Positions 1 to 64,000 of a DNA stretch of 64,000 nt are shown one piece after another; position 1 is the first letter of the stretch; each line of letters starts with the position of its first letter. The stretch spans positions 4,143,570-4,207,569 of the forward strand of contig NZ_CP042906.1 of NCBI RefSeq assembly GCF_008728855.1. The letters are read 5' to 3'. Origin of the DNA: Hypericibacter terrae (GTDB lineage: Bacteria > Pseudomonadota > Alphaproteobacteria > Dongiales > Dongiaceae). The notes beneath the pieces were generated by a model. It searched no databases, was not told the DNA's origin, and was given only the letters and a program-made list of their open reading frames with translations. The position numbers and the translations under genes are program-made.

Positions 1-730
1 AGCGCGCGACCGGCTCCTCGATCGACAGCCGGCTCGGATCGAAGCCCAGCCGCCCGGCCTTGTGATGCAGGATCAGCCCGCGCCCGAGATAGACCGCGCC
101 ATGGTTCGGCACCGTCGTCTTCAGTCCGGCCTTGGCCAGGAAGACGTCGCCGCGCTGCGCCGTCGCCTTGTCGACGACGGTGAAGCCCGCCGGCCCGAAA
201 TTCTCCAGATAGAGATTGCGCCCCTCGGCGCCTTCGGGCTTCGCCCACCAGTCCCAGTCGCGCGGGCCCACCGGCAGCGTGACCCCGCGCTCCTGGCGAT
301 ACCAGTCGCGGATCAGGCTCATGCAGTCGGTGACGCCATGCCGGAATGGCCGGCCCTTGAGCTTCGGCATCGGCACCGCGTCGCCCCACCAGAAGGGCGG
401 CACCGCGCTTTCCTTGCCCGCGACGACGATGCCCCAGGGCAGGTCGGTCGCGATCTGGGCGCGCATGTCCGAGGCCGAGGGCCAGGCGACGGGATACTGC
501 CCGTCCAGCACCGGATGCGAATGAACGATGCCCTGCAACCCGCGCGAGACCGCATCGAGATAGGCCGCGTCGGTCACTGCGAAAGTCTCGGCGCTCTCGA
601 TGGCGATGTTCGCCTGCGGCTCATAGACGCCCGCGACGACGAAGCCCACGGCCTCATTCGGCCAGGCCGCGACCGCATGCGCCCGCGCCGCCGCGCTCAC
701 CGCCTCGGTGTTGCAATCCTCGAATGACAT
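1..730 (-). CDS. Phage tail assembly peptidase, JAMM plus NlpC/P60 domains, lambda gpK-like (C-terminus outside window)
   Basis: Partial gene running off the left edge; 243 codons are visible. Residues 1-120 form a JAMM/Mov34 metallopeptidase domain: Glu26 in NEAVGFVV, HSH at 70-72 and a downstream S-x-S-D (85-88). Residues from about 125 form an NlpC/P60 domain with Cys136 in HGVTDC and His210 in PNHGAVYLG. This pairing is typical of lambda gpK tail-tip proteins. The start at 730 has GGAG a few bases upstream; an in-frame ATG at 745 is the alternative. It is the last gene of the visible late operon, just downstream of gpL. Confidence 0.88.
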   Translation of the reverse strand, partial: MSFEDCNTEAVSAAARAHAVAAWPNEAVGFVVAGVYEPQANIAIESAETFAVTDAAYLDAVSRGLQGIVHSHPVLDGQYPVAWPSASDMRAQIATDLPWGIVVAGKESAVPPFWWGDAVPMPKLKGRPFRHGVTDCMSLIRDWYRQERGVTLPVGPRDWDWWAKPEGAEGRNLYLENFGPAGFTVVDKATAQRGDVFLAKAGLKTTVPNHGAVYLGRGLILHHKAGRLGFDPSRLSIEEPVAR

Positions 731-748
731 GGGACTCCAAAACATCAC

Positions 749-785
749 GCCCCCTCCCCTTGCGGGAGGGGGTAGGGGGAGGGGT
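749..785 (+). repeat. Hairpin/G-quadruplex element, copy 1
   Basis: CCCCTCCC and GGGAGGGG arms with a short CTTGC-type loop, followed by TA and two more G tracts. It lies between the gpL and gpK-like genes. Six related copies occur in the window (1512, 8957, 9904, 57050, 57166, 63199). Confidence 0.85.
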
Positions 786-790
786 ACTTC

Positions 791-1498
791 TCAGCGCACG
801 CGGGCCACGCCAGGGAATCCCGAGAACGGCAACGGCTCGCTGCCGAACCGCAACGCGCAGTCCGCCAGCTTCTTTCCGCAGGAATCACTCTCGATCGACA
901 CCGGATTCCCGGCCTTGTCGAAATAGAGCGTGCCGGCATAGGGACAGGTCGCGCCGGTGTAATCCCAATCGCCGTCTACGAAACGCCGGTAGCGGAAGCG
1001 GCACCGGTTCCGCAGGATCTGGCGCGCCGGCAGGATCTTGCCTTCCTGGTCCAGCTTGGCCGACAGCTCGAACTCGACGAAGAACTTGTTGAGGCTCGAC
1101 TTGCGCTCGACCGTGAAGATGTCGGGCCCGAAGAAGGCATCGGGCGACGGCGAATCGCCATTGTCGAGGAACTGCCGGAAGGTCCGGATGCGCGTCAGCG
1201 TCGCGCCGCGCAGGTCGCCGGCCTGCTGCACCAGCGCCGACATGGCGCGGGTCACGTTCTGCACCGTGATCTTCGGCGTCGGCAGCGCCCCGCGCCCGTT
1301 CCACTCGAACCCCTCGGCCATGATGTCCATGGGCGTGTAATCGAGCCCGTTGAACAGGATCGGCTGGCCGCGGTCCGAGGTCGGCGAGAAGCGATAGATC
1401 TCCGGCGCCCCCTGCGCCACCGCGTCGAGCGTGAAGAGATGCACGCGATCGCCAACCGACGGCGACTGCACCGCCTGCTCAAGGGTCTCGGTCATCAT
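791..1498 (-). CDS. Phage minor tail protein L
   Basis: 235 aa, the usual size of lambda gpL, which caps the tail-tip complex. The N-terminal region (HLFTLDAVAQGAPEIYRFS, then LDYTPMDIMAEGFEW) matches the family pattern of a tail-hub domain. The C-terminal 70 residues contain four cysteines (RNRCRFRYR, ATCPYAG, SDSCGKKLADC). In lambda gpL such a cluster binds an iron-sulfur centre, so the same is inferred here. It lies between gpM and the gpK-like gene in standard lambda order. The start could be either of two adjacent ATGs. Confidence 0.9.
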   Translation of the reverse strand: MMTETLEQAVQSPSVGDRVHLFTLDAVAQGAPEIYRFSPTSDRGQPILFNGLDYTPMDIMAEGFEWNGRGALPTPKITVQNVTRAMSALVQQAGDLRGATLTRIRTFRQFLDNGDSPSPDAFFGPDIFTVERKSSLNKFFVEFELSAKLDQEGKILPARQILRNRCRFRYRRFVDGDWDYTGATCPYAGTLYFDKAGNPVSIESDSCGKKLADCALRFGSEPLPFSGFPGVARVR

Positions 1499-1511
1499 TC
1501 ACCATCATCAC

Positions 1512-1548
1512 GCCCCCTCCCCTTGCGGGAGGGGGTAGGGGGAGGGGT
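1512..1548 (+). repeat. Hairpin/G-quadruplex element, copy 2
   Basis: Near-identical to the copy at 749-785 and in the same orientation. It fills the gap between the gpM and gpL genes. Confidence 0.85.
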
Positions 1549-1552
1549 TATC

Positions 1553-1912
1553 TCAGAGATCGAAGACTTCTTTGAACGACGCCTGCACGCCCTCATGCCG
1601 CCCGCTGTCCTGGCGGCCGGAGCGGGCCCACTTCATGACGATGAAGACGCGGGCCGAACCTTCGCCGGACGGCGTCCAGTCGAAGGCGTCGTCAGTGCCG
1701 GTGCGCGCCTCGAAGAAGGCCTCGATCTCGTCGGCCTGGTCCGACGTCAGGGCCGACCAGGACACGTCGCGCATCTGCGGCATGGTGTTGAGCCCGTCGC
1801 CGCTGCGCTGGGTATAGCCGTCGCCGAACTCGTTGACGATCCGCCGCGGCTCGACGCTCTTGGCCGAGGGCCGATCCTCGGCTTTCGGCGGGGAAAAGGT
1901 GGGACGCGCCAT
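1553..1912 (-). CDS. Phage minor tail protein M
   Basis: 119 aa, matching lambda gpM in length and pattern: an N-terminal P-T-F-S-P segment, the central VNEFGDGYTQRSGDGLN stretch and a C-terminal beta-rich part with DAFDWTPSGEGSARVF. gpM joins the tail-tip complex below the tape measure. It follows the tape-measure gene and precedes gpL. Confidence 0.88.
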   Translation of the reverse strand: MARPTFSPPKAEDRPSAKSVEPRRIVNEFGDGYTQRSGDGLNTMPQMRDVSWSALTSDQADEIEAFFEARTGTDDAFDWTPSGEGSARVFIVMKWARSGRQDSGRHEGVQASFKEVFDL

Positions 1913-1971
1913 GGTTCTTCCTTACGCCGGCGAGATGGGTTGGCGGGCGGCATCGAGCCGGCGGAAATACA

Positions 1972-4206
1972 CTACATCCCCGTGTTGAGCATTCCACCCG
2001 GCCGCATCGCCGTGCGGATCTCCTGCGCCGCGACCACCTGCATCTGCCGCTTCAGCTCGGCGCCCAGCTTCTCGGCCAGGTCGGTGTTCTGCGCCGGCGT
2101 TCCGCCGCCGCCATTGACGTTGATCTCCTGGTTGATGACGACGGTCTGGCTGCTGCCCCCGCCGCCCGCGCCCCGCAGCATGACCGGGATCGAGCGCCCG
2201 TCTGGCAGCGGCACATAGGCCTCGGGCGTCGAGCCCTCGCCATGCAGGGCAAGCTGGGCCGTCCGGGCGACACCGCCGCTGCTGTAGCGCCGCAGCGGCA
2301 CCGGCCCCCGCCCCGTCATCACGCCGCCATCGGCCAGCGCCGTCAGCGCCAGGCTCGACAGGCTCGAGAAGATCGCGTTGAAGATCGGCTGGGTCGCCGC
2401 CCGCAGCGCGATGCGCTCCAGGTCCTGCAGCAGCCCCTGCAGCACGTCGCTCAGGCTGCTGCCGCTGACCACCGCATCCTCGAACGCCGAGGAGAAGGTC
2501 TGCCCGAGCTGGTTGGCCAGCTCGTTGTTGTCGCCCAGCGCCTTCTGCTGCTCATAGAGCGTGTCGGACAGCGTGCGCGCCTTCTCGACCTCGTCGTCGG
2601 TCAGCGGCAGCCCGGTCGCCCGGTAGCGGTTGACCAGGTCGAGGAACAGAGCCTCTTTTTGGTAGGCCTCGTTGCTCTCGCCCTTGGCCGCGATCAGCAG
2701 CTTGTTGTCCGCGATCTCCTGCTCGATCGAGGTCGTGACCTGCTGGCGCTGCGCGATCAGCCGCTGGCCCCGCTCGTTCGCCTGGCGCTGTGCCTCTTCC
2801 TCGGCCACGGCGGCCGCCGTCGAGGCCTGGATTGTCGCCGTCTGCCGCTCGCGCGCCGACGTCAGCGTGAAGAGCGTGTCGGCCAGCGCCGCGATCTTCT
2901 GCCCGGCGGCCGTGTCGATATCGACGCCGGCCTGGGTCACCGCGTTATAGATCGCCTGTTCGCGCGACGACCGCCCGAGATTGGCGATCTGCAGCTCGAG
3001 CGCGGCGGCGGTCTTCTGGACCTTGTCGACGCCGGTCGAGGTTGGCAGCGGGTTGCTGCCGCCGCCCGCGGCGTCCAGGGTCGCGATCGTGCGGCCGCCA
3101 TGGCCCGGCTTCTCGAAACTCGACGCGGGGCGGGCGATATCCCGCAGATTCTGTAGCTTTGCCGTCGTCGCGTCGATCTGTTGTTGCAGATCGGCAAAAG
3201 CGCCTTCCGAAACCGTGCCTTCCGGCAGGGTCAGCGCGTCGCGCATTTTCTGCTGCAGATCGGCGAGCTTCTTTTCGGTCTCCGAAATCTGTTGATCGAT
3301 CGGCCCAGCGTCGAGGAGATCCTTGAGCGTCAGCACGGTGTTGGTCGCGGGATTCAGCCGCAGGATGATCTGCATCCAGGCCGGGATCGGCCGGTCGTGC
3401 AGCAGGTCATCGAGCCCGCCCAGCACCGAGGTGATCGCCGGCGCCAGGTCGATCGAGAGCGTCTGCGCCAGCTTCTTATATTGGAATTCGAGCGCGGCGA
3501 TCTTGTCGGCCGCCTTGTCGGCGGCGTCGATCTGGTCCTTCGTCAGCACGTCGCCGGCGGCCTCGGCCGCCTTGCGGAAATCGTCGATCGCGGCCGAGCC
3601 GCTGGCGAAGATGGTGTCGAGCTTCTGGCCGGCCTTGCCGAACAGGTCGACCTCGGCCGCCGCCCGCTTCGCCGGATCCTGGATTCGGGCGAGCGCATCG
3701 GCCACGTCGCGCAGGATCGCATCGGTCGAGCGCAGGTTGCCGGCGCTGTCGAGGATCGAGACCCCGAGCGCATTGAAGCGGTCGATCGCGGTCTTGTTGC
3801 CTTCCGAGGCGTCGCCGATGGTCTTGGTCAGCCGGGCGACGCCGGTGTTGATCTCCTCGACCGAGACCCCGGCTTGCGTCCCGGCATATTGCAGCGTCTG
3901 CAGCAGGTCGGTCGAGATGCCGAGCTGCTGCGCGAGCTCGCCGAGCCCGCCGGCCGCCTCGAGCGAGGACCGTACCAGGTTGGCCAGTCCCGCCAGCGTG
4001 ACCGCTGGAATCGCCGCCAGCAGCGCGCCCTTGAGGCCCGAGCCCAGCTTGTTGAAGGCCGAATCGATGCCGGACAGCTTCTGCTGGATCGTCCGCTGCG
4101 TCTGCCCGACGGCGGTATCGGCCTTGTTGAGCTCGAGCCGCAGCGCCGAGGTCGAGGCCTCGATCCGGACGAGAAGGTCGGCGACTTCCTGCTGCGACGC
4201 CATCAA
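1972..4206 (-). CDS. Phage tail tape measure protein (lambda gpH-like)
   Basis: 744 aa and the largest gene in the late operon. It sets tail length and threads the tail tube. The N-terminal 50 residues are predicted helical (SQQEVADLLVRIEAS); a hydrophobic segment lies near residues 58-80; the middle is long helical or coiled-coil sequence rich in Ala, Gln and Glu. The C-terminal region (GQTFSSAFEDAVVSGSSLSD, then RYSSGGVARTAQLALHGEGS) is the signature of the lambda-family tape measure tail. Six accessory genes, rather than none, separate it from the tail chaperones. Confidence 0.92.
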   Translation of the reverse strand: MMASQQEVADLLVRIEASTSALRLELNKADTAVGQTQRTIQQKLSGIDSAFNKLGSGLKGALLAAIPAVTLAGLANLVRSSLEAAGGLGELAQQLGISTDLLQTLQYAGTQAGVSVEEINTGVARLTKTIGDASEGNKTAIDRFNALGVSILDSAGNLRSTDAILRDVADALARIQDPAKRAAAEVDLFGKAGQKLDTIFASGSAAIDDFRKAAEAAGDVLTKDQIDAADKAADKIAALEFQYKKLAQTLSIDLAPAITSVLGGLDDLLHDRPIPAWMQIILRLNPATNTVLTLKDLLDAGPIDQQISETEKKLADLQQKMRDALTLPEGTVSEGAFADLQQQIDATTAKLQNLRDIARPASSFEKPGHGGRTIATLDAAGGGSNPLPTSTGVDKVQKTAAALELQIANLGRSSREQAIYNAVTQAGVDIDTAAGQKIAALADTLFTLTSARERQTATIQASTAAAVAEEEAQRQANERGQRLIAQRQQVTTSIEQEIADNKLLIAAKGESNEAYQKEALFLDLVNRYRATGLPLTDDEVEKARTLSDTLYEQQKALGDNNELANQLGQTFSSAFEDAVVSGSSLSDVLQGLLQDLERIALRAATQPIFNAIFSSLSSLALTALADGGVMTGRGPVPLRRYSSGGVARTAQLALHGEGSTPEAYVPLPDGRSIPVMLRGAGGGGSSQTVVINQEINVNGGGGTPAQNTDLAEKLGAELKRQMQVVAAQEIRTAMRPGGMLNTGM

Positions 4207-4261
4207 GTCCTCTTCGCCTGGGGCAATGGGGTTGGTGGGGCGGCCGTTGCCCCAGGCCTAG

Positions 4262-4555
4262 TTAGAGTTCCACCACGTCCAGCATGGCTTCGCCTTCCAG
4301 CTTCTGGCCGTCGCTGTCGGTAACCTTCACCGTGATCGTGTAGCTGGCCCCGGCATCGCCGCCGGAGAACTTCGCCTGCGCGCGCTTGTTCGAGACCGCG
4401 CGCTCCGATTCCGTCAGCGGCTCGACATCCACGCCGCTCTGCCGCGCGATCACGACCGCCTCGATGCTGACCAGCTTGGCGCTGCGCAGCATCTTGGCGC
4501 CGAAATCGAAGCCGAAGATCCGGTCCTCGTAAGCGGTCTTCTCGAAATCGGCCAT
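4262..4555 (-). CDS. Small phage structural protein, possible fibre-tail adaptor
   Basis: 97 aa. The C-terminal half (NKRAQAKFSGGDAGASYTIT, then VKVTDSDGQKLEGEAML) resembles small immunoglobulin-like phage proteins called fibre-tail adaptors, in which a substitution segment is followed by sGGtaGtsYtvt. That resemblance is from memory. It lies between a repeat-rich protein and the tape measure gene with short gaps, so it is co-expressed with the tail genes. Confidence 0.55.
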   Translation of the reverse strand: MADFEKTAYEDRIFGFDFGAKMLRSAKLVSIEAVVIARQSGVDVEPLTESERAVSNKRAQAKFSGGDAGASYTITVKVTDSDGQKLEGEAMLDVVEL

Positions 4556-4570
4556 GGCAGCCCTTTGGTT

Positions 4571-5452
4571 CTAGCGCGACCGGACGACGGTCCCGCCGCG
4601 CAGCTTGACGACCGACGCACTGCCCGGCACCTCGACATGCCCGGGGCTCGACCCGACCTTCAGCACCGGCGTCCCGGCCTCGACCGCCAGCACCCGCGGG
4701 CTCGCCGCGACCTTCAGCCGCTTCGCTGCCGTGAATCCGATCGCCGTGACCAGGTCCACCAGTCCGCCGGCCACCGCCTGGCCCAGCCGCGCCAGGATCT
4801 GCGCCGCCGTGCCGCCGATCGTCTGCATCCCGGCCGCGGCCTGGCTGGTTTTCGGCAGCACCGCCGCCACCGTGCCCGCGATCCATTCGAGGGCGCCCGC
4901 GGCCTGCGCCAGCCGCGGGACGCTCTGCGCCGCCGCGCCCGCGATGCGCTCGACCCCGGCCGCAGCCTGCCCCAGCCCCGTCAGGATCTGGGCTGCTGTT
5001 CCGGCGACGCGCTGAACCGCCGCGGCGGCCTGGACCAGAATGCCGACGGTCTGCGCCGCGGCGCCGAAGGCCGTTTCCTTGGCCGCGACCGCCTGCGCCA
5101 GGACCGGCAGGCTCTGGACCGCCGAGCCGATGATCCTCTCGACCGCTGCCGCGGCCTGGGCCAGCGCCGTGAACGTCTGGGCGGTTGTGCCCTTGATCGT
5201 CTCCAGCGCCGATGCGGCTTGGCCGAGAGGGATCAGCGTCTGCGCGACCGTGCCGGCGGCGAGGCTGGTCGTGCTGGCCGCGACGGATTGCGCGAGCCTG
5301 ATAAGTGTCTGCGTCGCGCTGCCCGAGATTTTCTCGGTGCCGGCGGCGGCCTGTCCCAGCCGGGGCAGGGATTGATCGGCGGTGCCCGTGGCGTTTCCGC
5401 CCCCCGCCGATGCCTCAGCGGCCGGCGCGAGGGGCTGGAAGAGCCAGGACAT
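4571..5452 (-). CDS. Phage tail-associated protein with about ten 21-residue repeats
   Basis: 293 aa. Residues about 22-235 are tandem 21-residue repeats with the pattern A-x-Q-x-L-x-x-L-x-Q-A-A-x-x-V-x-x-I-x-G-T; examples are AAQILTGLGQAAAGVERIAG and TAQTFTALAQAAAAVERIIG. The last 55 residues are a different, beta-rich tail with many Val. Its ATG overlaps the upstream stop codon by one base (TGATG), showing translational coupling. Function is unknown; a fibrous or spike-like virion part is inferred. The repeat register can be aligned with repeats in the fibre at 52204-53463. Confidence 0.7.
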   Translation of the reverse strand: MSWLFQPLAPAAEASAGGGNATGTADQSLPRLGQAAAGTEKISGSATQTLIRLAQSVAASTTSLAAGTVAQTLIPLGQAASALETIKGTTAQTFTALAQAAAAVERIIGSAVQSLPVLAQAVAAKETAFGAAAQTVGILVQAAAAVQRVAGTAAQILTGLGQAAAGVERIAGAAAQSVPRLAQAAGALEWIAGTVAAVLPKTSQAAAGMQTIGGTAAQILARLGQAVAGGLVDLVTAIGFTAAKRLKVAASPRVLAVEAGTPVLKVGSSPGHVEVPGSASVVKLRGGTVVRSR

Positions 5453-5799
5453 CAGCCCACCTTACGGATCGACCAGGTAATGGTGCGGTCGGTGCCGGCG
5501 ATCTTTTTAAGCGTAATATCCCAGCCGTTGATCAAGACCAGGGACGGCATGACGAAGATAGGCGGCGATTGCGGGCCGACCGGATTCGACTGGTAGACGA
5601 CGCGCTGCGTATCGCTCGACTGGACCTTCTCGTAAGCCTTGATCTGGAACTCGTCGCCGGTCGCCATCGCGTTCAGGTCGATGAAGGTCTGAAACACACC
5701 GTCGCTGGTTTCGACATCGGGGCCAGCCGTGTTGGTCGTCAGCGACGTTTCCGTGCCCGAGATCGTCGCGGAGCCGGCAAAGGCTTCACTGATCGCCAC
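5452..5799 (-). CDS. Hypothetical phage tail-associated protein
   Basis: 115 aa, beta-rich by composition (FQIKAYEKVQ, ITLKKIAGTDRTITWSIRKV), with no signal peptide or membrane segment. I do not recognise the family. It is coupled to the repeat protein downstream through a TGATG overlap and follows the 288-aa gene by two bases, so it belongs to the accessory tail cassette. Confidence 0.65.
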   Translation of the reverse strand: MAISEAFAGSATISGTETSLTTNTAGPDVETSDGVFQTFIDLNAMATGDEFQIKAYEKVQSSDTQRVVYQSNPVGPQSPPIFVMPSLVLINGWDITLKKIAGTDRTITWSIRKVG

Positions 5800-5801
5800 T
5801 G

Positions 5802-6668
5802 TCAGCCTCCCAACGCATAGACGATGGCATCCATGCTGCTGTCCGGTGCTGCGGCGGCGGCGGCGCGAACATAGACGTCCTGTCCCGACGCAACATCATA
5901 CATCGGCGGACAGCATCCCATGGCGTCCTTCCATGCCTGCTCGACGGTCCCGACGACGCCGTAACCAATATCCTGAGCGACGATGATCTTGTTCGTCGCA
6001 TTGACGGCGATGTCCCAAAGATAGCTGTTCGCCGTCATCGATGAATCGTTGCTGCCGATTCCAAGCTGCCACCACCAGGCATCGAAGCTGGTCGTGCCGA
6101 GGGTAGCCGAGTAGGAGCCCTTGGCGCTGGTGCCGGGCGTGACGGCAACGCCGGTTGTGGATGCCGTCGTCGCTCCCAAGGTCTGGACTTTGGTGCCGAC
6201 TCGCAATAATTCGGGACGTGTCGGTTTGCCGAAACATCTAACGCATACGCGAGCGGCCGCCGCTGTCGCTGCCACATCTTGCAGCGCCGCCCCGATGGCG
6301 GTGCCGGCTTTGAGGAACAGGGGAAAATAGTACCGCTGTCCTGTCGCCCCCAGGGTAAAGGCGGGGTTATTACAATAGAGATTGGCAATCGCGACAGACC
6401 AGGACGAACCTGCATTGCCGGCACCCGCAGCCGGGTCGATCAGAAGATCGACTATTGACCGCCGGATTCCGGCGCTGCTACTCAGGCCAGAAAAGCAAAT
6501 GGCAATGCCATAGCAATCCTCGGCGATGCCGGCGAGCAGCGCGGTGTTGGCGCCTTTGGTATTGGCGACGCCGCTGCCTGGAACGCTCGTGCCGAGCCCG
6601 GCATCAGTATAGGTCGAGCCGAAATTATCAGTCCGCCAGTTGAACGAATTGCCGGGCGTCCAGAGCAT
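5802..6668 (-). CDS. Hypothetical phage virion protein, jelly-roll-like C-terminus
   Basis: 288 aa, rich in Ala, Gly, Thr and Ser. The end (YDVASGQDVYVRAAAAAAPD followed by SSMDAIVYALGG) resembles a jelly-roll motif I associate with phage surface proteins, in which a sandwich domain closes with a hydrophobic strand. No enzyme motif is visible. It sits in the cassette between the tail chaperones and the tape measure; a role in decoration or receptor binding is inferred. Confidence 0.6.
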   Translation of the reverse strand: MLWTPGNSFNWRTDNFGSTYTDAGLGTSVPGSGVANTKGANTALLAGIAEDCYGIAICFSGLSSSAGIRRSIVDLLIDPAAGAGNAGSSWSVAIANLYCNNPAFTLGATGQRYYFPLFLKAGTAIGAALQDVAATAAAARVCVRCFGKPTRPELLRVGTKVQTLGATTASTTGVAVTPGTSAKGSYSATLGTTSFDAWWWQLGIGSNDSSMTANSYLWDIAVNATNKIIVAQDIGYGVVGTVEQAWKDAMGCCPPMYDVASGQDVYVRAAAAAAPDSSMDAIVYALGG

Positions 6669-6708
6669 GGCCGGCTCCCGTCCTTCTGCGCTTACTGCTC
6701 CGGCCCCA

Positions 6709-7137
6709 TCACTGCTCCGGCATCGTGACGGTCCAACTCGTGATCGAGATCGCGGCCCCCGCCACGATCGCGACGGTATTGAGGTTCATGTCGGCGCCCG
6801 AGGTGCCGACGCTGCCGTCGATCACGGCGACACCATTGCTGTCGGCGCAGCGGAACCAGGCCGCCGTGCCGGTCGCGTCGGCCGAGCTGTCGTCGGTGAT
6901 GGCGCTGGCCGTCGCACGACCGCCGGGATTGGCGTCGGCGGCCGCGCCGAAGGCCGGGTCCGAGAAGGTCAGCGTGCCCAGCAGCGTCTGCGCGCCGATC
7001 GCGGTGTCCGGATCGGTCGCCTGGGCCGTGGTGTAGAGCTTGGCCGTGGCGGCGCCGGCGCCGGCATCGAGCAGACCGACAATGGCATCGCAGGCGGCCT
7101 TGGCCGCGGCATTCGATATCCGGGTCGCGGTCGTCAT
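6709..7137 (-). CDS. Hypothetical phage protein, paralogous to the gene at 55146-55553
   Basis: 142 aa. The order of features is an N-terminal helix (NAAAKAACDAIVGLLDAGAG), LYTTAQ, LLGTLTFSDPAFGAAADAN, ATGTAAWFRCADSNGVAVID, GSVGTSGADMNLN and a closing VTSWT-like strand. The same order appears in the 135-aa protein of region 2, so the two are one family. I do not know its function; a beta-sandwich surface protein is the best guess. It is four bases from the gene downstream of the chaperones. Confidence 0.65.
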   Translation of the reverse strand: MTTATRISNAAAKAACDAIVGLLDAGAGAATAKLYTTAQATDPDTAIGAQTLLGTLTFSDPAFGAAADANPGGRATASAITDDSSADATGTAAWFRCADSNGVAVIDGSVGTSGADMNLNTVAIVAGAAISITSWTVTMPEQ

Positions 7138-7140
7138 GGT

Positions 7141-7473
7141 CTAGCCCTCCTTCGGCATGTAGCCGGCCGGCCGCTTCTCTTCCAGCAGCCGGTGGAAGAC
7201 CTCGTCGCTGCGCGGGTGATCGGCGCGCAGCTTCGCGATGCGATCGTCGAAATCCGCCAGCGCGGCCGGCCCCAGATGCTGGCGGATTTCGGCCGCGAGG
7301 AAGTCGAACTCGTCCTTGTAGGTGAAATTGTAGAATTGCAGCATGACCCAGTCGCGGTTCATGCGGCCTTCGTCGCGCAGGAACCAGGCCGCATAATCCT
7401 TCGCGGCGCGGGCCAGCGTCTCGGTGTCCAGCTCTCGGATCGCCATTGGGGATTCCTGTCTGTCCGGTGTCAT
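7141..7473 (-). CDS. Hypothetical phage protein after the tail chaperones
   Basis: 110 aa, mostly predicted helix, charged and aromatic (DYAAWFLRDEGRMNRDWVML, NFTYKDEFDFLAAEIRQHLG). The start at 7473 is chosen because its ATG overlaps the upstream TGA (ATGA), indicating coupling to the chaperone frame. An internal ATG at 7446 is the alternative. Family not recognised. Confidence 0.65.
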   Translation of the reverse strand: MTPDRQESPMAIRELDTETLARAAKDYAAWFLRDEGRMNRDWVMLQFYNFTYKDEFDFLAAEIRQHLGPAALADFDDRIAKLRADHPRSDEVFHRLLEEKRPAGYMPKEG

Positions 7474-7670
7474 GCCAAGCCTTTGGCTTCCAGCTTGGCC
7501 TTGAAGGAGGCGAACTCGGCCTCGGATTCGCCCTTGTCGCCCCTGCCGTTCGCCGCGGCATGGCCGTCCAGCGCCGCGAAAAACTCATGCGGCGTGGCAG
7601 CCCAGAAGTCGGCGGGCCTCCAGCCCAACGCGCCGGTGGCGATGCCCAGATAGCGGCGAAACGGAATCAG
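7470..7670 (-). CDS. Tail assembly chaperone, TAC_2 type, probably made by -1 frameshift
   Basis: About 66 residues from LIPFRRYLGIATGALGWRPA through DFWAATPHEFFAALDGH match the short Phage_TAC_2 family (Rhodobacter GTA rcc01693-like). No ATG or GTG begins this frame; the first plausible codon is CTG at 7670. The frame is -1 relative to the upstream chaperone and overlaps its stop codon. This is the arrangement seen in lambda G/GT, so expression as a frameshift extension of the 126-aa protein is inferred. Independent initiation at CTG is the alternative. Confidence 0.65.
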   Translation of the reverse strand: MIPFRRYLGIATGALGWRPADFWAATPHEFFAALDGHAAANGRGDKGESEAEFASFKAKLEAKGLA

Positions 7671-8047
7671 CTCTGACCGCTCGCCGCGTCCGCTTCCCCC
7701 GAGCTGTCGTCTCCGCTCGGCGTCTTGCCGCCCGTGATCGCGTTGATCAGGAACTGGTTGACCGGATCCACCAGCGAGGTGAGCCCGTCGGCGAGGATCA
7801 TCGCGCCGACCTTGGCGAAGTCCGCCCGTTCCTCGCCGGCGCCCTTGAGCCCGGCGGTGACGATCGCCGCCATGTCGCGCACGCCATATTTGCCGGACGC
7901 GATGCGCCGGGTCAGCTCGACCAGGCCGACGCCGGTCCGGACCTCCATCTCGACCAGATGCTCGAAGTCCGGCCGCATGACGAAACGCCGGCCGTCGAGC
8001 GTGATCGCGACCTCGCCCCGCTCCGGATTGGCGATCTTGTCGGTCAT
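7667..8047 (-). CDS. Tail assembly chaperone, GTA_TIM/TAC_11 family
   Basis: 126 aa. The segment GEVAITLDGRRFVMRPDFEH followed by LVEMEVRTGVGLVELTRRIA and the central AAIVTAGLKGAGEE match the gene-transfer-agent family protein (rcc01692-like, Phage_TAC_11). These proteins bind the tape measure during tail assembly. The position between tail tube and tape measure is right. The last ten residues are low-complexity (DDSSGEADAASGQS) and contain the putative frameshift site. Confidence 0.82.
   Translation of the reverse strand: MTDKIANPERGEVAITLDGRRFVMRPDFEHLVEMEVRTGVGLVELTRRIASGKYGVRDMAAIVTAGLKGAGEERADFAKVGAMILADGLTSLVDPVNQFLINAITGGKTPSGDDSSGEADAASGQS
7694..7700 (-). promoter_or_regulatory. Candidate -1 slippery heptamer in the tail chaperone gene
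   Basis: Read on the minus strand the sequence is G GGG GAA in the frame of the upstream chaperone. The P-site codon can re-pair perfectly after slipping back one base; the A-site pairing is imperfect. It lies about 9 codons before the stop. It is not a canonical X-XXY-YYZ site, so this is only a candidate. Confidence 0.35.
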
Positions 8048-8053
8048 CTTCTA

Positions 8054-8470
8054 TCAGCCCGCGGTGAAGACCGGCTGCGCCGCGGCCTTGAGCGTGATGT
8101 CATAACTCGTCGGATTGTCCTTCGGCCCCGCGATGTTGCATTGCGTGATCGCGAAGGCCGCCTGCCAGTAATCCCCGGTATCGTTGAGGATCAGCTGCGC
8201 GTTGATCTGCTCGGGAACGACGAAGGCGTCCATGACGCGCTTCAAGCCCGTGGTGTCGGGCCAGTTGCAGTTGCCCGAGACCTGGACCGACATCGACAGG
8301 TCGCCCGAGACTGTCTCGCCCCAGACGCCCGACGCCTTGTCCGACATGTCGATCTCGCCCGCCTGCATCGTGAGCGTCGCATCCTTCTGGCCGGCGAGCG
8401 TCGTGAAGACCTCGCTGCCGCCGCCGTCGCCGATCTTGACCAGCACCTTGCGGCCGACTTCCTTGCCCAT
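8054..8470 (-). CDS. Phage major tail tube protein (TP901-1-like)
   Basis: 138 aa. The N-terminus GKEVGRKVLVKIGDGGGSEV, then FTTLAGQKDATLTM, GEIDMSDKASGVW and a C-terminal SYDITLKAAAQPVF are typical of the TP901-1/GTA tail tube family, which polymerises as stacked rings around the tape measure. It follows the tail terminator and precedes the chaperones in canonical order. Confidence 0.9.
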   Translation of the reverse strand: MGKEVGRKVLVKIGDGGGSEVFTTLAGQKDATLTMQAGEIDMSDKASGVWGETVSGDLSMSVQVSGNCNWPDTTGLKRVMDAFVVPEQINAQLILNDTGDYWQAAFAITQCNIAGPKDNPTSYDITLKAAAQPVFTAG

Positions 8471-8533
8471 GGGGCGTCTCCTTTATCTCAGGGTTGCATG
8501 CCAATGAAGCCCGCCGCGAGATGCGAGCGAGGT

Positions 8534-8561
8534 CGAAGCTTGAAATCAGAGCGAAGCGATC
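8534..8561 (+). repeat. 28-bp dispersed element, copy 1
   Basis: Begins CGAAGCTT and ends GCGAAGCGATC. It aligns without gaps to copies at 63278-63305 and 63962-63989. It lies in the 100-base gap between the 119-aa gene and the tail tube gene. Confidence 0.7.
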
Positions 8562-8571
8562 GGAAAGAATC

Positions 8572-8931
8572 TCAATCCAGCGTCGGCAGCCGCACCGCGG
8601 CGACCGTCATCGAGGTCGTCGCCGACCAGGCGAGTTCGACCTCGCCGTTCTCGTTGTTGTAGGCGCCCACGGGGAACGGCCCGATCAGGCGGAACTCGCC
8701 GGCCGTCACCGTCACCACCTTGTCGGCCTTGGTCATGGTGCCGATGCCCGGCACCACCTTCGAGGTCTTCTGCGCCGTGATCGTGATGTCGTGATCGGAC
8801 CCGTCGCCGTTCTTCACATAGAGTAAGTTCCGCTGGTCGCTCGGATTCGGCATCGTCTGCGACGCCGCCGCGGCCACCGGCACCACTTCGAGGCCGGCAT
8901 CGCTCATGTTCTGGACGGTCAAGGCAGTCAT
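8572..8931 (-). CDS. Hypothetical small phage structural protein
   Basis: 119 aa, beta-rich. The centre (NLLYVKNGDGSDHDITITA) and GEFRLIGPFPVGAYNNENGE resemble small head- or tail-decorating phage proteins, but no named family can be assigned. It lies between the tail terminator and the tail tube, flanked on both sides by dispersed repeats. Confidence 0.65.
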   Translation of the reverse strand: MTALTVQNMSDAGLEVVPVAAAASQTMPNPSDQRNLLYVKNGDGSDHDITITAQKTSKVVPGIGTMTKADKVVTVTAGEFRLIGPFPVGAYNNENGEVELAWSATTSMTVAAVRLPTLD

Positions 8932-8956
8932 CGTCGTTCTCCTCGAAAAACATCAC

Positions 8957-8991
8957 GCCCCCTCCCCCTGCGGGAGGGGTTAGGGTGGGGG
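8957..8991 (+). repeat. Hairpin/G-quadruplex element, copy 3 (divergent)
   Basis: Same design as the copy at 749 but with changes in the third and fourth G tracts. It is followed by a second small GC-rich stem. It sits between the tail terminator and the 119-aa gene. Confidence 0.75.
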
Positions 8992-9028
8992 CCCGCAGGG
9001 CCTTCACCGGCACTGCGGGGAGGGATTG

Positions 9029-9430
9029 CTACACGCTCTCCGTCAAAATCCTGTACCGCGCTATCCCCTGCCACAGCGCCGGGTCGGCCCCGCGCACGCT
9101 GTCGCTGGCCTCGCAGATCACCATGACCGTGGTATGGCCCTCGATCTCGAGCGCCGCTTCCTGCTCGTGCAGCGCGTCGTGGATCGACGCCAGCACCGTC
9201 TTGACCGCCTCGCGGCCGCGGGTGCCGCCCTTCGACCAGACGAAGATGGCGGCCACATGCTCCTGGCCCTGCGCGGTCTTGTCGCCGTCATCGCCGGAGA
9301 CCACGTCGCCGATCGTGACATAGGTCGTCGGCGTGTCCGGCGGCACGTCGTCATAGACCGGGATCGGCGCCAGCATCTCGGTCAGAAGCGCATAGAGCGC
9401 CTTCTGCAGCGGCAATCCGGCGTCAGCCAC
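9029..9430 (-). CDS. Tail terminator, DUF3168 family
   Basis: 133 aa. The motif order LQKALYALLTEMLAPIPVYD, PPDTPTTYVTIGDVVS, QEHVAAIFVWSKGGTRGREA and a final YRILTE matches DUF3168, the tail-completion protein (gp17-like) that stops tube growth and joins tail to head. It overlaps the upstream neck gene by eight bases, so the two are translationally coupled. Confidence 0.88.
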   Translation of the reverse strand: MADAGLPLQKALYALLTEMLAPIPVYDDVPPDTPTTYVTIGDVVSGDDGDKTAQGQEHVAAIFVWSKGGTRGREAVKTVLASIHDALHEQEAALEIEGHTTVMVICEASDSVRGADPALWQGIARYRILTESV

Positions 9431-9890
9431 GGGCCACCTTTTGCAATGCCAGCCGGATCGCCGCGCCGATCCGCGCCACGATCTCGGCCTTCTGGGCCTT
9501 GTAGGCCGGCAGCACGAAGGGCTGCGGCTTGGTCCCGGGATGCCGGGCCCCTTGCGACTGCAGCGCCGCGCTGCGGCCCCTGCGGGCCAGGCGCGCGCCC
9601 TGCTTCAGCGAATGCGGCTTCGTCCCGAATTCGACCCACCGCGCATAGAAGGCCAGCCGCCGCGCCTTGGCCCCGATCACGCCGGCCCGCAGCAGGAAGC
9701 CGCGGGCCGTGATCAGGTAGCGCAGCGAGCGCGCCAGCAGCCCCGTGCGCCGCGGCACCCGCGCGCCCATTTCGAACAGCAGCGTCTGTCCGGCCCGCCG
9801 GATCTCGGTCTTGATCGGCTCGGCCGCCTCGTCCGGCAACCGCTTCAGGATCCGCCGCAGCTTGTTGACCCCGTCGAACCGCGACGCCAT
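9423..9890 (-). CDS. HK97 gp10-family neck protein
   Basis: 155 aa, very basic. The N-terminal helix (LRRILKRLPDEAAEPIKTEI), VPRRTGLLARSLRY, YARWVEFGTKPH and PFVLPAYKAQK are the expected order for the HK97 gp10/minor tail Z family that builds the head-tail joint. It sits between head closure and tail terminator. Confidence 0.87.
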   Translation of the reverse strand: MASRFDGVNKLRRILKRLPDEAAEPIKTEIRRAGQTLLFEMGARVPRRTGLLARSLRYLITARGFLLRAGVIGAKARRLAFYARWVEFGTKPHSLKQGARLARRGRSAALQSQGARHPGTKPQPFVLPAYKAQKAEIVARIGAAIRLALQKVARG

Positions 9891-9903
9891 CTCTCTTCTT
9901 TCT

Positions 9904-9940
9904 CACCCCCTTCCCTTGCGGGAGGGGGTAGGGGGAGGGC
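9904..9940 (+). repeat. Hairpin/G-quadruplex element, copy 4
   Basis: Same orientation and design as copy 1. It fills the whole gap between the head closure gene and the gp10-like gene, ending one base before the head closure stop codon. Confidence 0.82.
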
Positions 9941-9941
9941 C

Positions 9942-10277
9942 TTACGCCAGGCCCTGGTCGTCGGCCAGGATCGCGAGAAACCGCCCCCGCTCGTCCAAAT
10001 TCTGCACCGCCGCGATCGTCAGCACGCGCCCGGACCAGAGAATCCGGTGCGTCGTCTTGATCTCGATCGAGGGCGGCCGGCGGATCGTCACCCGGTAGCC
10101 CTGCGCCGCGACCAGCTGCTCGGCCTCGAGCCGTTCGGCCCCGGTCAGCGGCTCGACCCGCGCCCGGCAGCGATGCGCCAGCGCCCAGGTCTCGAGCTGC
10201 CCGCCCGAATCCGTCGGCCCCCGCGAGGAGGCCTGGATCTCGACCGTCTCGCGAAGCTGCCCGATGCGCGGCATCAC
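9942..10277 (-). CDS. Phage head closure protein (SPP1 gp16/HK97 gp7-like)
   Basis: 111 aa. GQLRETVEIQASSRGPTDSG, W-x-L-x-H-R-C-R-A-R-V-E-P, GAERLEAEQLVAAQGYRVTI and a closing ILWSGRVLTIAAVQN are characteristic of the head closure family, which plugs the portal-connector channel. The start overlaps the connector stop by four bases (ATGA). Confidence 0.88.
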   Translation of the reverse strand: MMPRIGQLRETVEIQASSRGPTDSGGQLETWALAHRCRARVEPLTGAERLEAEQLVAAQGYRVTIRRPPSIEIKTTHRILWSGRVLTIAAVQNLDERGRFLAILADDQGLA

Positions 10278-10852
10278 CAGACCTTGTTCAGATAGACCAG
10301 GCTCTCGACCCCGATCGGCATGGTGGTGACGATATTGCCGATATTGACGGCCTCGCGGTTCTCATAGAGATGGCCGAGTTGCAGCTTGACGGCGGAAACG
10401 AGCGTCGGCCGCACCTTGTCCGCCGTGGTGCCGTAGCCCGCCTTGTATTCGATCCGCACCGCGCCCAGCTCGCAGCGCGCGCAGGGCCAGACCTGGCCAT
10501 AGGCGGGCGCCAGGCGCGCCGGCGTCGAATTGGCATCGACCTGGTAGAGCGCGGGGTCGAGCGTCTGCAGCGTGCCGTCCGCGTCGACATACTTGACGCT
10601 GTCGACCGAGATCAGCGGCGGCCGCGGCAGCCGGATGACCGGATCGCGGCAAGCCGGGAAGGCATCGAGCGTCAAGCGCCAGGTCTGCTGGAGGAAGGCG
10701 CGGCCCGTCATGCCCTCGATCGTTTCGGTCGCTGCCGCGACCAGCGCATCGATCGTGACGTCGTCGTCGGCGAACTCGACGCGCAGATGCGCCTTGGCCG
10801 CGGCCGTGTCCAAGACCGGAACCGTGGCGGCGGTGATGAGGGTCAAGCCCAT
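10274..10852 (-). CDS. Head-tail connector protein (gp6-like)
   Basis: 192 aa. AKAHLRVEFADDDVTIDALV, AAATETIEGMTGRAFLQQTW, RLPRPPLISVDSVKYVD and a C-terminal LVSAVKLQLGHLYENREAVN define the gp6-like connector family that forms a ring under the portal. Order and coupling to head closure fit. Confidence 0.9.
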   Translation of the reverse strand: MGLTLITAATVPVLDTAAAKAHLRVEFADDDVTIDALVAAATETIEGMTGRAFLQQTWRLTLDAFPACRDPVIRLPRPPLISVDSVKYVDADGTLQTLDPALYQVDANSTPARLAPAYGQVWPCARCELGAVRIEYKAGYGTTADKVRPTLVSAVKLQLGHLYENREAVNIGNIVTTMPIGVESLVYLNKVW

Positions 10853-10855
10853 TGG

Positions 10856-11671
10856 TTATGCCCCGCCCGTCAGATGCGTGTCGCCCCACGACAGGGCCGA
10901 GCCGGTCGCCGTCGTCACGATATTGTTGCCGGCGGCGCCAGCGGCGCGCGCGATGACCGGCACCTCGGCCGCGCCGCTGTCGTAATTGCTTTCGTCGAGC
11001 TGCGCAGCTGTTGGCGCAGCAGTGCCCGTGCCGATTACGTTGCCTTCCTCGCCGAAATCGACTCCGATCGCGGCGGCGAACGCATAGCCGCAATCCTCCG
11101 GCGTCGGCGAGATCAGCAGCTCGTTCGGCACCGCATCGCCCGGATCGGCGCCGCCGGCGGTCGCGGTGTCGTTCCAAGCTGCGTTGCCGATGGTACTCGC
11201 GACGGCGAGACCGTTCGCGGCCGTACCGGCATCCTTGGCCCGCAGGGTGAGCGTGACGTCCGGATCGGTCGCCACGGCCGCCGAGAAATTCGTATCCCGC
11301 GTCGACCCTTCGGAGATCTGGCTGCCGACGAAGCTGCCATTGTTCCAAAAGCCCGCGAAGATGTTCATCGCCGTGCCAGCGTTCGCCGTCACCGCGATCT
11401 GGTTCGGAGCCGTGAACGCGCCCGACACGTAGGTATAGGTCGTTCCGTTGAAGGAGAAGGTGTCGCCATCGGCAGGCGGATCGCTGCTGGAAAAAGTCAG
11501 GACGGCCGCCGCCTTCGCGCCGGTCTCGGTTAGATATTCGACGTAGGTGTAGGTCTGGTCGTCGAGCGTGACCTGATCGCCGGGCGCTGGCGGCTCGCTA
11601 AAGGACAGCAGGCCAGAAGCGGCAGCGCCTCCGCCCGCGCCCGACGACAGCAATGTCAGCAGCCGCCCCAT
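10856..11671 (-). CDS. Hypothetical phage protein with duplicated YTYV module
   Basis: 271 aa from the chosen ATG at 11671, which overlaps the upstream stop (TGATG). A short module is duplicated: LSFSEPPAPGDQVTLDDQTY-TYV and LTFSSSDPPADGDTFSFNGT-TYTYV. The rest is Ala/Gly/Thr-rich and beta-prone, with TLTLRAKDAGTAANGLAVAS similar to phage surface-protein modules. It lies in the head accessory block; capsid decoration is an inference, not shown. Confidence 0.65.
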   Translation of the reverse strand: MGRLLTLLSSGAGGGAAASGLLSFSEPPAPGDQVTLDDQTYTYVEYLTETGAKAAAVLTFSSSDPPADGDTFSFNGTTYTYVSGAFTAPNQIAVTANAGTAMNIFAGFWNNGSFVGSQISEGSTRDTNFSAAVATDPDVTLTLRAKDAGTAANGLAVASTIGNAAWNDTATAGGADPGDAVPNELLISPTPEDCGYAFAAAIGVDFGEEGNVIGTGTAAPTAAQLDESNYDSGAAEVPVIARAAGAAGNNIVTTATGSALSWGDTHLTGGA

Positions 11672-12039
11672 CAGACCGGCCGCACCAGCAGCACCAGCGC
11701 GCGGTCGGCGCCCTGGTTGACCGGCGACCCGGACGTGCCCGACCGGATCTTCAGATACCGCAGGCCCGCCCACGCCGCCGGCTCGATCGCGATCGCGATG
11801 CTGGCCGCCGCCGACACCGTGATCTCGGTGCCCGCCGCATCATAGAGATCGGCGAAGCTGGCGCCGACGCCCGTCGGGCTCGCCTGGAAGGTCAGGTCGG
11901 CCGCATCCCAATCGGCGGGCATGACGATGCCGGTGAGTGACATGCCCCCGAGATCGACCACATCCGACAGACTCTCTCCGTTCGCGACTGTTGCCGTGAC
12001 AGTGTCGCGCGGCAGATTGACTTCACCACGAATGGTCAA
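11671..12039 (-). CDS. Hypothetical head-associated phage protein
   Basis: 122 aa, beta-rich. ANGESLSDVVDLGGMSLTGI, MPADWDAADLTFQASPTG and AGLRYLKIRSGTSGSPVNQG give the look of a small jelly-roll domain common in phage virions. It is coupled to the 271-aa gene downstream. No specific role can be assigned. Confidence 0.68.
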   Translation of the reverse strand: MTIRGEVNLPRDTVTATVANGESLSDVVDLGGMSLTGIVMPADWDAADLTFQASPTGVGASFADLYDAAGTEITVSAAASIAIAIEPAAWAGLRYLKIRSGTSGSPVNQGADRALVLLVRPV

Positions 12040-12048
12040 GGCGGCCTC

Positions 12049-12258
12049 CTATTTGCCAGGTGACGGCCGGCGGCGCCGGCGGGCTGTCGTCTCGGGCGCC
12101 GAAAGCATGGCTTGCTCCTCGGTGCCGGGTTGGTCGACCTGGTCCGCGAACCGGCCTTCGATCAGCGCGTAAGCCGCCGCCGGCGGCAGATCGACATCGG
12201 ACCCCGCCAGCCAAACACCGGCAGGACCCGCCATCGTCGTCTTCATGCGAACGCGCAT
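12049..12258 (-). CDS. Small hypothetical phage protein
   Basis: 69 aa, beginning MRVRMKTTMAGPAGVWLAGS and ending in a basic RRRRRPSPGK tail. Short proteins with this start are frequent between capsid and connector genes of alphaproteobacterial prophages, by my recollection. Gaps of 3-9 bases to both neighbours support one transcript. Confidence 0.65.
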   Translation of the reverse strand: MRVRMKTTMAGPAGVWLAGSDVDLPPAAAYALIEGRFADQVDQPGTEEQAMLSAPETTARRRRRPSPGK

Positions 12259-12261
12259 CGC

Positions 12262-12693
12262 TCAGGTTCCGATCGCGATCCAATCGAAGTTCTCGGTCCC
12301 GGTCGAGGCCACCAGCGTCGGATCGCTGCCGCTCGTGTTCTTCCAGGCGTAGATATCCAGATTGCCGTCGCTGCCCGCATAATTGACGGTGAGCACCGAG
12401 GTATTGTCGCCCGGCGCCGACGTGCCCTTGAGTGTGGCCACGGCGGCCACGATCGTGGCCAATCCTGTCGCGATGGTGGTCGGATTGGAGCCGTCGAGCG
12501 CCGACGATCCGCGGGCGATTTTATAGCCCGCGACAACACCGGCCGGTGCCGTCGCCAAGGCCGCCGTCCTATCGGTGCCCGCGATCTTGAGTGCGCCGCC
12601 GGTCTCGACATCGATCTCGCCGCCGCTGGCGACGACCTGCTTGTCGCCGCCACTCGTAAGATAGACTTTCGGTTGAAAAGTCGGATCGGCCAT
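12262..12693 (-). CDS. Hypothetical head-associated phage protein
   Basis: 143 aa, beta-rich, with a repetitive start (PKVYLTSGGDKQVVASGGEI, DVETGGALKIAGTDRTA). The end (NLDIYAWKNTSGSDPTLVAS) looks like a compact strand-rich domain. It may be a head fibre or decoration protein. It lies downstream of the hairpin at 12730-12760. Confidence 0.68.
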   Translation of the reverse strand: MADPTFQPKVYLTSGGDKQVVASGGEIDVETGGALKIAGTDRTAALATAPAGVVAGYKIARGSSALDGSNPTTIATGLATIVAAVATLKGTSAPGDNTSVLTVNYAGSDGNLDIYAWKNTSGSDPTLVASTGTENFDWIAIGT

Positions 12694-12729
12694 CGGGCCC
12701 TCCCTTGGAAACTGCCACGCCCAGGAATG

Positions 12730-12760
12730 AACCCCAGCCAGATCAATGCTGGCTGGGGTT
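12730..12760 (-). promoter_or_regulatory. Perfect 12-bp hairpin between head genes
   Basis: Arms AACCCCAGCCAG and CTGGCTGGGGTT are fully complementary around a 7-base loop. It begins seven bases after the stop of the gene at 12767-13177. No T run follows on the minus strand, so it resembles an RNA-processing or attenuation hairpin more than a full terminator. Confidence 0.7.
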
Positions 12761-12766
12761 CGGCGA

Positions 12767-13177
12767 TTAGGCCTGCGGTGCGGTCCTGCCGTTCATCTGC
12801 ACCCACATCGCCGCGATGAACGCATTACCGGCATTGCCGGCCGGCGTGATCGTGGCGCGGATGTACCGCTTGTTGCCGCGGTAGCCCAGCTTGAAGGTCG
12901 AGTCGTCATCGTCCTGATCGAAGCTGGCAGCCGCCTCGGTGCCGATTAGGTCGGCATCGGCGACAGAATTTGCGCCGCTCATGTCATCGGCGGCACTCTC
13001 TTCCAGCAACACTGTGAAGGTGGCGCCGGCATCCGCGAGGGACCCTGTCGCGATCAGCAGCTCGTTGGCCGCGAAATTCGCGGTGTCGAGAATTTCGCTC
13101 ACAAAAGCCGTGTTGTCGGTCACCGCGGCGGCCGGGCTGATCGCGCGGCTCACCTTGATGTCGTTATGGATATCCAT
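12767..13177 (-). CDS. Capsid-adjacent phage protein, possible decoration protein
   Basis: 136 aa from the ATG at 13177, which has GGAGGAA nine bases upstream. MDIHNDIKVSRAISPAAAV, ILDTANFAANELLIATGSLA, FTVLLEESAADDMSGAN and RYIRATITPAGNAGNAFIAA are typical of the small protein that directly follows HK97-type capsid genes. Position and composition suggest head decoration; this is inferred. Confidence 0.72.
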   Translation of the reverse strand: MDIHNDIKVSRAISPAAAVTDNTAFVSEILDTANFAANELLIATGSLADAGATFTVLLEESAADDMSGANSVADADLIGTEAAASFDQDDDDSTFKLGYRGNKRYIRATITPAGNAGNAFIAAMWVQMNGRTAPQA

Positions 13178-13250
13178 GTCGAGTTCCTCCGGCGCCGGCG
13201 GCACGCGGGCCGCCGGGCTCTCTAGAAGGTTGCGATCGGGAGATCGGCGA

Positions 13251-14501
13251 TCAGCCCAGCTTCACGCGGGCGAAGGCCTCGGCCAGCACCGGCATGCCAT
13301 CGCCCTCATAGCGACCGATGATGCCGTCCTGGTTGGATTCGGCGTAGAGCTCGACCAGGCGCTGGACCTGCATGTCGAGGGCATCGACAATCCAGTACCA
13401 GGAGAAGTCGCCGAACATGCCGACATAGAGCCCGCTGGTGAAGGTGTTGGGCGCGTACTCGCTCATATCGAGCGGCCGGCCCAGCAGCATGTCCGGTTCG
13501 CCCTCGCGCACCGATTGCCGCCAGATATACTGGCCTTCGCCGTCCTTCAGCTTCGTGATCTGCTTCACGCCATCGCGGTGAAACAGCCAGGACGCCTTGT
13601 TCCAGTACTGACCCTTGACCGCGAACTTAGCCTCGATCAGACCGTCGAACTTGATCTGGGTGGCATCGTTTCCGGTCGAGACGTCGCGGCCGGTCGGAAT
13701 GCCGTCGTTCGAGGCCGTGAACACGCCGAGCGGCTTCTTGACGCCATCGCCGGTCAGGTAGGCCTTTTCCTGGGTCACCGCGAACTTGTAGGCCAGACGG
13801 TCGCTGACGATCTGCTCGATCGGCAGGGACGAGATCCGGAGGAGCTTCTTGCTGATCTTGATCCGCTTCGCCATGGGATTCGGCGCCAGCTCGCGCTTAC
13901 CGAACTTCATCGCGGTGTCTTCGTTGCCGGTCGACAGCTCGACCGTCCAGTCGGCATCGTCCGGATCGGCGTCGAGCGTCGGCACGCCAAGGCTCTCGGA
14001 CTTCGTCAGCGCCGGCAACACGGTGCCGCGCTGGCGCATGATGACCGCGTTGTCGACGTTCTTGATCAGCGTGGCCATCCAGGCCGGCGGCGCGATCGTG
14101 TAGCCGCCATCGGGATTGGAGCCGGCATTGAGCGAGCGTTGCTCCTCGTCATTGAGGCTCCGCAGCCCACCGACCAGGAATTTTCGGTAAGCCTTCATCT
14201 GCCGGGCTTCGATGGTATCGCCGCCGCCCTGGCCACCGGCCGCCGCTTCGCGAGCGCGCTTCTCGGCCTCGGTCTCGCCGGCCTTCGACGCCATCTCGCG
14301 GTCGAGCTCGACCTGGCGCTCCTCGGCCTCGATCTGCACACGCAGCTTGTCCTGATCGGCGAACAGCGTGCTGTGCTTCTGCGTCTCCTCGGTGGTGGCG
14401 TCCCGCTTCTCCTTCTCGGGCGCTTCGAGGATCTCGCGCATTTCCTTGACAATCTTGCCCCGCTTCTCGCGGAGGGCCTTCAGGCGATCGGACATCGTCA
14501 T
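13251..14501 (-). CDS. HK97-family major capsid protein
   Basis: 416 aa. Residues 1-95 are a charged coiled-coil delta/scaffold domain (LKALREKRGKIVKEMREILE). The fold proper starts near residue 120 (GGYTIAPPAWMATLIKNVDN). SKKLLRISSLPIEQIVSDRL followed by LAYKFAVTQEKAYLTGDG is the family signature around the spine helix and P-domain. It forms the icosahedral shell after the adjacent protease removes the delta domain. Confidence 0.95.
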   Translation of the reverse strand: MTMSDRLKALREKRGKIVKEMREILEAPEKEKRDATTEETQKHSTLFADQDKLRVQIEAEERQVELDREMASKAGETEAEKRAREAAAGGQGGGDTIEARQMKAYRKFLVGGLRSLNDEEQRSLNAGSNPDGGYTIAPPAWMATLIKNVDNAVIMRQRGTVLPALTKSESLGVPTLDADPDDADWTVELSTGNEDTAMKFGKRELAPNPMAKRIKISKKLLRISSLPIEQIVSDRLAYKFAVTQEKAYLTGDGVKKPLGVFTASNDGIPTGRDVSTGNDATQIKFDGLIEAKFAVKGQYWNKASWLFHRDGVKQITKLKDGEGQYIWRQSVREGEPDMLLGRPLDMSEYAPNTFTSGLYVGMFGDFSWYWIVDALDMQVQRLVELYAESNQDGIIGRYEGDGMPVLAEAFARVKLG

Positions 14502-14569
14502 CCTCCAATGAAAAAGGGCCGCCCCATGGCGACCCTGTTGCCGTCACCCTCCGGCGACGGGAATTTGAA

Positions 14570-15172
14570 TCAGATCTCGGCGTGGCGCTGGCGCATGGCC
14601 CGCAGGTTCGGCATCGTCGCTGCCGCCGCCTGGCGCTGCAATTCCGCCTTCCATTCGGTCAGGGACCGCACGGCAATGTCGGTTTGCGGATAGGCCGGGA
14701 AGGTCACCGGGCTCACATCGAACAGCCGCACCTGCTTGAGCGTACGGATCATGTTGCCCTTGCCGTCGTCTCCCCAGTCCTGCCCGCCGGCGCGCACCGC
14801 GAAGCCAAAGGACATCTGGCTCACGTCGCGCCGCTGGATCGGCGCCACCACCAGGTCGCGGATGGTCTGGGTGTCGGGCATCTCGATCTCGATCGCCAGC
14901 CCGCGCGCGTCTTCGCTCAAGGTCAAGGTCTTGGACCGATTGCGGCCCAGGACGAAGTTCGGATCGTGATTGAACAGCGCCCGGATGTCGTCTTTCTGGA
15001 TCGTCTCCAGGAAGGCGCCGGGCGCGACCTGCTCGCGGAAGCCGCCCAGATTCTCCGACAGCTTGTTGAACACGGCCGCATGTCCGCGCAGCACGGGCTT
15101 GCCGTCGGCGCGCTTCTCGACCTCGAGTTCCTCGGCGACGAAGAACCGCCGTTCGATCTCTTCGATGCTCAT
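14570..15172 (-). CDS. HK97-family prohead protease (U35)
   Basis: 200 aa. The catalytic His69 lies in ALFNHDPNFVLGR and Ser121 in VSQMSFGF, as in U35 serine proteases; GHAAVFNKLSENLGGFREQV and LFDVSPVTFPAYPQTD are also family landmarks. It cleaves the capsid delta domain during maturation. Its ATG overlaps the portal stop by four bases. Confidence 0.94.
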   Translation of the reverse strand: MSIEEIERRFFVAEELEVEKRADGKPVLRGHAAVFNKLSENLGGFREQVAPGAFLETIQKDDIRALFNHDPNFVLGRNRSKTLTLSEDARGLAIEIEMPDTQTIRDLVVAPIQRRDVSQMSFGFAVRAGGQDWGDDGKGNMIRTLKQVRLFDVSPVTFPAYPQTDIAVRSLTEWKAELQRQAAAATMPNLRAMRQRHAEI

Positions 15173-16446
15173 GTCGCGGATTCCCTGTTCTCGCGGGATT
15201 GCTTCTGGCCGGCATCCTTCAACAGCACGTCGAGGATCTTGTCCGCCGGCGCCATGGTGAGAGGGATGTATCGGGTATCGCCGCCTTCATAGCCGTCCAT
15301 GTCCTCCGCCGCGGCGATCTGGTTGGGCGAGATCGAGGCCGTGCGAAAGAGCACGTCATAGAGCGCCGCGCGCGCCGCGCTGTCCCCGCGCAGCAGCCCC
15401 TTCATCTCGAAGCCGATGAAGAACCGAGCCTGGTCCGGCGGGCTGAGCAGCGAGAGGTTGAGTCGATCCTCGAAGCGACGCACCCAGGGCAGCACGGTAT
15501 CGGTGACGAACTCGAGCGCCTGGTGCTCGATGTTCGAGAAGGTCGCCTTCGACAGATCCATGACCTTGTGCGGTGGCACGCCGAAGATCCGGCAGATATC
15601 GGTCACGCTGAACTGCTGCAGCTCGAGATATTGCGCATCATCGTTCGACAGCCCAAGCTGGAAGGGCTCCATGCCGCCATCGAAGATCGCCAGCTTGTGC
15701 TGGTTCTCGACGCCGCGATGACGCTTCTCCCAGCTCTCGATCAGCGCGGTCTTCGCGTCCTCCTTCAGGATGGGTGCCAGCTTGATGCCGAACTTCGGCG
15801 CCGCATTGTTCGAGTAGAACCGCGCCAGGTACTCGCGGGCCGCGACCGACAGGCCGACCGTCTCGCGGTGGTAGCCGATCGGCGACAATGCATTGACGCC
15901 GCCATCGAGGCTGAGGCCCGGCAGCCGCAGGACTTCGCGGGACTGAAGCGTAACCGTGACGTTGTTCTGATCGCGGTACTTGTAGCTGATCTTCCCGTCA
16001 TCCATAGGGACGGGCTGCACGCGATCGGGGTGAAGGGGAATGAGGGCCGCGGTCGCTCCGTCGCCACGCTCGATGATTCGCGCGAAGCTGTCGCCGCGCA
16101 GAACCGTATGTGCGGCCATCATCTCGATGAACTCGAATGCCGTCTGCCGCTCGTTCGGCTTGCCATGCAGCAACGGATAGAGCGGATGCTCGATCGCCCG
16201 CCGCTTGCCGTTGTCATTGCGCTCCCAGATCAGGAGCGGCATCGTGGCCAGCGTTTCCGCCAGTACCTTGACGCACCGATAGACCGCGGTGACCCGCATG
16301 GCGCTGTCGGGTGTCACCGATACGCCGGAAGCCGTCATGCTGCTTTGGCCCCACCATTCGGCAATAACCGGATCCCGAGGCGGCACGCCCGGCGTCACCG
16401 TCGAGCGGTACTCGAAGACCTCCATGATTCGGCGCAGCAGGCCCAT
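15169..16446 (-). CDS. HK97-family phage portal protein
   Basis: 425 aa, the normal length. Landmarks are VTAVYRCVKVLAETLATMPL, a FEFIEMMAAHTVLRGDSFAR segment, LRLPGLSLDGGVNALSPIGY, DICRIFGVPPHKVMD and the C-terminal ISPNQIAAAEDMDGYEGGDT. The portal forms the DNA-entry ring at one vertex. It lies between large terminase and protease. Confidence 0.95.
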   Translation of the reverse strand: MGLLRRIMEVFEYRSTVTPGVPPRDPVIAEWWGQSSMTASGVSVTPDSAMRVTAVYRCVKVLAETLATMPLLIWERNDNGKRRAIEHPLYPLLHGKPNERQTAFEFIEMMAAHTVLRGDSFARIIERGDGATAALIPLHPDRVQPVPMDDGKISYKYRDQNNVTVTLQSREVLRLPGLSLDGGVNALSPIGYHRETVGLSVAAREYLARFYSNNAAPKFGIKLAPILKEDAKTALIESWEKRHRGVENQHKLAIFDGGMEPFQLGLSNDDAQYLELQQFSVTDICRIFGVPPHKVMDLSKATFSNIEHQALEFVTDTVLPWVRRFEDRLNLSLLSPPDQARFFIGFEMKGLLRGDSAARAALYDVLFRTASISPNQIAAAEDMDGYEGGDTRYIPLTMAPADKILDVLLKDAGQKQSRENRESAT

Positions 16447-16455
16447 CGCTCGCTC

Positions 16456-18177
16456 CTACGCCGCCAGGCCGCCGCGGGCCATGATCACATCGTTGATGTC
16501 GGGTTCCGCCGGCGGCGCGACCATCGCCAGTCCCATGCCCATGATCGACGCCACCACGCCGTCGATGCGCAGCGTCGCCGCGCTCTTGTCCGGCTTGATG
16601 TTGCCGGCGGGATCGGTCGCGACCGATACCGCCTTGACCATCTCGCGCAGCACCGGATGGCCGCCATGGCGAAGGCGGCCGGCCAGGATCTCGGCCTCGA
16701 ACTGCTTGGAGGGTTCCGACATCGAGCCGTAGCCCTGCCGGAACTCCTTCATCACCAGGCCCTCGCCCTGCATCCGCACCGCGAACTGCATCGCGTTCCA
16801 GGGGTCGAAGCCGGTCTCGACGAGCTGAAACTCAGCCGCATCGGCCATGAGCTGCTGCTCGATATAGCCGTAATCGATCACGTCGCCGGGCGTTAGCACC
16901 AGCGCGCCCATCCGCTCCCACTCGCGGTAAGGAAGCCGGTCCCGCTTCTCGGCGTTCTCGACCCGCTGCTTCGGCAGGTAGAGCCGCGGCACCAGATGCC
17001 AGAGCCCGCCGATCGTCTCCGGCGGGAAAGCCAGCACCCTCGCCGAAAGATCGACCTTCGCCGACAGGTCGACCGCGGCGAAGCAGCGGCGGCCCTTCAT
17101 CGCCGCCGGCAGATCCTGCCATGCGATCTCGCCGGCGCAGGCATCCCAGGCCTCGATCGGGATCCAGCGCGTGACCTGCTCGGTCCAGATGTTGAGATGG
17201 TAGCGCTTGAACTCGTTCTCGAGGCGCGGGCTCTCCTGCGCCTTGGCGCGCTCGGCCCGGATGTAATCCCACTTCGGCGAGATGCCGATGCTGGGGTTGA
17301 CCTTCGCGACCGTCTCGTCGGAGAGCCAGTCGTCATTGTCGTTCGCGGCGAAGATCACCGGCAGGAAGGTCGGGTCGACCAGCGTGCCCTCGAGGATCTT
17401 CAGCGCGCGATCGTGCAGCTCCCACCCGTAGCCGACGCCCTTGATGCCGGCCGTGGTGAGATAGACCTCCAGCGGCTGCTGGCGCGCGGCCGTGCCCTTA
17501 TGCACCACGTCGGCGAGCTCTCCGGTCGGCCAGACATGGATCTCGTCGCCGATCGCGAAGCTGGGCGAGAAGCCCTGCTTCGTGCCCGGCATGCGCGACA
17601 GCGGCTTGAAGCTCGCCATCAGCTGCGCGCAATAGACCGAGGTCTTGAAGGCCTCGCAATGCTGCATCAGCAGGTCCGAGAACTGGACCATCACCGACGC
17701 CTTGTTGAAGACGATCTTGGCCTGGTCCTTGTCGGCCGCCATCGCATAGCCCTGGCCGCCGAACTCGCCGTCGCCCAGCAGCAGCAGCAGCGCCAGGCCC
17801 GCCGCGAACTCGGTCTTCCCGTTCTTGCGCGGGATCTCGATATAGACGACGCGGATCAGCCGCGTGCCGTCGGCCTTCTTCCAGCCGAAGATGGTCCGCA
17901 CGATGCGCCGCTGCCAGGCCGCGAGCGTGAAGGGCTGGCCGGCCCATTCGCCCTCGGTGTGGCGCAGATAGCGCGGGAAGAAATCGCAGGCCGCGTCGGC
18001 CGCCTTCCGGTCGAACCAGCACCCCGCCGGGGCGCCGTTCGGCGCCGGCGGATCCGGCTCGTCGGGCTGAGACGGCGGTGGTGCTTCCTCAGTTGAGCCT
18101 GTCGGTTCGGGCGTGAGCGAGGAGGCCGATCGGAGAGCCCGGGCCCGCCGGCTCGCCGCCTTCGGTCTTGCCGCCAT
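16456..18177 (-). CDS. Phage terminase large subunit (HK97 type)
   Basis: 573 aa. The ATPase domain has a deviant Walker A PRKNGKT (116-122) and Walker B AIGDEIH (acidic pair 211-212); the nuclease domain begins at FAAVDLSAKVDLS with its acidic metal ligands. It powers DNA packaging and cuts concatemers. The start overlaps the small subunit by 89 bases. No good later start exists, because the AGCWFDRKAADAACDFFPRY segment near residue 51 is already conserved. Confidence 0.94.
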   Translation of the reverse strand: MAARPKAASRRARALRSASSLTPEPTGSTEEAPPPSQPDEPDPPAPNGAPAGCWFDRKAADAACDFFPRYLRHTEGEWAGQPFTLAAWQRRIVRTIFGWKKADGTRLIRVVYIEIPRKNGKTEFAAGLALLLLLGDGEFGGQGYAMAADKDQAKIVFNKASVMVQFSDLLMQHCEAFKTSVYCAQLMASFKPLSRMPGTKQGFSPSFAIGDEIHVWPTGELADVVHKGTAARQQPLEVYLTTAGIKGVGYGWELHDRALKILEGTLVDPTFLPVIFAANDNDDWLSDETVAKVNPSIGISPKWDYIRAERAKAQESPRLENEFKRYHLNIWTEQVTRWIPIEAWDACAGEIAWQDLPAAMKGRRCFAAVDLSAKVDLSARVLAFPPETIGGLWHLVPRLYLPKQRVENAEKRDRLPYREWERMGALVLTPGDVIDYGYIEQQLMADAAEFQLVETGFDPWNAMQFAVRMQGEGLVMKEFRQGYGSMSEPSKQFEAEILAGRLRHGGHPVLREMVKAVSVATDPAGNIKPDKSAATLRIDGVVASIMGMGLAMVAPPAEPDINDVIMARGGLAA

Positions 18178-18655
18178 CGCTCGACGTTCCGTTCGGGTTG
18201 TCCAGCGGCAGCGACGCCTGGGCCGCCATGCCGCGCAGGATGTTCTGGCGCGCCGCCGGGTTGAGGCCGAGCCGGTCCTCGTAATCCAGCAGCAGCTTTG
18301 CGGTGCGGTGATGCACCAGGATCAGCGGCTCGATCCGCTTCATGCGGCCATGCGCGCTGTCGGTCCAGTAGACGCGGGGCTTGCCCCGGAGCTGCAGCTC
18401 GATCGCCCACCACTCGGCCAGCGTCTCGCAATAGCGCTCGAGCGCCTGACGGTCGGACTTCTTGACGATGTTGACGCGGGTGAGCTCGGGCGCCACGCGG
18501 GCCCAGAACTTCTTCGCGTTCTCGCTCAGATGCCGCGGCGTCCCGTCCTCGAGGTCCGCGACCTCGACGACATCAGCCATCGTCTTCCGCCGGCGCTTCC
18601 CCGGATTCCCCTTCGCCGCCCGCACCGCCGCCGGCTCAGCCCTACGCCCGCGCAT
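18089..18655 (-). CDS. Phage terminase small subunit (P27 family)
   Basis: 188 aa. The basic start RRAEPAAVRAAKGNPGKRRR, then PRHLSENAKKFWARVAPEL, SDRQALERYCETLAEWWAIE and a C-terminal LNPAARQNILRGMAAQ match the P27 family, which recognises the packaging site and loads the large subunit. A GAGAGAAAG sequence precedes the ATG. Confidence 0.9.
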   Translation of the reverse strand: MRGRRAEPAAVRAAKGNPGKRRRKTMADVVEVADLEDGTPRHLSENAKKFWARVAPELTRVNIVKKSDRQALERYCETLAEWWAIELQLRGKPRVYWTDSAHGRMKRIEPLILVHHRTAKLLLDYEDRLGLNPAARQNILRGMAAQASLPLDNPNGTSSDGGKTEGGEPAGPGSPIGLLAHARTDRLN

Positions 18656-18730
18656 GTCTTTCTCTCAAAAAAAGATTCCCGAATTCCGCGGCCCCGCAAA
18701 ATCTATGGCTCGCGCGGTCCGGAGGCGGGT

Positions 18731-18775
18731 CGGTCCAGAGATTCGACCCCCCTACCCCCTCGCGTTCATAATCGT
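18731..18775 (-). other. Candidate cos/packaging region
   Basis: The 147-base gap between the HNH and small terminase genes contains a C-rich tract beside CAGAGATTCGACC. A similar G-rich GGTCGAATCTCTGG sequence just before terS is, to my recollection, recurrent in HNH-containing cos phages of this class. No cleavage site can be proven from sequence. Confidence 0.35.
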
Positions 18776-18802
18776 TAATGCGCGGGGTGCAGGGCGGGCT
18801 GG

Positions 18803-19144
18803 TCAGGAACGGGGGGCCCTGTTCGCGAACGCGCTGTCCTCGGTCGCGGTCTTGGCGTCGTGGCAGGGCTTGCAGAGCGGCTGCCAGTTGTCGCTGTCCC
18901 AGAACAGGGCCTTGTCACCCCGGTGCGGGATGATGTGATCGACGATGATGGCCGCGACCGTCTCGCCCTTCGCCTCATGCTTGACGCAAAGCGGATGCTT
19001 CGCGAGGTAGGCCTTGCGGGCTTTGTCCCATCGGCTGTCATAGCCACGCTTGCGGGCCGTGCCGCGGCGCTGGTCATAGTCGGCCTTGCGTTGGGCCTCG
19101 GTGCGGGCGCCCTGGGGACGATGCACCGGCGGTCGCGTCGGCAT
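18803..19144 (-). CDS. Phage HNH endonuclease
   Basis: 113 aa. The motif order HPLCVKHEAKGE, VDHIIPHRGDKALFWD, NWQPLCKPCHDAKT gives the H-N-H core plus a CxxC zinc pair, as in HK97 gp74-type nucleases that assist terminase at cos. The N-terminal 40 residues are basic. The start codon is immediately preceded by an overlapping ATG-TAA (ATGTAATG). Confidence 0.9.
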   Translation of the reverse strand: MPTRPPVHRPQGARTEAQRKADYDQRRGTARKRGYDSRWDKARKAYLAKHPLCVKHEAKGETVAAIIVDHIIPHRGDKALFWDSDNWQPLCKPCHDAKTATEDSAFANRAPRS

Positions 19145-19288
19145 TACATGGCAGCCTCGGTTGTGGGGAAAAGGAAAGCGCCCGGTCGGGGATCTCCCGC
19201 CGGGCGCAATTCAACCATCCGCACGCATGTCAATACCTTCGCCCGACCCTTGTCAAGCCTCGCTTAAATCATGCGATGGCATCGGCAT

Positions 19289-19996
19289 TCAAGCGGCCGC
19301 GCGCGAATCGGATGCCGAGTTCCACGGTGCCGACGCGACGGCCGGGCCCGTGGCGCCATGATCCTTCAGCAGCTTGTGCTGGGTGAGATACCAGCGCAAC
19401 CACGCCATGCCCGACCACCACTGGCCATAGACCCAGCGCGCGAGGTCGATCTCCTCCTGCGAGATGGCGAGCCTGATCTCGCAATGGCTCGGCAGATCCT
19501 TCCGGCCCTCGCGGCCCCAGACCACCTTGACGCTGCCATCGGCCTTGCGCACCGGCTCCCAGCGCTGGACCGCGCCCGGCAGCCAATCCGGCCGATCGCC
19601 CTGGCGCGCATGCACCAGCAGCAGCCCGCGCTGCAGCGGCGTCAGGGCCAGCGACCTGCCCGTCTCGCGATCCTTCCGTCGCACCAGGATCGCTTCATGC
19701 ACCGCCTCGGCATCCGGATGCAGCTCGCCGGCGGGCCGACCCAGCCCCTCGATCTTGGCGCCGAGCGCGATGATCTCGGCGATGCGCGCGCAGCCGTCGG
19801 CCGAGCGGCTCTGGATCTCGATGCCGTCGGCCTCGGCCTCGAGCCGATGCAGCCCCTGCCCGCGATCAATGACCAGGTCGGCCTTCTGGCGCTGATAGGT
19901 CCAGTGCAGGAGGGCTTCGATGTCGAGAGACCGCAGAGTCTTTCGAGACCCCTTCTGGATAGTTTGGATAGTTGGATAGTTTTCCCTAAGCCGCAT
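19289..19996 (-). CDS. Hypothetical phage protein downstream of the primase-helicase
   Basis: 235 aa from the ATG at 19996, preceded by AAGGGG. Near the C-terminus are helical segments with many Trp (ARWVYGQWWSGMAWLRWYLT). Its first codons (NYPTIQTIQK) are encoded by three tandem TGGATAGTT 9-mers of the iteron cluster. I do not recognise the family; similar Trp-rich C-termini occur in late-control or antitermination-type phage proteins, which is only a suggestion. Confidence 0.65.
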   Translation of the reverse strand: MRLRENYPTIQTIQKGSRKTLRSLDIEALLHWTYQRQKADLVIDRGQGLHRLEAEADGIEIQSRSADGCARIAEIIALGAKIEGLGRPAGELHPDAEAVHEAILVRRKDRETGRSLALTPLQRGLLLVHARQGDRPDWLPGAVQRWEPVRKADGSVKVVWGREGRKDLPSHCEIRLAISQEEIDLARWVYGQWWSGMAWLRWYLTQHKLLKDHGATGPAVASAPWNSASDSRAAA

Positions 19997-20218
19997 AGAG
20001 AAACCCCTTATAAGTGTCGTTCCCTCACATGCGAGGGCCGCAGAAAGCCTCCAAACCCTCCAACCCTCCAAGAGCGTTGATCCGGCTTGGCAATCCTCAT
20101 GGATAGTTGTGGAGGGTTGGATAGTTCCGGAAGCGGTCGGGCTGCCGCCCTCGCCCCCGCGCCCTCCGCTCGCCAGGCGTCAGCCCGCGCGACCCTCCAA
20201 CCCTCCACAACTATCCAT
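19956..20218. repeat. Iteron-like 9-mer cluster with a 23-bp inverted repeat (candidate prophage origin)
   Basis: TGGATAGTT occurs on the plus strand at 19956, 19965, 19973, 20100 and 20119 and in inverse at 20209. The variant TGGAGGGTT occurs at 20110 and in inverse at 20054, 20062 and 20199. A perfect 23-bp inverted repeat pairs 20099-20121 with 20196-20218 around a 74-base loop. The cluster lies at the 3' end of the P4-type primase-helicase gene, a place where phage origins can sit. Confidence 0.7.
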
Positions 20219-21821
20219 TTCCATACTCGCCCTCGCTCGACGCCGGCGGCGGCTCGTTGCCCTTGGCCGGCGCCTGCCAGGTCAGCTTGATGTCGAGATA
20301 GGATTTCTTGCCGACGATCTCGCCCTTGATGCCCATGTCGCGCAGCTTCAGCCCGAAGCTGGTCTGGCTGATCGGCTTCATGGCCGATTCCTCGGCCCAG
20401 GCGCAGTAGGTCTTGAACAGCACCGTGGCGTTGATGCGCTCGCCCGGCGCCGCCGCGGTGCAGCTCGTCATGAACTCGCGCACCGTGTCGCTCTCGGAGC
20501 GGTATTCCTCTGTTGTCGCCTTGATCTCGTCGGGCACCGCCAGCCCGTTCTCGAGATAGTCGACCAGCCCCGCCAGCAGCCAGTTGAAGATCCCGGCCGT
20601 CTCCTCGTCGATCAGCTCGTCGGCCAGATGCGGATTCGGCGCCGGCCCGTTGACGCCGTCGAAGGTCACGCCCCACAGCACCAGCAGCAGCCGGCGCCAG
20701 ATGCCGTTGTCCTGGCCGCGCACGATCGGCTTCACATTGGCCGAGAGGATCAGCTTGAAGCAGGGCGTGAACTCGAACAGCCCCTCGAACAGGTGCCGCG
20801 CCAGGATCTTCTCGCCGCCGGTCGCGGTCTTGATCACCGATTCCGACAGCCGCGCCCCATGCTCGGGCTCGCTCGCCACCAGCAGCCGCGCGCCCGGCAG
20901 CCGCGCCAAGTCGGGCGAGGCGGCGTCCGCGCGCCGCTCGGCATAGAGGAAGGTCTCGATCCCGACCGTCAGCGTGTAATTGCCCAGCACATGCTGCAGC
21001 ACCTTCAGGAACACGCTCTTGCCGTTGGCGCCGAGCCCGTAGAACAGCACCACCTTCTGCTCGCGCGTCAGCCCGGTGAGGCAATAGCCGGCCCAGCGCT
21101 GGATGAAGCGGCGCACCGCCACGATCGGCAGCGCCTCCTCCATGAACTTTTCCCATTTGGGGCATTTCGCCTTGGGATCCCAGACCACCGGCGACAGATG
21201 CGTGATCAGGTCGTCGCGCGCATGGTCGCGCTTCGCGACCTCGAGCCCGAGCTCGACCGTGCCGTCGGCGATCGAGAACAGCCAGGGCACGTCGTCGAGC
21301 GCCGTCGGCTTGATGCCGAGATAGGGGGCGGCCTCCGACAGCATGCCGCGCAGCTTGTTGTGGTTGCCCGACGCGATGGCGAACTTGTGATGCGCCTCGG
21401 CCCGGTCGAGCAGCGCCTCCTGTTTCGCCGCGACGGTCTCATGCTCGGCGCGCTCGGCGAAGGTCCGCGCCTCCTCCATGATCGCATCGGCCGTGGCATG
21501 GGCCTTCTTCACGATCTCATGCCCGGGATCCTTCGAGGTGCCGGATCGCTCCCAGCATTGCCCGTTCCAGACGAACCAGCCCGCCTGGTCGACGAAGCGC
21601 ACGTCGTCGCCATGGCGCCGCCGCAGCCGCTGCCCGTTGCCGACATCGTTGCGCGGCAGCTCCTCGATCGGCTTGCGGTCGCCGCCGAACAGATCGCCAT
21701 CCGCCGGCGGCCCGGCCAGCGACGCCAGGCGCGCGGCATTCTTCTCGGCGCGCGCCGTCGATTTTGCCTTCGCTCGCGAGGCCTTCTCGTCGAGCGGCTT
21801 GGTCTTTGGTGGTTCGGTCAT
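20211..21821 (-). CDS. P4-type phage DNA primase-helicase
   Basis: 536 aa from the ATG at 21821, which overlaps the upstream stop (ATGA). A D5-like N-terminal region (VPWLFSIADGTVELGLE, PKWEKFMEEALP) is followed by a superfamily 3 helicase with Walker A GLGANGKS (262-269), LLVASEPEHGARLSESVIKT and ILSANVKPIVRGQDNGIWRR. It unwinds and primes phage DNA at the origin. No archaeal-type primase or zinc domain precedes it in the same chain, so priming may involve another gene. Confidence 0.9.
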   Translation of the reverse strand: MTEPPKTKPLDEKASRAKAKSTARAEKNAARLASLAGPPADGDLFGGDRKPIEELPRNDVGNGQRLRRRHGDDVRFVDQAGWFVWNGQCWERSGTSKDPGHEIVKKAHATADAIMEEARTFAERAEHETVAAKQEALLDRAEAHHKFAIASGNHNKLRGMLSEAAPYLGIKPTALDDVPWLFSIADGTVELGLEVAKRDHARDDLITHLSPVVWDPKAKCPKWEKFMEEALPIVAVRRFIQRWAGYCLTGLTREQKVVLFYGLGANGKSVFLKVLQHVLGNYTLTVGIETFLYAERRADAASPDLARLPGARLLVASEPEHGARLSESVIKTATGGEKILARHLFEGLFEFTPCFKLILSANVKPIVRGQDNGIWRRLLLVLWGVTFDGVNGPAPNPHLADELIDEETAGIFNWLLAGLVDYLENGLAVPDEIKATTEEYRSESDTVREFMTSCTAAAPGERINATVLFKTYCAWAEESAMKPISQTSFGLKLRDMGIKGEIVGKKSYLDIKLTWQAPAKGNEPPPASSEGEYGNG

Positions 21822-22573
21822 GCCGCCTCGGCGTGGTCGACGATCTCGATCACCGGCGCCGGCGGGCAATGCGCCGCATGGCGCGCCCGCGCCGCCGCCT
21901 TCTGCCGCCGCGCGATCTCGAGCCCCTGCGCCTCGTCGGCGCAGACCAGGCTGCAATGCAGCAGCAGCGCCTGCGCGTCGGGATGCTCCCAGTCCATGAC
22001 CCAGACCGGCCACAGCGCCTGGCGCGGCATGCCGAGGCCCCAATCGAGCGGCGAGCCGCCCTGGGCCAGCCAGTCTATCGGCGTCGGGCAGAGCCGCACG
22101 CGCCAGGGCGCGTCGTCGGGGGTCCGGTGCCACGGATCGAAATGGACGCCCAGCATCGACAGTGGGCCGCCGCGGATTGCGACCTGCGCCGGATCCTCGG
22201 CGTCGATCAGCAGCATGTCCCAGGCCCGCAAGGCTCGGCCGGCCTCCCAGCAGAGCAGCGGCACCGTAATGCACAGCGCCCCGTCCTCGCGATCGGTGAC
22301 CGGCTCCCAGCAGCCGCCGCGCTCGGCGCGATAGCGGCCCAGCCCGGGATAGACGCCGTTCCGGAAGCGATAACCCTCGCCCAGCGCGGCCCGAAGCCGC
22401 GCCAGCGCCGCCGGATGCTCATGGGCCCGCATCGCCGCCTCATAGGCCTCGCGCGTCAGCCCATGCGCCCCGGCGCCGGCGACGAAGGCGCGGTCGATCT
22501 TGTCGGAGGCGTAGGCGGCGATATCGACCGGCGGCTCGGCCAGGTCGGAATCGTCAAGGTCCAAATCGCTCAT
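21818..22573 (-). CDS. Hypothetical phage protein upstream of the helicase
   Basis: 251 aa. An acidic start (MSDLDLDDSDLAEPPVD) is followed by a helical part and a Trp-rich core (WRVRLCPTPIDWLAQGG, PVWVMDWEHPDAQALLLHC). No Toprim or primase motif is evident. Coupled by ATGA overlaps to both the helicase and the triple-HTH gene, it is likely a replication accessory protein; that is inference from context only. Confidence 0.65.
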   Translation of the reverse strand: MSDLDLDDSDLAEPPVDIAAYASDKIDRAFVAGAGAHGLTREAYEAAMRAHEHPAALARLRAALGEGYRFRNGVYPGLGRYRAERGGCWEPVTDREDGALCITVPLLCWEAGRALRAWDMLLIDAEDPAQVAIRGGPLSMLGVHFDPWHRTPDDAPWRVRLCPTPIDWLAQGGSPLDWGLGMPRQALWPVWVMDWEHPDAQALLLHCSLVCADEAQGLEIARRQKAAARARHAAHCPPAPVIEIVDHAEAA

Positions 22574-23139
22574 GCCGCCTTCCCCGCCATCAATCGCGCC
22601 CGATCCGGTGCCACCATCGCCGCTGCATCGGCGCGCACCGTCGCCAGCAGCACCTTCGGCTTCGGAATTCGGCTTCTTCGCCCCAGCCCCAGCTTCCGCA
22701 GCCGCCAGCGGATCGAGGCTTGGCTGCGCCCGAGCTCGGCGGCGAGCGCGCGCGTCTTCAGCCCTGTCCGTGCCAACACGCGCAGCCGCGCATCGTCGGC
22801 CGGCAGATAGGCCCGCTCATCGAAGCGGATCCCCCGCACCACGGCCCGGCTATGCACAGCGGAGGCCGAGATCCCGAGACGCCGCGCTGTGTCTTCCATC
22901 GTCACGCCCGAGGCCGCCCATTCGCGCACCTGGGCCACGATCGCGGGGGTCCATCGGAAGTAGCCCCGCTTCACCCGCTTCAGCCCGAGCCGGAGGCATT
23001 TGCCGCGCACGGCCGAACGCGACGCCCCCAGGCGCCGCGCGATCGCCGGCGCCCCGAGCCCCTCGGCCACCAGACGACGCAGCTCGGCCTCGCGCGCCGG
23101 CGTCCAGATCGAGGGAGGTTTCGGGCCGCCAGGATTCAT
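22570..23139 (-). CDS. Protein with three GcrA-like helix-turn-helix repeats
   Basis: 189 aa from the ATG at 23139 (ATGA overlap). Three tandem modules resemble the N-terminal helix-turn-helix of GcrA: IWTPAREAELRRLVAEG...GLGAPAIARRLG, FRWTPAIVAQVREWAASG...TMEDTARRLG and ADDARLRVLARTGLKTRALA...AELG, each ending in a short basic R-x-x-x-x-G-L/I segment. A basic tail follows. It probably binds DNA. Single-module phage GcrA homologues are common; three in series is unusual to my knowledge. Confidence 0.72.
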   Translation of the reverse strand: MNPGGPKPPSIWTPAREAELRRLVAEGLGAPAIARRLGASRSAVRGKCLRLGLKRVKRGYFRWTPAIVAQVREWAASGVTMEDTARRLGISASAVHSRAVVRGIRFDERAYLPADDARLRVLARTGLKTRALAAELGRSQASIRWRLRKLGLGRRSRIPKPKVLLATVRADAAAMVAPDRARLMAGKAA

Positions 23140-23552
23140 GCCGCCGCCCCTGTCCGCCGCCTGCGATGCAATTGAGTCCGGATCGCTGCCTCGGTTCGCC
23201 GCAGGACCACGCCCATTCGCTCGGTCGGCCAATCTGCATCGCCCATGAGATCGAGCGCGTTGAGCTCGACCGCGCCCCATTCACTGCGAAGTCCCAGCCA
23301 CCCATGGCCGCGCCCGGGTCCGGCCGAGCGAATTGCCTCGGTGGGGTCGCAAGGCCGTTGCAGCGAGGCGGGTTGCCTCTCGTCTTGTTTCACGTGGAAA
23401 GTTGCGGCTGGCCTCTGACCGCGCCAGCCTCCCTGCCAGATCAGCGCCAGCGGCTCTTCATGACGATCGCCATAGGGATTGGCGGCGCGAGTTTTTCCCT
23501 CGAGGCGCGCCACGACGCCCCGAAGCCAGGCGAGATCCGCCGGCGCGCTCAC
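23136..23552 (-). CDS. Hypothetical phage protein
   Basis: 138 aa with a helical N-terminus (PADLAWLRGVVARLEGKTRA) and a basic C-terminus (RTEAAIRTQLHRRRRTGAAA). Family not recognised. ATGA overlaps on both sides place it firmly in the early operon. Confidence 0.62.
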   Translation of the reverse strand: MSAPADLAWLRGVVARLEGKTRAANPYGDRHEEPLALIWQGGWRGQRPAATFHVKQDERQPASLQRPCDPTEAIRSAGPGRGHGWLGLRSEWGAVELNALDLMGDADWPTERMGVVLRRTEAAIRTQLHRRRRTGAAA

Positions 23553-23848
23553 GACGCCGTCCCCTCGGCCGCACCGCCCGGCGCCTGCCAGGGCAAGCCC
23601 CAGCGCTCGAGGGCGCCCGACCGCTTCAGCCGCTCGATCGACTGGCAGATCGCCAGCCGGTGCGGGTGGGACGGATAGAGCCGCGCGAGCGGCTCCTCGG
23701 GCAGCGCGCCGGCCCGCGCCAGGATGTCATAGAGCCGTTCCGTCGAGAGCGCCCGCTCGGCCGTCTCGATCGAGAACAGCACCGCGCGGTCGAGCTCGGC
23801 TTCGGTCAGGACCGCCTGTCCCCCGGAGCCTTGGCGAAGGGGGATCAT
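23549..23848 (-). CDS. Hypothetical phage protein with repeat-encoded N-terminus
   Basis: 99 aa. The first dozen residues (MIPLRQGSGGQA) come from a dispersed DNA element also found at 24430 and 24915. The remainder (LTEAELDRAVLFSIETAERA, LPWQAPGGAA) is helical, with a short winged-helix-like look. The ATG overlaps the upstream TGA of the GcrA-like gene. Confidence 0.62.
   Translation of the reverse strand: MIPLRQGSGGQAVLTEAELDRAVLFSIETAERALSTERLYDILARAGALPEEPLARLYPSHPHRLAICQSIERLKRSGALERWGLPWQAPGGAAEGTAS
23815..23848 (-). repeat. Protein-embedded repeat (GCCTTGGCGAAGG core), copy 1
   Basis: Plus-strand core GCCTTGGCGAAGG ends just before the start codon on the minus strand and is translated as LRQGSGGQA in the downstream gene. 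Confidence 0.75.
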
Positions 23849-24426
23849 GCCGCTTTCGCCTCCGGATCGTACCGCTCGAGCGAGGCCAGCCCGCGCCCGC
23901 GCGCGGCCGTCTCGTGCTCGGCGCAATAGACATGCCCGAGCTCGGTGCCGGCGCAGCAGAAGCGCAGCGTGCCCTCGCGCAGGTCGCCCTGGGGCCAGCG
24001 GCAGTCGCGCGGGCCCGCCTCGATCAGCGGGCGCCAGCGCCCCCGGCCCTCCACCAGCGCCGCCGGCATCGGCTTCGGCGCCTCGGCCCGCACGGGGATC
24101 GGCGCGCGCGGCAAGGGCGGCGGCGAGGTCGGACCGTTCCACGCCGCATCCGGATCGCGGTCCGGTGGCGGGATCATCCCCCTATGCCCTTCGGGATCCG
24201 GGGGACATGGCTTGGGCGCGGCGCGCGGCGGAATCACTCCCGCCGCCGGCGCGCGGATGATCGGCGAAGGCCGCGACGCCAATCCCATGCGGTGCGCCTT
24301 GCCGATGACCTGGTTGCGCGTCACGCCCATGGTCGCGGCGATCTGCGAGGCCGTGTATCGCTGCCCCCAGAGCCGGCGCAGCAGCTCCATGCGCGCCTCG
24401 GTCCACAGCTCGCTTTCGTTGCCCAT
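23845..24426 (-). CDS. gcrA: GcrA-family transcription regulator (phage-borne)
   Basis: 193 aa. The N-terminus (LWTEARMELLRRLWGQRYTA, then SQIAATMGVTRNQVIGKAHR-MGL) is the GcrA DNA-binding helix-turn-helix. After a Pro-rich linker, the C-terminus has C-R-W-P-Q-G-D and FCCAGTELGHVYCAEH, the cysteine-rich sigma70-contacting part of GcrA. In Caulobacter GcrA activates promoters marked by N6-methyladenine. An adenine methyltransferase gene lies 0.5 kb upstream in the same operon. The start at 24426 follows a dispersed repeat. Confidence 0.87.
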   Translation of the reverse strand: MGNESELWTEARMELLRRLWGQRYTASQIAATMGVTRNQVIGKAHRMGLASRPSPIIRAPAAGVIPPRAAPKPCPPDPEGHRGMIPPPDRDPDAAWNGPTSPPPLPRAPIPVRAEAPKPMPAALVEGRGRWRPLIEAGPRDCRWPQGDLREGTLRFCCAGTELGHVYCAEHETAARGRGLASLERYDPEAKAA

Positions 24427-24429
24427 GCG

Positions 24430-24470
24430 AATCCCCTCCTTCGCCAAGGCTTCGGAGGGCGGGCCCTCCG
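24430..24470 (+). repeat. Protein-embedded repeat, copy 2 (inverted)
   Basis: Contains CCTTCGCCAAGGC, the inverse of the core at 23815 and 24915, followed by CGGAGGGCGGGCCCTCCGG, which is itself palindromic. It lies in the leader of the GcrA-like gene. Confidence 0.75.
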
Positions 24471-24490
24471 GAGCATAATCCCTTATGCGT

Positions 24491-24949
24491 CTATCGCGAC
24501 GAGAGCGCGCCGGCCGAGCTGCGGCGGCGCGTGAAATGCTCCAGCGGCTTGCGGCCCTTGTGCGACGCGGCCAAATCCGGCATCGCCGGCGGCATCGCCA
24601 CGCGCGGCCGCGCCCCGCCCTCGGGCTCGACCCAGCCGTCGCGCCGCAGCGCGACATAGGCCAGATGCCCCGAAGGCCCGCGCCGCTGGAACAGCGCCAC
24701 TGCGCGCATCATCTGCAGCCGCATGAAGAACCCCAGCAGCCCGTCGCCCTGCTCATGGATCGAGGCCGCGCTGTCCCAATAAACCAGCAGCCCGCCCGGC
24801 GGCGTCGCCTCGAGCTTGTGGATCCAGTCGGTCAGCGCTGGCGTGACGCCACTCGCCTCGATCTCGGCGCGCAGGGCGGCCGACAACGGCACGATGCCGG
24901 GGCCGATCGAGAGGGCCTGCCCTCCGAAGCCTTGGCGAAGGAGGGTCAT
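24491..24949 (-). CDS. Hypothetical phage protein between methyltransferase and GcrA
   Basis: 152 aa beginning MTLLRQGFGGQAL, the first residues being encoded by a dispersed repeat. The core (LTDWIHKLEATPPGGLLVYW, FFMRLQMMRAVALFQRRGPS) is mixed alpha/beta and ends in a basic tail. Family not recognised. The ATG overlaps the methyltransferase stop. Confidence 0.62.
   Translation of the reverse strand: MTLLRQGFGGQALSIGPGIVPLSAALRAEIEASGVTPALTDWIHKLEATPPGGLLVYWDSAASIHEQGDGLLGFFMRLQMMRAVALFQRRGPSGHLAYVALRRDGWVEPEGGARPRVAMPPAMPDLAASHKGRKPLEHFTRRRSSAGALSSR
24915..24949 (-). repeat. Protein-embedded repeat, copy 3
   Basis: Core GCCTTGGCGAAGG flanked by CTCC and AGGAGGG; translated in the downstream gene as LRQGFGGQA immediately after the start codon. 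Confidence 0.78.
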
Positions 24950-25548
24950 GCGGCCTGCTCCCCGAACTTCCCGACCTGGTTGCCCCAGGCGTCCCAGCCC
25001 TCGCGGCGCGCCCGCGCGAACATCTCGAGATAGGGCCCGTCATAGAGCCGCTCGATGCGCTGATATTGCTCGTCGGGCTTGCGGCTATGCTCGCGCAGCG
25101 GCGCCAGGATCAATTGCTCGACATCGCGTGACCCCGGCTTGACCTTCGGCGCGCCCCGCGAGGCCCGCAGGCAGAACTCGCTGTTGCCGCGCGTGCCATA
25201 GCCAAGGCCCATGAACAACTTGTCGAGATCGGCCCAGAGCGTCGCCGCCGATCGGTTCTGCTTCACCCAGACGAAGCCGCAGGTCTTGTATGTGAAGCCC
25301 CAGGCTTCGATGACCCGCAGGGCGTCGGGCAGATGCGGCCAGCAGCCCCACATCAACAGCGTGCAGTCGTCCGCCGCGAGATCCGTGACCGGCAATGCCA
25401 TGATCTCCGGTGTGGCCATGGTGTCGTAATGCTGCGACGCGCCCTTGCCCTGGCCCCGGTGCGACCGTGTCTCGAAACGCCAGGGTGGGTCCGCAAGGAT
25501 GACGCGATAGCGATGCCGGGCGTGGCCGGCAAAGGGATCCACCGTCAT
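24946..25548 (-). CDS. MT-A70 family DNA N6-adenine methyltransferase
   Basis: 200 aa. The catalytic DPPW lies at residues 20-23 (VILADPPWRFETRS), followed by the helix-strand pattern TLLMWGCWPHLPDALRVIEA, YKTCGFVWVK and GTRGNSEFCLRASRG. MT-A70 enzymes in phages methylate adenine in DNA, often for protection from restriction; the target is not predictable here. It is in one operon with a GcrA-like regulator, which makes an epigenetic link possible. Confidence 0.9.
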   Translation of the reverse strand: MTVDPFAGHARHRYRVILADPPWRFETRSHRGQGKGASQHYDTMATPEIMALPVTDLAADDCTLLMWGCWPHLPDALRVIEAWGFTYKTCGFVWVKQNRSAATLWADLDKLFMGLGYGTRGNSEFCLRASRGAPKVKPGSRDVEQLILAPLREHSRKPDEQYQRIERLYDGPYLEMFARARREGWDAWGNQVGKFGEQAA

Positions 25549-25787
25549 CGCCCCACCCCGAACGCCTGATCCTCCAGCGACCGCGCCGCGAGGCGCAGCA
25601 GCCAGGCCGCCCGCTCGGGCGGCAGGCCGTTCATCAGCAGCATGAAGCCGCCTTCTTCCGAGACGCCGACGGCGATCAGCTGCGCGAAGTCGAGCGCGAT
25701 CGCGTCATCGATCACGGCGTCGGGCTGGCGCTTCGCCGGCTTCGGATCGCCGACGCGCACGCCGCGGAAGATCGGCTCGACGTCCAT
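25545..25787 (-). CDS. Small hypothetical phage protein
   Basis: 80 aa from the ATG at 25787. AIALDFAQLIAVGVSEEGGF and ERAAWLLRLAARSLEDQAFG suggest a small alpha/beta domain. It is coupled to the methyltransferase by a four-base overlap, so it is probably the first gene of that sub-operon. Family not recognised. Confidence 0.6.
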   Translation of the reverse strand: MDVEPIFRGVRVGDPKPAKRQPDAVIDDAIALDFAQLIAVGVSEEGGFMLLMNGLPPERAAWLLRLAARSLEDQAFGVGR

Positions 25788-26136
25788 CAGCCTGCCCCCC
25801 CCGGCGCCCCAAAAGAGGCCCCGCTCTCGCGAGCGGGGCCAGTCTCGAACAGGGAGGCCGCAGTTGTGAGACGCTGCGTCGCCGTCATCGCGCCCAGGCG
25901 GGGGACGCCCACGCGATCTCGTGAAAAGGATCCGCCGGCGGGCTTCTGCCGCCACCCGCCGGCGTCGTCCCGCGACTGGCGATGCGCTCGGCTGCCGCGG
26001 GAAGAGGAAAGAGAAAACGCCGGCGACGTCTTGAACGGGACTCGGCGCGAGCCCGGAGCGGACTGCTCTCCGTCGCCGGCGTTGATGCGCGCCCGGGGTT
26101 GGATCCCGCAGCGCGCATGGGAATGGTGGTGAACTC
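25788..26136 (-). ncRNA. Structured non-coding interval with three GC-rich hairpins
   Basis: This 349-base interval has no convincing gene. On the minus strand it can form hairpins at 26071-26016 (13-bp arms AACGCCGGCGACG, followed by TTTTCTCTTTCC), 25964-25933 (10-bp arms CGCCGGCGGG) and 25840-25817. The first has a U-rich tail like an intrinsic terminator with a 42-base loop. A leader RNA, attenuator or small phage RNA is inferred. Confidence 0.45.
25817..25840 (-). terminator. Strong palindrome, possible terminator or attenuator
   Basis: Perfect 10-bp stem GGCCCCGCTC with a 4-base loop. On the minus strand TCTTTTGG follows, a weak U stretch. It is about 30 bases upstream of the small gene that precedes the methyltransferase. 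Confidence 0.5.
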
Positions 26137-26328
26137 TCATGGCGCCATCGCCTCGCGCGCGAGCTTGATGGCGCGTTCATGAGAAGCGTCGAGCGCGCCG
26201 GATGCTGCCCACTCGGCCTCGATCTCGCGCCGCACCACGTCGGCGCCGAGCAGCCAGCCGGCGATGAAGCCGACGACCACCGCGAAGATCAGCAGCAGCA
26301 CCAGCCACAGGACCGGAACCTCGATCAT
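26137..26328 (-). CDS. Small phage membrane protein
   Basis: 63 aa. Residues 5-27 (PVLWLVLLLIFAVVVGFIAG) form one strong transmembrane segment; the rest is a charged helix (RREIEAEWAASGALDASHER). The ATG overlaps the upstream stop. Function unknown; its place in an early operon rather than the lysis region argues against a holin. Confidence 0.68.
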   Translation of the reverse strand: MIEVPVLWLVLLLIFAVVVGFIAGWLLGADVVRREIEAEWAASGALDASHERAIKLAREAMAP

Positions 26329-26897
26329 GATGCGGCCTCTTCCTGCTCGTCCCGGATCTCGACCAGATGCGCGCGCGCCGTCACCAGCGCCGCCGCCACG
26401 TCGTCGATCTCCTTCACCATCGCGCCCGCCTCGCCGCGCGAGATCGAGCCGTCGCGCAGCGCCTCGCCATAGACCCGGAACAGCTCGGCCGTCTCCTGCC
26501 CGATCGCCGCGAGATCGACCGCGGCCGCGCCGTCCTCGCCCTGCGGCATCGTCAGCAGCAGCGCGCCCGCCTCGAGCGCCATGAAGGTCGTCACCAGTGG
26601 GCGGCCGAGCGCCGCTTCCCAGGTCCGGATCTGGTCGATGGTCGGGAACGAGTCGGCCTCGGCCGGATCGGTGAAGCGCGCGACCTGGGTGCGCGAGCGG
26701 CCGATCCAATCGCCAGCACGCTCCAGCCCGCCGAGCTGCGCCACCGTCTCGGCCAGCACCGACTTGAGCGAGCCCGCGGGCCTGGGCTTCTGGAACCGCA
26801 TCGGCTGGGCCGGACGGCGGGATGCGGCGCCGGCGGTTCCCGTGGCCACCAGCCGGGGAACCTGCAACCGTAGCGGCGATGACGCACGATCCTTCAT
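26325..26897 (-). CDS. CII-like phage regulatory protein
   Basis: 190 aa from the ATG at 26897 (ATGA overlap). SLKSVLAETVAQLGGLERAG, DWIGRSRTQVARFTDPAEAD and FPTIDQIRTWEAALGRPLVT form a degenerate helix-turn-helix pattern I recall from alphaproteobacterial prophage proteins of the CII type. The C-terminal half is a helical domain (DDVAAALVTARAHLVEIRDE). Likely a regulator of lysogeny or replication. The family call is moderate. Confidence 0.6.
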   Translation of the reverse strand: MKDRASSPLRLQVPRLVATGTAGAASRRPAQPMRFQKPRPAGSLKSVLAETVAQLGGLERAGDWIGRSRTQVARFTDPAEADSFPTIDQIRTWEAALGRPLVTTFMALEAGALLLTMPQGEDGAAAVDLAAIGQETAELFRVYGEALRDGSISRGEAGAMVKEIDDVAAALVTARAHLVEIRDEQEEAAS

Positions 26898-27091
26898 GCC
26901 AACCCCTCCCCGCACCAGGCGCCATGCTCGGTTTCGTCGGTTCCGGCGATGACCGCGAGCAGCAGCGCCAATTCATGGTCACGGGCGCGGCGACGCATCG
27001 TCTCCGAAGCGAGGGGCATGGGCTTGCAGCCGAACGAATCGAGCGGCTTGCCCTCCAAATCCAGATCACGGAACTCCTGGGCGCAGGTCAT
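26894..27091 (-). CDS. Small hypothetical phage protein
   Basis: 65 aa, with three Cys and a short hydrophobic helix (HELALLLAVIAGTDETEHGA). ATGA overlaps with both neighbours. Family not recognised. Confidence 0.58.
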   Translation of the reverse strand: MTCAQEFRDLDLEGKPLDSFGCKPMPLASETMRRRARDHELALLLAVIAGTDETEHGAWCGEGLA

Positions 27092-27351
27092 GCCGCCGCT
27101 TCCTCCCGCGGATAGAGATCGGGCCGCAGCTCATGGCGCGACACCCCAGTGACCTTCTCGATATCGAGCACCCGCTCGGCGGTGGCGACCCGCTCGGCGC
27201 GGTTGATCCAGTCCCAGATCAGGGCCTGGCTCACGGCGGGCTTGTGCGGGGCCAGCTCGTTCAACGCCCGCGCCAGCTTCGCCTGGCCGCCCGCGGCTTC
27301 CACCGCGCGTTGCAGGGCTTCTTTCATGGAGGGAGCGCCGGAAGGGTTCAT
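27088..27351 (-). CDS. Cro/YdaS-like helix-turn-helix protein
   Basis: 87 aa from the ATG at 27351. MKEALQRAVEAAGGQAKLAR, then KPAVSQALIWDWINRAERVA and LDIEKVTGVSRHELRPDLYP is the YdaS/Cro pattern. It is the first gene of the leftward early operon and is divergent from the repressor, so a Cro-like lytic switch role is inferred. The longer start at 27387 would lie inside the operator and upstream of the predicted -10 and is rejected. The chosen ATG follows the -10 by nine bases, suggesting a leaderless mRNA. Confidence 0.82.
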   Translation of the reverse strand: MNPSGAPSMKEALQRAVEAAGGQAKLARALNELAPHKPAVSQALIWDWINRAERVATAERVLDIEKVTGVSRHELRPDLYPREEAAA

Positions 27352-27360
27352 GGCGCCGAG

Positions 27361-27430
27361 AATATAAACTTTCTTATCGGACGTCAATAAGAACGTTTAT
27401 CGGATATTGCGATAAGACTTTTTATAGAAT
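27361..27430. promoter_or_regulatory. Divergent early promoter region with 23-bp operator
   Basis: Operator arms TTCTTATCG (27371-27379) and CAATAAGAA (27385-27393) flank a 5-base spacer. Read leftward, TTGACG, a 15-base spacer and TATATT (27366-27361) form a promoter whose -35 lies in the operator. A related imperfect site (TTATCG at 27397, CGATAA at 27410) lies beside the rightward -10 TATAGAAT (27423-27430), which is eight bases before the repressor ATG. Repressor binding here would block the early operon and may autoregulate. Confidence 0.8.
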
Positions 27431-27436
27431 TGGGTC

Positions 27437-28126
27437 ATGAGCAAATTTGCCACGCGTCTCAAGGCATTACGCGTCGAGTTCGGATTGTCGCAGAAGCGGC
27501 TGGCCGAGATCCTGGGCGTCAAGCAGCCCTCGATCACCCAGGCGGAAAAGGGCAAGAGCCTCGAGCCGCGCTTCGTGATCGACGCCGCCCGCCATTTCGG
27601 CGTGCGGCCGGAATGGCTGCGTGGCGACGATGATGGCCCCCGCGAGGCCGAGGCCCCGACCGCCAGCGTTTCCAGCATCGCCGTCATCGGCCATGTGCAG
27701 GCCGGCGAGTGGCGCGCCGCCTATGTCTGGGACCGCGATCAGTGGTATCCGATCGCCATCCCGCCGGACCGGCGTTACCCGCGCGTCGAGCGTCTGGCGC
27801 TCGAGGTGCGCGGCGATTCGATGAACAAGCTCTATCCGCCGGGTTCGATCCTGGTCGCCGTGCGCTATGCGGACATCGGCAAGCGGCCGGCCGCCGGCGA
27901 GCGCGTCATCTGCCTGCGCCACAACGTCACCGACCAGGTCGAGGCGACCGTCAAGGAGCTCGAACTCGAAAAGGGCGTGCTGAGCCTGGTGGCGCGCACC
28001 ACCAACCCGCGCCGCTACCCGCCGATTCGCATCGACGGCGGCAAGACCGCGCCGCTGACGCTGCAGGAGTCCGGCGACGAGATCGAGATCTTCGCGCGCG
28101 TCACGGGCGCCTACTGCATCGAGTAA
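27437..28126 (+). CDS. LexA-like (S24) prophage repressor
   Basis: 229 aa. An N-terminal helix-turn-helix (MSKFATRLKALRVEFGLSQK, GVKQPSITQAEKG) binds operators. The C-terminal S24 peptidase domain has a probable Ala89-Gly90 cleavage site, catalytic Ser128 in VRGDSMNKLYPPGS and Lys173 in EATVKELEL. It maintains lysogeny and should self-cleave on RecA activation. No Shine-Dalgarno precedes the ATG, which lies eight bases after a -10 box, so a leaderless transcript is likely. Confidence 0.93.
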   Translation: MSKFATRLKALRVEFGLSQKRLAEILGVKQPSITQAEKGKSLEPRFVIDAARHFGVRPEWLRGDDDGPREAEAPTASVSSIAVIGHVQAGEWRAAYVWDRDQWYPIAIPPDRRYPRVERLALEVRGDSMNKLYPPGSILVAVRYADIGKRPAAGERVICLRHNVTDQVEATVKELELEKGVLSLVARTTNPRRYPPIRIDGGKTAPLTLQESGDEIEIFARVTGAYCIE

Positions 28127-28134
28127 TGATCGCG

Positions 28135-28623
28135 TCAGTCGCGCACGCCGATCTGCAGCACGGCGCCGCGGCTTTCCTTGCCCATCGTCCCACCATGCAG
28201 CGCGTGGATCACGGCCTTCGCGCGGCCCTCGTCGGCAGCGTCGAAGAGATCATGGCCGCGCGGCAGATATCCGATTTGCTCGCCGGTCGCGGCGCGCAGC
28301 ACCTTCACCGCCTCCGAGTCATGACGATTGCCGGGCTCGGGCTCCAGGATAGCATCCTCGCCGATCCGGCAGCGCGTCAGGATATCCTGGCGCGCCGTGC
28401 CGTCCGGATTGCGGAATGATTCGCCGACCACCGGGCTGAGAAAGGTCCGCCAACCCTCGCCGAACTCGCGCCATTGCGTCTGTTCGCCCGGTTGCCATCC
28501 GGCCGCGCCGGACGTCCATGCGGAGGCCGCCATAGCCTCGGCATCCCTGCGCTGCCCGCGTCGAAGGTAGATTACCAGCACTGTTATGGCCGCCACCCCG
28601 GCCAGCAGAATGACCACCGCCAT
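28135..28623 (-). CDS. Membrane-anchored HIRAN-domain protein
   Basis: 162 aa from the ATG at 28623, preceded by GGGGGAGG. Residues 2-20 (AVVILLAGVAAITVLVIYL) form a transmembrane anchor. The C-terminal 100 residues match a HIRAN domain: VVGESFRNPDGTARQDILTR, LEPEPGNRHDSEAVKVLRAA, GEQIGYLPRGHD. HIRAN domains bind DNA ends or stalled forks in other proteins. It converges on the repressor with eight bases between stop codons, so it may be expressed in the lysogen. The role is unknown. Confidence 0.82.
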   Translation of the reverse strand: MAVVILLAGVAAITVLVIYLRRGQRRDAEAMAASAWTSGAAGWQPGEQTQWREFGEGWRTFLSPVVGESFRNPDGTARQDILTRCRIGEDAILEPEPGNRHDSEAVKVLRAATGEQIGYLPRGHDLFDAADEGRAKAVIHALHGGTMGKESRGAVLQIGVRD

Positions 28624-28687
28624 GCCCGCCTCCCCCACAACCCGCGGGCGAGTATCCCAAAATGCCGCTTTGCCGGCTCCATAAATT

Positions 28688-28720
28688 TTCTTATTGACAG
28701 CCGATAAGAAAGTTTATACT
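28688..28720 (+). promoter_or_regulatory. Second repressor operator with rightward promoter
   Basis: Operator arms TTCTTATTG (28688-28696) and CGATAAGAA (28702-28710) with a 5-base spacer are the exact reverse complement of the arms at 27371-27393. TTGACA (28694-28699), a 15-base spacer and TATACT (28715-28720) give a promoter overlapped by the operator. It should drive the genes from 28762 onward. Confidence 0.85.
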
Positions 28721-28761
28721 GTCTCCCCACACGCTCACAGCAGCGGCCGGGGAGGCCACCG

Positions 28762-29118
28762 ATGTCCAACGACCAGATCGTTCGCAGCTTCAACGCCTTC
28801 GTCGGCTCGCTCGAGGATGGGAAGTTCCATGCCGAGCTGACGCAGCAGCTCGAGGAGGCGGTGCGCGAGCTGCATGACGCCGCGATCGAGCGCGGCGGCA
28901 AGGCCAAGGCCAAGATCGCGCTGACTATCGACCTCAAGCTCGACGGCGGCATCGTCGAGACCGCTGCCGAATACAAGGTCACCCTGCCCAAGGCCGAGCG
29001 CGGCCGGACCATCTTCTGGGAAACGCCCGAGGGCCATCTCAGCCGCGCCAATCCCAAACAGACCGACATGTTCCGCGACGTCACCGGCGGCAGCGACGCC
29101 GTCCGCACCGTCTCGTAA
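28762..29118 (+). CDS. Hypothetical phage protein, first gene of the rightward operon
   Basis: 118 aa with a good GGGGAGG ribosome site. Helical start (IVRSFNAFVGSLEDGKFHAE, LTQQLEEAVRELHDAAIERG) then a beta part (KIALTIDLKLDGGIVETAAE). It commonly travels with DUF2303 genes, by my recollection. It may be a single-stranded DNA metabolism accessory, but no motif proves this. Confidence 0.7.
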   Translation: MSNDQIVRSFNAFVGSLEDGKFHAELTQQLEEAVRELHDAAIERGGKAKAKIALTIDLKLDGGIVETAAEYKVTLPKAERGRTIFWETPEGHLSRANPKQTDMFRDVTGGSDAVRTVS

Positions 29119-29148
29119 CGCCCCCTTCCCTCATAGGAGTTCATTCTT

Positions 29149-30081
29149 ATGGCCGATCCGATTCGCAATTCCGACGCCGAAGCGATCATCGAGACGATGA
29201 AATCGCTGGCGCCGGTTGAATTCCTGACCGCGGTCGCGCCGGGGCACCCCGGCGATGATGCCAGGATGCTGGCCGTCCCGAACGGCAAGTCGATCGTCAG
29301 CGTCAAGAAGTTCGTCGACGAATGGCGCGACAAGCCCGAGCGCCGCGAGGGCAGGGTGCCGCTGCTCGATCTCGCCGCCTTCATCGAGTATGTGAACCGC
29401 TTCAAGGATGGCGACACGCTGGTCTTCGCCGACAACAGCCGGGAGAAGCCCGCGCTGGTCGGCGTGATCGACTATCACCGCGCCGGCTTCGACGGCAACC
29501 CGGCCTGGTGCCGGCATCGCGCGCTCTACGACTTCCCGCTGTCGGAGGAATGGCAGGCTTGGCACGGCAAGTCCGGCGAGAAGATGAACCAGGGCGACTT
29601 CGCCGAGTTCATCGAGGATCACATCGACGACGTGATCGCGCCGGGCCTGGGCAGCGACGGCATGCCCGGCGGCGATCCGCTGATCGACCAGCTGCTCGCC
29701 ACCTTCGGCGGCGTGCCGGCCTCGCCCGCCAAGCTCATGGAGCTGTCGCGCGGCCTCGCCGTCTTCTCGAACGACAAGGCGGTGCAGGCGATCAACCTCA
29801 AGAGCGGCGAGGCGACGATCCGCTACGAGACCGCCCACACCGACGCCAATGGCGGCAAGCTCGACGTGCCGCCGCTGTTCCTGATCGCCATCCCGGTCTT
29901 CACCAATGGCGAGAAATACCGCATGGCCGCGCGGCTGCGCTACCGCCTGGGCGGCGGCGGCATCGCCTGGTTCTTCGAGCTCTACCGCACCGAGAAGGTC
30001 TTCGACCACGCCCTGGCCGAGGCGATCCAGAAGGTCCGCGACCAGACCGGCGCGCTGACCCTGCTCGGCCGGCCGGAGTAA
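29149..30081 (+). CDS. DUF2303 family phage protein
   Basis: 310 aa. GRVPLLDLAAFIEYVNRFKD, GVIDYHRAGFDGNPAWCRHR, ALYDFPLSEEWQAWHGKSGE, FAEFIEDHIDD and FLIAIPVFTNGEKYRMAARL-RYR are the family landmarks of DUF2303. Its biochemical function is not established. It is usually in early operons near recombination or replication genes, as here. Confidence 0.88.
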   Translation: MADPIRNSDAEAIIETMKSLAPVEFLTAVAPGHPGDDARMLAVPNGKSIVSVKKFVDEWRDKPERREGRVPLLDLAAFIEYVNRFKDGDTLVFADNSREKPALVGVIDYHRAGFDGNPAWCRHRALYDFPLSEEWQAWHGKSGEKMNQGDFAEFIEDHIDDVIAPGLGSDGMPGGDPLIDQLLATFGGVPASPAKLMELSRGLAVFSNDKAVQAINLKSGEATIRYETAHTDANGGKLDVPPLFLIAIPVFTNGEKYRMAARLRYRLGGGGIAWFFELYRTEKVFDHALAEAIQKVRDQTGALTLLGRPE

Positions 30082-30086
30082 CGGCG

Positions 30087-30335
30087 ATGAGGGGCCGCCC
30101 GTTCTCCCTCCTGGGGTTGCCCGGCGTCATGGCGCTCCTCGCGCAGGGCAGCGCGATGCTCGGCACTGCCATCGATCTCGTCGCGAGCCCTCAATCGACG
30201 ACGCATCGCTATAAGCGCCTCCGCCGTCGCAACAACGGCTTCACCGGCGCCGAGCTGCGCGATATGCGCGCGCGGAATGGCGTCGGTCGCCCGCCCTACG
30301 CCAAGCGGGCGGCGATGAAGGCGAAGGCCGCATGA
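30087..30335 (+). CDS. Small basic phage protein
   Basis: 82 aa; an N-terminal hydrophobic stretch (LLGLPGVMALLAQGSAMLG) is followed by a very basic tail (HRYKRLRRRNNGFTGAELRD, RPPYAKRAAMKAKAA). Six bases after DUF2303 and overlapping the next start. Family not recognised. Confidence 0.6.
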   Translation: MRGRPFSLLGLPGVMALLAQGSAMLGTAIDLVASPQSTTHRYKRLRRRNNGFTGAELRDMRARNGVGRPPYAKRAAMKAKAA

Positions 30336-30409
30336 CCCGCGCCCTCACCGCCCTCGCCTGGCTCGCGATCCTCGCCGTCGGCTTCGGCTGCTGGGTGGCC
30401 TTCCCATGA
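30332..30409 (+). CDS. Tiny predicted membrane peptide (25 aa)
   Basis: Encodes MTRALTALAWLAILAVGFGC-WVAFP, almost entirely one hydrophobic helix. Both its start and its stop overlap neighbouring genes in ATGA arrangements, which argues for translation. No function can be assigned. Confidence 0.55.
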   Translation: MTRALTALAWLAILAVGFGCWVAFP

Positions 30410-30744
30410 CCGCCGAGATCGTCAACCTCGCCGTGGTCCGCAAGATGCGCGGACTGCTCGACGACGGCACCGTGGTGCCCTTCGCCAGCATGCGGACCGC
30501 CCGCGCCGACGCCTTCATCGCGGCGGTCGCGGGCCCGCCGACGCATCCCTGGCGCCGCGGCCAGGCCGTCCGCCACAAGCTGACCAAGCGCCTCGTCGGC
30601 CGCGTGATCGCGATCCATGAGCGCCCCGGCCTGCCCGGCACGGTCGCGAGCCTGATCCTCGACACCAACCCGAACCGTCTCCTGAGCCCCGACGACTACG
30701 AGCCGGTGCCCGAAGACGACTTCAACCCGCCGCCGGCGGCTTGA
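30406..30744 (+). CDS. Hypothetical phage protein
   Basis: 112 aa. The middle (HPWRRGQAVRHKLTKRLVGR, VIAIHERPGLPGTVASLILD) looks like a small SH3-like beta barrel; the end is acidic and Pro-rich. Family not recognised. Confidence 0.6.
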   Translation: MTAEIVNLAVVRKMRGLLDDGTVVPFASMRTARADAFIAAVAGPPTHPWRRGQAVRHKLTKRLVGRVIAIHERPGLPGTVASLILDTNPNRLLSPDDYEPVPEDDFNPPPAA

Positions 30745-30761
30745 CCCCAGGAGGATTTGCC

Positions 30762-31196
30762 ATGCACACGCCCGCCACCACGGCCCCGCTCGACATGTCC
30801 CCTGACGCGGTAGAAGCCAGAATACGCGATGCCGCCATCGCCGAAGCGGCCACCATCGACGTTGGCTTCGTCAATAGCTTCCGCCAGATCCAGGCGCGTG
30901 TGCAGGCGAATGCCGCCGCTAAGGGCTTCTGGTTCGAAGGCCAGACGCGCAACAAGGCCGAGATGATCGCCCTCATGCATTCCGAGCTGTCGGAAGCGCT
31001 CGAGGCCATCCGGCATGGCAACCCCGCCGACAAGCATTGCCCCGAGTTCGACAACCTCTCGATCGAGCTCGCCGATACGGTCATCCGCATCATGGACTTC
31101 GCGCAGGGCTTCAACCTGCCGGTGGCCGAGGCTATCGTGGCGAAGACACTCTTCAACGCCACGCGGCCCCTCATGCACGGCGGGAAGGCGTTCTGA
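30762..31196 (+). CDS. MazG-like nucleotide pyrophosphohydrolase
   Basis: 144 aa; the ATG at 30762 has AGGAGG upstream. NKAEMIALMHSELSEALEAI, RHGNPADKHCPEFDNLSIEL and ADTVIRIMDFA carry the E-x-x-E and E-x-x-D pairs of all-alpha NTP pyrophosphatases. Phage MazG proteins hydrolyse non-canonical or alarmone nucleotides; the substrate here is unknown. It sits next to an HD hydrolase, suggesting a nucleotide-pool module. Confidence 0.82.
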   Translation: MHTPATTAPLDMSPDAVEARIRDAAIAEAATIDVGFVNSFRQIQARVQANAAAKGFWFEGQTRNKAEMIALMHSELSEALEAIRHGNPADKHCPEFDNLSIELADTVIRIMDFAQGFNLPVAEAIVAKTLFNATRPLMHGGKAF

Positions 31197-31198
31197 TC

Positions 31199-31879
31199 AT
31201 GACCATTCAGAACTTCGTCCCGAACCATGAGCCGCTGTTGCCCAGCAATGGCGACATGGAATCGACCGGCCCCTGGATCATGACCGCCGGCGGCCGCGCC
31301 TATCACTTCCTCACGCCCTCGCCGGCCGAGATCGACATCCTCGACATCGCCAACCACCTGGCGAAGATCTGTCGCTTCAACGGCGCCTGCCGCGGCTTCT
31401 ATTCGGTGGCGCAGCATTCGGTCCTGGTCTCGGACCTCCTGCCGCCGACGCCAGACGGGCTGCTGCAGATCCACGGCCTGCTGCACGACGCGCACGAGTT
31501 CGCGGTCGGCGACAGCACCACGCCCCTGAAGAAGGCGCGGCGCTTCCTCCTCGGCGCCGGCCCCGACCAGGCCGACCCCGACACGATCATGGCGCAGTCC
31601 TGCCAGCGCGCGATCATCCAGGCCCTCGGCCTCCCCGAGCCCGACGAGGCGCAGGCCCGGCAGATCCGCGAGGCCGACTTCCTCGCCTTCGCGATCGAGC
31701 GCCGCGACCTCATGCCGAAGCCCCGCGCCGGCGTCCCCGACTGGGACGTGAAGCTTCCGGACACAAAGGGTTATTACCGCATCTATCCGCAGCCTTGGGA
31801 TCTGGCGAGTCGGATCTTCCGGCGCCGCTTCGACGTGCTGGCGGCGCGCTACACCGCCGGCACGAAGGAGGTCGCATGA
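31199..31879 (+). CDS. HD-family phosphohydrolase
   Basis: 226 aa. His73 in YSVAQHSVLVSDLL, His96-Asp97 in GLLHDAHEFAVGD and Asp105 give the HD metal site, as in YfbR-like 5'-nucleotidases. Residues 40-60 (PAEIDILDIANHLAKICRFN) are typical of phage versions of this family. It probably hydrolyses (d)NMPs. It begins three bases after the MazG-like gene. Confidence 0.84.
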   Translation: MTIQNFVPNHEPLLPSNGDMESTGPWIMTAGGRAYHFLTPSPAEIDILDIANHLAKICRFNGACRGFYSVAQHSVLVSDLLPPTPDGLLQIHGLLHDAHEFAVGDSTTPLKKARRFLLGAGPDQADPDTIMAQSCQRAIIQALGLPEPDEAQARQIREADFLAFAIERRDLMPKPRAGVPDWDVKLPDTKGYYRIYPQPWDLASRIFRRRFDVLAARYTAGTKEVA

Positions 31880-32073
31880 TCCGCTCGACCGGCACCCTCG
31901 GCCCCAACCAGCTCGCCGAATGCCGCGACCGCTGGCCCGCCTTCCGCGACCTCGAGCGGCGCAGCACCCAGGCCCGCGCCGAGACCATCCGCTCCTACGA
32001 CGCGACCCGGCCCGGCGGCATCCGCCTCGCCCTGCGCCGCCTGGACTGGATCGAGCAGCAGGTGGCGGCATGA
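31876..32073 (+). CDS. Small hypothetical phage protein
   Basis: 65 aa, charged and helical (NQLAECRDRWPAFRDLERRS, LALRRLDWIEQQVAA). ATGA overlaps with both neighbours. Family not recognised. Confidence 0.55.
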   Translation: MIRSTGTLGPNQLAECRDRWPAFRDLERRSTQARAETIRSYDATRPGGIRLALRRLDWIEQQVAA

Positions 32074-32333
32074 CTCCGGATCAGATCGAACTTGCTCGCC
32101 ACGCTTTGGGCCTGACGAACGGCCGCCGGCGATCCTACCGCAACCATTTCGTCACTGGCGAAGGATCCCATGACTACGCGGCGTGGCAGGCAATGGTGGC
32201 AGCGGGCGAAGCCACGCGCACCAAGGGCAATGCGATTACGGGCGGCGATGATCTGTTCCGCCTGACCAAGATCGGCGCCGTCGCGGCGTTGAAGCGCGGC
32301 GAGACTCTCGATCCGGAGGACTTTCCTCCATGA
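32070..32333 (+). CDS. Small hypothetical phage protein
   Basis: 87 aa. IELARHALGLTNGRRRSYRN, TGEGSHDYAAWQAMVAAGEA and FRLTKIGAVAALKRGE suggest a compact mixed fold I have seen in small prophage proteins but cannot name. Coupled to both neighbours. Confidence 0.6.
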   Translation: MTPDQIELARHALGLTNGRRRSYRNHFVTGEGSHDYAAWQAMVAAGEATRTKGNAITGGDDLFRLTKIGAVAALKRGETLDPEDFPP

Positions 32334-32647
32334 TCCCCCGCATCATCCGAGGCGCCGACCTGAAGTTCACCCGCCCCGCCGGCTGGGACGAAGCGAAGCA
32401 CGGCCCCTGCGGCGACCTTCACGCCCGGGTCACAGGCGACCTGATCGAGACCGCCTGGTCTCCCACGGCCGAGGAGCTCGCCCTCCTCAACCGCGGCGGC
32501 GTCGTCATCCTCGGCATCGTCGGCAGCCAGCCGCCCGTCTCGCTGACGGTCGAGCCCGCGAGCGCCGCGATTCCGCTCAGCAGCTTCGGCGCGGCCTTCC
32601 CCGCCGGCCCCGAGCCGATCGAGCCGCGGGAAGGCAGCGCCCCATGA
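32330..32647 (+). CDS. Hypothetical phage protein
   Basis: 105 aa. TAEELALLNRGGVVILGIVG and QPPVSLTVEPASAAIPLSS suggest a small beta domain with a Pro-rich tail. Family not recognised; coupled by overlaps. Confidence 0.58.
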   Translation: MIPRIIRGADLKFTRPAGWDEAKHGPCGDLHARVTGDLIETAWSPTAEELALLNRGGVVILGIVGSQPPVSLTVEPASAAIPLSSFGAAFPAGPEPIEPREGSAP

Positions 32648-32859
32648 TGACCTGCTGCCGCCGCGACGATTACAGCCGCATGCTGGGCCAGCTCAAGGCG
32701 CGGACCGACGCGCCAGCCAAGGCCGCCCTCGCCGCCGCGACGCATCATATCGAGCGTCGCGACGAGACCGAGGCCTGGTTCGCCGTCCTGCGCGTCGCCG
32801 ACCCGACGCGCTACAGCCTCGAACGCTGGGCGCAGCGAAGCCCGGGAAGCGACATCTGA
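32644..32859 (+). CDS. Small hypothetical phage protein
   Basis: 71 aa with an N-terminal Cys pair (MMTCCRRDDYSRML) and a helical remainder. It ends one base before the DUF5131 gene. Family not recognised. Confidence 0.55.
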   Translation: MMTCCRRDDYSRMLGQLKARTDAPAKAALAAATHHIERRDETEAWFAVLRVADPTRYSLERWAQRSPGSDI

Positions 32860-32860
32860 C

Positions 32861-34068
<1,208 letters not shown>

Positions 34069-34072
<4 letters not shown>

Positions 34073-34431
34073 CCGCGCCTCTCCGCATCCAGCGCCGCCG
34101 CACCAAGGGCTGGCGCATGCCGCCGAACACGGTCTATGTCGGCCGGCCGACGCGATGGGGCAATCCGTTCTACCTCCTCAATGAGGAGGGTTGGCCGCTT
34201 CTCGAATGCCCGCGCGCGTTGATCGCGCCGGGCGAAGGCTATTCCGGACTCGGCTTTCACAATGACATCGGCTGGGATGAAGCCGAGGCGCTGGTCGTCA
34301 AGCTGTTCCGCGAGCGCTGCATCGACAAGCTGCCGGACCTTGCCCCCTTGCGCGGTAAGAATCTCGCCTGCTGGTGCCCACTCGACCGACCCTGCCATGC
34401 CGATGTCCTGCTGGAGATCGCCAACCGATGA
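34069..34431 (+). CDS. DUF4326 family protein
   Basis: 120 aa. RRRTKGWRMPPNTVYVGRPT, RWGNPFYL, PLRGKNLACWCPLDRPCHAD and VLLEIAN match DUF4326, a small phage family with a C-W-C ... C-H-A-D signature. Function unknown, often in early regions with nucleotide or DNA metabolism genes. Confidence 0.85.
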
Positions 34432-34709
34432 AGCCCCCGCCCAACTGGCCCGCCGGCGTCACCCCGCTCCGCATGGACAAGGCCTGCGCCGCCTATTTCG
34501 TCGGGCTCACCGTCAGCGAGTTCGAGCGCCAGGTTGCCGACGGCCGCCTGCCGCCGCCGGAGCGGATCCGCAATGTCGACCGCTGGCGCACCAGCGCCCT
34601 GCGCCAGGCGGTTGATCCCGCCCGCTCGCCGGAGCAGGATAATCGCAGCGACGAGGAACTCCTGGCGGGGCTGGACCATGGCGACGATCGTCAGACTGCG
34701 CGGCATTAA
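34428..34709 (+). CDS. Excisionase/AlpA-like DNA-binding protein
   Basis: 93 aa. MDKACAAYFVGLTVSEFERQ, VADGRLPPPERIRNVDRWRT looks like a winged helix-turn-helix of the AlpA/excisionase type. It overlaps the integrase start by 32 bases, the usual place for a recombination directionality factor. No functional proof from sequence. Confidence 0.68.
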   Translation: MKPPPNWPAGVTPLRMDKACAAYFVGLTVSEFERQVADGRLPPPERIRNVDRWRTSALRQAVDPARSPEQDNRSDEELLAGLDHGDDRQTARH

Positions 34710-35796
34710 GAAGGTCCGGTCCAAGGGCCATGTCTATTACTACCACCGCGCCACCGGCGAGCGGCTCCAGGCTGAGCCCGGCACCGCCGCCTTCGTCGCC
34801 GAGGTCGCCGCGCTCGAGCGCCGGCCCGAGGGCGTGCCGGTCGGCCAGCAGCCCCAGGCCCGGATCCTCGGCAACCTGATCGCCGCCTATCGCGGCAGCC
34901 CCGAATTCGCGCGCCTCGCCGCCTCGACCCGCGAGGATTACCAGCATGTCTTCGACTATGTGAAGCCGCTGGAGGGCGTCGCCATCCCGCGCTTCACCGC
35001 GCCCTTTCTCTACAAGATGCGCGACAAGGCCTTCGCCCGGCACAAGCGTCGCTTCGCGAACTATGTCGTGCAGGTGATCCGGCTGCTGTTCGCCTGGGGC
35101 ATCCCGCGCGGTTGGCTCAAGGCCAACCCCGCGCGCGACGTGCCGCTGATCGAGCGCCCCAGGGACACACCCAAGGCCAACCGCGCCTGGAGCATAGCCG
35201 AGTATGACGCCATGGTCGGGCGCGCCACGGGCGGCCTGCGGATCGCGATCATGCTCGGCTTCTGGGCCGGCCTGACCGAGGGCGACATCGTCCGCCTGCC
35301 GCGCGCCGGCGCCTACGATCGCATCGCCGGCTTCATCGACTATCGGCGCCGCAAGACCGGCGTCGAGGCCTCGATCCATGTCGCCGGCGAGCTGCGCGCC
35401 GCGATCGAGCAGGAGCTCGCCCGCACGCTGGGGCCCAAGGCCAAGGTCACGCCGGCGACGCTGGTCTGCAACCGCTGGAATCGCCCCTTCACGGAATCCG
35501 GGATCCGCTCGAGCTTCGCCAAGCTGCGCGCGCCGCTGCTCGCCGAGGGCAAGGTGAAGCCGGGCCTGACGATCCACGGCCTGCGCCACTCGATCTCGCG
35601 CGATGTGATCGACGCCGGCGGCAGCGTCGAGGAAGCCGCCGCGGTCAACGCCCAGACCACCGACGAGATGGGCAACCACTACAGCCGCGAACGCAATCGC
35701 CAGCGCCTCGCGAAGAAGGCCGTCGGGCGCATCGAGAAAGAACGGAAGCGGGCCAGACTTGGAAAACCGTTTGGAAAACCGCGTCAGACGGGCTGA
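34678..35796 (+). CDS. int: Tyrosine recombinase (prophage integrase)
   Basis: 372 aa from the ATG at 34678. An N-terminal arm domain, core-binding helices (STREDYQHVFDYVKPLEGVA) and a catalytic domain with Lys226, His300-x-x-Arg303 (IHGLRHS) and nucleophile Tyr335 (MGNHYSRE). The first catalytic Arg is expected in the box that here reads FWAGLTEGDIVRL; Thr200 occupies the usual Arg position. It ends 29 bases before the tRNA-Phe 3' end, its probable attachment site. Confidence 0.92.
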   Translation: MATIVRLRGIKKVRSKGHVYYYHRATGERLQAEPGTAAFVAEVAALERRPEGVPVGQQPQARILGNLIAAYRGSPEFARLAASTREDYQHVFDYVKPLEGVAIPRFTAPFLYKMRDKAFARHKRRFANYVVQVIRLLFAWGIPRGWLKANPARDVPLIERPRDTPKANRAWSIAEYDAMVGRATGGLRIAIMLGFWAGLTEGDIVRLPRAGAYDRIAGFIDYRRRKTGVEASIHVAGELRAAIEQELARTLGPKAKVTPATLVCNRWNRPFTESGIRSSFAKLRAPLLAEGKVKPGLTIHGLRHSISRDVIDAGGSVEEAAAVNAQTTDEMGNHYSRERNRQRLAKKAVGRIEKERKRARLGKPFGKPRQTG

Positions 35797-35825
35797 CGAT
35801 CGACCGCATAAACCCTTGAGGAGAA

Positions 35826-35901
35826 TGGTGCCCAGGGACGGAATTGAACCGCCGACACGGGGATTTTCAGTCCCCTGCTCTACCAACTGAGCTACCTGGG
35901 C
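35826..35901 (-). tRNA. tRNA-Phe (GAA), prophage attachment site
   Basis: 76 bases including the encoded CCA. Acceptor stem GCCCAGG/CCTGGGC, D arm AGCTCAGTTGGTAGAGC, anticodon loop CTGAAAA (anticodon GAA) and T arm GGTTCAATTCC are all present. Its 3' end faces the integrase, so the att core should be in the 3' half. Confidence 0.97.
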
Positions 35902-36048
35902 GGGATCACTCCGGCGATCGAGACGTGCGCTTATAGAGAAATTCGGAGGGGCTGTCCAGCCATGCGGCAGCGCCCCCGGTCCAAAGCTAACTATCTAAAA
36001 CAGCTGACAATTTCCAGGTTCTTCATGAGCTCGGGGAAACCGCGCCGG

Positions 36049-36324
36049 CTATTCTTCGTCACCCTCTTTGCGGGGGACCTCGTCCTCCGGGCTTTCGTCG
36101 GTCCGGACCCGATATGATTCCTTGAGCCAGCGTCCGAGATCGATCTCGGCGCAGCGTTTCGAGCAGAACGGGCGATGAGCCGGATCGCGAGGGCGTCCGC
36201 AGATCGGGCAACGGCCACCCTTGGTCGCGGGCGCTCCGGCATCACGGCTTGCCGGCGCCTCTCTCTGGCTGCGCTGCTCGCGTTCCGCCCGGCGACGGGC
36301 AAGGTCCTCGATTTTGGCACTCAT
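36049..36324 (-). CDS. yacG: DNA gyrase inhibitor YacG
   Basis: 91 aa. A four-Cys zinc motif, CPICGRP ... FCSKRC, followed by AEIDLGRWLKESYRV is diagnostic of YacG, a small protein that binds GyrB in E. coli. The N-terminus is a charged extension typical of alphaproteobacteria. It is the last gene of the co-directional chromosomal block. Confidence 0.93.
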   Translation of the reverse strand: MSAKIEDLARRRAEREQRSQREAPASRDAGAPATKGGRCPICGRPRDPAHRPFCSKRCAEIDLGRWLKESYRVRTDESPEDEVPRKEGDEE

Positions 36325-36355
36325 CGGACGGTCTCGAACATCCAGGCACAGCGTT

Positions 36356-37609
36356 CTAAAGCGGGCCGTCCCCGATCGGTCGGCGGAGCGCCAGCCTACC
36401 GGTGGATTCGCAGGCCTCGCAAGGTCCGAAGAAAAGCTCGGCCAGAGGGACTCCGCGGCGTTGCCGGGTCATCTGCACCAGCCCCAGATCGGACATCGGC
36501 AGCACGCGGATGCGGGCCGGATCGTCGGCGAAGGCGCCCCGCAAGGCCTTCACCACCCGGTCGCGATCGGCGCTGCTCTCCATGTCGACGAAATCGATCA
36601 CCACAAGGCCGCCGATCGCACGCAACCGAAGCTGCCGGGCGATCGTTTCGGCCGCCTGCAGATTGAGCTTCAGCCGCAGATCGGCGCGGCTCGCACCAAC
36701 CCGCCGGTTGGATGCCGTCCCGCTGTTCACATCGATCGCCGTCAGGGTTTCCCCGGGCTCGAACAAAAGCCATCCACCATCGGACAGAGGGACACGGGGA
36801 TCGAGCGCCGCCCTCACCGCCTCATCGAGCTCCTTCGCCGTGGGGATCCATTCACGCTGCGGCACGGTCTCGATCACAGGCATGTCGCCAACCGAAACCC
36901 CGGCAAGTCCGGTCTCGATCCGTCGCGCAAGAGTGCGATTGTCGGCGACGATTGTCACCGGCTCGCCGCCGGGAATCTCGCGCAGGCGCGAGAGAACGGC
37001 ATCTGCCGGCGGCTGAAGGCAAGCCGGCGCGGTCGCGTCGGCACATGCAGCCATGCTGTGCTGCCAGGTGGCGACGAGGCCGGAAGCTTCCTTGAGAATG
37101 CTCTCCGCAGGGGCACCCGACGCCCGCGATGTCAGGCGAAGACCGATCGCGCTGTCCGCGATCAGGCCGCGCAGACCCGCACGCAATCCGCGCGCCATCT
37201 CCGGTTCGAGCGGCGCCTCCGTCATATGGACGCCGCTCTCCTTGGAGAGGAGATCGATATAACGCCCTTCGAGGATCGCTGCCGCCGTCAGCCTGGCCGA
37301 TTTCTCGCCTCGGCGTTCCTGCGCGACCTGGACCAGGACACGCTCGCCTTCGACGCGCTTCTCGCCCCGGCGTAGCGGCAGCAGCCCGGTCTCGGCATCG
37401 CCGGAAGCGGATCGATCGAATGCGACGAAGGCCGATCCCATGCCGGAATCGACCCGCACCACCTGCCCCAGGAACAAAGCGCCGCTGCGGTCGCGCAGGT
37501 CGGGTGCATCGATGCGATAGCCCATCAGCCGGCCCTGGCGCCACAACGCCACATGCCGCTCCGGGCCGCGTTCGGCCACGAACAGGCGGGTCGGATCCGG
37601 CTTGGCCAC
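36356..37609 (-). CDS. rng: Ribonuclease E/G family protein
   Basis: 417 aa. An S1 domain (GALFLGQVVRVDSGMGSAFV), a catalytic region with TAIDVNSGTASN and VVIDFVDMESSADRDRV, and the zinc-link CEAC near the C-terminus match RNase G. It is shorter than E. coli RNase G (about 489 aa), as alphaproteobacterial RNase G often is. It processes rRNA and mRNA ends. It follows maf closely. Confidence 0.92.
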   Translation of the reverse strand: MAKPDPTRLFVAERGPERHVALWRQGRLMGYRIDAPDLRDRSGALFLGQVVRVDSGMGSAFVAFDRSASGDAETGLLPLRRGEKRVEGERVLVQVAQERRGEKSARLTAAAILEGRYIDLLSKESGVHMTEAPLEPEMARGLRAGLRGLIADSAIGLRLTSRASGAPAESILKEASGLVATWQHSMAACADATAPACLQPPADAVLSRLREIPGGEPVTIVADNRTLARRIETGLAGVSVGDMPVIETVPQREWIPTAKELDEAVRAALDPRVPLSDGGWLLFEPGETLTAIDVNSGTASNRRVGASRADLRLKLNLQAAETIARQLRLRAIGGLVVIDFVDMESSADRDRVVKALRGAFADDPARIRVLPMSDLGLVQMTRQRRGVPLAELFFGPCEACESTGRLALRRPIGDGPL

Positions 37610-37615
37610 CGGCCT

Positions 37616-38221
37616 CTAGCCCGTGCGACCCGGGATGAAGCCCAGGCCCCGCAGCATCGCTGCCGTGTCGTAGAGCGGCAGCCCGACCACATTGGAATAG
37701 GAACCGACGATCTGCGGTACGAACTGCGCGGCACGGCCTTGGATGGCATAGCCACCGGCCTTGCCCTCCCATTCCCCGCTGGCGAGATAGCTTTCCATCT
37801 CCTCGGCCGACAGCCGCTTGAAGGTCACGGCCGTGGTGACCAGCCGGTGGGTTTGCCGGCCGTCGGGTCCGATGAGGGTGACCGCCCCCAGCACCCGATG
37901 CCGGCGGCCCGACAGCAGGGTCAGGCATTCGCGCGCCACTTGCGCGTCCGTCGCCTTGGGCAGAATGCGCCGGCCGCAGGCGACCACCGTGTCGGCCGCC
38001 AGCACGAACTCACCGGGATGGCGAGCCCTCACGGCCAAGGCCTTGGCGAGCGCCAGCCGGCGCGCATGCATCGCCGGCAGCTCGCGTCCGCGCGGGCTCT
38101 CGTCGATATCGGCCGCCTCGACCACAGCCGGCTCGATCCCGATCTGGCGCAGCAGATCGAGCCGGCGCGGCGAGGCCGAGGCGAGCACCAGTCGAGGGGA
38201 ATCGAGGCGGGTCGGGGTCAT
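37616..38221 (-). CDS. maf: Maf-like nucleoside triphosphate pyrophosphatase
   Basis: About 201 aa. LVLASASPRRLDLLRQIGIE is the Maf signature, with VLAADTVVACGRRILPK, GEWEGKAGGYAIQGRAAQFV and GSYSNVVGLPLYDTA following. Maf proteins hydrolyse non-canonical nucleotides to house-clean pools. A GTG at 38233 is an alternative start four codons earlier. Confidence 0.93.
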   Translation of the reverse strand: MTPTRLDSPRLVLASASPRRLDLLRQIGIEPAVVEAADIDESPRGRELPAMHARRLALAKALAVRARHPGEFVLAADTVVACGRRILPKATDAQVARECLTLLSGRRHRVLGAVTLIGPDGRQTHRLVTTAVTFKRLSAEEMESYLASGEWEGKAGGYAIQGRAAQFVPQIVGSYSNVVGLPLYDTAAMLRGLGFIPGRTG

Positions 38222-38244
38222 GCCCGGGAGCACCCCCGCATGGG

Positions 38245-38463
38245 CTATTTGAAGCGGAACGTGATGCGGCCCTTGCTGAGATCGTAGGGCGTCATCTCGA
38301 CATTCACGCGGTCGCCGGCCAACACCCGGATGCGGTTCTTGCGCATCTTGCCCGAGGTATGCGCCAGCACGATATGCTCATTGTCGAGCTTCACCCGGAA
38401 CATCGCATTGGGCAGCAGCTCGAGCACTGTGCCCGAAAACTCGATCAGATCTTCCTTCGCCAT
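38245..38463 (-). CDS. infA: Translation initiation factor IF-1
   Basis: 72 aa, exactly the family length. [40 protein letters not shown] and [20 protein letters not shown] are diagnostic. IF-1 binds the 30S A site during initiation. Confidence 0.98.
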
Positions 38464-38624
38464 TCACACTCCATCGATGCCCCAGGGTCTTCGCGGGTGC
38501 GCGCATGCGGGCCAGCGGCCATCCGGGGTTGAAAGCGGCGCGGGATCATAGCGCCTGGGCTCGCCGTGGCAAACCCCTGCTGGTGACCCCGAAAATGGGG
38601 CATTTCAGCCATTTGGGGGCCGCT

Positions 38625-39068
38625 TCAGAGATTGACCGGACCGCCGCTCGGAAATTTGGCCTTGATCCGCCGGATCAGGCTGTCCCGGACCTGCCGATAG
38701 GCCTCGAGCCGGGTTTCGCGGCTGCCCTCGATATGGGAGGGATCGAAGGTCTGCCAATACTCGACCTCGCAGGCCATGGTCCGGGTCATCTCGACCGCCC
38801 GGTGCTGGGCTTCAGGCGACAAGGAAATGATGAGGTCGAAGGAGCTGTCCTCCAGCTCGTCGAAGCTCTTGGATTTATGCCGGCTGATATCGATGCCGAT
38901 CTCGTCCATGACCGCGATGGCGAAGGGATCGACGGCGTCGGTCCGAACCCCGGCGGAATCGACGAAGATCCGATGCCCGTGAAGATGCTTCAGGAGGCCC
39001 TCCGCCATGGGAGACCGGATCGCGTTGAGGCTGCAACAGAAGAGAACGCTCCCGGGCAGATCCTGCAT
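38625..39068 (-). CDS. Low-molecular-weight phosphotyrosine phosphatase-like protein
   Basis: 147 aa. The P-loop C12-S-L-N-A-I-R18 fits CX5R; RSPMAEGLLKHLHG and DSAGVRTD follow. The general-acid Asp is likely in TFDPSH. Family members include arsenate reductases and phosphatases. The location between UPF0262 and infA is conserved in alphaproteobacteria as I recall. Confidence 0.88.
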   Translation of the reverse strand: MQDLPGSVLFCCSLNAIRSPMAEGLLKHLHGHRIFVDSAGVRTDAVDPFAIAVMDEIGIDISRHKSKSFDELEDSSFDLIISLSPEAQHRAVEMTRTMACEVEYWQTFDPSHIEGSRETRLEAYRQVRDSLIRRIKAKFPSGGPVNL

Positions 39069-39074
39069 CGCCGC

Positions 39075-39563
39075 CTATGCCCTGATATGGAGCACGCAGA
39101 TCAGCGTGAACAGGCGTCGCGCGGTATTGCTGTCGAGCTCGATCTTGCCGGCGAGCCTTTCGCGCAGCAGCTCGGCGCCTTCGTCATGGAGGCCCCGGCG
39201 TCCCATGTCGATCGCCTCGATATGCGAGGGCGAGGAACGCTTGATCGCCTCGTAATAGCTCTCGCAGACCGTGAAGTAGTCCTTGACGATCCGCCGGAAG
39301 GGCGTCAGCGACAGGATGTGCTTCGCCACCGGCTCGGCGCTCTCATTGCCGATGTCCAGTACCAGCCGGTTGTCCTCGATGCCGAGCGAGAGGTCATAGG
39401 GACCCGCGGGCCCATCCACCAGCGTGAAGCTGTTCTCTTCGATCAGATCGTAGATCGCGACCGCCCGCTCATGCTCGATCTGCGGATTGCGCCGCACCAC
39501 GGAGCGCTCGTCGAGCGTCACCCGGGCAATGCGGCTGGTCGGGGGCGCGGCCGGCGGCTCCAC
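39075..39563 (-). CDS. UPF0262 family protein
   Basis: 162 aa. [60 protein letters not shown] and [20 protein letters not shown] are characteristic. Function unknown; conserved next to hisD in alphaproteobacteria. Confidence 0.93.
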
Positions 39564-39572
39564 GCTCGGTCC

Positions 39573-40868
39573 TCAGGGCAGATTGAGACGGATGGCGATG
39601 GCGCGGGCATGCGCCTCGAGCCCTTCGGCGCGTGCCAGCCTGATCGCGGCGGGCCCGAGCCGGGCAAGGCTCTCGGCGTCGCAGCGGACCAGCGAGGTGC
39701 GCTTCAGGAAATCATGGACGCCGAGGCCCGATGAGAACCGGGCACTGCGCGCGGTCGGCAGCACATGGTTGGGGCCGGCCACATAATCGCCGACCGCCTC
39801 GGGAGCATAGCGGCCGAGGAAGATCGCGCCGGTATTCTGGATGCGCTGGGACAAGGGCTCGGGCTCGGCCACGGCGAGTTCCAGATGCTCCGGCGCGATG
39901 CGATCGACCAGCGCCACGGCATCGTCCAGTCGTTGGACCAGGATGATCGCGCCATGGGCGGCCCAGCTCGCCCGGGCGATGGCGGCGCGGGGCGAGCGCG
40001 ACAGCTCGGCCTCCACGGCGCGCTCGACCTGCGCGGCGAAGCCCTCGTCGTTCGTGATCAGGATCGCCTGGGCCGCCTCGTCATGCTCGGCCTGGGACAG
40101 CAGGTCCATCGCGATCCAGGCCGGATCGTTGGCGCCGTCGGCCACCACCAGGATCTCCGAAGGTCCGGCGATCATGTCGATGCCGACCTGCCCGAAGACC
40201 AGGCGCTTGGCGGCGGCCACATAGGCATTGCCGGGCCCGACGATCTTGTCGACCGCGGCGATGGTCGCTGTGCCATAGGCCAGGGCCGCCACCGCCTGGG
40301 CGCCGCCCACGCGATAGATCTCGGTGACGCCGGCGATCTGCGCGGCCGCCATGACGGCGGGATTGAGCGTGCCGCCCGGCGTCGGCACCACCATCGCCAG
40401 CCGCTTGACGCCAGCGACGCGCGCCGGCACCGCATTCATCAGGACCGAGCTCGGATAGGCCGCGGCACCGCCGGGGACATAGAGGCCGACCGACGCAACC
40501 GGCCGCCAGCGGGCTCCCAGCTGCGCGCCGCTGGCATCGCGATAATCGATATCCGACGGCATCAGCTTGCGATGATAGCTCTCGATGCGCTCCGCCGCGA
40601 AATGCAAGGCATCGCGCACGTCGGTCGGGCATTGAGCGGCCGCGTCGTCGATCGCCGTTCCGGCCAACCGGATCTGATCGGCCCGGAGCTCCATCCGGTC
40701 GAACCGGCGCGTGTAGTCGATCAGGGCCGCATCGCCGCGGTTTCTCACCTCGGCGATGATGGCGACAACCGCGTCGTTGACGTCCTGCTGCGCCTCGCGT
40801 TTTCCGGTGAGGAACTCGGCAAATTGCGCTTCGAACCCGGGTTGGCGCGCATCGAGCCTATGCGGCAT
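39573..40868 (-). CDS. hisD: Histidinol dehydrogenase
   Basis: 431 aa, normal length. VGLYVPGGAAAYPSSVLMNA, VDKIVGPGNAYVAAAKRLVF, GQVGIDMIAGPSEILVVADG, SQAEHDEAAQAILIT and PEHLELAV carry the zinc and substrate ligands. It oxidises histidinol to histidine in two steps. Its start overlaps the hisG stop by 11 bases. Confidence 0.97.
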   Translation of the reverse strand: MPHRLDARQPGFEAQFAEFLTGKREAQQDVNDAVVAIIAEVRNRGDAALIDYTRRFDRMELRADQIRLAGTAIDDAAAQCPTDVRDALHFAAERIESYHRKLMPSDIDYRDASGAQLGARWRPVASVGLYVPGGAAAYPSSVLMNAVPARVAGVKRLAMVVPTPGGTLNPAVMAAAQIAGVTEIYRVGGAQAVAALAYGTATIAAVDKIVGPGNAYVAAAKRLVFGQVGIDMIAGPSEILVVADGANDPAWIAMDLLSQAEHDEAAQAILITNDEGFAAQVERAVEAELSRSPRAAIARASWAAHGAIILVQRLDDAVALVDRIAPEHLELAVAEPEPLSQRIQNTGAIFLGRYAPEAVGDYVAGPNHVLPTARSARFSSGLGVHDFLKRTSLVRCDAESLARLGPAAIRLARAEGLEAHARAIAIRLNLP

Positions 40869-41547
40869 CGACCGCCTCCTGAATTCGGCTTACCAGCTCG
40901 CCGATCGCTTCGGGATGCAGCTTCAGCGCGGTGCGATTCACCACCAATCTTGCGCTGACCTCGGCAATGGTCTCGATCTCGGCCAACCCATTGGCCTTGA
41001 GCGTGGCGCCGGTCTGCACCAGATCGACGATCCTGGTGCAGAGTCCCAGTTGCGGGGCCAGCTCCATGGCGCCGCTCAGCGCGATGCACTCGGCCTGGAC
41101 GCCGCGCGTGGCGAAGTAGCGACGCGCGGTTTCGGGATACTTGGTCGCGACCCGGACATGGCTCCAACGGCTGGGATCGTCGTTCGCCACCAGCTCCTTC
41201 GGCTCGGCGACCGCGATCCGGCAGCGCCCCACGCCCAGGTCGATCGGCGCATAGAGCTCGGGATAGTCGAACTCCATCAGCACGTCGCTGCCGGCCACGC
41301 CCAGATGCGCCGCGCCGAAAGCGACGAAAGTGGCGACGTCGAAACTGCGCACACGCACCACCGTGAGGCCGGCGATGTTGGTCTGAAACCGGAGCTTGCG
41401 CGAACGGTCATTGTCGAAATCCGGTTCGACCCGGATGCCGGCACGCGTCAGCAACGGCATGACCTCCGGCAGAATCCGGCCCTTGGGCAGGGCCAGGATG
41501 ATCGGATCGGTCGAATTGCCTGTCTTGCGTCGCATCTGCGCCGTCAT
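40858..41547 (-). CDS. hisG: ATP phosphoribosyltransferase catalytic subunit (short form)
   Basis: 229 aa from the ATG at 41547. ILALPKGRILPEVMPLLTRA, RVRSFDVATFVAFGAAHLGV, AGSDVLMEF and the PRPP loop IVDLVQTGATLKANGL identify HisG, the first step of histidine synthesis. The length is that of the short form, which normally needs HisZ; no hisZ is in the window. Confidence 0.96.
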   Translation of the reverse strand: MTAQMRRKTGNSTDPIILALPKGRILPEVMPLLTRAGIRVEPDFDNDRSRKLRFQTNIAGLTVVRVRSFDVATFVAFGAAHLGVAGSDVLMEFDYPELYAPIDLGVGRCRIAVAEPKELVANDDPSRWSHVRVATKYPETARRYFATRGVQAECIALSGAMELAPQLGLCTRIVDLVQTGATLKANGLAEIETIAEVSARLVVNRTALKLHPEAIGELVSRIQEAVDAA

Positions 41548-42068
41548 GCCGGACCCTTCCGGTCGGATCCCGCCTCGTCGGTCCCGGCATGCTCGGGACG
41601 CCAGGCCGTCGGCCAGGCTTCGCCCAGATCCTCGAAATGGCATCGCACCGCCTCGACCTCGAGCCGTACGGTGGCGTTGCCGGCGAACATGATCAGGATG
41701 GCATCGCCCTGGGCCTGGACCGTCAGGAGCTCGAGGAACTCGGGGCCCTTGGCTGGCGTGAAGCCCCGCATTTTCACGCCGCGGACGCGATCGAAGCAGA
41801 CGCCGCAATGAACGCGCTGATAGACCGGCCCCTGCGTTTCGCCACCCGCAAACTCGGCATCGCCTTCGTCGTCGCCTGGCCGGATCGCGGTCGCCGATCG
41901 CGCGGCCGCTTCCCAGAGGAAGCGGTTGGCCACGAAGGCAAAACGCTTCTCCTGGGCGAGATAGATCATGTCCCGCGGCCGGATCAGCGCATCCTGCAGG
42001 CAGGCGGCGATGATCGCCAGATCGGCGGCGTCGCGCGCGCGAAGCTTCAGTCCGGCGCCCCCGGTCAT
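41544..42068 (-). CDS. DUF2948 family protein
   Basis: 174 aa. [61 protein letters not shown] and [20 protein letters not shown] match DUF2948, an alphaproteobacterial family of unknown function between murA and hisG. It overlaps both neighbours by four bases. Confidence 0.93.
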
Positions 42069-43351
42069 CCGTGGATCCGTTCGATGTCGGCGCCGCAGGC
42101 CTGGAGCTTCTCGGTCAGCCGCTCATAACCGCGATCGAGGTGATAAACGCGGTTGAGGATCGTATCGCCCTCGGCCACCAGGCCCGCCATGACCAGCGAG
42201 ACCGACGCCCGCAGGTCGGTCGCCATCACCGGTGCGCCCGTGAGCTTCGGCACGCCCCGCACCATCGCGGAGGCGCCATGGACCGTGATGTTCGCACCCA
42301 TGCGGGCCAGCTCGGGCACATGCATGAAGCGGTTCTCGAAGATCGTCTCGGTGATCATGGCCGCGCCCTGGGATACGGTCATCATCGCCATGAACTGGGC
42401 CTGAAGGTCGGTGGGGAAGCCGGGAAAGGGTTCGGTGATCGCGTCGGTTCCCTGCAAGGGACCGTTGGCGCGACTGACATGCAGGCCCCGGTTGGTGGGC
42501 TCGATCGCGACGCCGGCCCGCTCGAGCACGGTACAGACCGTTCCGATCAGCTCCCGGTCGGCGCCGAGAAGCTCGACCGACCCGCCGGTGATGGCAGCCG
42601 CCATCGCATAGGTCCCGGTCTCGATCCGGTCGACCACCACGTCGTGGCGGGCGGCGTGAAGCCGTTCCACGCCATGGACGAAGATCTTGTCGGTGCCGGC
42701 GCCCTCGATCTTCGCGCCCATCGAGGTCAGGCATTTCGCCAGATCGATGATTTCGGGCTCGCGCGCCGCATTGGTGATCTCGGTCGTCCCCCTGGCGAGG
42801 CTCGCCGCCATCATGAGATTCTCCGTGGCGCCGACCGAGACGATCGGGAAGGCGACCGACCCGCCCGTCAGCCCCCGGGGCGCCGTCGCCAGCACATAGC
42901 CTTCCTTGAGCTCGATCTCGGCGCCCAGCTTCTGCATCGCCATCAGATGCAGATCGATCGGCCGCGTTCCGATCGCGCAGCCGCCGGGCAGCGAGACTTC
43001 CGCATGACCGGCGCGCGCCAACAGCGGACCCAGCACCAGCACCGAGGCGCGCATCTTGCGCACCAGGTCGTAATCGGCGCGGGTATGGCGGATGTCGCGG
43101 GTGGTGAGCTCCATGACCTGGCCGGTATGTCCGCCCGGATGCGACTGGCCGTTCAGCCCCACCTCGGTTCCGATCTGCGCCAGCAGCCCGGCCATCGTGC
43201 TGATATCCGCCAGATGCGGCACATTCCCCAGCGTGAGCGTTTCGTCGCTCAGCAGGCTCACCGCCATCAGCGGGAGCGCGGCGTTCTTGGCGCCGCTGAT
43301 CGGAATATCGCCCTTGAGCGGCTTGCCGCCACGGACGCGAATCTTGTCCAT
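42065..43351 (-). CDS. murA: UDP-N-acetylglucosamine 1-carboxyvinyltransferase
   Basis: 428 aa from the ATG at 43351. Lys22-Asn23 in [10 protein letters not shown] and the active-site Cys125 in [10 protein letters not shown] (the fosfomycin target residue) are present, with [20 protein letters not shown] and [20 protein letters not shown]. It performs the first committed step of peptidoglycan synthesis. Confidence 0.97.
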
Positions 43352-43583
43352 CTTATGCCCTCGGAACCCTAAGGAACCGGCCGCCCGCGCGCCCGGCTTT
43401 CGTCGGGGCTGGGAACCGGTCGAACCGTCGAAGATCGGCGTCAGGAGGCGGACCCGGCGCCGGCTCAAGGCAGCCAAGCCTTGGCGAGATATTAGTCGAA
43501 CCGACCGTCATTGGGAGCATGCAAAACCCGGCCCTCGGGCATGCCGCCTTTCCGAGCCGCGGCCGACGCGCGGCGCCGGCCCT

Positions 43584-43808
43584 TTAACGTTCGTGCGCGC
43601 CCCCGTTTTCCTCGCCCTGCTCCGCGACGTCGCCGTCCTCGGCGGCCGAAGCGCTGTCGGCGCGAGCCCGCTGCTGTTGCTTGCGGCGCAGCAGGTTCCG
43701 GCGCAGTTCGGCGGCAAGCCGGGCGTCCTGGTCGGCGCCGCGAACGACGCCGTCATGGCCGGCGCGGGACTGGACCGCGCGGGAAGGTTTGGGACTCTGA
43801 TCGGGCAT
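43584..43808 (-). CDS. Small conserved basic protein upstream of murA
   Basis: About 74 aa from the ATG at 43808. DARLAAELRRNLLRRKQQQR is a basic helix reminiscent of short alphaproteobacterial proteins with an L-R-x-N-L-x-x-R-K-x-Q core; the rest is acidic and disordered. Function unknown. An ATG at 43868 would extend it with Pro-rich sequence. Confidence 0.6.
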   Translation of the reverse strand: MPDQSPKPSRAVQSRAGHDGVVRGADQDARLAAELRRNLLRRKQQQRARADSASAAEDGDVAEQGEENGGAHER

Positions 43809-44203
43809 CGGCGAGGGCTCCGGCATCGGGGGCGCTGCGGAAATAGGCCGCCCGCCGCCCGGGGTCAAGGCTCGAGCGACCGGCAGATGCCGCCAGCGGC
43901 ATGAGGGGGAAAGATGGAAGGGGATGATGGCAGGATTGGGATGGCCAATCCGGAAGGGACGCGCCAGCGATCGGGTGCCCGCAGGGGGCCAACCGATCTC
44001 GAGGGCCGAAGAGGGGCAGGATGTCGCGCCCGGAGGAACCGGGCCGGAGGATGGTAATCTTCTTAACCTGGAAGGCCTTAGACTGGAATCGGCCGGTTGG
44101 CCTTCGGCCTTGCTCTGGCCAGTCGGCTTATGGCAAGTTTCGCCGCCTTCGAGGGACCTGCGGACGAGCCCGCAAGGACGCCTCCTCGATGGTCAATGCT
44201 CGT
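43809..44203. other. Intergenic region before tRNA-Thr
   Basis: About 395 bases without a convincing gene. It should hold the tRNA-Thr promoter, but I cannot place -35 and -10 boxes with confidence. No repeat element of the families found elsewhere is present. Confidence 0.5.
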
Positions 44204-44278
44204 GCCGCCGTAGCTCAGAGGTAGAGCACGTCCTTGGTAAGGACGGGGTCGGAAGTTCGATTCTTCTCGGCGGCACCA
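44204..44278 (+). tRNA. tRNA-Thr (GGT)
   Basis: 75 bases with encoded CCA. Acceptor stem GCCGCCG/CGGCGGC, D arm AGCTCAGAGGTAGAGC, anticodon loop TTGGTAA (anticodon GGT), T arm AGTTCGATTCT. Phage-type genes begin 44 bases after its 3' end, so it is a likely old integration site. Confidence 0.97.
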
Positions 44279-44321
44279 TTTCTTCCCGTTTTCTTCGCCA
44301 TATCGCAGGGCCGCGCCAGCA

Positions 44322-44534
44322 TCAGGTCGCGCGACAGGCCCGCAGTTGGTCGCGCAACCGTTTGTAATCGATGACCGCCTGGCCCAACGCGCTGCCGGGC
44401 GGCAACGCATGAATTTCGTCGGCCAGACGCCACTGGAATTCCGGACTATAGACCGGTACCGGTGGACAAGCCGTCACGACCGGCGCTCGGCAGGCCGCCA
44501 GCATGAAGATCATGGCGAGCGCCAGGACGCGCAT
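44322..44534 (-). CDS. Rz1-like outer-membrane spanin lipoprotein
   Basis: 70 aa. A signal peptide with lipobox LAAC (Cys15) is followed by PCPPVPVYSPEFQ-type Pro-rich sequence and a final YKRLRDQLRACRA. Small lipoproteins like this next to a holin and hydrolase act as o-spanins. It shares one base with the upstream TM gene (TGATG), as spanin pairs often overlap. Confidence 0.7.
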   Translation of the reverse strand: MRVLALAMIFMLAACRAPVVTACPPVPVYSPEFQWRLADEIHALPPGSALGQAVIDYKRLRDQLRACRAT

Positions 44535-44749
44535 CAGAACTCTCCCCGTCTCGCTTGATCCTCGATGGCGTTCAGATCGGCAGGTGCGTCGGCGCCGGCT
44601 CGCGCCATCTTCTTCTCGACCTCGAGCGCTGCCTCCGAGCTGTCGGCTAGCTGGCCCGACGCCCCGGCGGATTTGCCGAAGCGCCAGACCAGGTAGAACA
44701 GGAGGCCGAGCAGCAGCATGAGCCCGCCGATGACGGCATAGGTCTGCAT
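44534..44749 (-). CDS. Small membrane protein, possible i-spanin
   Basis: 71 aa. One N-terminal transmembrane helix (YAVIGGLMLLLGLLFYLVWR) and a charged helical tail (EAALEVEKKMARAGADAPAD). This is the layout of an Rz-like inner-membrane spanin and it precedes the lipoprotein, but it is shorter than most Rz proteins. Confidence 0.62.
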   Translation of the reverse strand: MQTYAVIGGLMLLLGLLFYLVWRFGKSAGASGQLADSSEAALEVEKKMARAGADAPADLNAIEDQARRGEF

Positions 44750-44751
44750 GG

Positions 44752-44886
44752 CTATTTCCCCTGAGGATGGTTTCTGAACCGGCGATCGAGCTCCGCGCGG
44801 GCCAGCCGCACGAGCAGCGCGAACAGCCCCGCGCCCCCGACTGCAGCGCAGCCCACGGCGATCAGGGCGATCTCCCAACCATGCAT
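44752..44886 (-). CDS. Small membrane protein in the lysis cassette (44 aa)
   Basis: Begins MHGWEIALIAVGCAAVGGAG, a single transmembrane helix, and ends with a basic RAELDRRFRNHPQGK tail. It lies two bases upstream of the spanin-like gene. Holin or antiholin roles are possible. Confidence 0.6.
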   Translation of the reverse strand: MHGWEIALIAVGCAAVGGAGLFALLVRLARAELDRRFRNHPQGK

Positions 44887-44889
44887 GGC

Positions 44890-45069
44890 TCAGGTCGTCT
44901 TCGGCTTGTTGGGCACGACATAGACGAGCAGCGGCGTGATCGCGGCGATGATCGCCGTCACATTGCCTTCGGTCAGGAAGGAAGGAGTCACGATGCCAAA
45001 GGCCTGGTTGAGGATGGCGAGAATGGCCATCACCAGGGCCACGAGGGCTTTGTCGAGCGTGGTGAACAT
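44890..45069 (-). CDS. Holin-like membrane protein
   Basis: 59 aa with two hydrophobic helices: LVALVMAILAILNQAFGIVT and VTAIIAAITPLLVYVVP, separated by a short polar loop, and a basic C-terminus (PNKPKTT). Size, topology and position beside the SleB hydrolase fit a small holin. Confidence 0.68.
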   Translation of the reverse strand: MFTTLDKALVALVMAILAILNQAFGIVTPSFLTEGNVTAIIAAITPLLVYVVPNKPKTT

Positions 45070-45141
45070 GGGGCAAGCTCCGTGGTTGCGGCACCCGCGG
45101 GATGCGGAGGCCGGTGATGCGCTGCGGTCGGAGGACCGGGG

Positions 45142-45579
45142 TCAGATCAGGCGAAAGAATCGATGGGCGCCGATGATGGCGACCGGCGTCTTGCCGGCGG
45201 CCCAAGGGGGCGCGGCGATCGAGGAAGCGTGGTAATGGGTGGCACCGCCCGTGGGATCCGGCACCTCGCCTCCGAGGACGGCAAAGCAGGATTCCAGGCA
45301 CTCGGCGAGCTGCCGGGCCTTCGCCGCCTTGATCTTCGGAAACATCGGATCGTTCGGCAGCCAGCAGGAGAACTGATAGGGTTTCAGGCAGACGCCGCCG
45401 ATCCCCTCGCCCCACCAGTCCGGCTTGCCATCGTTACCGAGATCGAGCTCCGCGCGGTTCCGGATGCACCAGGCGACCGCGATCTTGCCGGCATCGATTT
45501 CGCCGCGGGCCTCGCCATAGACGGTGCGCGCCATGATATCGAGGTCGCCGAAGCTGCAAGGTAGCGCGATCCGGCTCAC
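45142..45579 (-). CDS. SleB-type cell wall hydrolase (phage endolysin)
   Basis: 145 aa starting at a GTG that overlaps the upstream TGA. MARTVYGEARGEIDAGKIAV carries the catalytic Glu of hydrolase_2 (SleB/CwlJ) enzymes; CLKPYQFSCWLPNDP, GATHYHASSIAAPPWA and GAHRFFR complete the domain. It degrades peptidoglycan for lysis or DNA entry. Confidence 0.88.
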   Translation of the reverse strand: MSRIALPCSFGDLDIMARTVYGEARGEIDAGKIAVAWCIRNRAELDLGNDGKPDWWGEGIGGVCLKPYQFSCWLPNDPMFPKIKAAKARQLAECLESCFAVLGGEVPDPTGGATHYHASSIAAPPWAAGKTPVAIIGAHRFFRLI

Positions 45580-45827
45580 GGCTGGCTCCTGTCGATCTTG
45601 TTCTCGATCCGCAGCAGGATGGCCTGGACATTGCCGAGCTGGCTTTCCACCACCGACAAACGCGTATCGAGGCGATCGTTCTTGCCCTGCCAGGCCTCGA
45701 CCATGTTCACCCGCTCCTGGAGCGAGCCCATCCACACGCCGAAAGCGGCGGTCTGGAACATGAGGGCGCCGATCAGCGCGATCGGGACTTTCTTGTCGAG
45801 GTGCCAGCTTTCCTTCGGCTCGGTCAT
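45576..45827 (-). CDS. Membrane protein with coiled coil, lysis cassette
   Basis: 83 aa. One transmembrane helix (VPIALIGALMFQTAAFGVWM) followed by a heptad-like helix (LQERVNMVEAWQGKND ... VESQLGNVQAILLRIENKID). Such proteins are common directly upstream of phage hydrolases. A holin-associated role is inferred. Confidence 0.65.
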   Translation of the reverse strand: MTEPKESWHLDKKVPIALIGALMFQTAAFGVWMGSLQERVNMVEAWQGKNDRLDTRLSVVESQLGNVQAILLRIENKIDRSQP

Positions 45828-45836
45828 GATGGCTCC

Positions 45837-47033
45837 TTAAGCGAAAGCGACCACGCGCAGCTTCCATTTGGTCAGATCCGGGAAGAACTGCCCGCGCGTC
45901 GTCTTGTCGAGTGCCTTGAACACCGCCGTCGTGTTGGGCGCGATCACCGTGATGTTGGTGGTGTCGACATAGGCGCCGAACTGTGCGGCGCCGCTGCCTG
46001 ATCCGGTGTCCTGGATCGTGTGCGGAGTCACCTGGATGACATCGCCGCTGGCGTAGTTCCCATCCGCCGACTGGCAGACCAGATAGAACTGAACCAGCTT
46101 CGGAAGAGCACCGAAGCCATGCGCGAAAGTCGGCGAGCTGTTCTGCGCGATCGAGGTGTCGGCGCTCGTGAAGGATTTCGTGATGACCTGGGTCGGCGGA
46201 ACCGCCGGGGCGCCATCCTTGCGGCTATAGATCGGAACGCGCACGTTCTCCGAACCGTCCTCCGACACGACCAGGCAGGCATCGCCCGCCGCCGTCGTGA
46301 TGTTGGCGCCGCCCGGGAGGATCAGCGTCGTCGCGTTGTGGGTGAGCGTGAGGACGCCGTCGAAGATCAGCCAGGCATGGCGCCCGGCCCTGTCGGTGGC
46401 GAAGTCGATGTCGGTGATGGTGGTGGTGCCGGTAACGTGGAAATAGCCGCCCTCGCCGATCGAGATCGTGCCGGCGGAGGCGATGTCGCCGCCCCTCTCC
46501 CAGAATGCCGCCATCGCATCGGGCGTGACCGCGCGGCCTGTATCGGTGCCGGCCAGAGTCTCGGCCGTCGTCGCGAGCTCGACCGCACCCCGCGCCGTCA
46601 TCGACGCCGAGGGCACAGCGCCGTTGGTTGCCGACAGGATCCCGAGCCAGACGGTCAGGCTCTCGTTCTGCAGCGAACCCGAATCCCAGGCGACGGTGAC
46701 CGTCGTGTTGGTGGCGAAAGAAGACGAGGCGATGACGCCATAGATCGTCCCGGTACTGCTGCCCGACGCCTTGACGCGCCGGCCCGAATGCCAGGCGCCC
46801 GCGACATCGGTCCCGGCGATCGCGAAGGAGGTGCCGGATAGATAGGTGACCGCCGCCGCCCCATCGCCGTCGCCATATTCGAACCACTCGGCCCCGTTGG
46901 CATAGGACCGCAGGTCGGCCAGCGCCTGGCGCAGCGCATTGTTCAGATTTCCTGCCGGACAATTCTCGGCGATGTTGATGCCGGCGATCGCGGCATTGCT
47001 GTTCGCGGTGGTGCTGTAGTCCTTGACGGGCAT
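45837..47033 (-). CDS. Phage tail fibre protein
   Basis: 398 aa from the ATG at 47033. The N-terminus (MPVKDYSTTANSNAAIAGIN, ENCPAGNLNNALRQALADLR) is the common fibre attachment segment; ASMTARGAVELATTAETLAG and a long beta-rich C-terminus (TLTHNATTLILPGGANITTA) follow. It is likely to bind the host surface. Confidence 0.84.
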   Translation of the reverse strand: MPVKDYSTTANSNAAIAGINIAENCPAGNLNNALRQALADLRSYANGAEWFEYGDGDGAAAVTYLSGTSFAIAGTDVAGAWHSGRRVKASGSSTGTIYGVIASSSFATNTTVTVAWDSGSLQNESLTVWLGILSATNGAVPSASMTARGAVELATTAETLAGTDTGRAVTPDAMAAFWERGGDIASAGTISIGEGGYFHVTGTTTITDIDFATDRAGRHAWLIFDGVLTLTHNATTLILPGGANITTAAGDACLVVSEDGSENVRVPIYSRKDGAPAVPPTQVITKSFTSADTSIAQNSSPTFAHGFGALPKLVQFYLVCQSADGNYASGDVIQVTPHTIQDTGSGSGAAQFGAYVDTTNITVIAPNTTAVFKALDKTTRGQFFPDLTKWKLRVVAFA

Positions 47034-47106
47034 GGAAGTGAGTTCCCGATGAAACAGGCAGAAATTTTCGGGCCGGCGCCCGATTCTTGCGATGCCGGAG
47101 GGCCGC

Positions 47107-47862
47107 TCATTTCCCCCACAGGCGGGCCAGCACGCCCAGAAGACCGATGCCGGTGTCGATCGCTTGCTGGGTCGAGGACGGACCGCGATTGGGCGTGAGC
47201 GTTGTCTGGGTCGACCCGCCCTGGCCGTTGAGGAATCCCAGATAGGTCGCCAGTGCATTCTGGTTGGCGGTGGCGGCGGTGTTGAAGCGCTGCGCCGCTT
47301 CGTTCAAGAGCGCCTGGGTTTGTTCCTGGCGCTGCTGGCCGACGGTATTGAGGGCATTGATGTCGACATAATCCTGGCTCGCCTGCTCTGGCGCATAGTT
47401 TGCGGCCTGCTGCTGATAGTCGCGTTCGGTCTGGTAATTCTGGTTGAGGGTCGATGCAAGCCCCTCGGCCAGGCCCCGCGTCGTCGCCTCGTTGCCGCCA
47501 TAGCGGCCGGCGCGGCTGAGCTGGTCGGTGATGGTCGAGGCCGTCCGGCGTGCCAGCGCCGCGTTGTAGGGATTGCCGTCGAGATAATTGCCGTTCAACA
47601 CCCTTGTCAGATAGGTCGACGCCGCGTCATTGAGCGGCGAGCCGTTGGTCGCACGGGCGACACCCATCGACTGCGCCCGGAGCTGCTCCGGCGTGAAGTC
47701 GGCCGTCATCTGGAAGTTCGGCGCCTGGGGCGTGAAGGCGCCCGAGTTATAGAGCGACGTCGCCTTGGCGATGACATCCTGCAGCGGCTGCTGGACCGGG
47801 CCCCATGGGGCCGAGCTCTGAACCGTCTGGTTGTTGCCGCCGCCGCCACCGAAATCAGGCAT
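47107..47862 (-). CDS. Podovirus-type internal/ejection protein candidate
   Basis: 251 aa. A Gly/Gln-rich start (FGGGGGNNQTVQSSAPWGPV, QQPLQDVIAKATSLYNSG) is followed by helical Gln/Asn/Ala-rich sequence and a hydrophobic C-terminal helix (AIDTGIGLLGVLARLWG). Genes of this look lie among ejection proteins of podoviruses. The specific role is not proven. Confidence 0.62.
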   Translation of the reverse strand: MPDFGGGGGNNQTVQSSAPWGPVQQPLQDVIAKATSLYNSGAFTPQAPNFQMTADFTPEQLRAQSMGVARATNGSPLNDAASTYLTRVLNGNYLDGNPYNAALARRTASTITDQLSRAGRYGGNEATTRGLAEGLASTLNQNYQTERDYQQQAANYAPEQASQDYVDINALNTVGQQRQEQTQALLNEAAQRFNTAATANQNALATYLGFLNGQGGSTQTTLTPNRGPSSTQQAIDTGIGLLGVLARLWGK

Positions 47863-48280
47863 CTTGCAAATCCTTCTCGACCAGATGATGGGTCATGTCG
47901 TAGCCAAATTGTTTGAGCACGCGAGACCAGCCGGGACGCGCCACCAGCGACATGCCGCGGCAGCCCTTCTGTCTCGCCCAGTCCTCGATGATCGCGATGT
48001 GATGCTGCCAGCGCTCCCGCTCGTTGCCGACGCAGATCTGGATATGGCAGACCATCTTGCGCGGATACACGGCGAGCTCGGACACGACGACGGCGAGGAC
48101 GTCGTTCGCGTCCTCGTCCCAGACCACCCAGATCTGCTTCTCGCCATGACGGGCGGAACGCCGGATATCGAAGGCCTTCTCCTTGCCCCGCGAGGTCAGA
48201 CAGGCCTCCTCGAGACGTTGCTCGATCAGCGGCCAGACCTGGTCGACGTTTTCCGGTGGAACTCCGACGAGGCAGGTCAC
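47855..48280 (-). CDS. GNAT-fold phage protein (T7 gp13-like type)
   Basis: 141 aa starting at GTG with a GTGA overlap. IWVVWDEDANDVLAVVVSEL, CHIQICVGNERERWQHHIAI, IEDWARQKGCRGMSLVARPG and WSRVLKQFGYDMTHHLVEKD follow the strand-helix order of N-acetyltransferases. Podoviruses often encode such a protein beside ejection genes. Enzymatic activity is uncertain. Confidence 0.7.
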   Translation of the reverse strand: MTCLVGVPPENVDQVWPLIEQRLEEACLTSRGKEKAFDIRRSARHGEKQIWVVWDEDANDVLAVVVSELAVYPRKMVCHIQICVGNERERWQHHIAIIEDWARQKGCRGMSLVARPGWSRVLKQFGYDMTHHLVEKDLQDA

Positions 48281-49335
48281 GCGAAGGGCTGGCCGTAGTG
48301 GACCGGAGCGACGGTGCCGGGGCCGAAGCGGGTGTTCGCGGTGAGCCCCTGCAGCAGCCCCGCATTCTGCGCGAGGTATTGGAGCAGGCCCACCGGCAGC
48401 GTCGGGGTTGTCGAGACCGTTGTCGGCGCGGCTGGGTTCAACACCGCGAGCAGGCCGCCGCCGGCATTCGCCTGCTGGGCGTTCTGGGCAATGGCGGTGT
48501 GAGGGATCGGCAATCCGCCGCTGTCGCCGCGACCGCCATTGGCGCCAAGGCCGCCCTGGTTTGAGCCGGTGTCCGAGCCGTTCGCACCCTTCTCCGGTGC
48601 TCCCGCATTCTGCCCGCGCGTGACGCCGGCGGGATCGCTGCCATTGATGGCGCCATGGATCCCGCCAACGATAGCACCCCCGCCGGTGCCGATGAGTGAG
48701 CCGGCCGGGCCGCCGAAAGAGCCGATGGTTCCGCCGATCTGCGAACCTCTCCACGCGCCGCCCAGGATGTCGCCGAGCACGTCCCGGAAACCGCGCTGAT
48801 CGGGCGTGTGACCGAGGCTGGCATCGCCGGTGACGCCGCGTTTGACCGTGGGACCGCCGGCCGTCCTATAGCTCGGACCCGTCACCATCTTGTCGATGTC
48901 ACCCTGGCTGATGCCGGTCTGGCTGCCGCTGCCATAGCCAGCGCCCAGATGTCCCTGTTGCGCGTTCTTGGCGGCCGTGCCCTGCTTGCTGTCGTTGCGA
49001 GAGCCTTTGCCGCCGTCGCCATTGCCGCGACTTGCGCCTCCGGTGCCATCGCCAGCGTCGCCGTGACCACCGCTCGCGACACCACCGCCCAGCCCCCAGA
49101 ACTCCGGCAGGCCGGTCTTCGGGTTGATCGTGCCCGACCCGCCGAGGAGCTGCAGAATGACGGCTTCCAGCGGCGTTATATGCGCGAGCAGCGTGTCGCC
49201 ATGACGGCCTCGGGCGGCCAGCAGCCGCGCGGCGTGGGCATGGCGCGGGCCTTCGCGGGATGCGTTCCGCGGCCTGGCAATTGCCTTCCCTTGCGGGGCG
49301 AGGATTTCGAACAGTCCGCGAGCTGGTGCTGACAT
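48277..49335 (-). CDS. Gly-rich phage protein, possible ejection protein
   Basis: 352 aa from the ATG at 49335. After ITPLEAVILQLLGGSGTINP and KTGLPEFWG comes a long Gly/Ser/Asn-rich disordered region, with a Gly-zipper-like stretch (GGTIGSFGGPAGSLIGTGGG, AIVGGIHGAI) that could insert in membranes. Position among podovirus-type ejection genes suggests a role in DNA delivery. Confidence 0.62.
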   Translation of the reverse strand: MSAPARGLFEILAPQGKAIARPRNASREGPRHAHAARLLAARGRHGDTLLAHITPLEAVILQLLGGSGTINPKTGLPEFWGLGGGVASGGHGDAGDGTGGASRGNGDGGKGSRNDSKQGTAAKNAQQGHLGAGYGSGSQTGISQGDIDKMVTGPSYRTAGGPTVKRGVTGDASLGHTPDQRGFRDVLGDILGGAWRGSQIGGTIGSFGGPAGSLIGTGGGAIVGGIHGAINGSDPAGVTRGQNAGAPEKGANGSDTGSNQGGLGANGGRGDSGGLPIPHTAIAQNAQQANAGGGLLAVLNPAAPTTVSTTPTLPVGLLQYLAQNAGLLQGLTANTRFGPGTVAPVHYGQPFA

Positions 49336-49339
49336 CTGA

Positions 49340-49681
49340 CTACCCGATGATGGCGACGCCGAAGACCCGATCGGTCGTCGCGCTGTTGCTGTGCGTGAGC
49401 GTTGCTGCGCCCTGGGATCGAGCGGAGACATGGAGGTTCGCCATCGCGCCGGCCGCGTTCGCTGTCGCCGGCATGAACAGGATCACGCTCTGCGCGCCGA
49501 TGCGGGGATCGGTTAAGGTCGTGGTCGTCGTCCCCGCCGCCAGCGTGACCGTCGTCGTGCAGTTGAGCTTGCCGGCGAGAACGCCGCGGATGACGTCATG
49601 GACGCGCGCGAGATAGGTCCACAGCCCGGCTTCGCCGCCCGATCCGACCGGCGCCGGCAGCGGCTTGAAGACCGTGGTCAT
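49340..49681 (-). CDS. Hypothetical small phage structural protein
   Basis: 113 aa. WTYLARVHDVIRGVLAGKLN, TTTVTLAAGTTTTTLTDPRI and a beta-rich end (ATLTHSNSATTDRVFGVAII) match a small virion protein often next to fibre or tail genes, by recollection. Coupled to the 488-aa gene by a four-base overlap. Confidence 0.68.
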   Translation of the reverse strand: MTTVFKPLPAPVGSGGEAGLWTYLARVHDVIRGVLAGKLNCTTTVTLAAGTTTTTLTDPRIGAQSVILFMPATANAAGAMANLHVSARSQGAATLTHSNSATTDRVFGVAIIG

Positions 49682-51144
49682 CGCGTTCCGCCCGGTTTGA
49701 ACTCGGGCTCGACGCCCAGGATGTGGGCATAGGCCTCGCCTTCCTCGATCGCGATCCGTGCCCGGTGGAACCGCGCATCCCGCCGCGCGGGGCAGAGACC
49801 GTTATCGTTCATGGCGACCGCCGGGCTCCAGGCGACCGGATCGTTCAGCCGGTTGCGCGTGCCGAGCGCGACTGAGGCCGCGGCCCCGTCCACCAGCGGA
49901 CGGACGCCCGTCACCAGCGTGCGGCGGCCCGGCGTGATCTGAGTCTCGCCGCTATCGACGGTGGCGGCCATGGTGCCGCCATTGAAGAAGCCCAGCTCAT
50001 GGCTGGGCGTGAAGGCGGCCAGGAACAGCCGGCCCGAGCCGGTGAAGGCCGCATCGTCGAGCGACAGGCTGGTCGCGTCGAGATTGCCGATCAGCGTATC
50101 GATATTGTCGAGATTCCAGGAGGACTGGACCATCGCCGACAGAACCAGGTCGCAGGCGAACTCGGCGCGCGACCAGCGCCCGAGCTGCCAGTGATAGATC
50201 AGCGCCTTGTCGGGCAGGCCCGTGCCGCCGCCGACGCTGGGATAGCTCACCACATAGAGCTTGTTGACCGGATCGACCGCGCCCGTCACCCGGTGCAGGC
50301 TGTTGAGATCGACTCCATGCTCGGGATGCTCGAAGAAGAACCGGTCGATCTTCTCGGCGCCGATCGGCTGCAGCTGCTGCCCGCCGGCCAGGAGATAGAA
50401 CCCGTCATGGGCGAGGAAGAAGAGCAGGTTCTCGAACTGCGCCGACGCCCATTCGGCGAGACAGCCCTTGTCCTGGCTGATCTTGTCGAAGGTGAAGGTC
50501 AGCGGATAGTCGGTGCGGATGCCGAGCCGGATGCAGCGCTCCTGCAGCACCACCAGATTGTCGCCGCCGAAGAGGCCGAGGATCTGCCCGCCATCGGGCA
50601 TGTCCTGGAAATCGGCAGCACCCGTCGTCCAGTCGAGGTTCTCGACATCGCACCAGCTCACCCGGTTGGAGTTGGCGCCGTCGCGCCCCAGCGCCACCAC
50701 GTCGCGCGCCACCGCGATATAGCGGGCACCGGCGGGCGGCGAGCCGCCCTGGGCTGCGAAATTCGCACCGGCCCCCATCGCGATCGACTGCACCGCGTCC
50801 GAACCGTTGACCGCCAGGCAGACATCGCCGAACTGGGCGAAGCGCCAGAGACCCTGGGCCGGCGTGCTGTAGGCGCCGCCCGAGGTCCGGCTGAAGTCCG
50901 ACCAGACCGCGCCGTCGAAGCCATGGAGCCGGGTCGCGTCGCCGGCGTAGGACTTGACCGTCAGATCGGTCGACCGCAGCGTGATCGCGCCCTGGATCCG
51001 GCTGCCGGAGGCGGCCGTGCCCGACGCCATCAGCGTCTTCAGCGGCCGGTAGGAGCTCGCCGCCGGGATCACGTTCTTCGCCTCGGTCGCGCCAGGGCTG
51101 CCGAAGGCCGAGCCGTCGGGCAGGAACTCGCCGACCGGAATCAT
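49678..51144 (-). CDS. Podovirus tail protein, P22 gp10-like (packaged-DNA stabilisation)
   Basis: 488 aa, beta-rich throughout with WxD-type strands. SPGATEAKNVIPAASSYRPL, FGDVCLAVNGSDAVQSIAMG, GGQILGLFGGDNLVVLQERC, LLFFLAHDGFYLLAGGQQLQ and KALIYHWQLGRWSRAEFACD resemble tail-hub proteins of the P22 gp10 type. It would seal the portal after packaging and link to fibres. Confidence 0.74.
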   Translation of the reverse strand: MIPVGEFLPDGSAFGSPGATEAKNVIPAASSYRPLKTLMASGTAASGSRIQGAITLRSTDLTVKSYAGDATRLHGFDGAVWSDFSRTSGGAYSTPAQGLWRFAQFGDVCLAVNGSDAVQSIAMGAGANFAAQGGSPPAGARYIAVARDVVALGRDGANSNRVSWCDVENLDWTTGAADFQDMPDGGQILGLFGGDNLVVLQERCIRLGIRTDYPLTFTFDKISQDKGCLAEWASAQFENLLFFLAHDGFYLLAGGQQLQPIGAEKIDRFFFEHPEHGVDLNSLHRVTGAVDPVNKLYVVSYPSVGGGTGLPDKALIYHWQLGRWSRAEFACDLVLSAMVQSSWNLDNIDTLIGNLDATSLSLDDAAFTGSGRLFLAAFTPSHELGFFNGGTMAATVDSGETQITPGRRTLVTGVRPLVDGAAASVALGTRNRLNDPVAWSPAVAMNDNGLCPARRDARFHRARIAIEEGEAYAHILGVEPEFKPGGTR

Positions 51145-51242
51145 GCCGTCTCCCCTTCATTGCCCCGGTTCGGGGACCTGTCCTACAGTGTGGTTTCGCG
51201 CTGGCTTGCGATCGAGCCCGGCGAGATCCGACCCCGGGCCCG

Positions 51243-52124
51243 ATGATCCGTCTTCTCTGCACCCAGCGCGGCGCCTTCCCGATCAAGCGATTCCTCGAGG
51301 TCGACGGCCGTCGCCAGACGGCACGGATCGCGCCGGCGACCTATCGGAGCGACATCCGCGCCGGAATCGAGGGTCCGGCGACCTATGTCTTCACCGATCT
51401 CGAGCGCGTGCCGCCGCCGCGGCTGGGCGAGCTCGCCAAGGAGTGGGAGGAGCTCGAGGCCGCCGGCGGCAACCGCCTGCTCAACCATCCGGTACGGGCG
51501 TTGCGCCGCTACGAGCTGCTGCGCACGCTCTACGAAGCCGGCATGAACCAGTTCAACATCTACCGGCTGGACGAGATCCGGCGCCCGTCGCGCTATCCCG
51601 TCTTCATCCGCCGCGAGAACGAGCATGACGGCGCCGTCTCGCGCTTCCTGCAGACGCCGGAGGAATATGACCGCGAGCTCGAGGCGATCCAGCGACTGCC
51701 GGTCGCGCGCGATACCCTGTTGGCGGTCGAGTTCTGCGATACGCGCGACGCCCATGGCATCGTCCGCAAATATGGCGCGGCCATCGTCGGCGGCGAGATC
51801 AAACCCTTCCACCTCTATGTCTCGCGCAAGCCCATCGTGAAACATTCGACCGACGCGATCGTCAATGCCGAGACCGCCGCCGAGGAGCTGCGCTATTTCG
51901 AGAAGAACCCTCACGAAGAGGCGCTGCGCGAGATCTTCGCCCTGGCGCGCATCGACTATGGCCGGATCGATTACGGCTTCCGCAAGGGCCGGCTCCAGGT
52001 CTGGGAGATCAACACCAACCCCTATTGGGTGGTGGACAGCGAGCCCGATCCCCTGCGGGTCGAATTGCTGAAGCGGCGCTCCAAATGGCTGGCCCAGGCC
52101 TTCGCCCGGATCGATACGCCCTAG
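51243..52124 (+). CDS. ATP-grasp-like protein of unknown function (embedded cargo)
   Basis: 293 aa. The C-terminal motif YGRIDYGFRKGRLQVWEINT-NP has the metal-binding E-x-N-x-N-P of ATP-grasp ligases, with VFIRRENEHDGAVSRFLQTP earlier as a possible nucleotide-binding lobe. The substrate cannot be guessed. It is transcribed against the surrounding phage genes, like a lysogenic-conversion gene. Confidence 0.6.
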   Translation: MIRLLCTQRGAFPIKRFLEVDGRRQTARIAPATYRSDIRAGIEGPATYVFTDLERVPPPRLGELAKEWEELEAAGGNRLLNHPVRALRRYELLRTLYEAGMNQFNIYRLDEIRRPSRYPVFIRRENEHDGAVSRFLQTPEEYDRELEAIQRLPVARDTLLAVEFCDTRDAHGIVRKYGAAIVGGEIKPFHLYVSRKPIVKHSTDAIVNAETAAEELRYFEKNPHEEALREIFALARIDYGRIDYGFRKGRLQVWEINTNPYWVVDSEPDPLRVELLKRRSKWLAQAFARIDTP

Positions 52125-52203
52125 CAATCGGTGAACGGCCCTGCGGGGTCGGTTGCATGACAACCCTGGCGGCAGATATCGGCGCGACCCGGCCGGCTGA
52201 AGG

Positions 52204-53463
52204 CTATGATCCGCTCGACCCTTCGCCCCTCGGTATCCAGGGCGTGGGATTGCTGCCGACCGGCGCCCAGATCTCGGAAGAACCCTGCATGTTCGACCAG
52301 GCACCGTCAGCGTCGCTGAAACGGGTCCAACCGTCATTGCCCGTCGCAACGAGCACCGCTTCCTCCAGCGTCACGCCGAGGTTGCCGTGGATAATGCTTT
52401 GCGCGATCGAGGCCAGCGTGGCGTCATCCAGGGTTGCGGCGAGGACGGCCTGGATCTCGAGCCGAGCGGCGGACGACAGCGAGGCATCCGCCAATGTCCG
52501 CGCCAGTGCAGCCTTGATCTGGACTGCGGCGGCCGATGATAGAGTCGCATTGGCCAGCGTCACGGCGAGCGCGCTGACGATCTTGACCGTCGCAGCCGAT
52601 GAAAGCGTTGCGTTCGCCAGCGTCTGCGAGAGCGTGCCCGCGATGGCGAGCTTGGCCGCCGATGCCAACGTCGCGTCGGCAAGGGTGACCGAGAGGGAAG
52701 CCGTCCCCAGCGGCGTGGCACCGCCACCTAAAGTCCGGAGGAACCGGCCCCGGTTTGACGGCCCCCGCCCAGGATGAACGAGTATTGACGGCTGACCGAT
52801 ATAGTAAGGCGGCAGGTTCGGATGCGTGGTCCGCGACAGCGTGCCGTTAATCGTAAAGTTCTGCCCGGCGATTAGATCATTTTCCGGATTCCAGTCGCCT
52901 ATCATCGGCCAGTAGGCCACCAAAGCGGCGGACTGGATTGCCTTGGGACTGATACCGGATGCCAAATACGCAACCTCGGTATCGGAGAGCGCCACATTCC
53001 AAATCGCGCACTCGGCGATTATCGAGGCGTTGTCGCACACCTTGTTGTTCGCCGCGTTGTCCTGCTTTCCGGCGGATACCCGGTCCAACCCGGATGGCGC
53101 GCGGCTGGTGGCATTCGTGGCCTTGTTGGCGCCATTGAGGAATATGGCGCGGTCGGTCGCCGAGGTGCCCACACCGCAGAGATGATTCCAAGTATTCAGC
53201 GTCGAATTGACGCCTGTCGTCGCGCTGTTACTGCTGACACTGTCCGCAGCCAAGAAAGAAACACCGCCGTTCGACTGGCCGATCTTGAATTGATTGATGT
53301 TATCGGCGCCAGTCGAATTCAGGACGCTGAGGACGCTCTGGAGAGCCGCGCCGCCGGTATTGATAGTGGGCCACCACCACGCCGCCATGGTGAGCGGATA
53401 GACCGATAGAATGGCGCTGGGATATCGAAGAAAATTTGAGGTTGACCAGCCCGTGCGCGCCAT
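52204..53463 (-). CDS. Phage fibre protein with LamG domain and 21-residue repeats
   Basis: 419 aa. Residues about 1-225 form a concanavalin-like LamG domain (LSVYPLTMAAWWWPTINTGG, NTWNHLCGVGTSATDRAIFL, ASIIAECAIWNVALSDTEVA). Residues about 255-375 hold six 21-residue repeats with the pattern L-x-x-T-L-A-D/N-A-T-L-S-S-A-A-x-x-x-I. A short tail follows. Carbohydrate binding is likely; the repeats resemble known phage fibre repeats and can be aligned with those at 4571-5452. Confidence 0.8.
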   Translation of the reverse strand: MARTGWSTSNFLRYPSAILSVYPLTMAAWWWPTINTGGAALQSVLSVLNSTGADNINQFKIGQSNGGVSFLAADSVSSNSATTGVNSTLNTWNHLCGVGTSATDRAIFLNGANKATNATSRAPSGLDRVSAGKQDNAANNKVCDNASIIAECAIWNVALSDTEVAYLASGISPKAIQSAALVAYWPMIGDWNPENDLIAGQNFTINGTLSRTTHPNLPPYYIGQPSILVHPGRGPSNRGRFLRTLGGGATPLGTASLSVTLADATLASAAKLAIAGTLSQTLANATLSSAATVKIVSALAVTLANATLSSAAAVQIKAALARTLADASLSSAARLEIQAVLAATLDDATLASIAQSIIHGNLGVTLEEAVLVATGNDGWTRFSDADGAWSNMQGSSEIWAPVGSNPTPWIPRGEGSSGS

Positions 53464-53485
53464 GAGGTCGGCTCCGCCGAAATGC

Positions 53486-54040
53486 CTAGTTCAGCGATTC
53501 CAGAACGTACTGGTGAAGCGTCATCGAGCCCGTCGCGACGGTCTGGGTGAAGAATAGATCCACCACCTGGGAGGCCGTGCTGTCGAAATTCGTTCCGACG
53601 ACAGGCGCGGTGTTATAGGGGATCATGAACTCGCCGCTGCCGCCCGCGGTAGAGAGCGGGCTGGCGATGACCGCTTCCGACCGCCATGTGCCCTGGCCCA
53701 TGAGATTGGCGCTGGTGCCGATCGCCCGGCAGGTCAGTAGCAACTCGAGCACCCAATGGACGTTGGTCTTGGCCACGATGTTGAGATTCATGGCCAAACT
53801 ATCGAACACAACAGTGCCGCCGAAGCGCACGTCATACCGAGCCGTGCCAGGGGTCGTCACGGCGCAGGAGATGCGCCCCGCCGCTGTGATCCTAACGGCC
53901 TTGCCGACAGCCGAGAAGAAATTGGCCGGAAGGGTGAATTTGGCCGCCGGCGGCAAGCAGCTCGCAGCCGCAGCCGCCGTCAGGACAGAGCCATCGCCCT
54001 GGGCCGTGATAAGGGTTTCCTGCCAGCCCTGAAGTGACAT
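53486..54040 (-). CDS. Hypothetical phage structural protein
   Basis: 184 aa, beta-rich. FTLPANFFSAVGKAVRITAA, ARYDVRFGGTVVFDS, ELLLTCRAIGTSANLMGQG and DLFFTQTVATGSMTLHQYVL-ESLN have the jelly-roll pattern of small virion proteins. It lies just upstream of the LamG fibre. Confidence 0.66.
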   Translation of the reverse strand: MSLQGWQETLITAQGDGSVLTAAAAASCLPPAAKFTLPANFFSAVGKAVRITAAGRISCAVTTPGTARYDVRFGGTVVFDSLAMNLNIVAKTNVHWVLELLLTCRAIGTSANLMGQGTWRSEAVIASPLSTAGGSGEFMIPYNTAPVVGTNFDSTASQVVDLFFTQTVATGSMTLHQYVLESLN

Positions 54041-54090
54041 CTGATATTCTCCATCTGACGGCGCTACGGCGCCTGGAACATGGGGTTAGA

Positions 54091-54987
54091 ATGCAGCCCG
54101 CTACGTTCTTGCTGACAGCCTACAATCAGGCCCGCTTCATCGAAGCATCGGTCCGAAGCGCTCTCGCCCAAACCTATCCGGCGCTGACGATCATCATTTC
54201 CGACGACTGCTCGACCGATGACACTCTCGCCGTCATCGAAGGTGTGGTAGCGGGGTATTCGGGCCCGCATCGGGTGATTGTCCGGCGGAATGGCGCCAAC
54301 ACTGCCATCGGTCATGTCCGTGATCTGTTGCCGTTCGTCGAGACCGAATTCGTCGTCCTCGGTCACGGCGACGATATATTCGAGCCGAAACGCGTCGAGA
54401 TGCAGATCAAGCGAATGATCGACGATGACCTCGCCGCGACAGCCTGCAACGCCACCATCATCGACCGAAACGGCAACGGTCAGCGCCTGCGACTGGACCC
54501 GGGCAATTTGCCGAAGCCCTCCATCGAGGAATTAAGCGTCATCGGTCGCAACCAAGCGCAGCTCGGCGCCGTGCTGGCTTGGCGCATGGAGCTATTCCGG
54601 GACTTCCCGGAACCGACACCACCCACTCGCCGGATTGATCAGATCGTATCGTTCCGCGCTCTACTGAAGCGCGGGCTCGGCATAATGCCGGAGCCGCTTG
54701 TCCGCTGGCGCCATCACGAAGAAAACCGAAGCCCCGAGATCCAGAAGCGTAATGCCAAGGATGCGGCGACCCAAATGCAGATCGACGAGCGGAAAGCCTG
54801 GGCTCGTATCGGCCACGCCCACTTCATGCTTAACGATCTGGCATGGTGGGTGAGCCAATTCCCAGATGATCGGAAGGCCGAAATTGCCAAGGCACATCGG
54901 GCCCTAACCCGGCGCCTCCTTAAGGAGTCCGAGGCTTGGGCTAAACTCCGGTATCAGATGGCCAGGGCGAAAGTGACCGAACACTAA
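54091..54987 (+). CDS. Family 2 glycosyltransferase (embedded cargo)
   Basis: 298 aa from the ATG at 54091. The GT-A start FLLTAYNQARFIEASVRSAL, ISDDCSTDDTLAVIEGVVAG and the DxD-type VVLGHGDDIFEP are present; the C-terminal third is helical. It transfers a sugar, most plausibly to O-antigen or another surface glycan, changing phage receptors. Codon and base use look less GC-rich than the neighbours, and it is on the opposite strand, as expected for a cargo gene. Confidence 0.84.
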   Translation: MQPATFLLTAYNQARFIEASVRSALAQTYPALTIIISDDCSTDDTLAVIEGVVAGYSGPHRVIVRRNGANTAIGHVRDLLPFVETEFVVLGHGDDIFEPKRVEMQIKRMIDDDLAATACNATIIDRNGNGQRLRLDPGNLPKPSIEELSVIGRNQAQLGAVLAWRMELFRDFPEPTPPTRRIDQIVSFRALLKRGLGIMPEPLVRWRHHEENRSPEIQKRNAKDAATQMQIDERKAWARIGHAHFMLNDLAWWVSQFPDDRKAEIAKAHRALTRRLLKESEAWAKLRYQMARAKVTEH

Positions 54988-55074
54988 TGGCCTTGTCGCA
55001 ATTGCTACTTTTGCGAGCCGATTGGGGCCGACTAGACTCTCTGCCATGAGCGCCTGATTCTCGGGTTACGCCGC

Positions 55075-55149
55075 ATGGAGCGGATCGCGACGGAATACCC
55101 CGAATATAGTGACGTTCCTCTCGTCTATGACCCCAAGGATTGGGACTAA
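55075..55149 (+). CDS. Tiny possible peptide after the glycosyltransferase (24 aa)
   Basis: MERIATEYPEYSDVPLVYDP-KDWD, ending at TAA and overlapping the convergent 135-aa gene by four bases. Acidic and aromatic. No clear ribosome site. It could be the remnant of a longer gene, since the frame is open to a TAG at about 55033. Confidence 0.28.
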   Translation: MERIATEYPEYSDVPLVYDPKDWD

Positions 55150-55553
55150 GCATTCCCGTCCGTGAGCGTGAAGCTCGTCACCGTGAAGTTCTGACCGGCC
55201 GCGAAGACCGCGTTGTCGACGGCCATGTCCCCGCCACCGCCGGTCGCCGTCACAGTACCCTGGATGTGACAGGTCGTGCCGCTGCTGTCATGGATACGGA
55301 AATGGGCTGCCGTGCCGGCATTGTCGGCCGCGCTGTCCTGCCAGGTTCCGGAAAGCGCCTTGGAGCCACCGGACGCCGCAGCCATCCAGTCCGAGGGCAG
55401 CGTGACTGTCGCCAGGACCGTGCCGCTGTTCGCGGCTGCGCAGTTCGCCGGCGGGGCTCCGGTCCGGATCGTAAGGATCGGGGCCGTACTGATCGTGGAT
55501 TCGATGCTGTCCAACCGCGCATTGCGGACGGTCGTCGAAAGCTGGACGGTCAT
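55146..55553 (-). CDS. Hypothetical phage protein, paralogue of 6709-7137
   Basis: 135 aa. NARLDSIESTISTAPILTIR-TG, GTVLATVTLPSDWMAAASGG, AAHFRIHDSSGTTCHIQG and GGGGDMAVDNAVFAAGQNFT follow the same order as the prophage 1 protein. Function unknown; a beta-sandwich virion protein is likely. Confidence 0.68.
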   Translation of the reverse strand: MTVQLSTTVRNARLDSIESTISTAPILTIRTGAPPANCAAANSGTVLATVTLPSDWMAAASGGSKALSGTWQDSAADNAGTAAHFRIHDSSGTTCHIQGTVTATGGGGDMAVDNAVFAAGQNFTVTSFTLTDGNA

Positions 55554-55633
55554 GAATAAACCCTCACTATCTGCGCAAAGCCGGCTCGGCTCCCTTCATC
55601 GGCGACGACGAAGGCGTATGGCTCATCTGACAT
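55550..55633 (-). CDS. Tiny overlapping reading frame (27 aa)
   Basis: MSDEPYAFVVADEGSRAGFA-QIVRVYS, overlapping the end of the adaptor gene by 11 bases and the start of the next by four. The double overlap supports translation, but it could be chance. Confidence 0.35.
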   Translation of the reverse strand: MSDEPYAFVVADEGSRAGFAQIVRVYS

Positions 55634-56255
55634 TTTGCGGCCGCGGCCGCACCCGCAATGTGGCGCCGCTGTAGGACGCCCGCCGGTCGAACACCTTGAG
55701 CTTGTCGAGGGCGGCGGCGAGGCGCGCCTCATATTCCTGCCACAGCGCGCTGTCGCCCGTGGCCTGCGCCGCTTCCGCCAGGGTCGCGAACAGATAGACG
55801 TCGGGCGCGTTCGCCAGGAGCCAGTTGGTCGTGATGCTGTCGGACAGCGCCTCGAACCGCTTCCAGTAATCGATCTCGACCTGATAATCCTGGTCCGGCG
55901 GCGGCGCGAACTGCAATGCGCTGCCCAGGATCGCATAGACCCTCGGCCGCGCCGCCGTGCCTTGCGGGTAGGACCGGTCGATGATCTCCGGGCTCACGCA
56001 GTCGAGCGAACCCACCGGATCTGCATTGAGCTGGATGCTGCGGAGCTCGAGGAAATCCGCGGGCAGGTCCAGATAGGCCTGGTCGAGCGTGGCGGTCGCC
56101 CGCTGCTCCTGGGCCCGCAGCCGCAGCTCGCGCTGGAACCGCGCCTCCGCCAGGTCGATATAGTCGTCGAGCTCGCTCTCGAGCGCGACGTCGCCCTCGC
56201 GGCCCAGCCGGCGCGCGACCGAGGCCTTGAGGGCGGCATAACTCGCCAGCGCCAT
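55623..56255 (-). CDS. Phage adaptor protein (SU10-type head-tail adaptor)
   Basis: 210 aa. LKASVARRLGREGDVALESE, LDDYIDLAEARFQRELRLRA, ATLDQAYLDLPADFLELRSI and NAPDVYLFATLAEAAQATGD fit the helical-bundle adaptor that sits under the portal in podoviruses. The presence of an adaptor without a portal gene is notable. Confidence 0.76.
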   Translation of the reverse strand: MALASYAALKASVARRLGREGDVALESELDDYIDLAEARFQRELRLRAQEQRATATLDQAYLDLPADFLELRSIQLNADPVGSLDCVSPEIIDRSYPQGTAARPRVYAILGSALQFAPPPDQDYQVEIDYWKRFEALSDSITTNWLLANAPDVYLFATLAEAAQATGDSALWQEYEARLAAALDKLKVFDRRASYSGATLRVRPRPQNVR

Positions 56256-56275
56256 CTTACCGCTTCCCCCTCACC

Positions 56276-56572
56276 TCATTGATCCATCTCGGTCACATGC
56301 AGGTCGCCGCCCGCGGAGATCTGCACCGCCGACACCTTCTGGCCCGGCGTCACCGTGAAATATTCCGGGAGGTTGGCCGCCATATACATGTCGGACGTCG
56401 TCGCCGTCGGGCTGTTCGCGATCTTGACGCAGGCCGCCGCCGTGACGATCACGCGAACCGTCTTGGTCTGCGCCCCGAAACCGTTGGCGATCGTGCCGGC
56501 CGTCCCGGTGAAGGCGACCTTCTGATGGGTCCCCTGGCGATAGGTCGTCTGCAGGCTGGGATTCCCCGCCAT
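56276..56572 (-). CDS. Hypothetical capsid-adjacent phage protein
   Basis: 98 aa, beta-rich. GTHQKVAFTGTAGTIANGFG, TKTVRVIVTAAACVKIANSP and EYFTVTPGQKVSAVQISAGG suggest a small beta-barrel of the type found just after capsid genes in some podoviruses. Role not established. Confidence 0.66.
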   Translation of the reverse strand: MAGNPSLQTTYRQGTHQKVAFTGTAGTIANGFGAQTKTVRVIVTAAACVKIANSPTATTSDMYMAANLPEYFTVTPGQKVSAVQISAGGDLHVTEMDQ

Positions 56573-56589
56573 GGCCGCTCTCCTTCGGT

Positions 56590-57021
56590 TCAGGAATATT
56601 TCGGCGCGAGCGTGACCGTCACCACGCCGGTTGCCGAGGTGAGCGTGCCGGTGAAGTCGATCCCGATGCAGTCGCCGTCGGCGATGTCGAGATCGGTCGC
56701 GGTCGCGGAAAGCGCCAGGTCCTGGACCGTGTTGGCGCTGCCCTTGAGGTCGATCGATCCCGAATGCAGCGCCGTGCCCGACGCGATCGCCGTGCCCGAC
56801 GCCGCCTTGCGGATCGTCGCCGTCACGGCCGAGCCGTCCGTGCCGGCCACGGTCGGCCGCGCGCTGATGGCCTTCACCCGATAGGGCCGCGTCGCCACGA
56901 AGAACACCTTGTCGACCGAGGTCGCCACCCATTCGGTGGTCTCGTTGATGAACCCGACCGTCGGATCGTCGCCACCGAACGTCATCGACCCGTCGTCACG
57001 CTGAAGAATATTGATGGGCAT
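56590..57021 (-). CDS. Hypothetical capsid-adjacent phage protein
   Basis: 143 aa. MPINILQRDDGSMTFGGDDP, VDKVFFVATRPYRVKAISAR and DIADGDCIGIDFTGTLTSAT resemble a small protein usually beside a podovirus capsid gene. Here it is the first phage gene after the DUF3592 gene; no capsid gene precedes it. Confidence 0.66.
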   Translation of the reverse strand: MPINILQRDDGSMTFGGDDPTVGFINETTEWVATSVDKVFFVATRPYRVKAISARPTVAGTDGSAVTATIRKAASGTAIASGTALHSGSIDLKGSANTVQDLALSATATDLDIADGDCIGIDFTGTLTSATGVVTVTLAPKYS

Positions 57022-57049
57022 GAAGAGAAACTCCTTTGAGATTGAGACA

Positions 57050-57087
57050 CCCCTCCCCCTACCCCCTCCCGCAAGGGGAGGGGGCGA
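57050..57087 (-). repeat. Hairpin/G-quadruplex element, copy 5 (inverted)
   Basis: The only copy in reverse orientation. With copy 6 it forms an inverted pair around 78 bases between the DUF3592 gene and the phage tail module. Confidence 0.83.
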
Positions 57088-57165
57088 GGAAGAAGCAGCA
57101 TCAGAAGACGATCAAGCACCGCCCCTCGCGGGAGCCACGAGGAGAAAGCATTAGAGAATGACCAA

Positions 57166-57202
57166 GCCCCCTCCCCTTGCGGGAGGGGGTAGGGGGAGGG
57201 GT
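57166..57202 (+). repeat. Hairpin/G-quadruplex element, copy 6
   Basis: Direct-orientation copy, near-identical to the ones at 749 and 1512. Confidence 0.85.
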
Positions 57203-57247
57203 TGCTTCAGGACAGAGCTGATGTCCGAGATCAAAGGCTCCGGAGCT

Positions 57248-58615
57248 TCAAAGCGGCCCCAGCACCCCGCTCACATAAACCGCGCCCCCGAAGCAGATCA
57301 GCGCGAGCACCAGCAGGAACCAGGGCGCGTTCGGTTGCTCCAGCGCCGCATTGCCCGGATTGGCGGGATCGTAATGCACCTCGACCTCGCGGCCTTCGGG
57401 ATAGCGCGAGGCGATCTTCTCCGCACCCGCCTGCGAGCGGCCTATCTGCACCGCGAGCGGCCGGAGCTGCCGGCTGCGATAGTCGTGGCCGTTCACCGCA
57501 TAGGCATACTCCACCACCGGCGCATAGCGCACCACGCTCCGGTGGTTCACCTGCTCGCGATAGCTCTCGGTCCCGCTCTGCACGATCTTGCCGCGCACGC
57601 TGGGCCAGTTCCAGCCCTGCTTCGCGCTCTTCCGGGAGCCGATGAACATGAGCAGCAGGAAGAGTCCCGCGCCGCCCGCGATCAGGAAGATGCGGCTCCG
57701 GTCCTCGCCCATCCTCGCCTCGAGGAAGGTCAGGGCGGGACCGCCGAACCGGTAGATCCCGTAGCCCAGGACCGCCAGCACGGCCAGGATCGCGAGGCAG
57801 CCTTTCGCCACGCCCTTGGGCACCTCGCGCTCGAGCACGCAGTTCCCCGGATCGGCCGGGTCGTAATGGACCATCACCGTCGCGCCCACGGGATAGCGCG
57901 CCAACGTCGCCTCGGTGTTGGCGCCGCCGCTGTCCTCGCCGATGCTGACGCGCGTGCCGGTATATTTGGTGCCGTTGGCGGTGAACTCATATTCGATCGC
58001 CGGCTCGTTGATGACCTCGGTCGGCCGGTCGCTATGCTGGCGGTGCCGGGCCGCGACCTCCGATCGCGTGATCCGGCCCGCCGCTTGCGGCCAGGCGGCG
58101 GCGCGGCGCACCTGCAGCAGCTTGTGCGCCAGCAGGGCCAGCAGCATGACCGTGATCGGGCCCGCCACCAGCCAGACGGGGCCGATCCCGGAAAGCCATC
58201 CTTCCTTCCAGGAATCCGGCAGCAGCGCCAGCAGCGGGAAGGCGAAGAAGGCGACCGCCACCAGCCCGATCGCCCAGACCGGCGGCTCGGAGCCGATCCG
58301 CTTGCGCCCAGCGGGCGACTTCGCCGCGGGCAGGAGGCGGCACTCGCGCCGCCAGCTCGCGTCGCCGGCGTTATATTTGACGAGAATGGACCTGGTCGTT
58401 GCGGCGTCGACCGGCTCCGCCGTGTCGAAGCGCCCGGTGGGGTCGCCAAAGCCGAGGCTGAAACGCCCGTCCCCTTCGTGAAGGGCTTCGAGATAGGCCT
58501 CGCCGGCCTCGAGCGCGATGATGTCATCGCCGCCCCGGCGCGCCGCTTCGACGGCCTGTTCGATATCCTGCTGGGTCGGATTGTCCTGGCTCTTGTCGCC
58601 GACGGTCAGTTTCAT
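57248..58615 (-). CDS. Membrane protein with two DUF3592 domains
   Basis: 455 aa from the ATG at 58615. An N-terminal soluble segment (MKLTVGDKSQDNPTQQDIEQ, FSLGFGDPTGRFDTAEPVDA) is followed by about five transmembrane helices (WAIGLVAVAFFAFPLLALLP, GPVWLVAGPITVMLLALLAH). Two periplasm-type DUF3592 modules end with VHYDPADPGNCVLE and VHYDPANPGNAALE. It looks like a host gene; it occupies the place where phage head genes would be expected. Confidence 0.82.
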   Translation of the reverse strand: MKLTVGDKSQDNPTQQDIEQAVEAARRGGDDIIALEAGEAYLEALHEGDGRFSLGFGDPTGRFDTAEPVDAATTRSILVKYNAGDASWRRECRLLPAAKSPAGRKRIGSEPPVWAIGLVAVAFFAFPLLALLPDSWKEGWLSGIGPVWLVAGPITVMLLALLAHKLLQVRRAAAWPQAAGRITRSEVAARHRQHSDRPTEVINEPAIEYEFTANGTKYTGTRVSIGEDSGGANTEATLARYPVGATVMVHYDPADPGNCVLEREVPKGVAKGCLAILAVLAVLGYGIYRFGGPALTFLEARMGEDRSRIFLIAGGAGLFLLLMFIGSRKSAKQGWNWPSVRGKIVQSGTESYREQVNHRSVVRYAPVVEYAYAVNGHDYRSRQLRPLAVQIGRSQAGAEKIASRYPEGREVEVHYDPANPGNAALEQPNAPWFLLVLALICFGGAVYVSGVLGPL

Positions 58616-58776
58616 TGCCGCTGCGGCTCCCCCCGCGGGGCCGGCCAGGACGCCATTCCTGGGAGCCGGGCCCTGTTCCGCAGTCTGGCAGAACCGCCGG
58701 CGCCTGCACCAGCCCCTCGGGTTCGTCCGTTGCCCGGTGAACGGCCCCGAGGGAGCCCGCTTTGCTCGGCTTGTGC

Positions 58777-59099
58777 CTAGATCCTCCCCGGCGCCGTCCG
58801 CAAATGCCGCCATTCCGGATCGTTCAGCAGCCTCCGTACCGCGGGCGCATGATCCTTCCTGAACACATCCACGCCATAGCGCGTCAGCCAGATCATCGCG
58901 ACCGCATTCGGGATCGAGGCCACTTTCCGGCCCATGCCGTCGATCGCCCGGCCCGGCGCGTTGAACTCGGCCTTGTTGGCCTCGAGGTTTGCCGTGACAT
59001 CGGACCGATACTCGATCGCATAGGCCCCCGCACCGACGAATCCGCCACGAGATGCTCGACCAGTCCGTCGCGGGTCTGGAGATAGAGCTTTCGGGCCAT
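58777..59099 (-). pseudogene. Frameshifted remnant of a small phage gene
   Basis: The ATG at 59099 starts MARKLYLQTRDGLVEHL; a second frame then gives AYAIEYRSDVTANLEANKAE, GRKVASIPNAVAMIWLTRYG and VDVFRKDHAPAVRRLLNDPE-WRHLRTAPGRI, ending at TAG. The second part resembles a small podovirus protein ending in an N-D-P-x-W-R-x-L-R-T-A-P-G-R segment, from memory. The two parts are out of frame, so the gene is broken near 59040 (or the base is a sequencing error). Confidence 0.6.
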
Positions 59100-59327
59100 G
59101 AGTCTTCCATTCCTCTCCCGCTGCCCCTCGCGCCCGCGGGCTTCGCCCGCTCTACTGTCAGGCCGTGAACACACAAAGCGAGCTTTGCCCGGGACAGAGC
59201 AAAGATGTCCGTTCCCGGGCTCGAAGCGGCCTTCGTTTGCGTCTCTGGCGATGTCGCAGAAGTGCCAGAAACCGACATGTCGCTCATGGTGTGTGGGGAT
59301 CATGCCGGGCCCCAACTGCGCCTCACG

Positions 59328-60050
59328 TTAAAACCGGCTCCGGGATCGCGCTCGGCGTTGAAGCACCCTCAAGAAGATTCCCTTGAGGAGCTCGCCCTTG
59401 ATCACGGATTCTAAAAAGGTCTTCCGATAAACTGGCTGCAAAACGGCCTTGCCCTTCCGACTTCTCGGATCCGAAGCCCATAGGACCGGCGCCCCAAAGC
59501 GAAACACGTCGCCTTGGTCTTCGATCTCTCCGAAATCGAAGAAAACGTGCACGCGGCTGTCAGCCCATTTTTGTAGAAGGACGCACTCTTCCACCGGCGC
59601 AACCCAAGTCAAGGGACTGGCACTCACGAGCCTCCCGCAGCGCAATGACTCAAAGAACTGGCGTCTGTCCGACTTCAGTCTTTGACCATTCACCATCCAA
59701 ACCATCGGTCTATAGAACTCTTCGCGAGAGCGGCGTTCTAGTTCGGAGATAGGCGAGTGCTGGAATTCTAACACCAGCCCATGCCCGGTCTTCACGTCTG
59801 CGATATGCCTTTCGCCGTTGCTCGCGCGATGGACAATTTCTTGGCACTCGACGGGAAAGCACCCCTTCCAATTTCGGTGCCATTCAGTTTCGGGCTCCCA
59901 CCGGTGATCGACGCTCCCTGGGGGATGCGCCCAATGTTCCACTCTGAATCTTCCGCATTTCGGCGTCATGACGGCACCGCAAATCGGACATGTGCCCATA
60001 AGTCTGGGCGAGGCCCCCAGCCGTTGGCCATCAACAATCGCGTATTGCAT
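59328..60050 (-). CDS. CoiA-like nuclease family protein
   Basis: 240 aa from the ATG at 60050, preceded by GGGAGAT. A zinc-like CPIC ... C, HWAHPPGSVDHRWEPETEWH, RNWKGCFPVECQEIVHRASN, RHIADVKTGHGLVLEFQHSP and SREEFYRPMVWMVNG match competence protein CoiA-type PD-(D/E)xK domains. Base composition is clearly less GC-rich than the chromosome around it, suggesting transfer. A role in defence or DNA uptake is possible; no partner gene is visible. Confidence 0.78.
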   Translation of the reverse strand: MQYAIVDGQRLGASPRLMGTCPICGAVMTPKCGRFRVEHWAHPPGSVDHRWEPETEWHRNWKGCFPVECQEIVHRASNGERHIADVKTGHGLVLEFQHSPISELERRSREEFYRPMVWMVNGQRLKSDRRQFFESLRCGRLVSASPLTWVAPVEECVLLQKWADSRVHVFFDFGEIEDQGDVFRFGAPVLWASDPRSRKGKAVLQPVYRKTFLESVIKGELLKGIFLRVLQRRARSRSRF

Positions 60051-60653
60051 GGTCAATCTCCCATGTTGCCGCCAGCACGCCATCACTGGACGCTCGCGGG
60101 GCAGAGTTGTCGCAGTGGTAATGCCAATGGGAGGCGCGGCGTGGGCGCTGCTTGTTCATTCTTCTTGGGACCCGTTAGATCGGGTGTTCTTATTGCTTGG
60201 CCATCGGTGGCAAAGACAATTGCACACCGATTCGGCTCAAGACGTCAATCCTGTTTGACCACAAGTCAAAACCCGCTCGCAAGAGCGGAGGATTGTTATT
60301 TGGTCGAGTTTTTGAAAGGCATGTGGCGCCTCGGGCCTGCCCCCGGCGACGCGGGATCGCCGCTGCGGGCCGCGTGCGCTCGGGACATTCAGCAAGAATG
60401 CCGGACCTCAGCACTCACCCCGTGGCGCGAGACGCGACCTTGCGCGCTGAACCTGCCACCGGAGTAGCCCCGACTGGGAGACACGGAGGAGCAAGGTCTG
60501 TTCAAGGTCAAACTCGGAATACCGGCAGGTCATCGCGCACGTCAGGTACCAAGCCCTAACCGGCCGTCCGGTTATAGGCCCGTGCTATGGCGGCCGCCGG
60601 ATCAAATGAGATAACTTCGATTCAATGAATCGCGACGGCGGGGGACGCGAAGG
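60051..60653. other. Intergenic region without recognised genes
   Basis: About 600 bases of mixed composition. Short open frames exist on both strands but none has a protein-like pattern or a ribosome site. The promoter of the GMC oxidoreductase should lie near 60580-60640. It may be remnant mobile DNA. Confidence 0.5.
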
Positions 60654-62276
60654 ATGGCGACTTCATACGACTACGTCATTGTGGGCGCCGGCTCGGCCGG
60701 ATGCGTGCTCGCGAACCGACTCAGTTCGGACCCGGGCGTGCGCGTACTCCTGATCGAGGCCGGCGGACGTGACAACCACCTGATCGTCCAGATGCCGGCG
60801 GCTGCCCCCATCGCGGCGCGGGATCCCCGATTGGACTGGGCCTACGTCACCGAACCGGAGGTCTTCTGCGAGAACCGCCATATCATCGAGCACCGCGGCA
60901 AGGTGCTCGGTGGCTCTTCCTCCATCAACGGTATGGTCGCCAATCGCGGCAACCCACGCGACTACGATGCCTGGGCGGCGGAGGGCCTTCCGACCTGGTC
61001 GTTCGCCCACTGCCTGCCCTACTTCAAGAAAATGGAAACCTTTGTAGGAGGCGCGAACGAATGGCGCGGCGGCGATGGACCGCAGTCGATCGAACGCTGT
61101 CCGGCGACCCACCCTCTCTATCGAGCCTTCCTGGAAGCCGGCGTAGAAGCTGGCTACGAACGGACGGAGGATCAAAACGGCGCCCGGCATGAGGGCTTCC
61201 ACATTGCGCAGAGCTTTACGCGCAAGGGCCGCCGCTGCAGCTCTGCGGCAGCCTATCTGCATCCGGTGAGCCATCGGGCCAACTTGACCGTCCTGAGCAG
61301 GACCCTGACAAGACGGATCGTTTTCGACGGAAGGCGGGCCGTCGGGGTAGAGGCTCAAACCGGCGGGACGATCTCCACTTACGAAGCCTCGCGCGAGGTC
61401 ATCCTGTCCGCGGGGGCGATCAACTCGCCGCAGCTTCTCCTGCTCTCCGGCGTCGGAAGCGCGGCGCAGTTGCGATCCCACGACATTGCCGTCGTCGCCG
61501 ACCTGCCCGCCGTCGGTCGGCACCTCGAAGATCACCAGATCGTCCCTATCCAATATTCGACTCCCGAGGGCCTCTCCCTGTCGCATCGGCTTAAGGGGTT
61601 GAGACGCTACGGGATCGGCCTCCGATGGCTCTTGTTCAAGTCGGGGCTGGGTGCCTCGACGATGTGTGAGGCCGGCTGCTTCTTTCGTTCGTCGGATAGG
61701 GCCGACTATGCCGACATCCAGCATGAGTTCTATCCGCTGACCGCCGAGATGGGCGACCCGGAGGCGAACTTCGACGACGGCTTCATGTTCTCGATGGGCC
61801 TGATGCGGCCGGAGTCGCGCGGGCATGTGACTCTGAAATCCGCCGACCCCTCCGAGCATCCCGCCATCGTCTTCAATTACTTCGCCGCCGAGAGAGACCG
61901 GCGGATCATGATCGACGGCATGCGCCGCACCCGGGAGATGGCGGCGCAGCGGGCATTTGACGGGTTGCGCCGGGCGGAAATCGCGCCCGGACCCGATATT
62001 CAATCCGACGACGAAATCATGGCCTGGCTGCGAAGCGCGGCGTCGACGGAGTACCACCCTTGCTCGTCATGCCGCATGGGCGTGGGCGAGGATAGCGTGA
62101 CCGACGGCGAGGGCCGTGTCCATGAGACGGAAGGACTGCGCGTCGTCGACGCGTCGATCATGCCGCACAACGTGACGGCCAACCTCAATGCCCCGGTTGT
62201 CATGCTCGCGGAAAAACTCGCCGACGCGATCCGCGGCAAGACCCCCCTGCCGCCGAGCGGTCTGGTGCCCCACTAG
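60654..62276 (+). CDS. GMC-family oxidoreductase (choline dehydrogenase-like)
   Basis: 540 aa. The FAD-binding GAGSAGCVLANRL is at residues 11-23; HRGKVLGGSSSINGMVANRG is GMC signature 1 and GAINSPQLLLLSGVG signature 2. Near the end EYHPCSSCRMGVGEDSV and NLNAPVVMLAEKLAD carry the catalytic His and Asn. It oxidises an alcohol with FAD; substrate unknown. A GAAGGA site lies upstream of the ATG. No BetI or transporter is adjacent, so the name betA is not justified. Confidence 0.9.
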   Translation: MATSYDYVIVGAGSAGCVLANRLSSDPGVRVLLIEAGGRDNHLIVQMPAAAPIAARDPRLDWAYVTEPEVFCENRHIIEHRGKVLGGSSSINGMVANRGNPRDYDAWAAEGLPTWSFAHCLPYFKKMETFVGGANEWRGGDGPQSIERCPATHPLYRAFLEAGVEAGYERTEDQNGARHEGFHIAQSFTRKGRRCSSAAAYLHPVSHRANLTVLSRTLTRRIVFDGRRAVGVEAQTGGTISTYEASREVILSAGAINSPQLLLLSGVGSAAQLRSHDIAVVADLPAVGRHLEDHQIVPIQYSTPEGLSLSHRLKGLRRYGIGLRWLLFKSGLGASTMCEAGCFFRSSDRADYADIQHEFYPLTAEMGDPEANFDDGFMFSMGLMRPESRGHVTLKSADPSEHPAIVFNYFAAERDRRIMIDGMRRTREMAAQRAFDGLRRAEIAPGPDIQSDDEIMAWLRSAASTEYHPCSSCRMGVGEDSVTDGEGRVHETEGLRVVDASIMPHNVTANLNAPVVMLAEKLADAIRGKTPLPPSGLVPH

Positions 62277-62361
62277 AGTCTCTTCGGTTCAGACTCGGGT
62301 GGGCTCGCGCACCTGCGGTAACACCGGCCTCTTCTCGCGCCAACGCGGGCGAAGGCGAACC

Positions 62362-63063
62362 TCAGACCACGGTCCCGAAAAGAGCGCCGATTCCCGCCGT
62401 CAGCCCGAGCGCCATCGCACCCCAGAAGGTAACGCGCAGCATGGGCCTGACCATGCCGGCACCGCCCGCTCGGGCACCGACCGCACCCAGCAGCGCCAGG
62501 AACGCAAGCGACGCCACGGAAACGACCGGAACCAGGATTGCGCTCGGCGATACCACCACCATCAGCAGCGGCATCGCGGCGCCGACGGAAAAAGTTCCAG
62601 CCGAGGCCAGGGCAGCCTGGATCGGACGCGTCATGGTGACCTCGGAGATTCCGAGCTCGTCGCGCGCATGGGCGCCAAGGGCATCCTTGACCATCAGTTG
62701 CTGCGCGACCTTCTTGGCGAGATCCGGGTCGAGACCGCGCTTCACATAAATGGCCTCGAGCTCCTTATGCTCGGACTCGCTTTGGTCACGGAGCTCCTTG
62801 GTCTCTCGCGCGAGATCGGCCTTCTCGGTATCCGACTGCGAGCTGACCGATACATATTCGCCAGCCGCCATCGACATGGCGCCCGCGACCAGCCCGGCCA
62901 CCCCCGCAATCAGGACTTCATGCTGGGCTGCCGCCGAAGCGGCGACGCCGACGATCAGGCTCGCGGTGGAAACGATGCCGTCATTGGCCCCCAGGACCGC
63001 CGCCCGCAGCCATCCGATCCGGGCGACAAGGTGACGTTCCGCATGCAGGCGCAACCTTGTCAT
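62362..63063 (-). CDS. VIT family (VIT1/CCC1) transporter
   Basis: 233 aa. WLRAAVLGANDGIVSTASLI, GVAGLVAGAMSMAAGEYVSV and SSQSDTEKADLARE are the family signature in transmembrane helices 1-2. A cytoplasmic charged segment (ESEHKELEAIYVKRGLDPDL) is followed by three more helices. Relatives move Fe2+ or Mn2+. No regulator is adjacent. Confidence 0.92.
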   Translation of the reverse strand: MTRLRLHAERHLVARIGWLRAAVLGANDGIVSTASLIVGVAASAAAQHEVLIAGVAGLVAGAMSMAAGEYVSVSSQSDTEKADLARETKELRDQSESEHKELEAIYVKRGLDPDLAKKVAQQLMVKDALGAHARDELGISEVTMTRPIQAALASAGTFSVGAAMPLLMVVVSPSAILVPVVSVASLAFLALLGAVGARAGGAGMVRPMLRVTFWGAMALGLTAGIGALFGTVV

Positions 63064-63198
63064 GCTTTTCTCCCGACAACGCGCTCGACCTTTGGCTCGA
63101 GCCTGGCATCAGGCTACGCCCCAGGCGCTCCAGCCGGCTTGATCTGAATCAGGTCTCCGGCCCGAGGATGGCAGTGGAAAGGTTGCGCCCTCATCCTC

Positions 63199-63236
63199 GC
63201 CCCCTTCCCCTGCGGGAGGGGGGTAGGGGGACGGGT
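63199..63236 (+). repeat. Hairpin/G-quadruplex element, copy 7 (chromosomal)
   Basis: Same design as the prophage copies with small changes. It shows the element is not phage-specific. Confidence 0.78.
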
Positions 63237-63277
63237 CGCCTCTAGCAAACATCGAAGTGTCGATCATCGATCTCGCT

Positions 63278-63305
63278 CGAAGCCTAAAAGTAGAGCGAAG
63301 CGATC
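63278..63305 (+). repeat. 28-bp dispersed element, copy 2
   Basis: Begins CGAAGCCT and ends GAGCGAAGCGATC. It is followed by ACATCGACTT, as copy 3 is by ACATCAACTT. Confidence 0.7.
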
Positions 63306-63436
63306 ACATCGACTTGCGAAGCGATCTTTTGGAAGCCGCCAGATCCGCCATCACGCCGGAGCCCGCTTCCTGCCGGCATTCGAGCGTGCACCCGGTCGGC
63401 ACCACCGCCTTCTCGGCTTTCCGGCCGGCCGCAGCC

Positions 63437-63826
63437 TCAATGCTGCCCCGCTCCCGGTGGGGGTGCGCCTTCGAAATAGGTCGTGGCCTCGGCAATGGCG
63501 CGATTGCGCGGCATGAAGGTGAACATGCGCACCGGCGACGGACCGACCGCGACGAACGAGTGCGGCACGCCGGCGGGGATGGCAATGGTGTGGTTCGCCT
63601 CGACCAGCCGTCGCTCGTCGCCGAGCTGAAAGTCGAGCGTGCCTTCCAGCAGGATGAAGATCTCGTCGACGTCATGGTGGGCATGAAGCGGCGCGCCGGC
63701 ACCGGGCTCGATCACGCTGTAGCCGGCGATACAGGTGAGGCCCTCGTCGCGGCCCGCGAGCACGAAGTTGCGGTAGCCGGGGCGCCAGGGAATCTCCTGC
63801 GCGTCGGTGTTCTGGATGATGGGCAT
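63437..63826 (-). CDS. Cupin-domain protein
   Basis: 129 aa. Metal ligands His48, His50, Glu55 and His89 lie in PLHAHHDVDEIFILLEG and IAIPAGVPHSF, the two cupin motifs. Single-domain cupins bind small molecules or act as dioxygenase-like enzymes; no substrate can be inferred. Confidence 0.88.
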   Translation of the reverse strand: MPIIQNTDAQEIPWRPGYRNFVLAGRDEGLTCIAGYSVIEPGAGAPLHAHHDVDEIFILLEGTLDFQLGDERRLVEANHTIAIPAGVPHSFVAVGPSPVRMFTFMPRNRAIAEATTYFEGAPPPGAGQH

Positions 63827-63961
63827 GCCAGCCTCCTCGCCAGATCCGGTCCGCCGCCATCATAGGACCGGCGCAGGACGAGATATAGACACCTCTTTCC
63901 GGCCAAGCCTGCGGGAGGCGAGCCTCCCGCAGAACCCGGAACCCCGATCACCGAACTCGCC

Positions 63962-63989
63962 CGAAGCTTAAAAGAAGAGCGTAGCGATC
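63962..63989 (+). repeat. 28-bp dispersed element, copy 3
   Basis: Begins CGAAGCTT and ends GCGTAGCGATC; lies at the right edge of the window and may continue beyond it. Confidence 0.7.
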
Positions 63990-64000
63990 ACATCAACTTA

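What the first reader, a model, noticed from the sequence alone, without database searches (positions are those of the whole stretch)
23845..25548. Phage early operon pairs a GcrA homologue with an adenine methyltransferase
A full-length GcrA-like regulator (HTH plus Cys-rich C-terminus), an unknown 152-aa protein and an MT-A70 N6-adenine methyltransferase lie in one minus-strand operon. In Caulobacter GcrA acts at promoters carrying N6-methyladenine made by CcrM. A phage carrying both parts could re-programme host cell-cycle transcription or control its own promoters by methylation state. The link between these two genes is my inference.
Basis: partly seen in the sequence, partly recalled or inferred. 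Interest (0 to 1): 0.66.

Follow-up and report, generated by a model that had tools for sequence, protein, structure and literature searches.

The report
Phage-borne GcrA beside adenine methyltransferase
A virus dormant in a bacterial genome carries its own version of a bacterial cell-cycle switch protein near a methylating enzyme; some related viruses show the same neighbours, which hints at a takeover of the host's cell cycle, but the two genes need not work as a pair.

Summary
In detail: a prophage carries, on the minus strand, an MT-A70 methyltransferase (24946-25548), an orphan 152-aa protein and a 193-aa GcrA-family protein (23845-24426) with both GcrA domains. The proposed link, MT-A70 writes a mark that phage GcrA reads, is only partly supported. 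Of 57 de-replicated GcrA-bearing viral clusters (window included) 14 have MT-A70 in the flanks, 13 within 1.5 kb. But the excess over terminase-anchored phages is not significant (14/49 v. 5/41, p = 0.07), and MT-A70 loci of the window's class rarely hold GcrA (0/57; 3/28). The MT-A70 lacks the motif of the phage enzymes shown to methylate GANTC, and the host has its own CcrM-type methylase and GcrA. Most likely phage GcrA is a sigma70 cofactor reading host-made GANTC methylation, and MT-A70 has a separate job, such as protecting DNA. A wider pattern: 36 of 57 clusters also hold GapR, DnaA-like, MT-A70 or CcrM-like genes; GapR and DnaA-like exceed two of three control sets (families picked after the fact). 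Boldest reading not excluded: GcrA targets the MT-A70 enzyme. Also seen: a palindromic repeat at the gene junctions and an sRNA-like element upstream.

The parts
23845..24426 (-). GcrA-family protein, 193 aa: HTH (TRNQVIGKAHRMGL) and Cys-rich C-terminus (CRWPQGD...FC...YCAEH)
   Evidence: Pfam PF07750 82.6 bits; PDB 7ye1/5yiu/5yix matches; below NF050816 equivalog cut-off
24946..25548 (-). MT-A70-family methyltransferase, 200 aa, ADPPW motif; substrate unknown
   Evidence: PF05063 81.2 bits, PHROG_359 E 9.4e-78, PDB 7f4r and METTL3 relatives; only PF05063 match in the host genome
24491..24949 (-). 152-aa orphan protein; first residues (MTLLRQGFGGQA) encoded by the palindromic repeat
   Evidence: no family match; no relative among loci fetched by then
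25545..25787 (-). 80-aa protein whose stop overlaps the MT-A70 start; no relative found
23549..23848 (-). 99-aa protein following gcrA (ATGA overlap); N-terminus encoded by the repeat; no relative found
23136..23552 (-). 138-aa protein between the 99-aa protein and the multi-HTH protein; no NCBIfam match, no relative found
22570..23280 (-). protein with a GcrA-type HTH and further HTH-like stretches, no Cys-rich domain seen (true start probably inside the frame)
   Evidence: PF07750 36.5 bits on profile 3-48 only; phrog_323 E 1.4e-33
23820..23839 (-). palindromic repeat copy 3 (core), at the gcrA stop / next start
24439..24458 (+). palindromic repeat copy 2 (core), inverted, between the 152-aa ORF and gcrA
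24921..24940 (-). palindromic repeat copy 1 (core), at the MT-A70 stop / 152-aa start
25811..25932 (-). sRNA-like element ending in a terminator-like hairpin, upstream of the block
   Evidence: sub-threshold Rfam ar7 22.7 bits and SorX 21.2 bits; terminator-like site 25840-25817
27437..28126 (+). CI-like repressor, divergent from the minus-strand early genes
   Evidence: phrog_4 E 7.2e-29
26325..26915 (-). CII-like activator
   Evidence: phrog_101 E 2.2e-17
20211..22274 (-). D5-type primase of the replication module
   Evidence: PF08706, phrog_1156
34534..35796 (+). integrase beside tRNA-Phe (prophage edge)
   Evidence: phrog_1 E 2.8e-21; tRNA-Phe 35826-35901

Best explanation
The prophage carries a phage-borne version of GcrA that binds host sigma70 and recruits RNA polymerase to promoters with GANTC sites methylated by the host's own CcrM, so that phage and/or replication genes are expressed at, or regardless of, the proper host cell-cycle stage. 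MT-A70 is a separate early gene that methylates adenines, most likely in phage or host DNA, for protection. The two lie close together because alphaproteobacterial phages gather host-takeover genes (GcrA, GapR, DnaA-like proteins, adenine methylases) in one early region. Shown: gene families and domains, the host's own GcrA and PF01555 methylase, recurrence and closeness of the genes in some other phages. Inferred: sigma70 binding, GANTC reading, that the PF01555 gene is CcrM, the role of MT-A70.
For: Both GcrA domains retained. The host genome has one PF01555 methylase, which I judge to be CcrM (883263-883928), and its own GcrA (1667551-1667988). Phage GcrAs mostly lie apart from host GcrAs on a tree: 5 label changes, 26.4 when shuffled (weak support). 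36 of 57 GcrA-bearing viral clusters hold at least one of GapR (14), DnaA-like (14), MT-A70 (14), CcrM-like (9) in the flanks; GapR 14/57 v. 4/73 (p = 0.002) and DnaA-like 14/57 v. 3/73 (p = 0.001) in MT-A70 loci without GcrA from alphaproteobacterial genomes. 250 of 350 phage records with an MT-A70 relative are named after Vibrio, Klebsiella, Escherichia or Salmonella. Neighbours of MT-A70 include BglII-type (4) and MunI-type (1) restriction endonucleases among 119 proteins scanned, which points to DNA methylation. Precedents for phage GcrA: phiCbK-like phages (PMC3556154, passages) and Atu_ph08 (PMC6630229, passages).
Against: No binding, methylation or expression data. When both genes are present they are unusually close (12 of 13 within 1.5 kb of flank-limited cases; 12 of 15 with two distant ones), more than loose co-residence needs, although other early families crowd there too. 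The GapR and DnaA-like excess is weaker against viral MT-A70 loci without GcrA (4/34 each, not tested), CcrM-like genes show no excess (9/57 v. 8/73, p = 0.44), and the two families were chosen after seeing the neighbour list. A published scan found no positional asymmetry of GcrA sites in phage genomes (PMC9437464, passages). GANTC sites here show only a marginal intergenic excess (10 of 69, p = 0.04, own gene list).
Confidence: 0.5

Rival explanations
1. One reading: MT-A70 is a CcrM-like writer of GANTC (or another) adenine methylation and phage GcrA is its reader, a two-gene epigenetic switch.
For: Closeness in both gene orders (11 and 11 of 22 pairs scored), with MT-A70 presence scattered over the GcrA tree (16 changes, 18.5 shuffled, 30 of 200 shuffles as low). 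Dam-type methylases (PF05869) in 6 of 50 GcrA-bearing records against 0 of 42 terminase-anchored ones (without the window p = 0.03; MT-A70 or Dam 16/49 v. 5/41, p = 0.026; uncorrected).
Against: MT-A70 is common without GcrA; MT-A70 excess not significant; CcrM-like excess absent; GANTC-specific phage enzymes tested so far have NPPW/F/Y (PMC5537653, passages); the host has its own CcrM-type methylase; no GANTC at the early promoter.
Confidence: 0.2
2. The MT-A70 is a bare catalytic domain that works as a heteromer; the GcrA-like HTH protein nearby is its targeting subunit, bringing the enzyme to GcrA-bound DNA.
For: A prophage MT-A70 of E. coli forms a 1:1 complex with the putative nucleic-acid-binding (winged HTH) protein PNB-2 of the neighbouring gene, which sets its substrate (PMC10810198, passages). 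Two viral MT-A70 loci have beside the enzyme weak GcrA-type HTH matches covering only the HTH part of the profile (L010 E 9.8e-4, L040 E 4.1e-4).
Against: GcrA is only 4 of 119 immediate neighbours of MT-A70; most MT-A70 loci examined have no GcrA; here a 152-aa orphan lies between the two genes; the L010 and L040 matches are barely significant.
Confidence: 0.12
3. The MT-A70 methylates RNA (for example 16S rRNA), and its nearness to GcrA is unrelated.
For: The one characterised prophage MT-A70 I read about is an rRNA methyltransferase (PMC10810198, passages); solved relatives include METTL3; Escherichia phage relatives are about 42% identical.
Against: Restriction endonucleases beside some MT-A70 genes point to DNA; the preference of this clade is untested.
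Confidence: 0.13

Closest known systems
GcrA of Caulobacter crescentus (PF07750; sigma70 cofactor at methylated promoters)
   Same: HTH DNA-binding domain, linker, Cys-rich sigma-interacting domain by sequence (domain roles from PMC7403470, passages)
   Different: Phage-borne, 47% or 43% identical to its own host's GcrA, below the equivalog cut-off; TRNQVIGKAHRMGL where Caulobacter has TRNAVIGKVHRLGL
Phage GcrA homologues of phiCbK-like phages (gp222) and Atu_ph08 (gp5)
   Same: Phage-carried GcrA homologue proposed to raise host replication functions (PMC3556154, PMC6630229, passages). Atu_ph08 also has a cytosine-specific DNA methylase at gp7, close to GcrA gp5
   Different: The passages read name no MT-A70 beside GcrA; here the carrier is a temperate prophage with a D5-type primase
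GANTC-specific (CcrM-mimic) methylases of phiLM21-type and Paracoccus prophages
   Same: Phage adenine methylase gene near the replication module (PMC5537653, passages)
   Different: Those carry NPPW/F/Y; this one is MT-A70 with DPPW, and the prophage record has no PF05869 match
M.EcoPA8orf6770P, prophage MT-A70 with an HTH partner
   Same: MT-A70 with DPPW beside a gene for a putative HTH protein (PMC10810198, passages)
   Different: Partner PNB-2 is not described as GcrA; substrate shown there is 16S rRNA; identity to that protein itself was not measured here

Membership tests
GcrA family (PF07750) | Profile match over most of the family | tested here: met
   82.6 bits, cut-off 26.9, positions 3-145/155
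GcrA family (PF07750) | DNA-binding and sigma-interacting domains as in solved GcrA | tested here: met
   7ye1 E 1.8e-15, 5yiu E 1.8e-8, 5yix E 2.6e-4; by sequence only, no structure predicted
GcrA equivalog (NF050816) | Score over NCBI's equivalog cut-off | tested here: not met
   75.6 bits against 280
GcrA family (PF07750) | Binds sigma70 and m6A GANTC promoters | not testable with these tools
   needs protein and DNA binding assays
MT-A70 family (PF05063) | Profile match and DPPW catalytic motif | tested here: met
   81.2 bits, profile 1-172/172; ADPPW at residues 19-23
MT-A70 family (PF05063) | Substrate (DNA or RNA) and sequence specificity | not testable with these tools
   needs methylome or in vitro assay
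Phage GANTC-specific methylases | NPPW/F/Y motif | tested here: not met
   motif is DPPW; no PF05869 match in the prophage record; motif rule from PMC5537653 passages; that these enzymes belong to PF05869 is my recall
CcrM (PF01555) | N6_N4_Mtase domain | tested here: not met
   only PF01555 match in the genome at E 0.001 is at 883263, outside the prophage
Obligate GcrA/MT-A70 two-gene system | Pair kept together across phages | tested here: not met
   0/57, 3/80 (3/28 alphaproteobacterial), 10/80 from the MT-A70 side; 14/57 from the GcrA side
Obligate GcrA/MT-A70 two-gene system | MT-A70 more frequent with GcrA than in a sample not chosen for GcrA | tested here: inconclusive
   14/49 v. 5/41, p = 0.072

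The most novel reading that the evidence does not exclude
Phage GcrA homologues are targeting subunits of bare MT-A70 methyltransferases: the GcrA HTH binds GANTC-type sites and steers adenine methylation to chosen promoters, so a sigma70 cofactor was turned into the specificity part of an epigenetic writer, within a wider phage early region that copies parts of the alphaproteobacterial cell-cycle circuit (GcrA, GapR, DnaA-like, adenine methylase).
Probability: 0.1. Interest if true: 0.8.

Novelty: new variant of a known kind. Interest (0 to 1): 0.42.

Why it matters
In the papers read, phage GcrA and phage CcrM mimics are reported as separate cases. The survey here suggests that phages which carry GcrA often carry other alphaproteobacterial cell-cycle or nucleoid genes nearby (36 of 57 clusters). 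If these act on the host, phage takeover of the bacterial cell-cycle circuit becomes testable with defined gene sets. For this window, it also warns that an MT-A70 close to GcrA need not be a CcrM-like writer.

Tried and rejected
Rejected: 'MT-A70 and GcrA are an obligate pair', by counts from the MT-A70 side. Rejected: 'the early promoter is a GANTC/GcrA promoter'; no GANTC between 27036 and 27815. Not favoured: a recent capture of the host's gene; the prophage GcrA does not group with its own host's GcrA, though no starred fork holds it and few forks are supported. Not useful: a primase-anchored sample, 21 loci, in which only the window's own locus has GcrA or MT-A70. A single-sequence GcrA search found only the same prophage in IMG/VR and one match covering 22% in named phages. 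Folding of the three repeat copies as RNA gave z-scores of -0.8 to -1.2. Of 17 held genomes of the host's order only this one has MT-A70. The Rfam matches are well below the gathering scores. A general rule 'MT-A70 has an HTH neighbour' was not seen: HTH-type families are a handful of the 119 neighbours.

Limits of the counts. That the window's class is Alphaproteobacteria is inferred: no call names it, but contigs of G183, G351, G242, G032 and G325 have the lengths of named records (one is Zavarzinia aquatilis, L341; the others are L300-L303, titled only 'Proteobacteria', which I count as alphaproteobacterial for this reason). The other alphaproteobacterial loci were picked by me from record titles. 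Of 60 non-window PF05063 matches I fetched 57 (two fragments and one with stops left out); several flanks end at contig ends. The 80 GcrA-bearing viral loci are the best 80 of 326, ranked by likeness to this GcrA, and give 57 clusters. The terminase sample is the 42 records of at least 15 kb out of 114 loci. The window is in both samples and was taken out for the Fisher tests, but not from the 57. Closeness: whole-record search adds two MT-A70 genes to the 13 non-window cases, about 12 kb away (G447) and at the opposite contig end (G475). Two antisense families that outrank GapR I took for shadow frames. The neighbour scan used mechanical ORF picks and 119 of 140 near and 88 of 141 distant frames (those up to 450 aa), and shows 25 of 50 and 25 of 79 families. 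No test is corrected for the number of tests. On checking, the controls (78 clusters, some genomes twice) were replaced (73 clusters), and interest was lowered from 0.45 to 0.42 because the viral MT-A70 control (GapR 4/34, DnaA-like 4/34, any of GapR/DnaA-like/CcrM-like 11/34 against 27/57) shows a weaker contrast.
Full report
What is there. The window lies in a one-contig 5.89-Mb genome, alphaproteobacterial by inference (see Tried and rejected). About the left 36 kb are a prophage: tape measure, head-tail adaptor, capsid, portal and terminase on the minus strand, a CI-like repressor on the plus strand at 27437, and an integrase at 34534-35796 beside tRNA-Phe. The minus-strand early genes include a YdaS/repressor-type gene (27088-27387), a CII-like gene (26325-26915), an 80-aa protein, MT-A70, a 152-aa orphan, GcrA, a 99-aa and a 138-aa orphan, a multi-HTH protein and a D5-type primase.

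GcrA. The 193-aa protein matches PF07750 over nearly the whole profile and aligns with solved Caulobacter GcrA in the HTH and in the sigma-interacting domain. It falls far below NCBI's equivalog cut-off, and the host has its own gene elsewhere. On a tree of 89 sequences phage and host GcrAs are largely apart (5 label changes, 26.4 when shuffled) and the prophage copy does not join its host's; few branches are well supported.

MT-A70. The 200-aa enzyme has the ADPPW motif and a full PF05063 match. Relatives are in 350 phage records: Vibrio 188, Klebsiella 25, Escherichia 23, Salmonella 14, Rhodobacter 13 and others by first word of the name. Among 119 proteins picked next to MT-A70 genes of fetched loci, the commonest recognised families are BglII-type endonuclease, N6_N4 methylase and GcrA, four each; among 88 proteins 2-5 kb away GcrA is not one of the families with two or more members. 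Endonuclease neighbours suggest that part of the family methylates DNA. A prophage member in E. coli, however, methylates 16S rRNA together with the putative HTH protein of the neighbouring gene (PMC10810198, passages). The substrate here is open.

Do they belong together? From the MT-A70 side: GcrA-type matches in the flanks of 10 of 80 viral loci (window included, two of them weak), 0 of 57 loci from 385 genomes of the window's class, and 3 of 80 loci from named genomes, all three among 28 taken as alphaproteobacterial. From the GcrA side: of 57 viral clusters MT-A70 is in 14, CcrM-like in 9, either in 22 (window included). Whole-record searches gave MT-A70 in 15 of 50 and Dam-type in 6 of 50, against 6 of 42 and 0 of 42 in terminase-anchored records; GcrA was in 5 of those 42, and both GcrA and MT-A70 only in the window's own record. 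Without the window: MT-A70 14/49 v. 5/41, p = 0.072; v. 5/37 without GcrA, p = 0.12; contigs of at least 15 kb, 12/45, p = 0.11; Dam-type 6/49 v. 0/41, p = 0.03; either 16/49 v. 5/41, p = 0.026; uncorrected. When both occur they are close: 12 of 13 within 1.5 kb, 3.25 expected for random placement in the flanks, at most 10 in 20,000 draws; two more distant cases outside the flanks make it 12 of 15. Early genes crowd in general, so part of this is expected. GcrA comes first in 11 and MT-A70 first in 11 of 22 pairs, and MT-A70 presence is scattered on the GcrA tree (16 changes, 18.5 shuffled): repeated association rather than one inherited cassette.

A wider pattern. After shadow frames, the most frequent neighbour family of phage GcrA is GapR (L229 example: PF10073 43.8 bits), and another holds DnaA N- and C-terminal domains (L234). 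Controls: in MT-A70 loci without GcrA from alphaproteobacterial genomes GapR 4 of 73 (p = 0.002), DnaA-like 3 of 73 (p = 0.001), CcrM-like 8 of 73 (p = 0.44, no excess); in terminase loci without GcrA 2, 0 and 8 of 92, less fair because they centre on late genes; in viral MT-A70 loci without GcrA 4, 4 and 4 of 34, a weaker contrast that I did not test. The two families were chosen after the fact. L227 holds all five genes. This window has GcrA and MT-A70 but no GapR or DnaA-like match.

Literature as searched. Phage GcrA is known (PMC3556154, PMC6630229; the latter phage also has a cytosine-specific methylase two genes from GcrA), phage CcrM mimics are known (PMC5537653), the discussion of a CtrA paper names both as separate cases (PMC9437464), and a 2025 paper calls its phage GapR the first (PMC12185513), though a 2021 jumbo-phage paper also holds the word GapR (PMC7824862, search listing only). 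All others in this paragraph were read as passages. Searches for GcrA with MT-A70, and for GapR with GcrA and phage, returned no paper in the held library; most subscription journals are not held.

Mechanism. The most economical reading is that phage GcrA, keeping both domains, acts as a sigma70 cofactor at GANTC promoters methylated by the host's CcrM-type enzyme, and that MT-A70 does a separate job. GANTC sites are depleted to a similar degree in the prophage part and in the rest of the window (70 v. 183 and 61 v. 149 expected). Ten of 69 lie between genes, a marginal excess (p = 0.04 with my own gene list), two of them (18674, 18740) in the gap upstream of the terminase genes; none lies near the early promoter. 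This would fit GcrA acting on late genes, but is not evidence of it. A published analysis saw no asymmetry of GcrA sites in phage genomes (PMC9437464).

Sequence oddities at the block. A palindromic element with core CTTCGCCAAGGCT(T/C)CGG(A/G)GG occurs three times in 1.1 kb, at the gene junctions, and seven times in the whole genome with up to three mismatches (control pattern once). Two copies start right after an ATGA stop/start overlap, so that the next protein begins with LRQG(F/S)GGQA; these two copies differ at two stem pairs, both kept paired by changes on both sides (sequences). Two of ten other phage contigs with the element (L286, L289) show the same ATGA context. Upstream of the block, 25811-25932 resembles the alphaproteobacterial sRNA families ar7 and SorX below threshold and ends in a terminator-like hairpin.

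Verdict. The epigenetic-switch reading is possible but not favoured. The clustering of phage GcrA with other cell-cycle and nucleoid genes is the more interesting lead and needs an unbiased census.

Noticed in passing
23820-23839, 24439-24458, 24921-24940: Palindromic repeat (core CTTCGCCAAGGCTTCGGAGG) three times at gene junctions of the MT-A70/GcrA block; two copies sit directly after ATGA stop/start overlaps and encode the next protein's N-terminus; seven matches in the genome with up to 3 mismatches; same ATGA context in L286 and L289, 2 of 10 other phage contigs.
   Followed up: partly
25811-25932 (-): sRNA-like element: sub-threshold matches to Rfam ar7 and SorX with a CCUCCCUGUU motif and terminator-like hairpin, just upstream of the 80-aa/MT-A70/GcrA block; a similar motif with a hairpin lies just upstream of MT-A70 in L371.
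   Followed up: partly
22570-23280 (-): Protein with a GcrA-type HTH and further HTH-like stretches, without a Cys-rich domain match (PF07750 HTH part, phrog_323).
   Followed up: no
L227 4688-13211; L207-L285 in general: Phage GcrA loci often carry GapR and DnaA-like genes within a few kb; L227 has DnaA-like, GapR, MT-A70, GcrA and CcrM-like matches on one strand.
   Followed up: partly
18674 and 18740: Two GANTC sites 66 bp apart in the gap upstream of the terminase genes, a possible GcrA/CcrM-type promoter region.
   Followed up: no
MT-A70 neighbours in fetched loci: BglII-type (4) and MunI-type (1) restriction endonucleases directly beside MT-A70 genes among 119 neighbours, suggesting that some MT-A70 members serve as type II methylases.
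   Followed up: no
L031 8570-9706: A second, longer MT-A70 frame directly follows the first one in a phage with adjacent GcrA.
   Followed up: no
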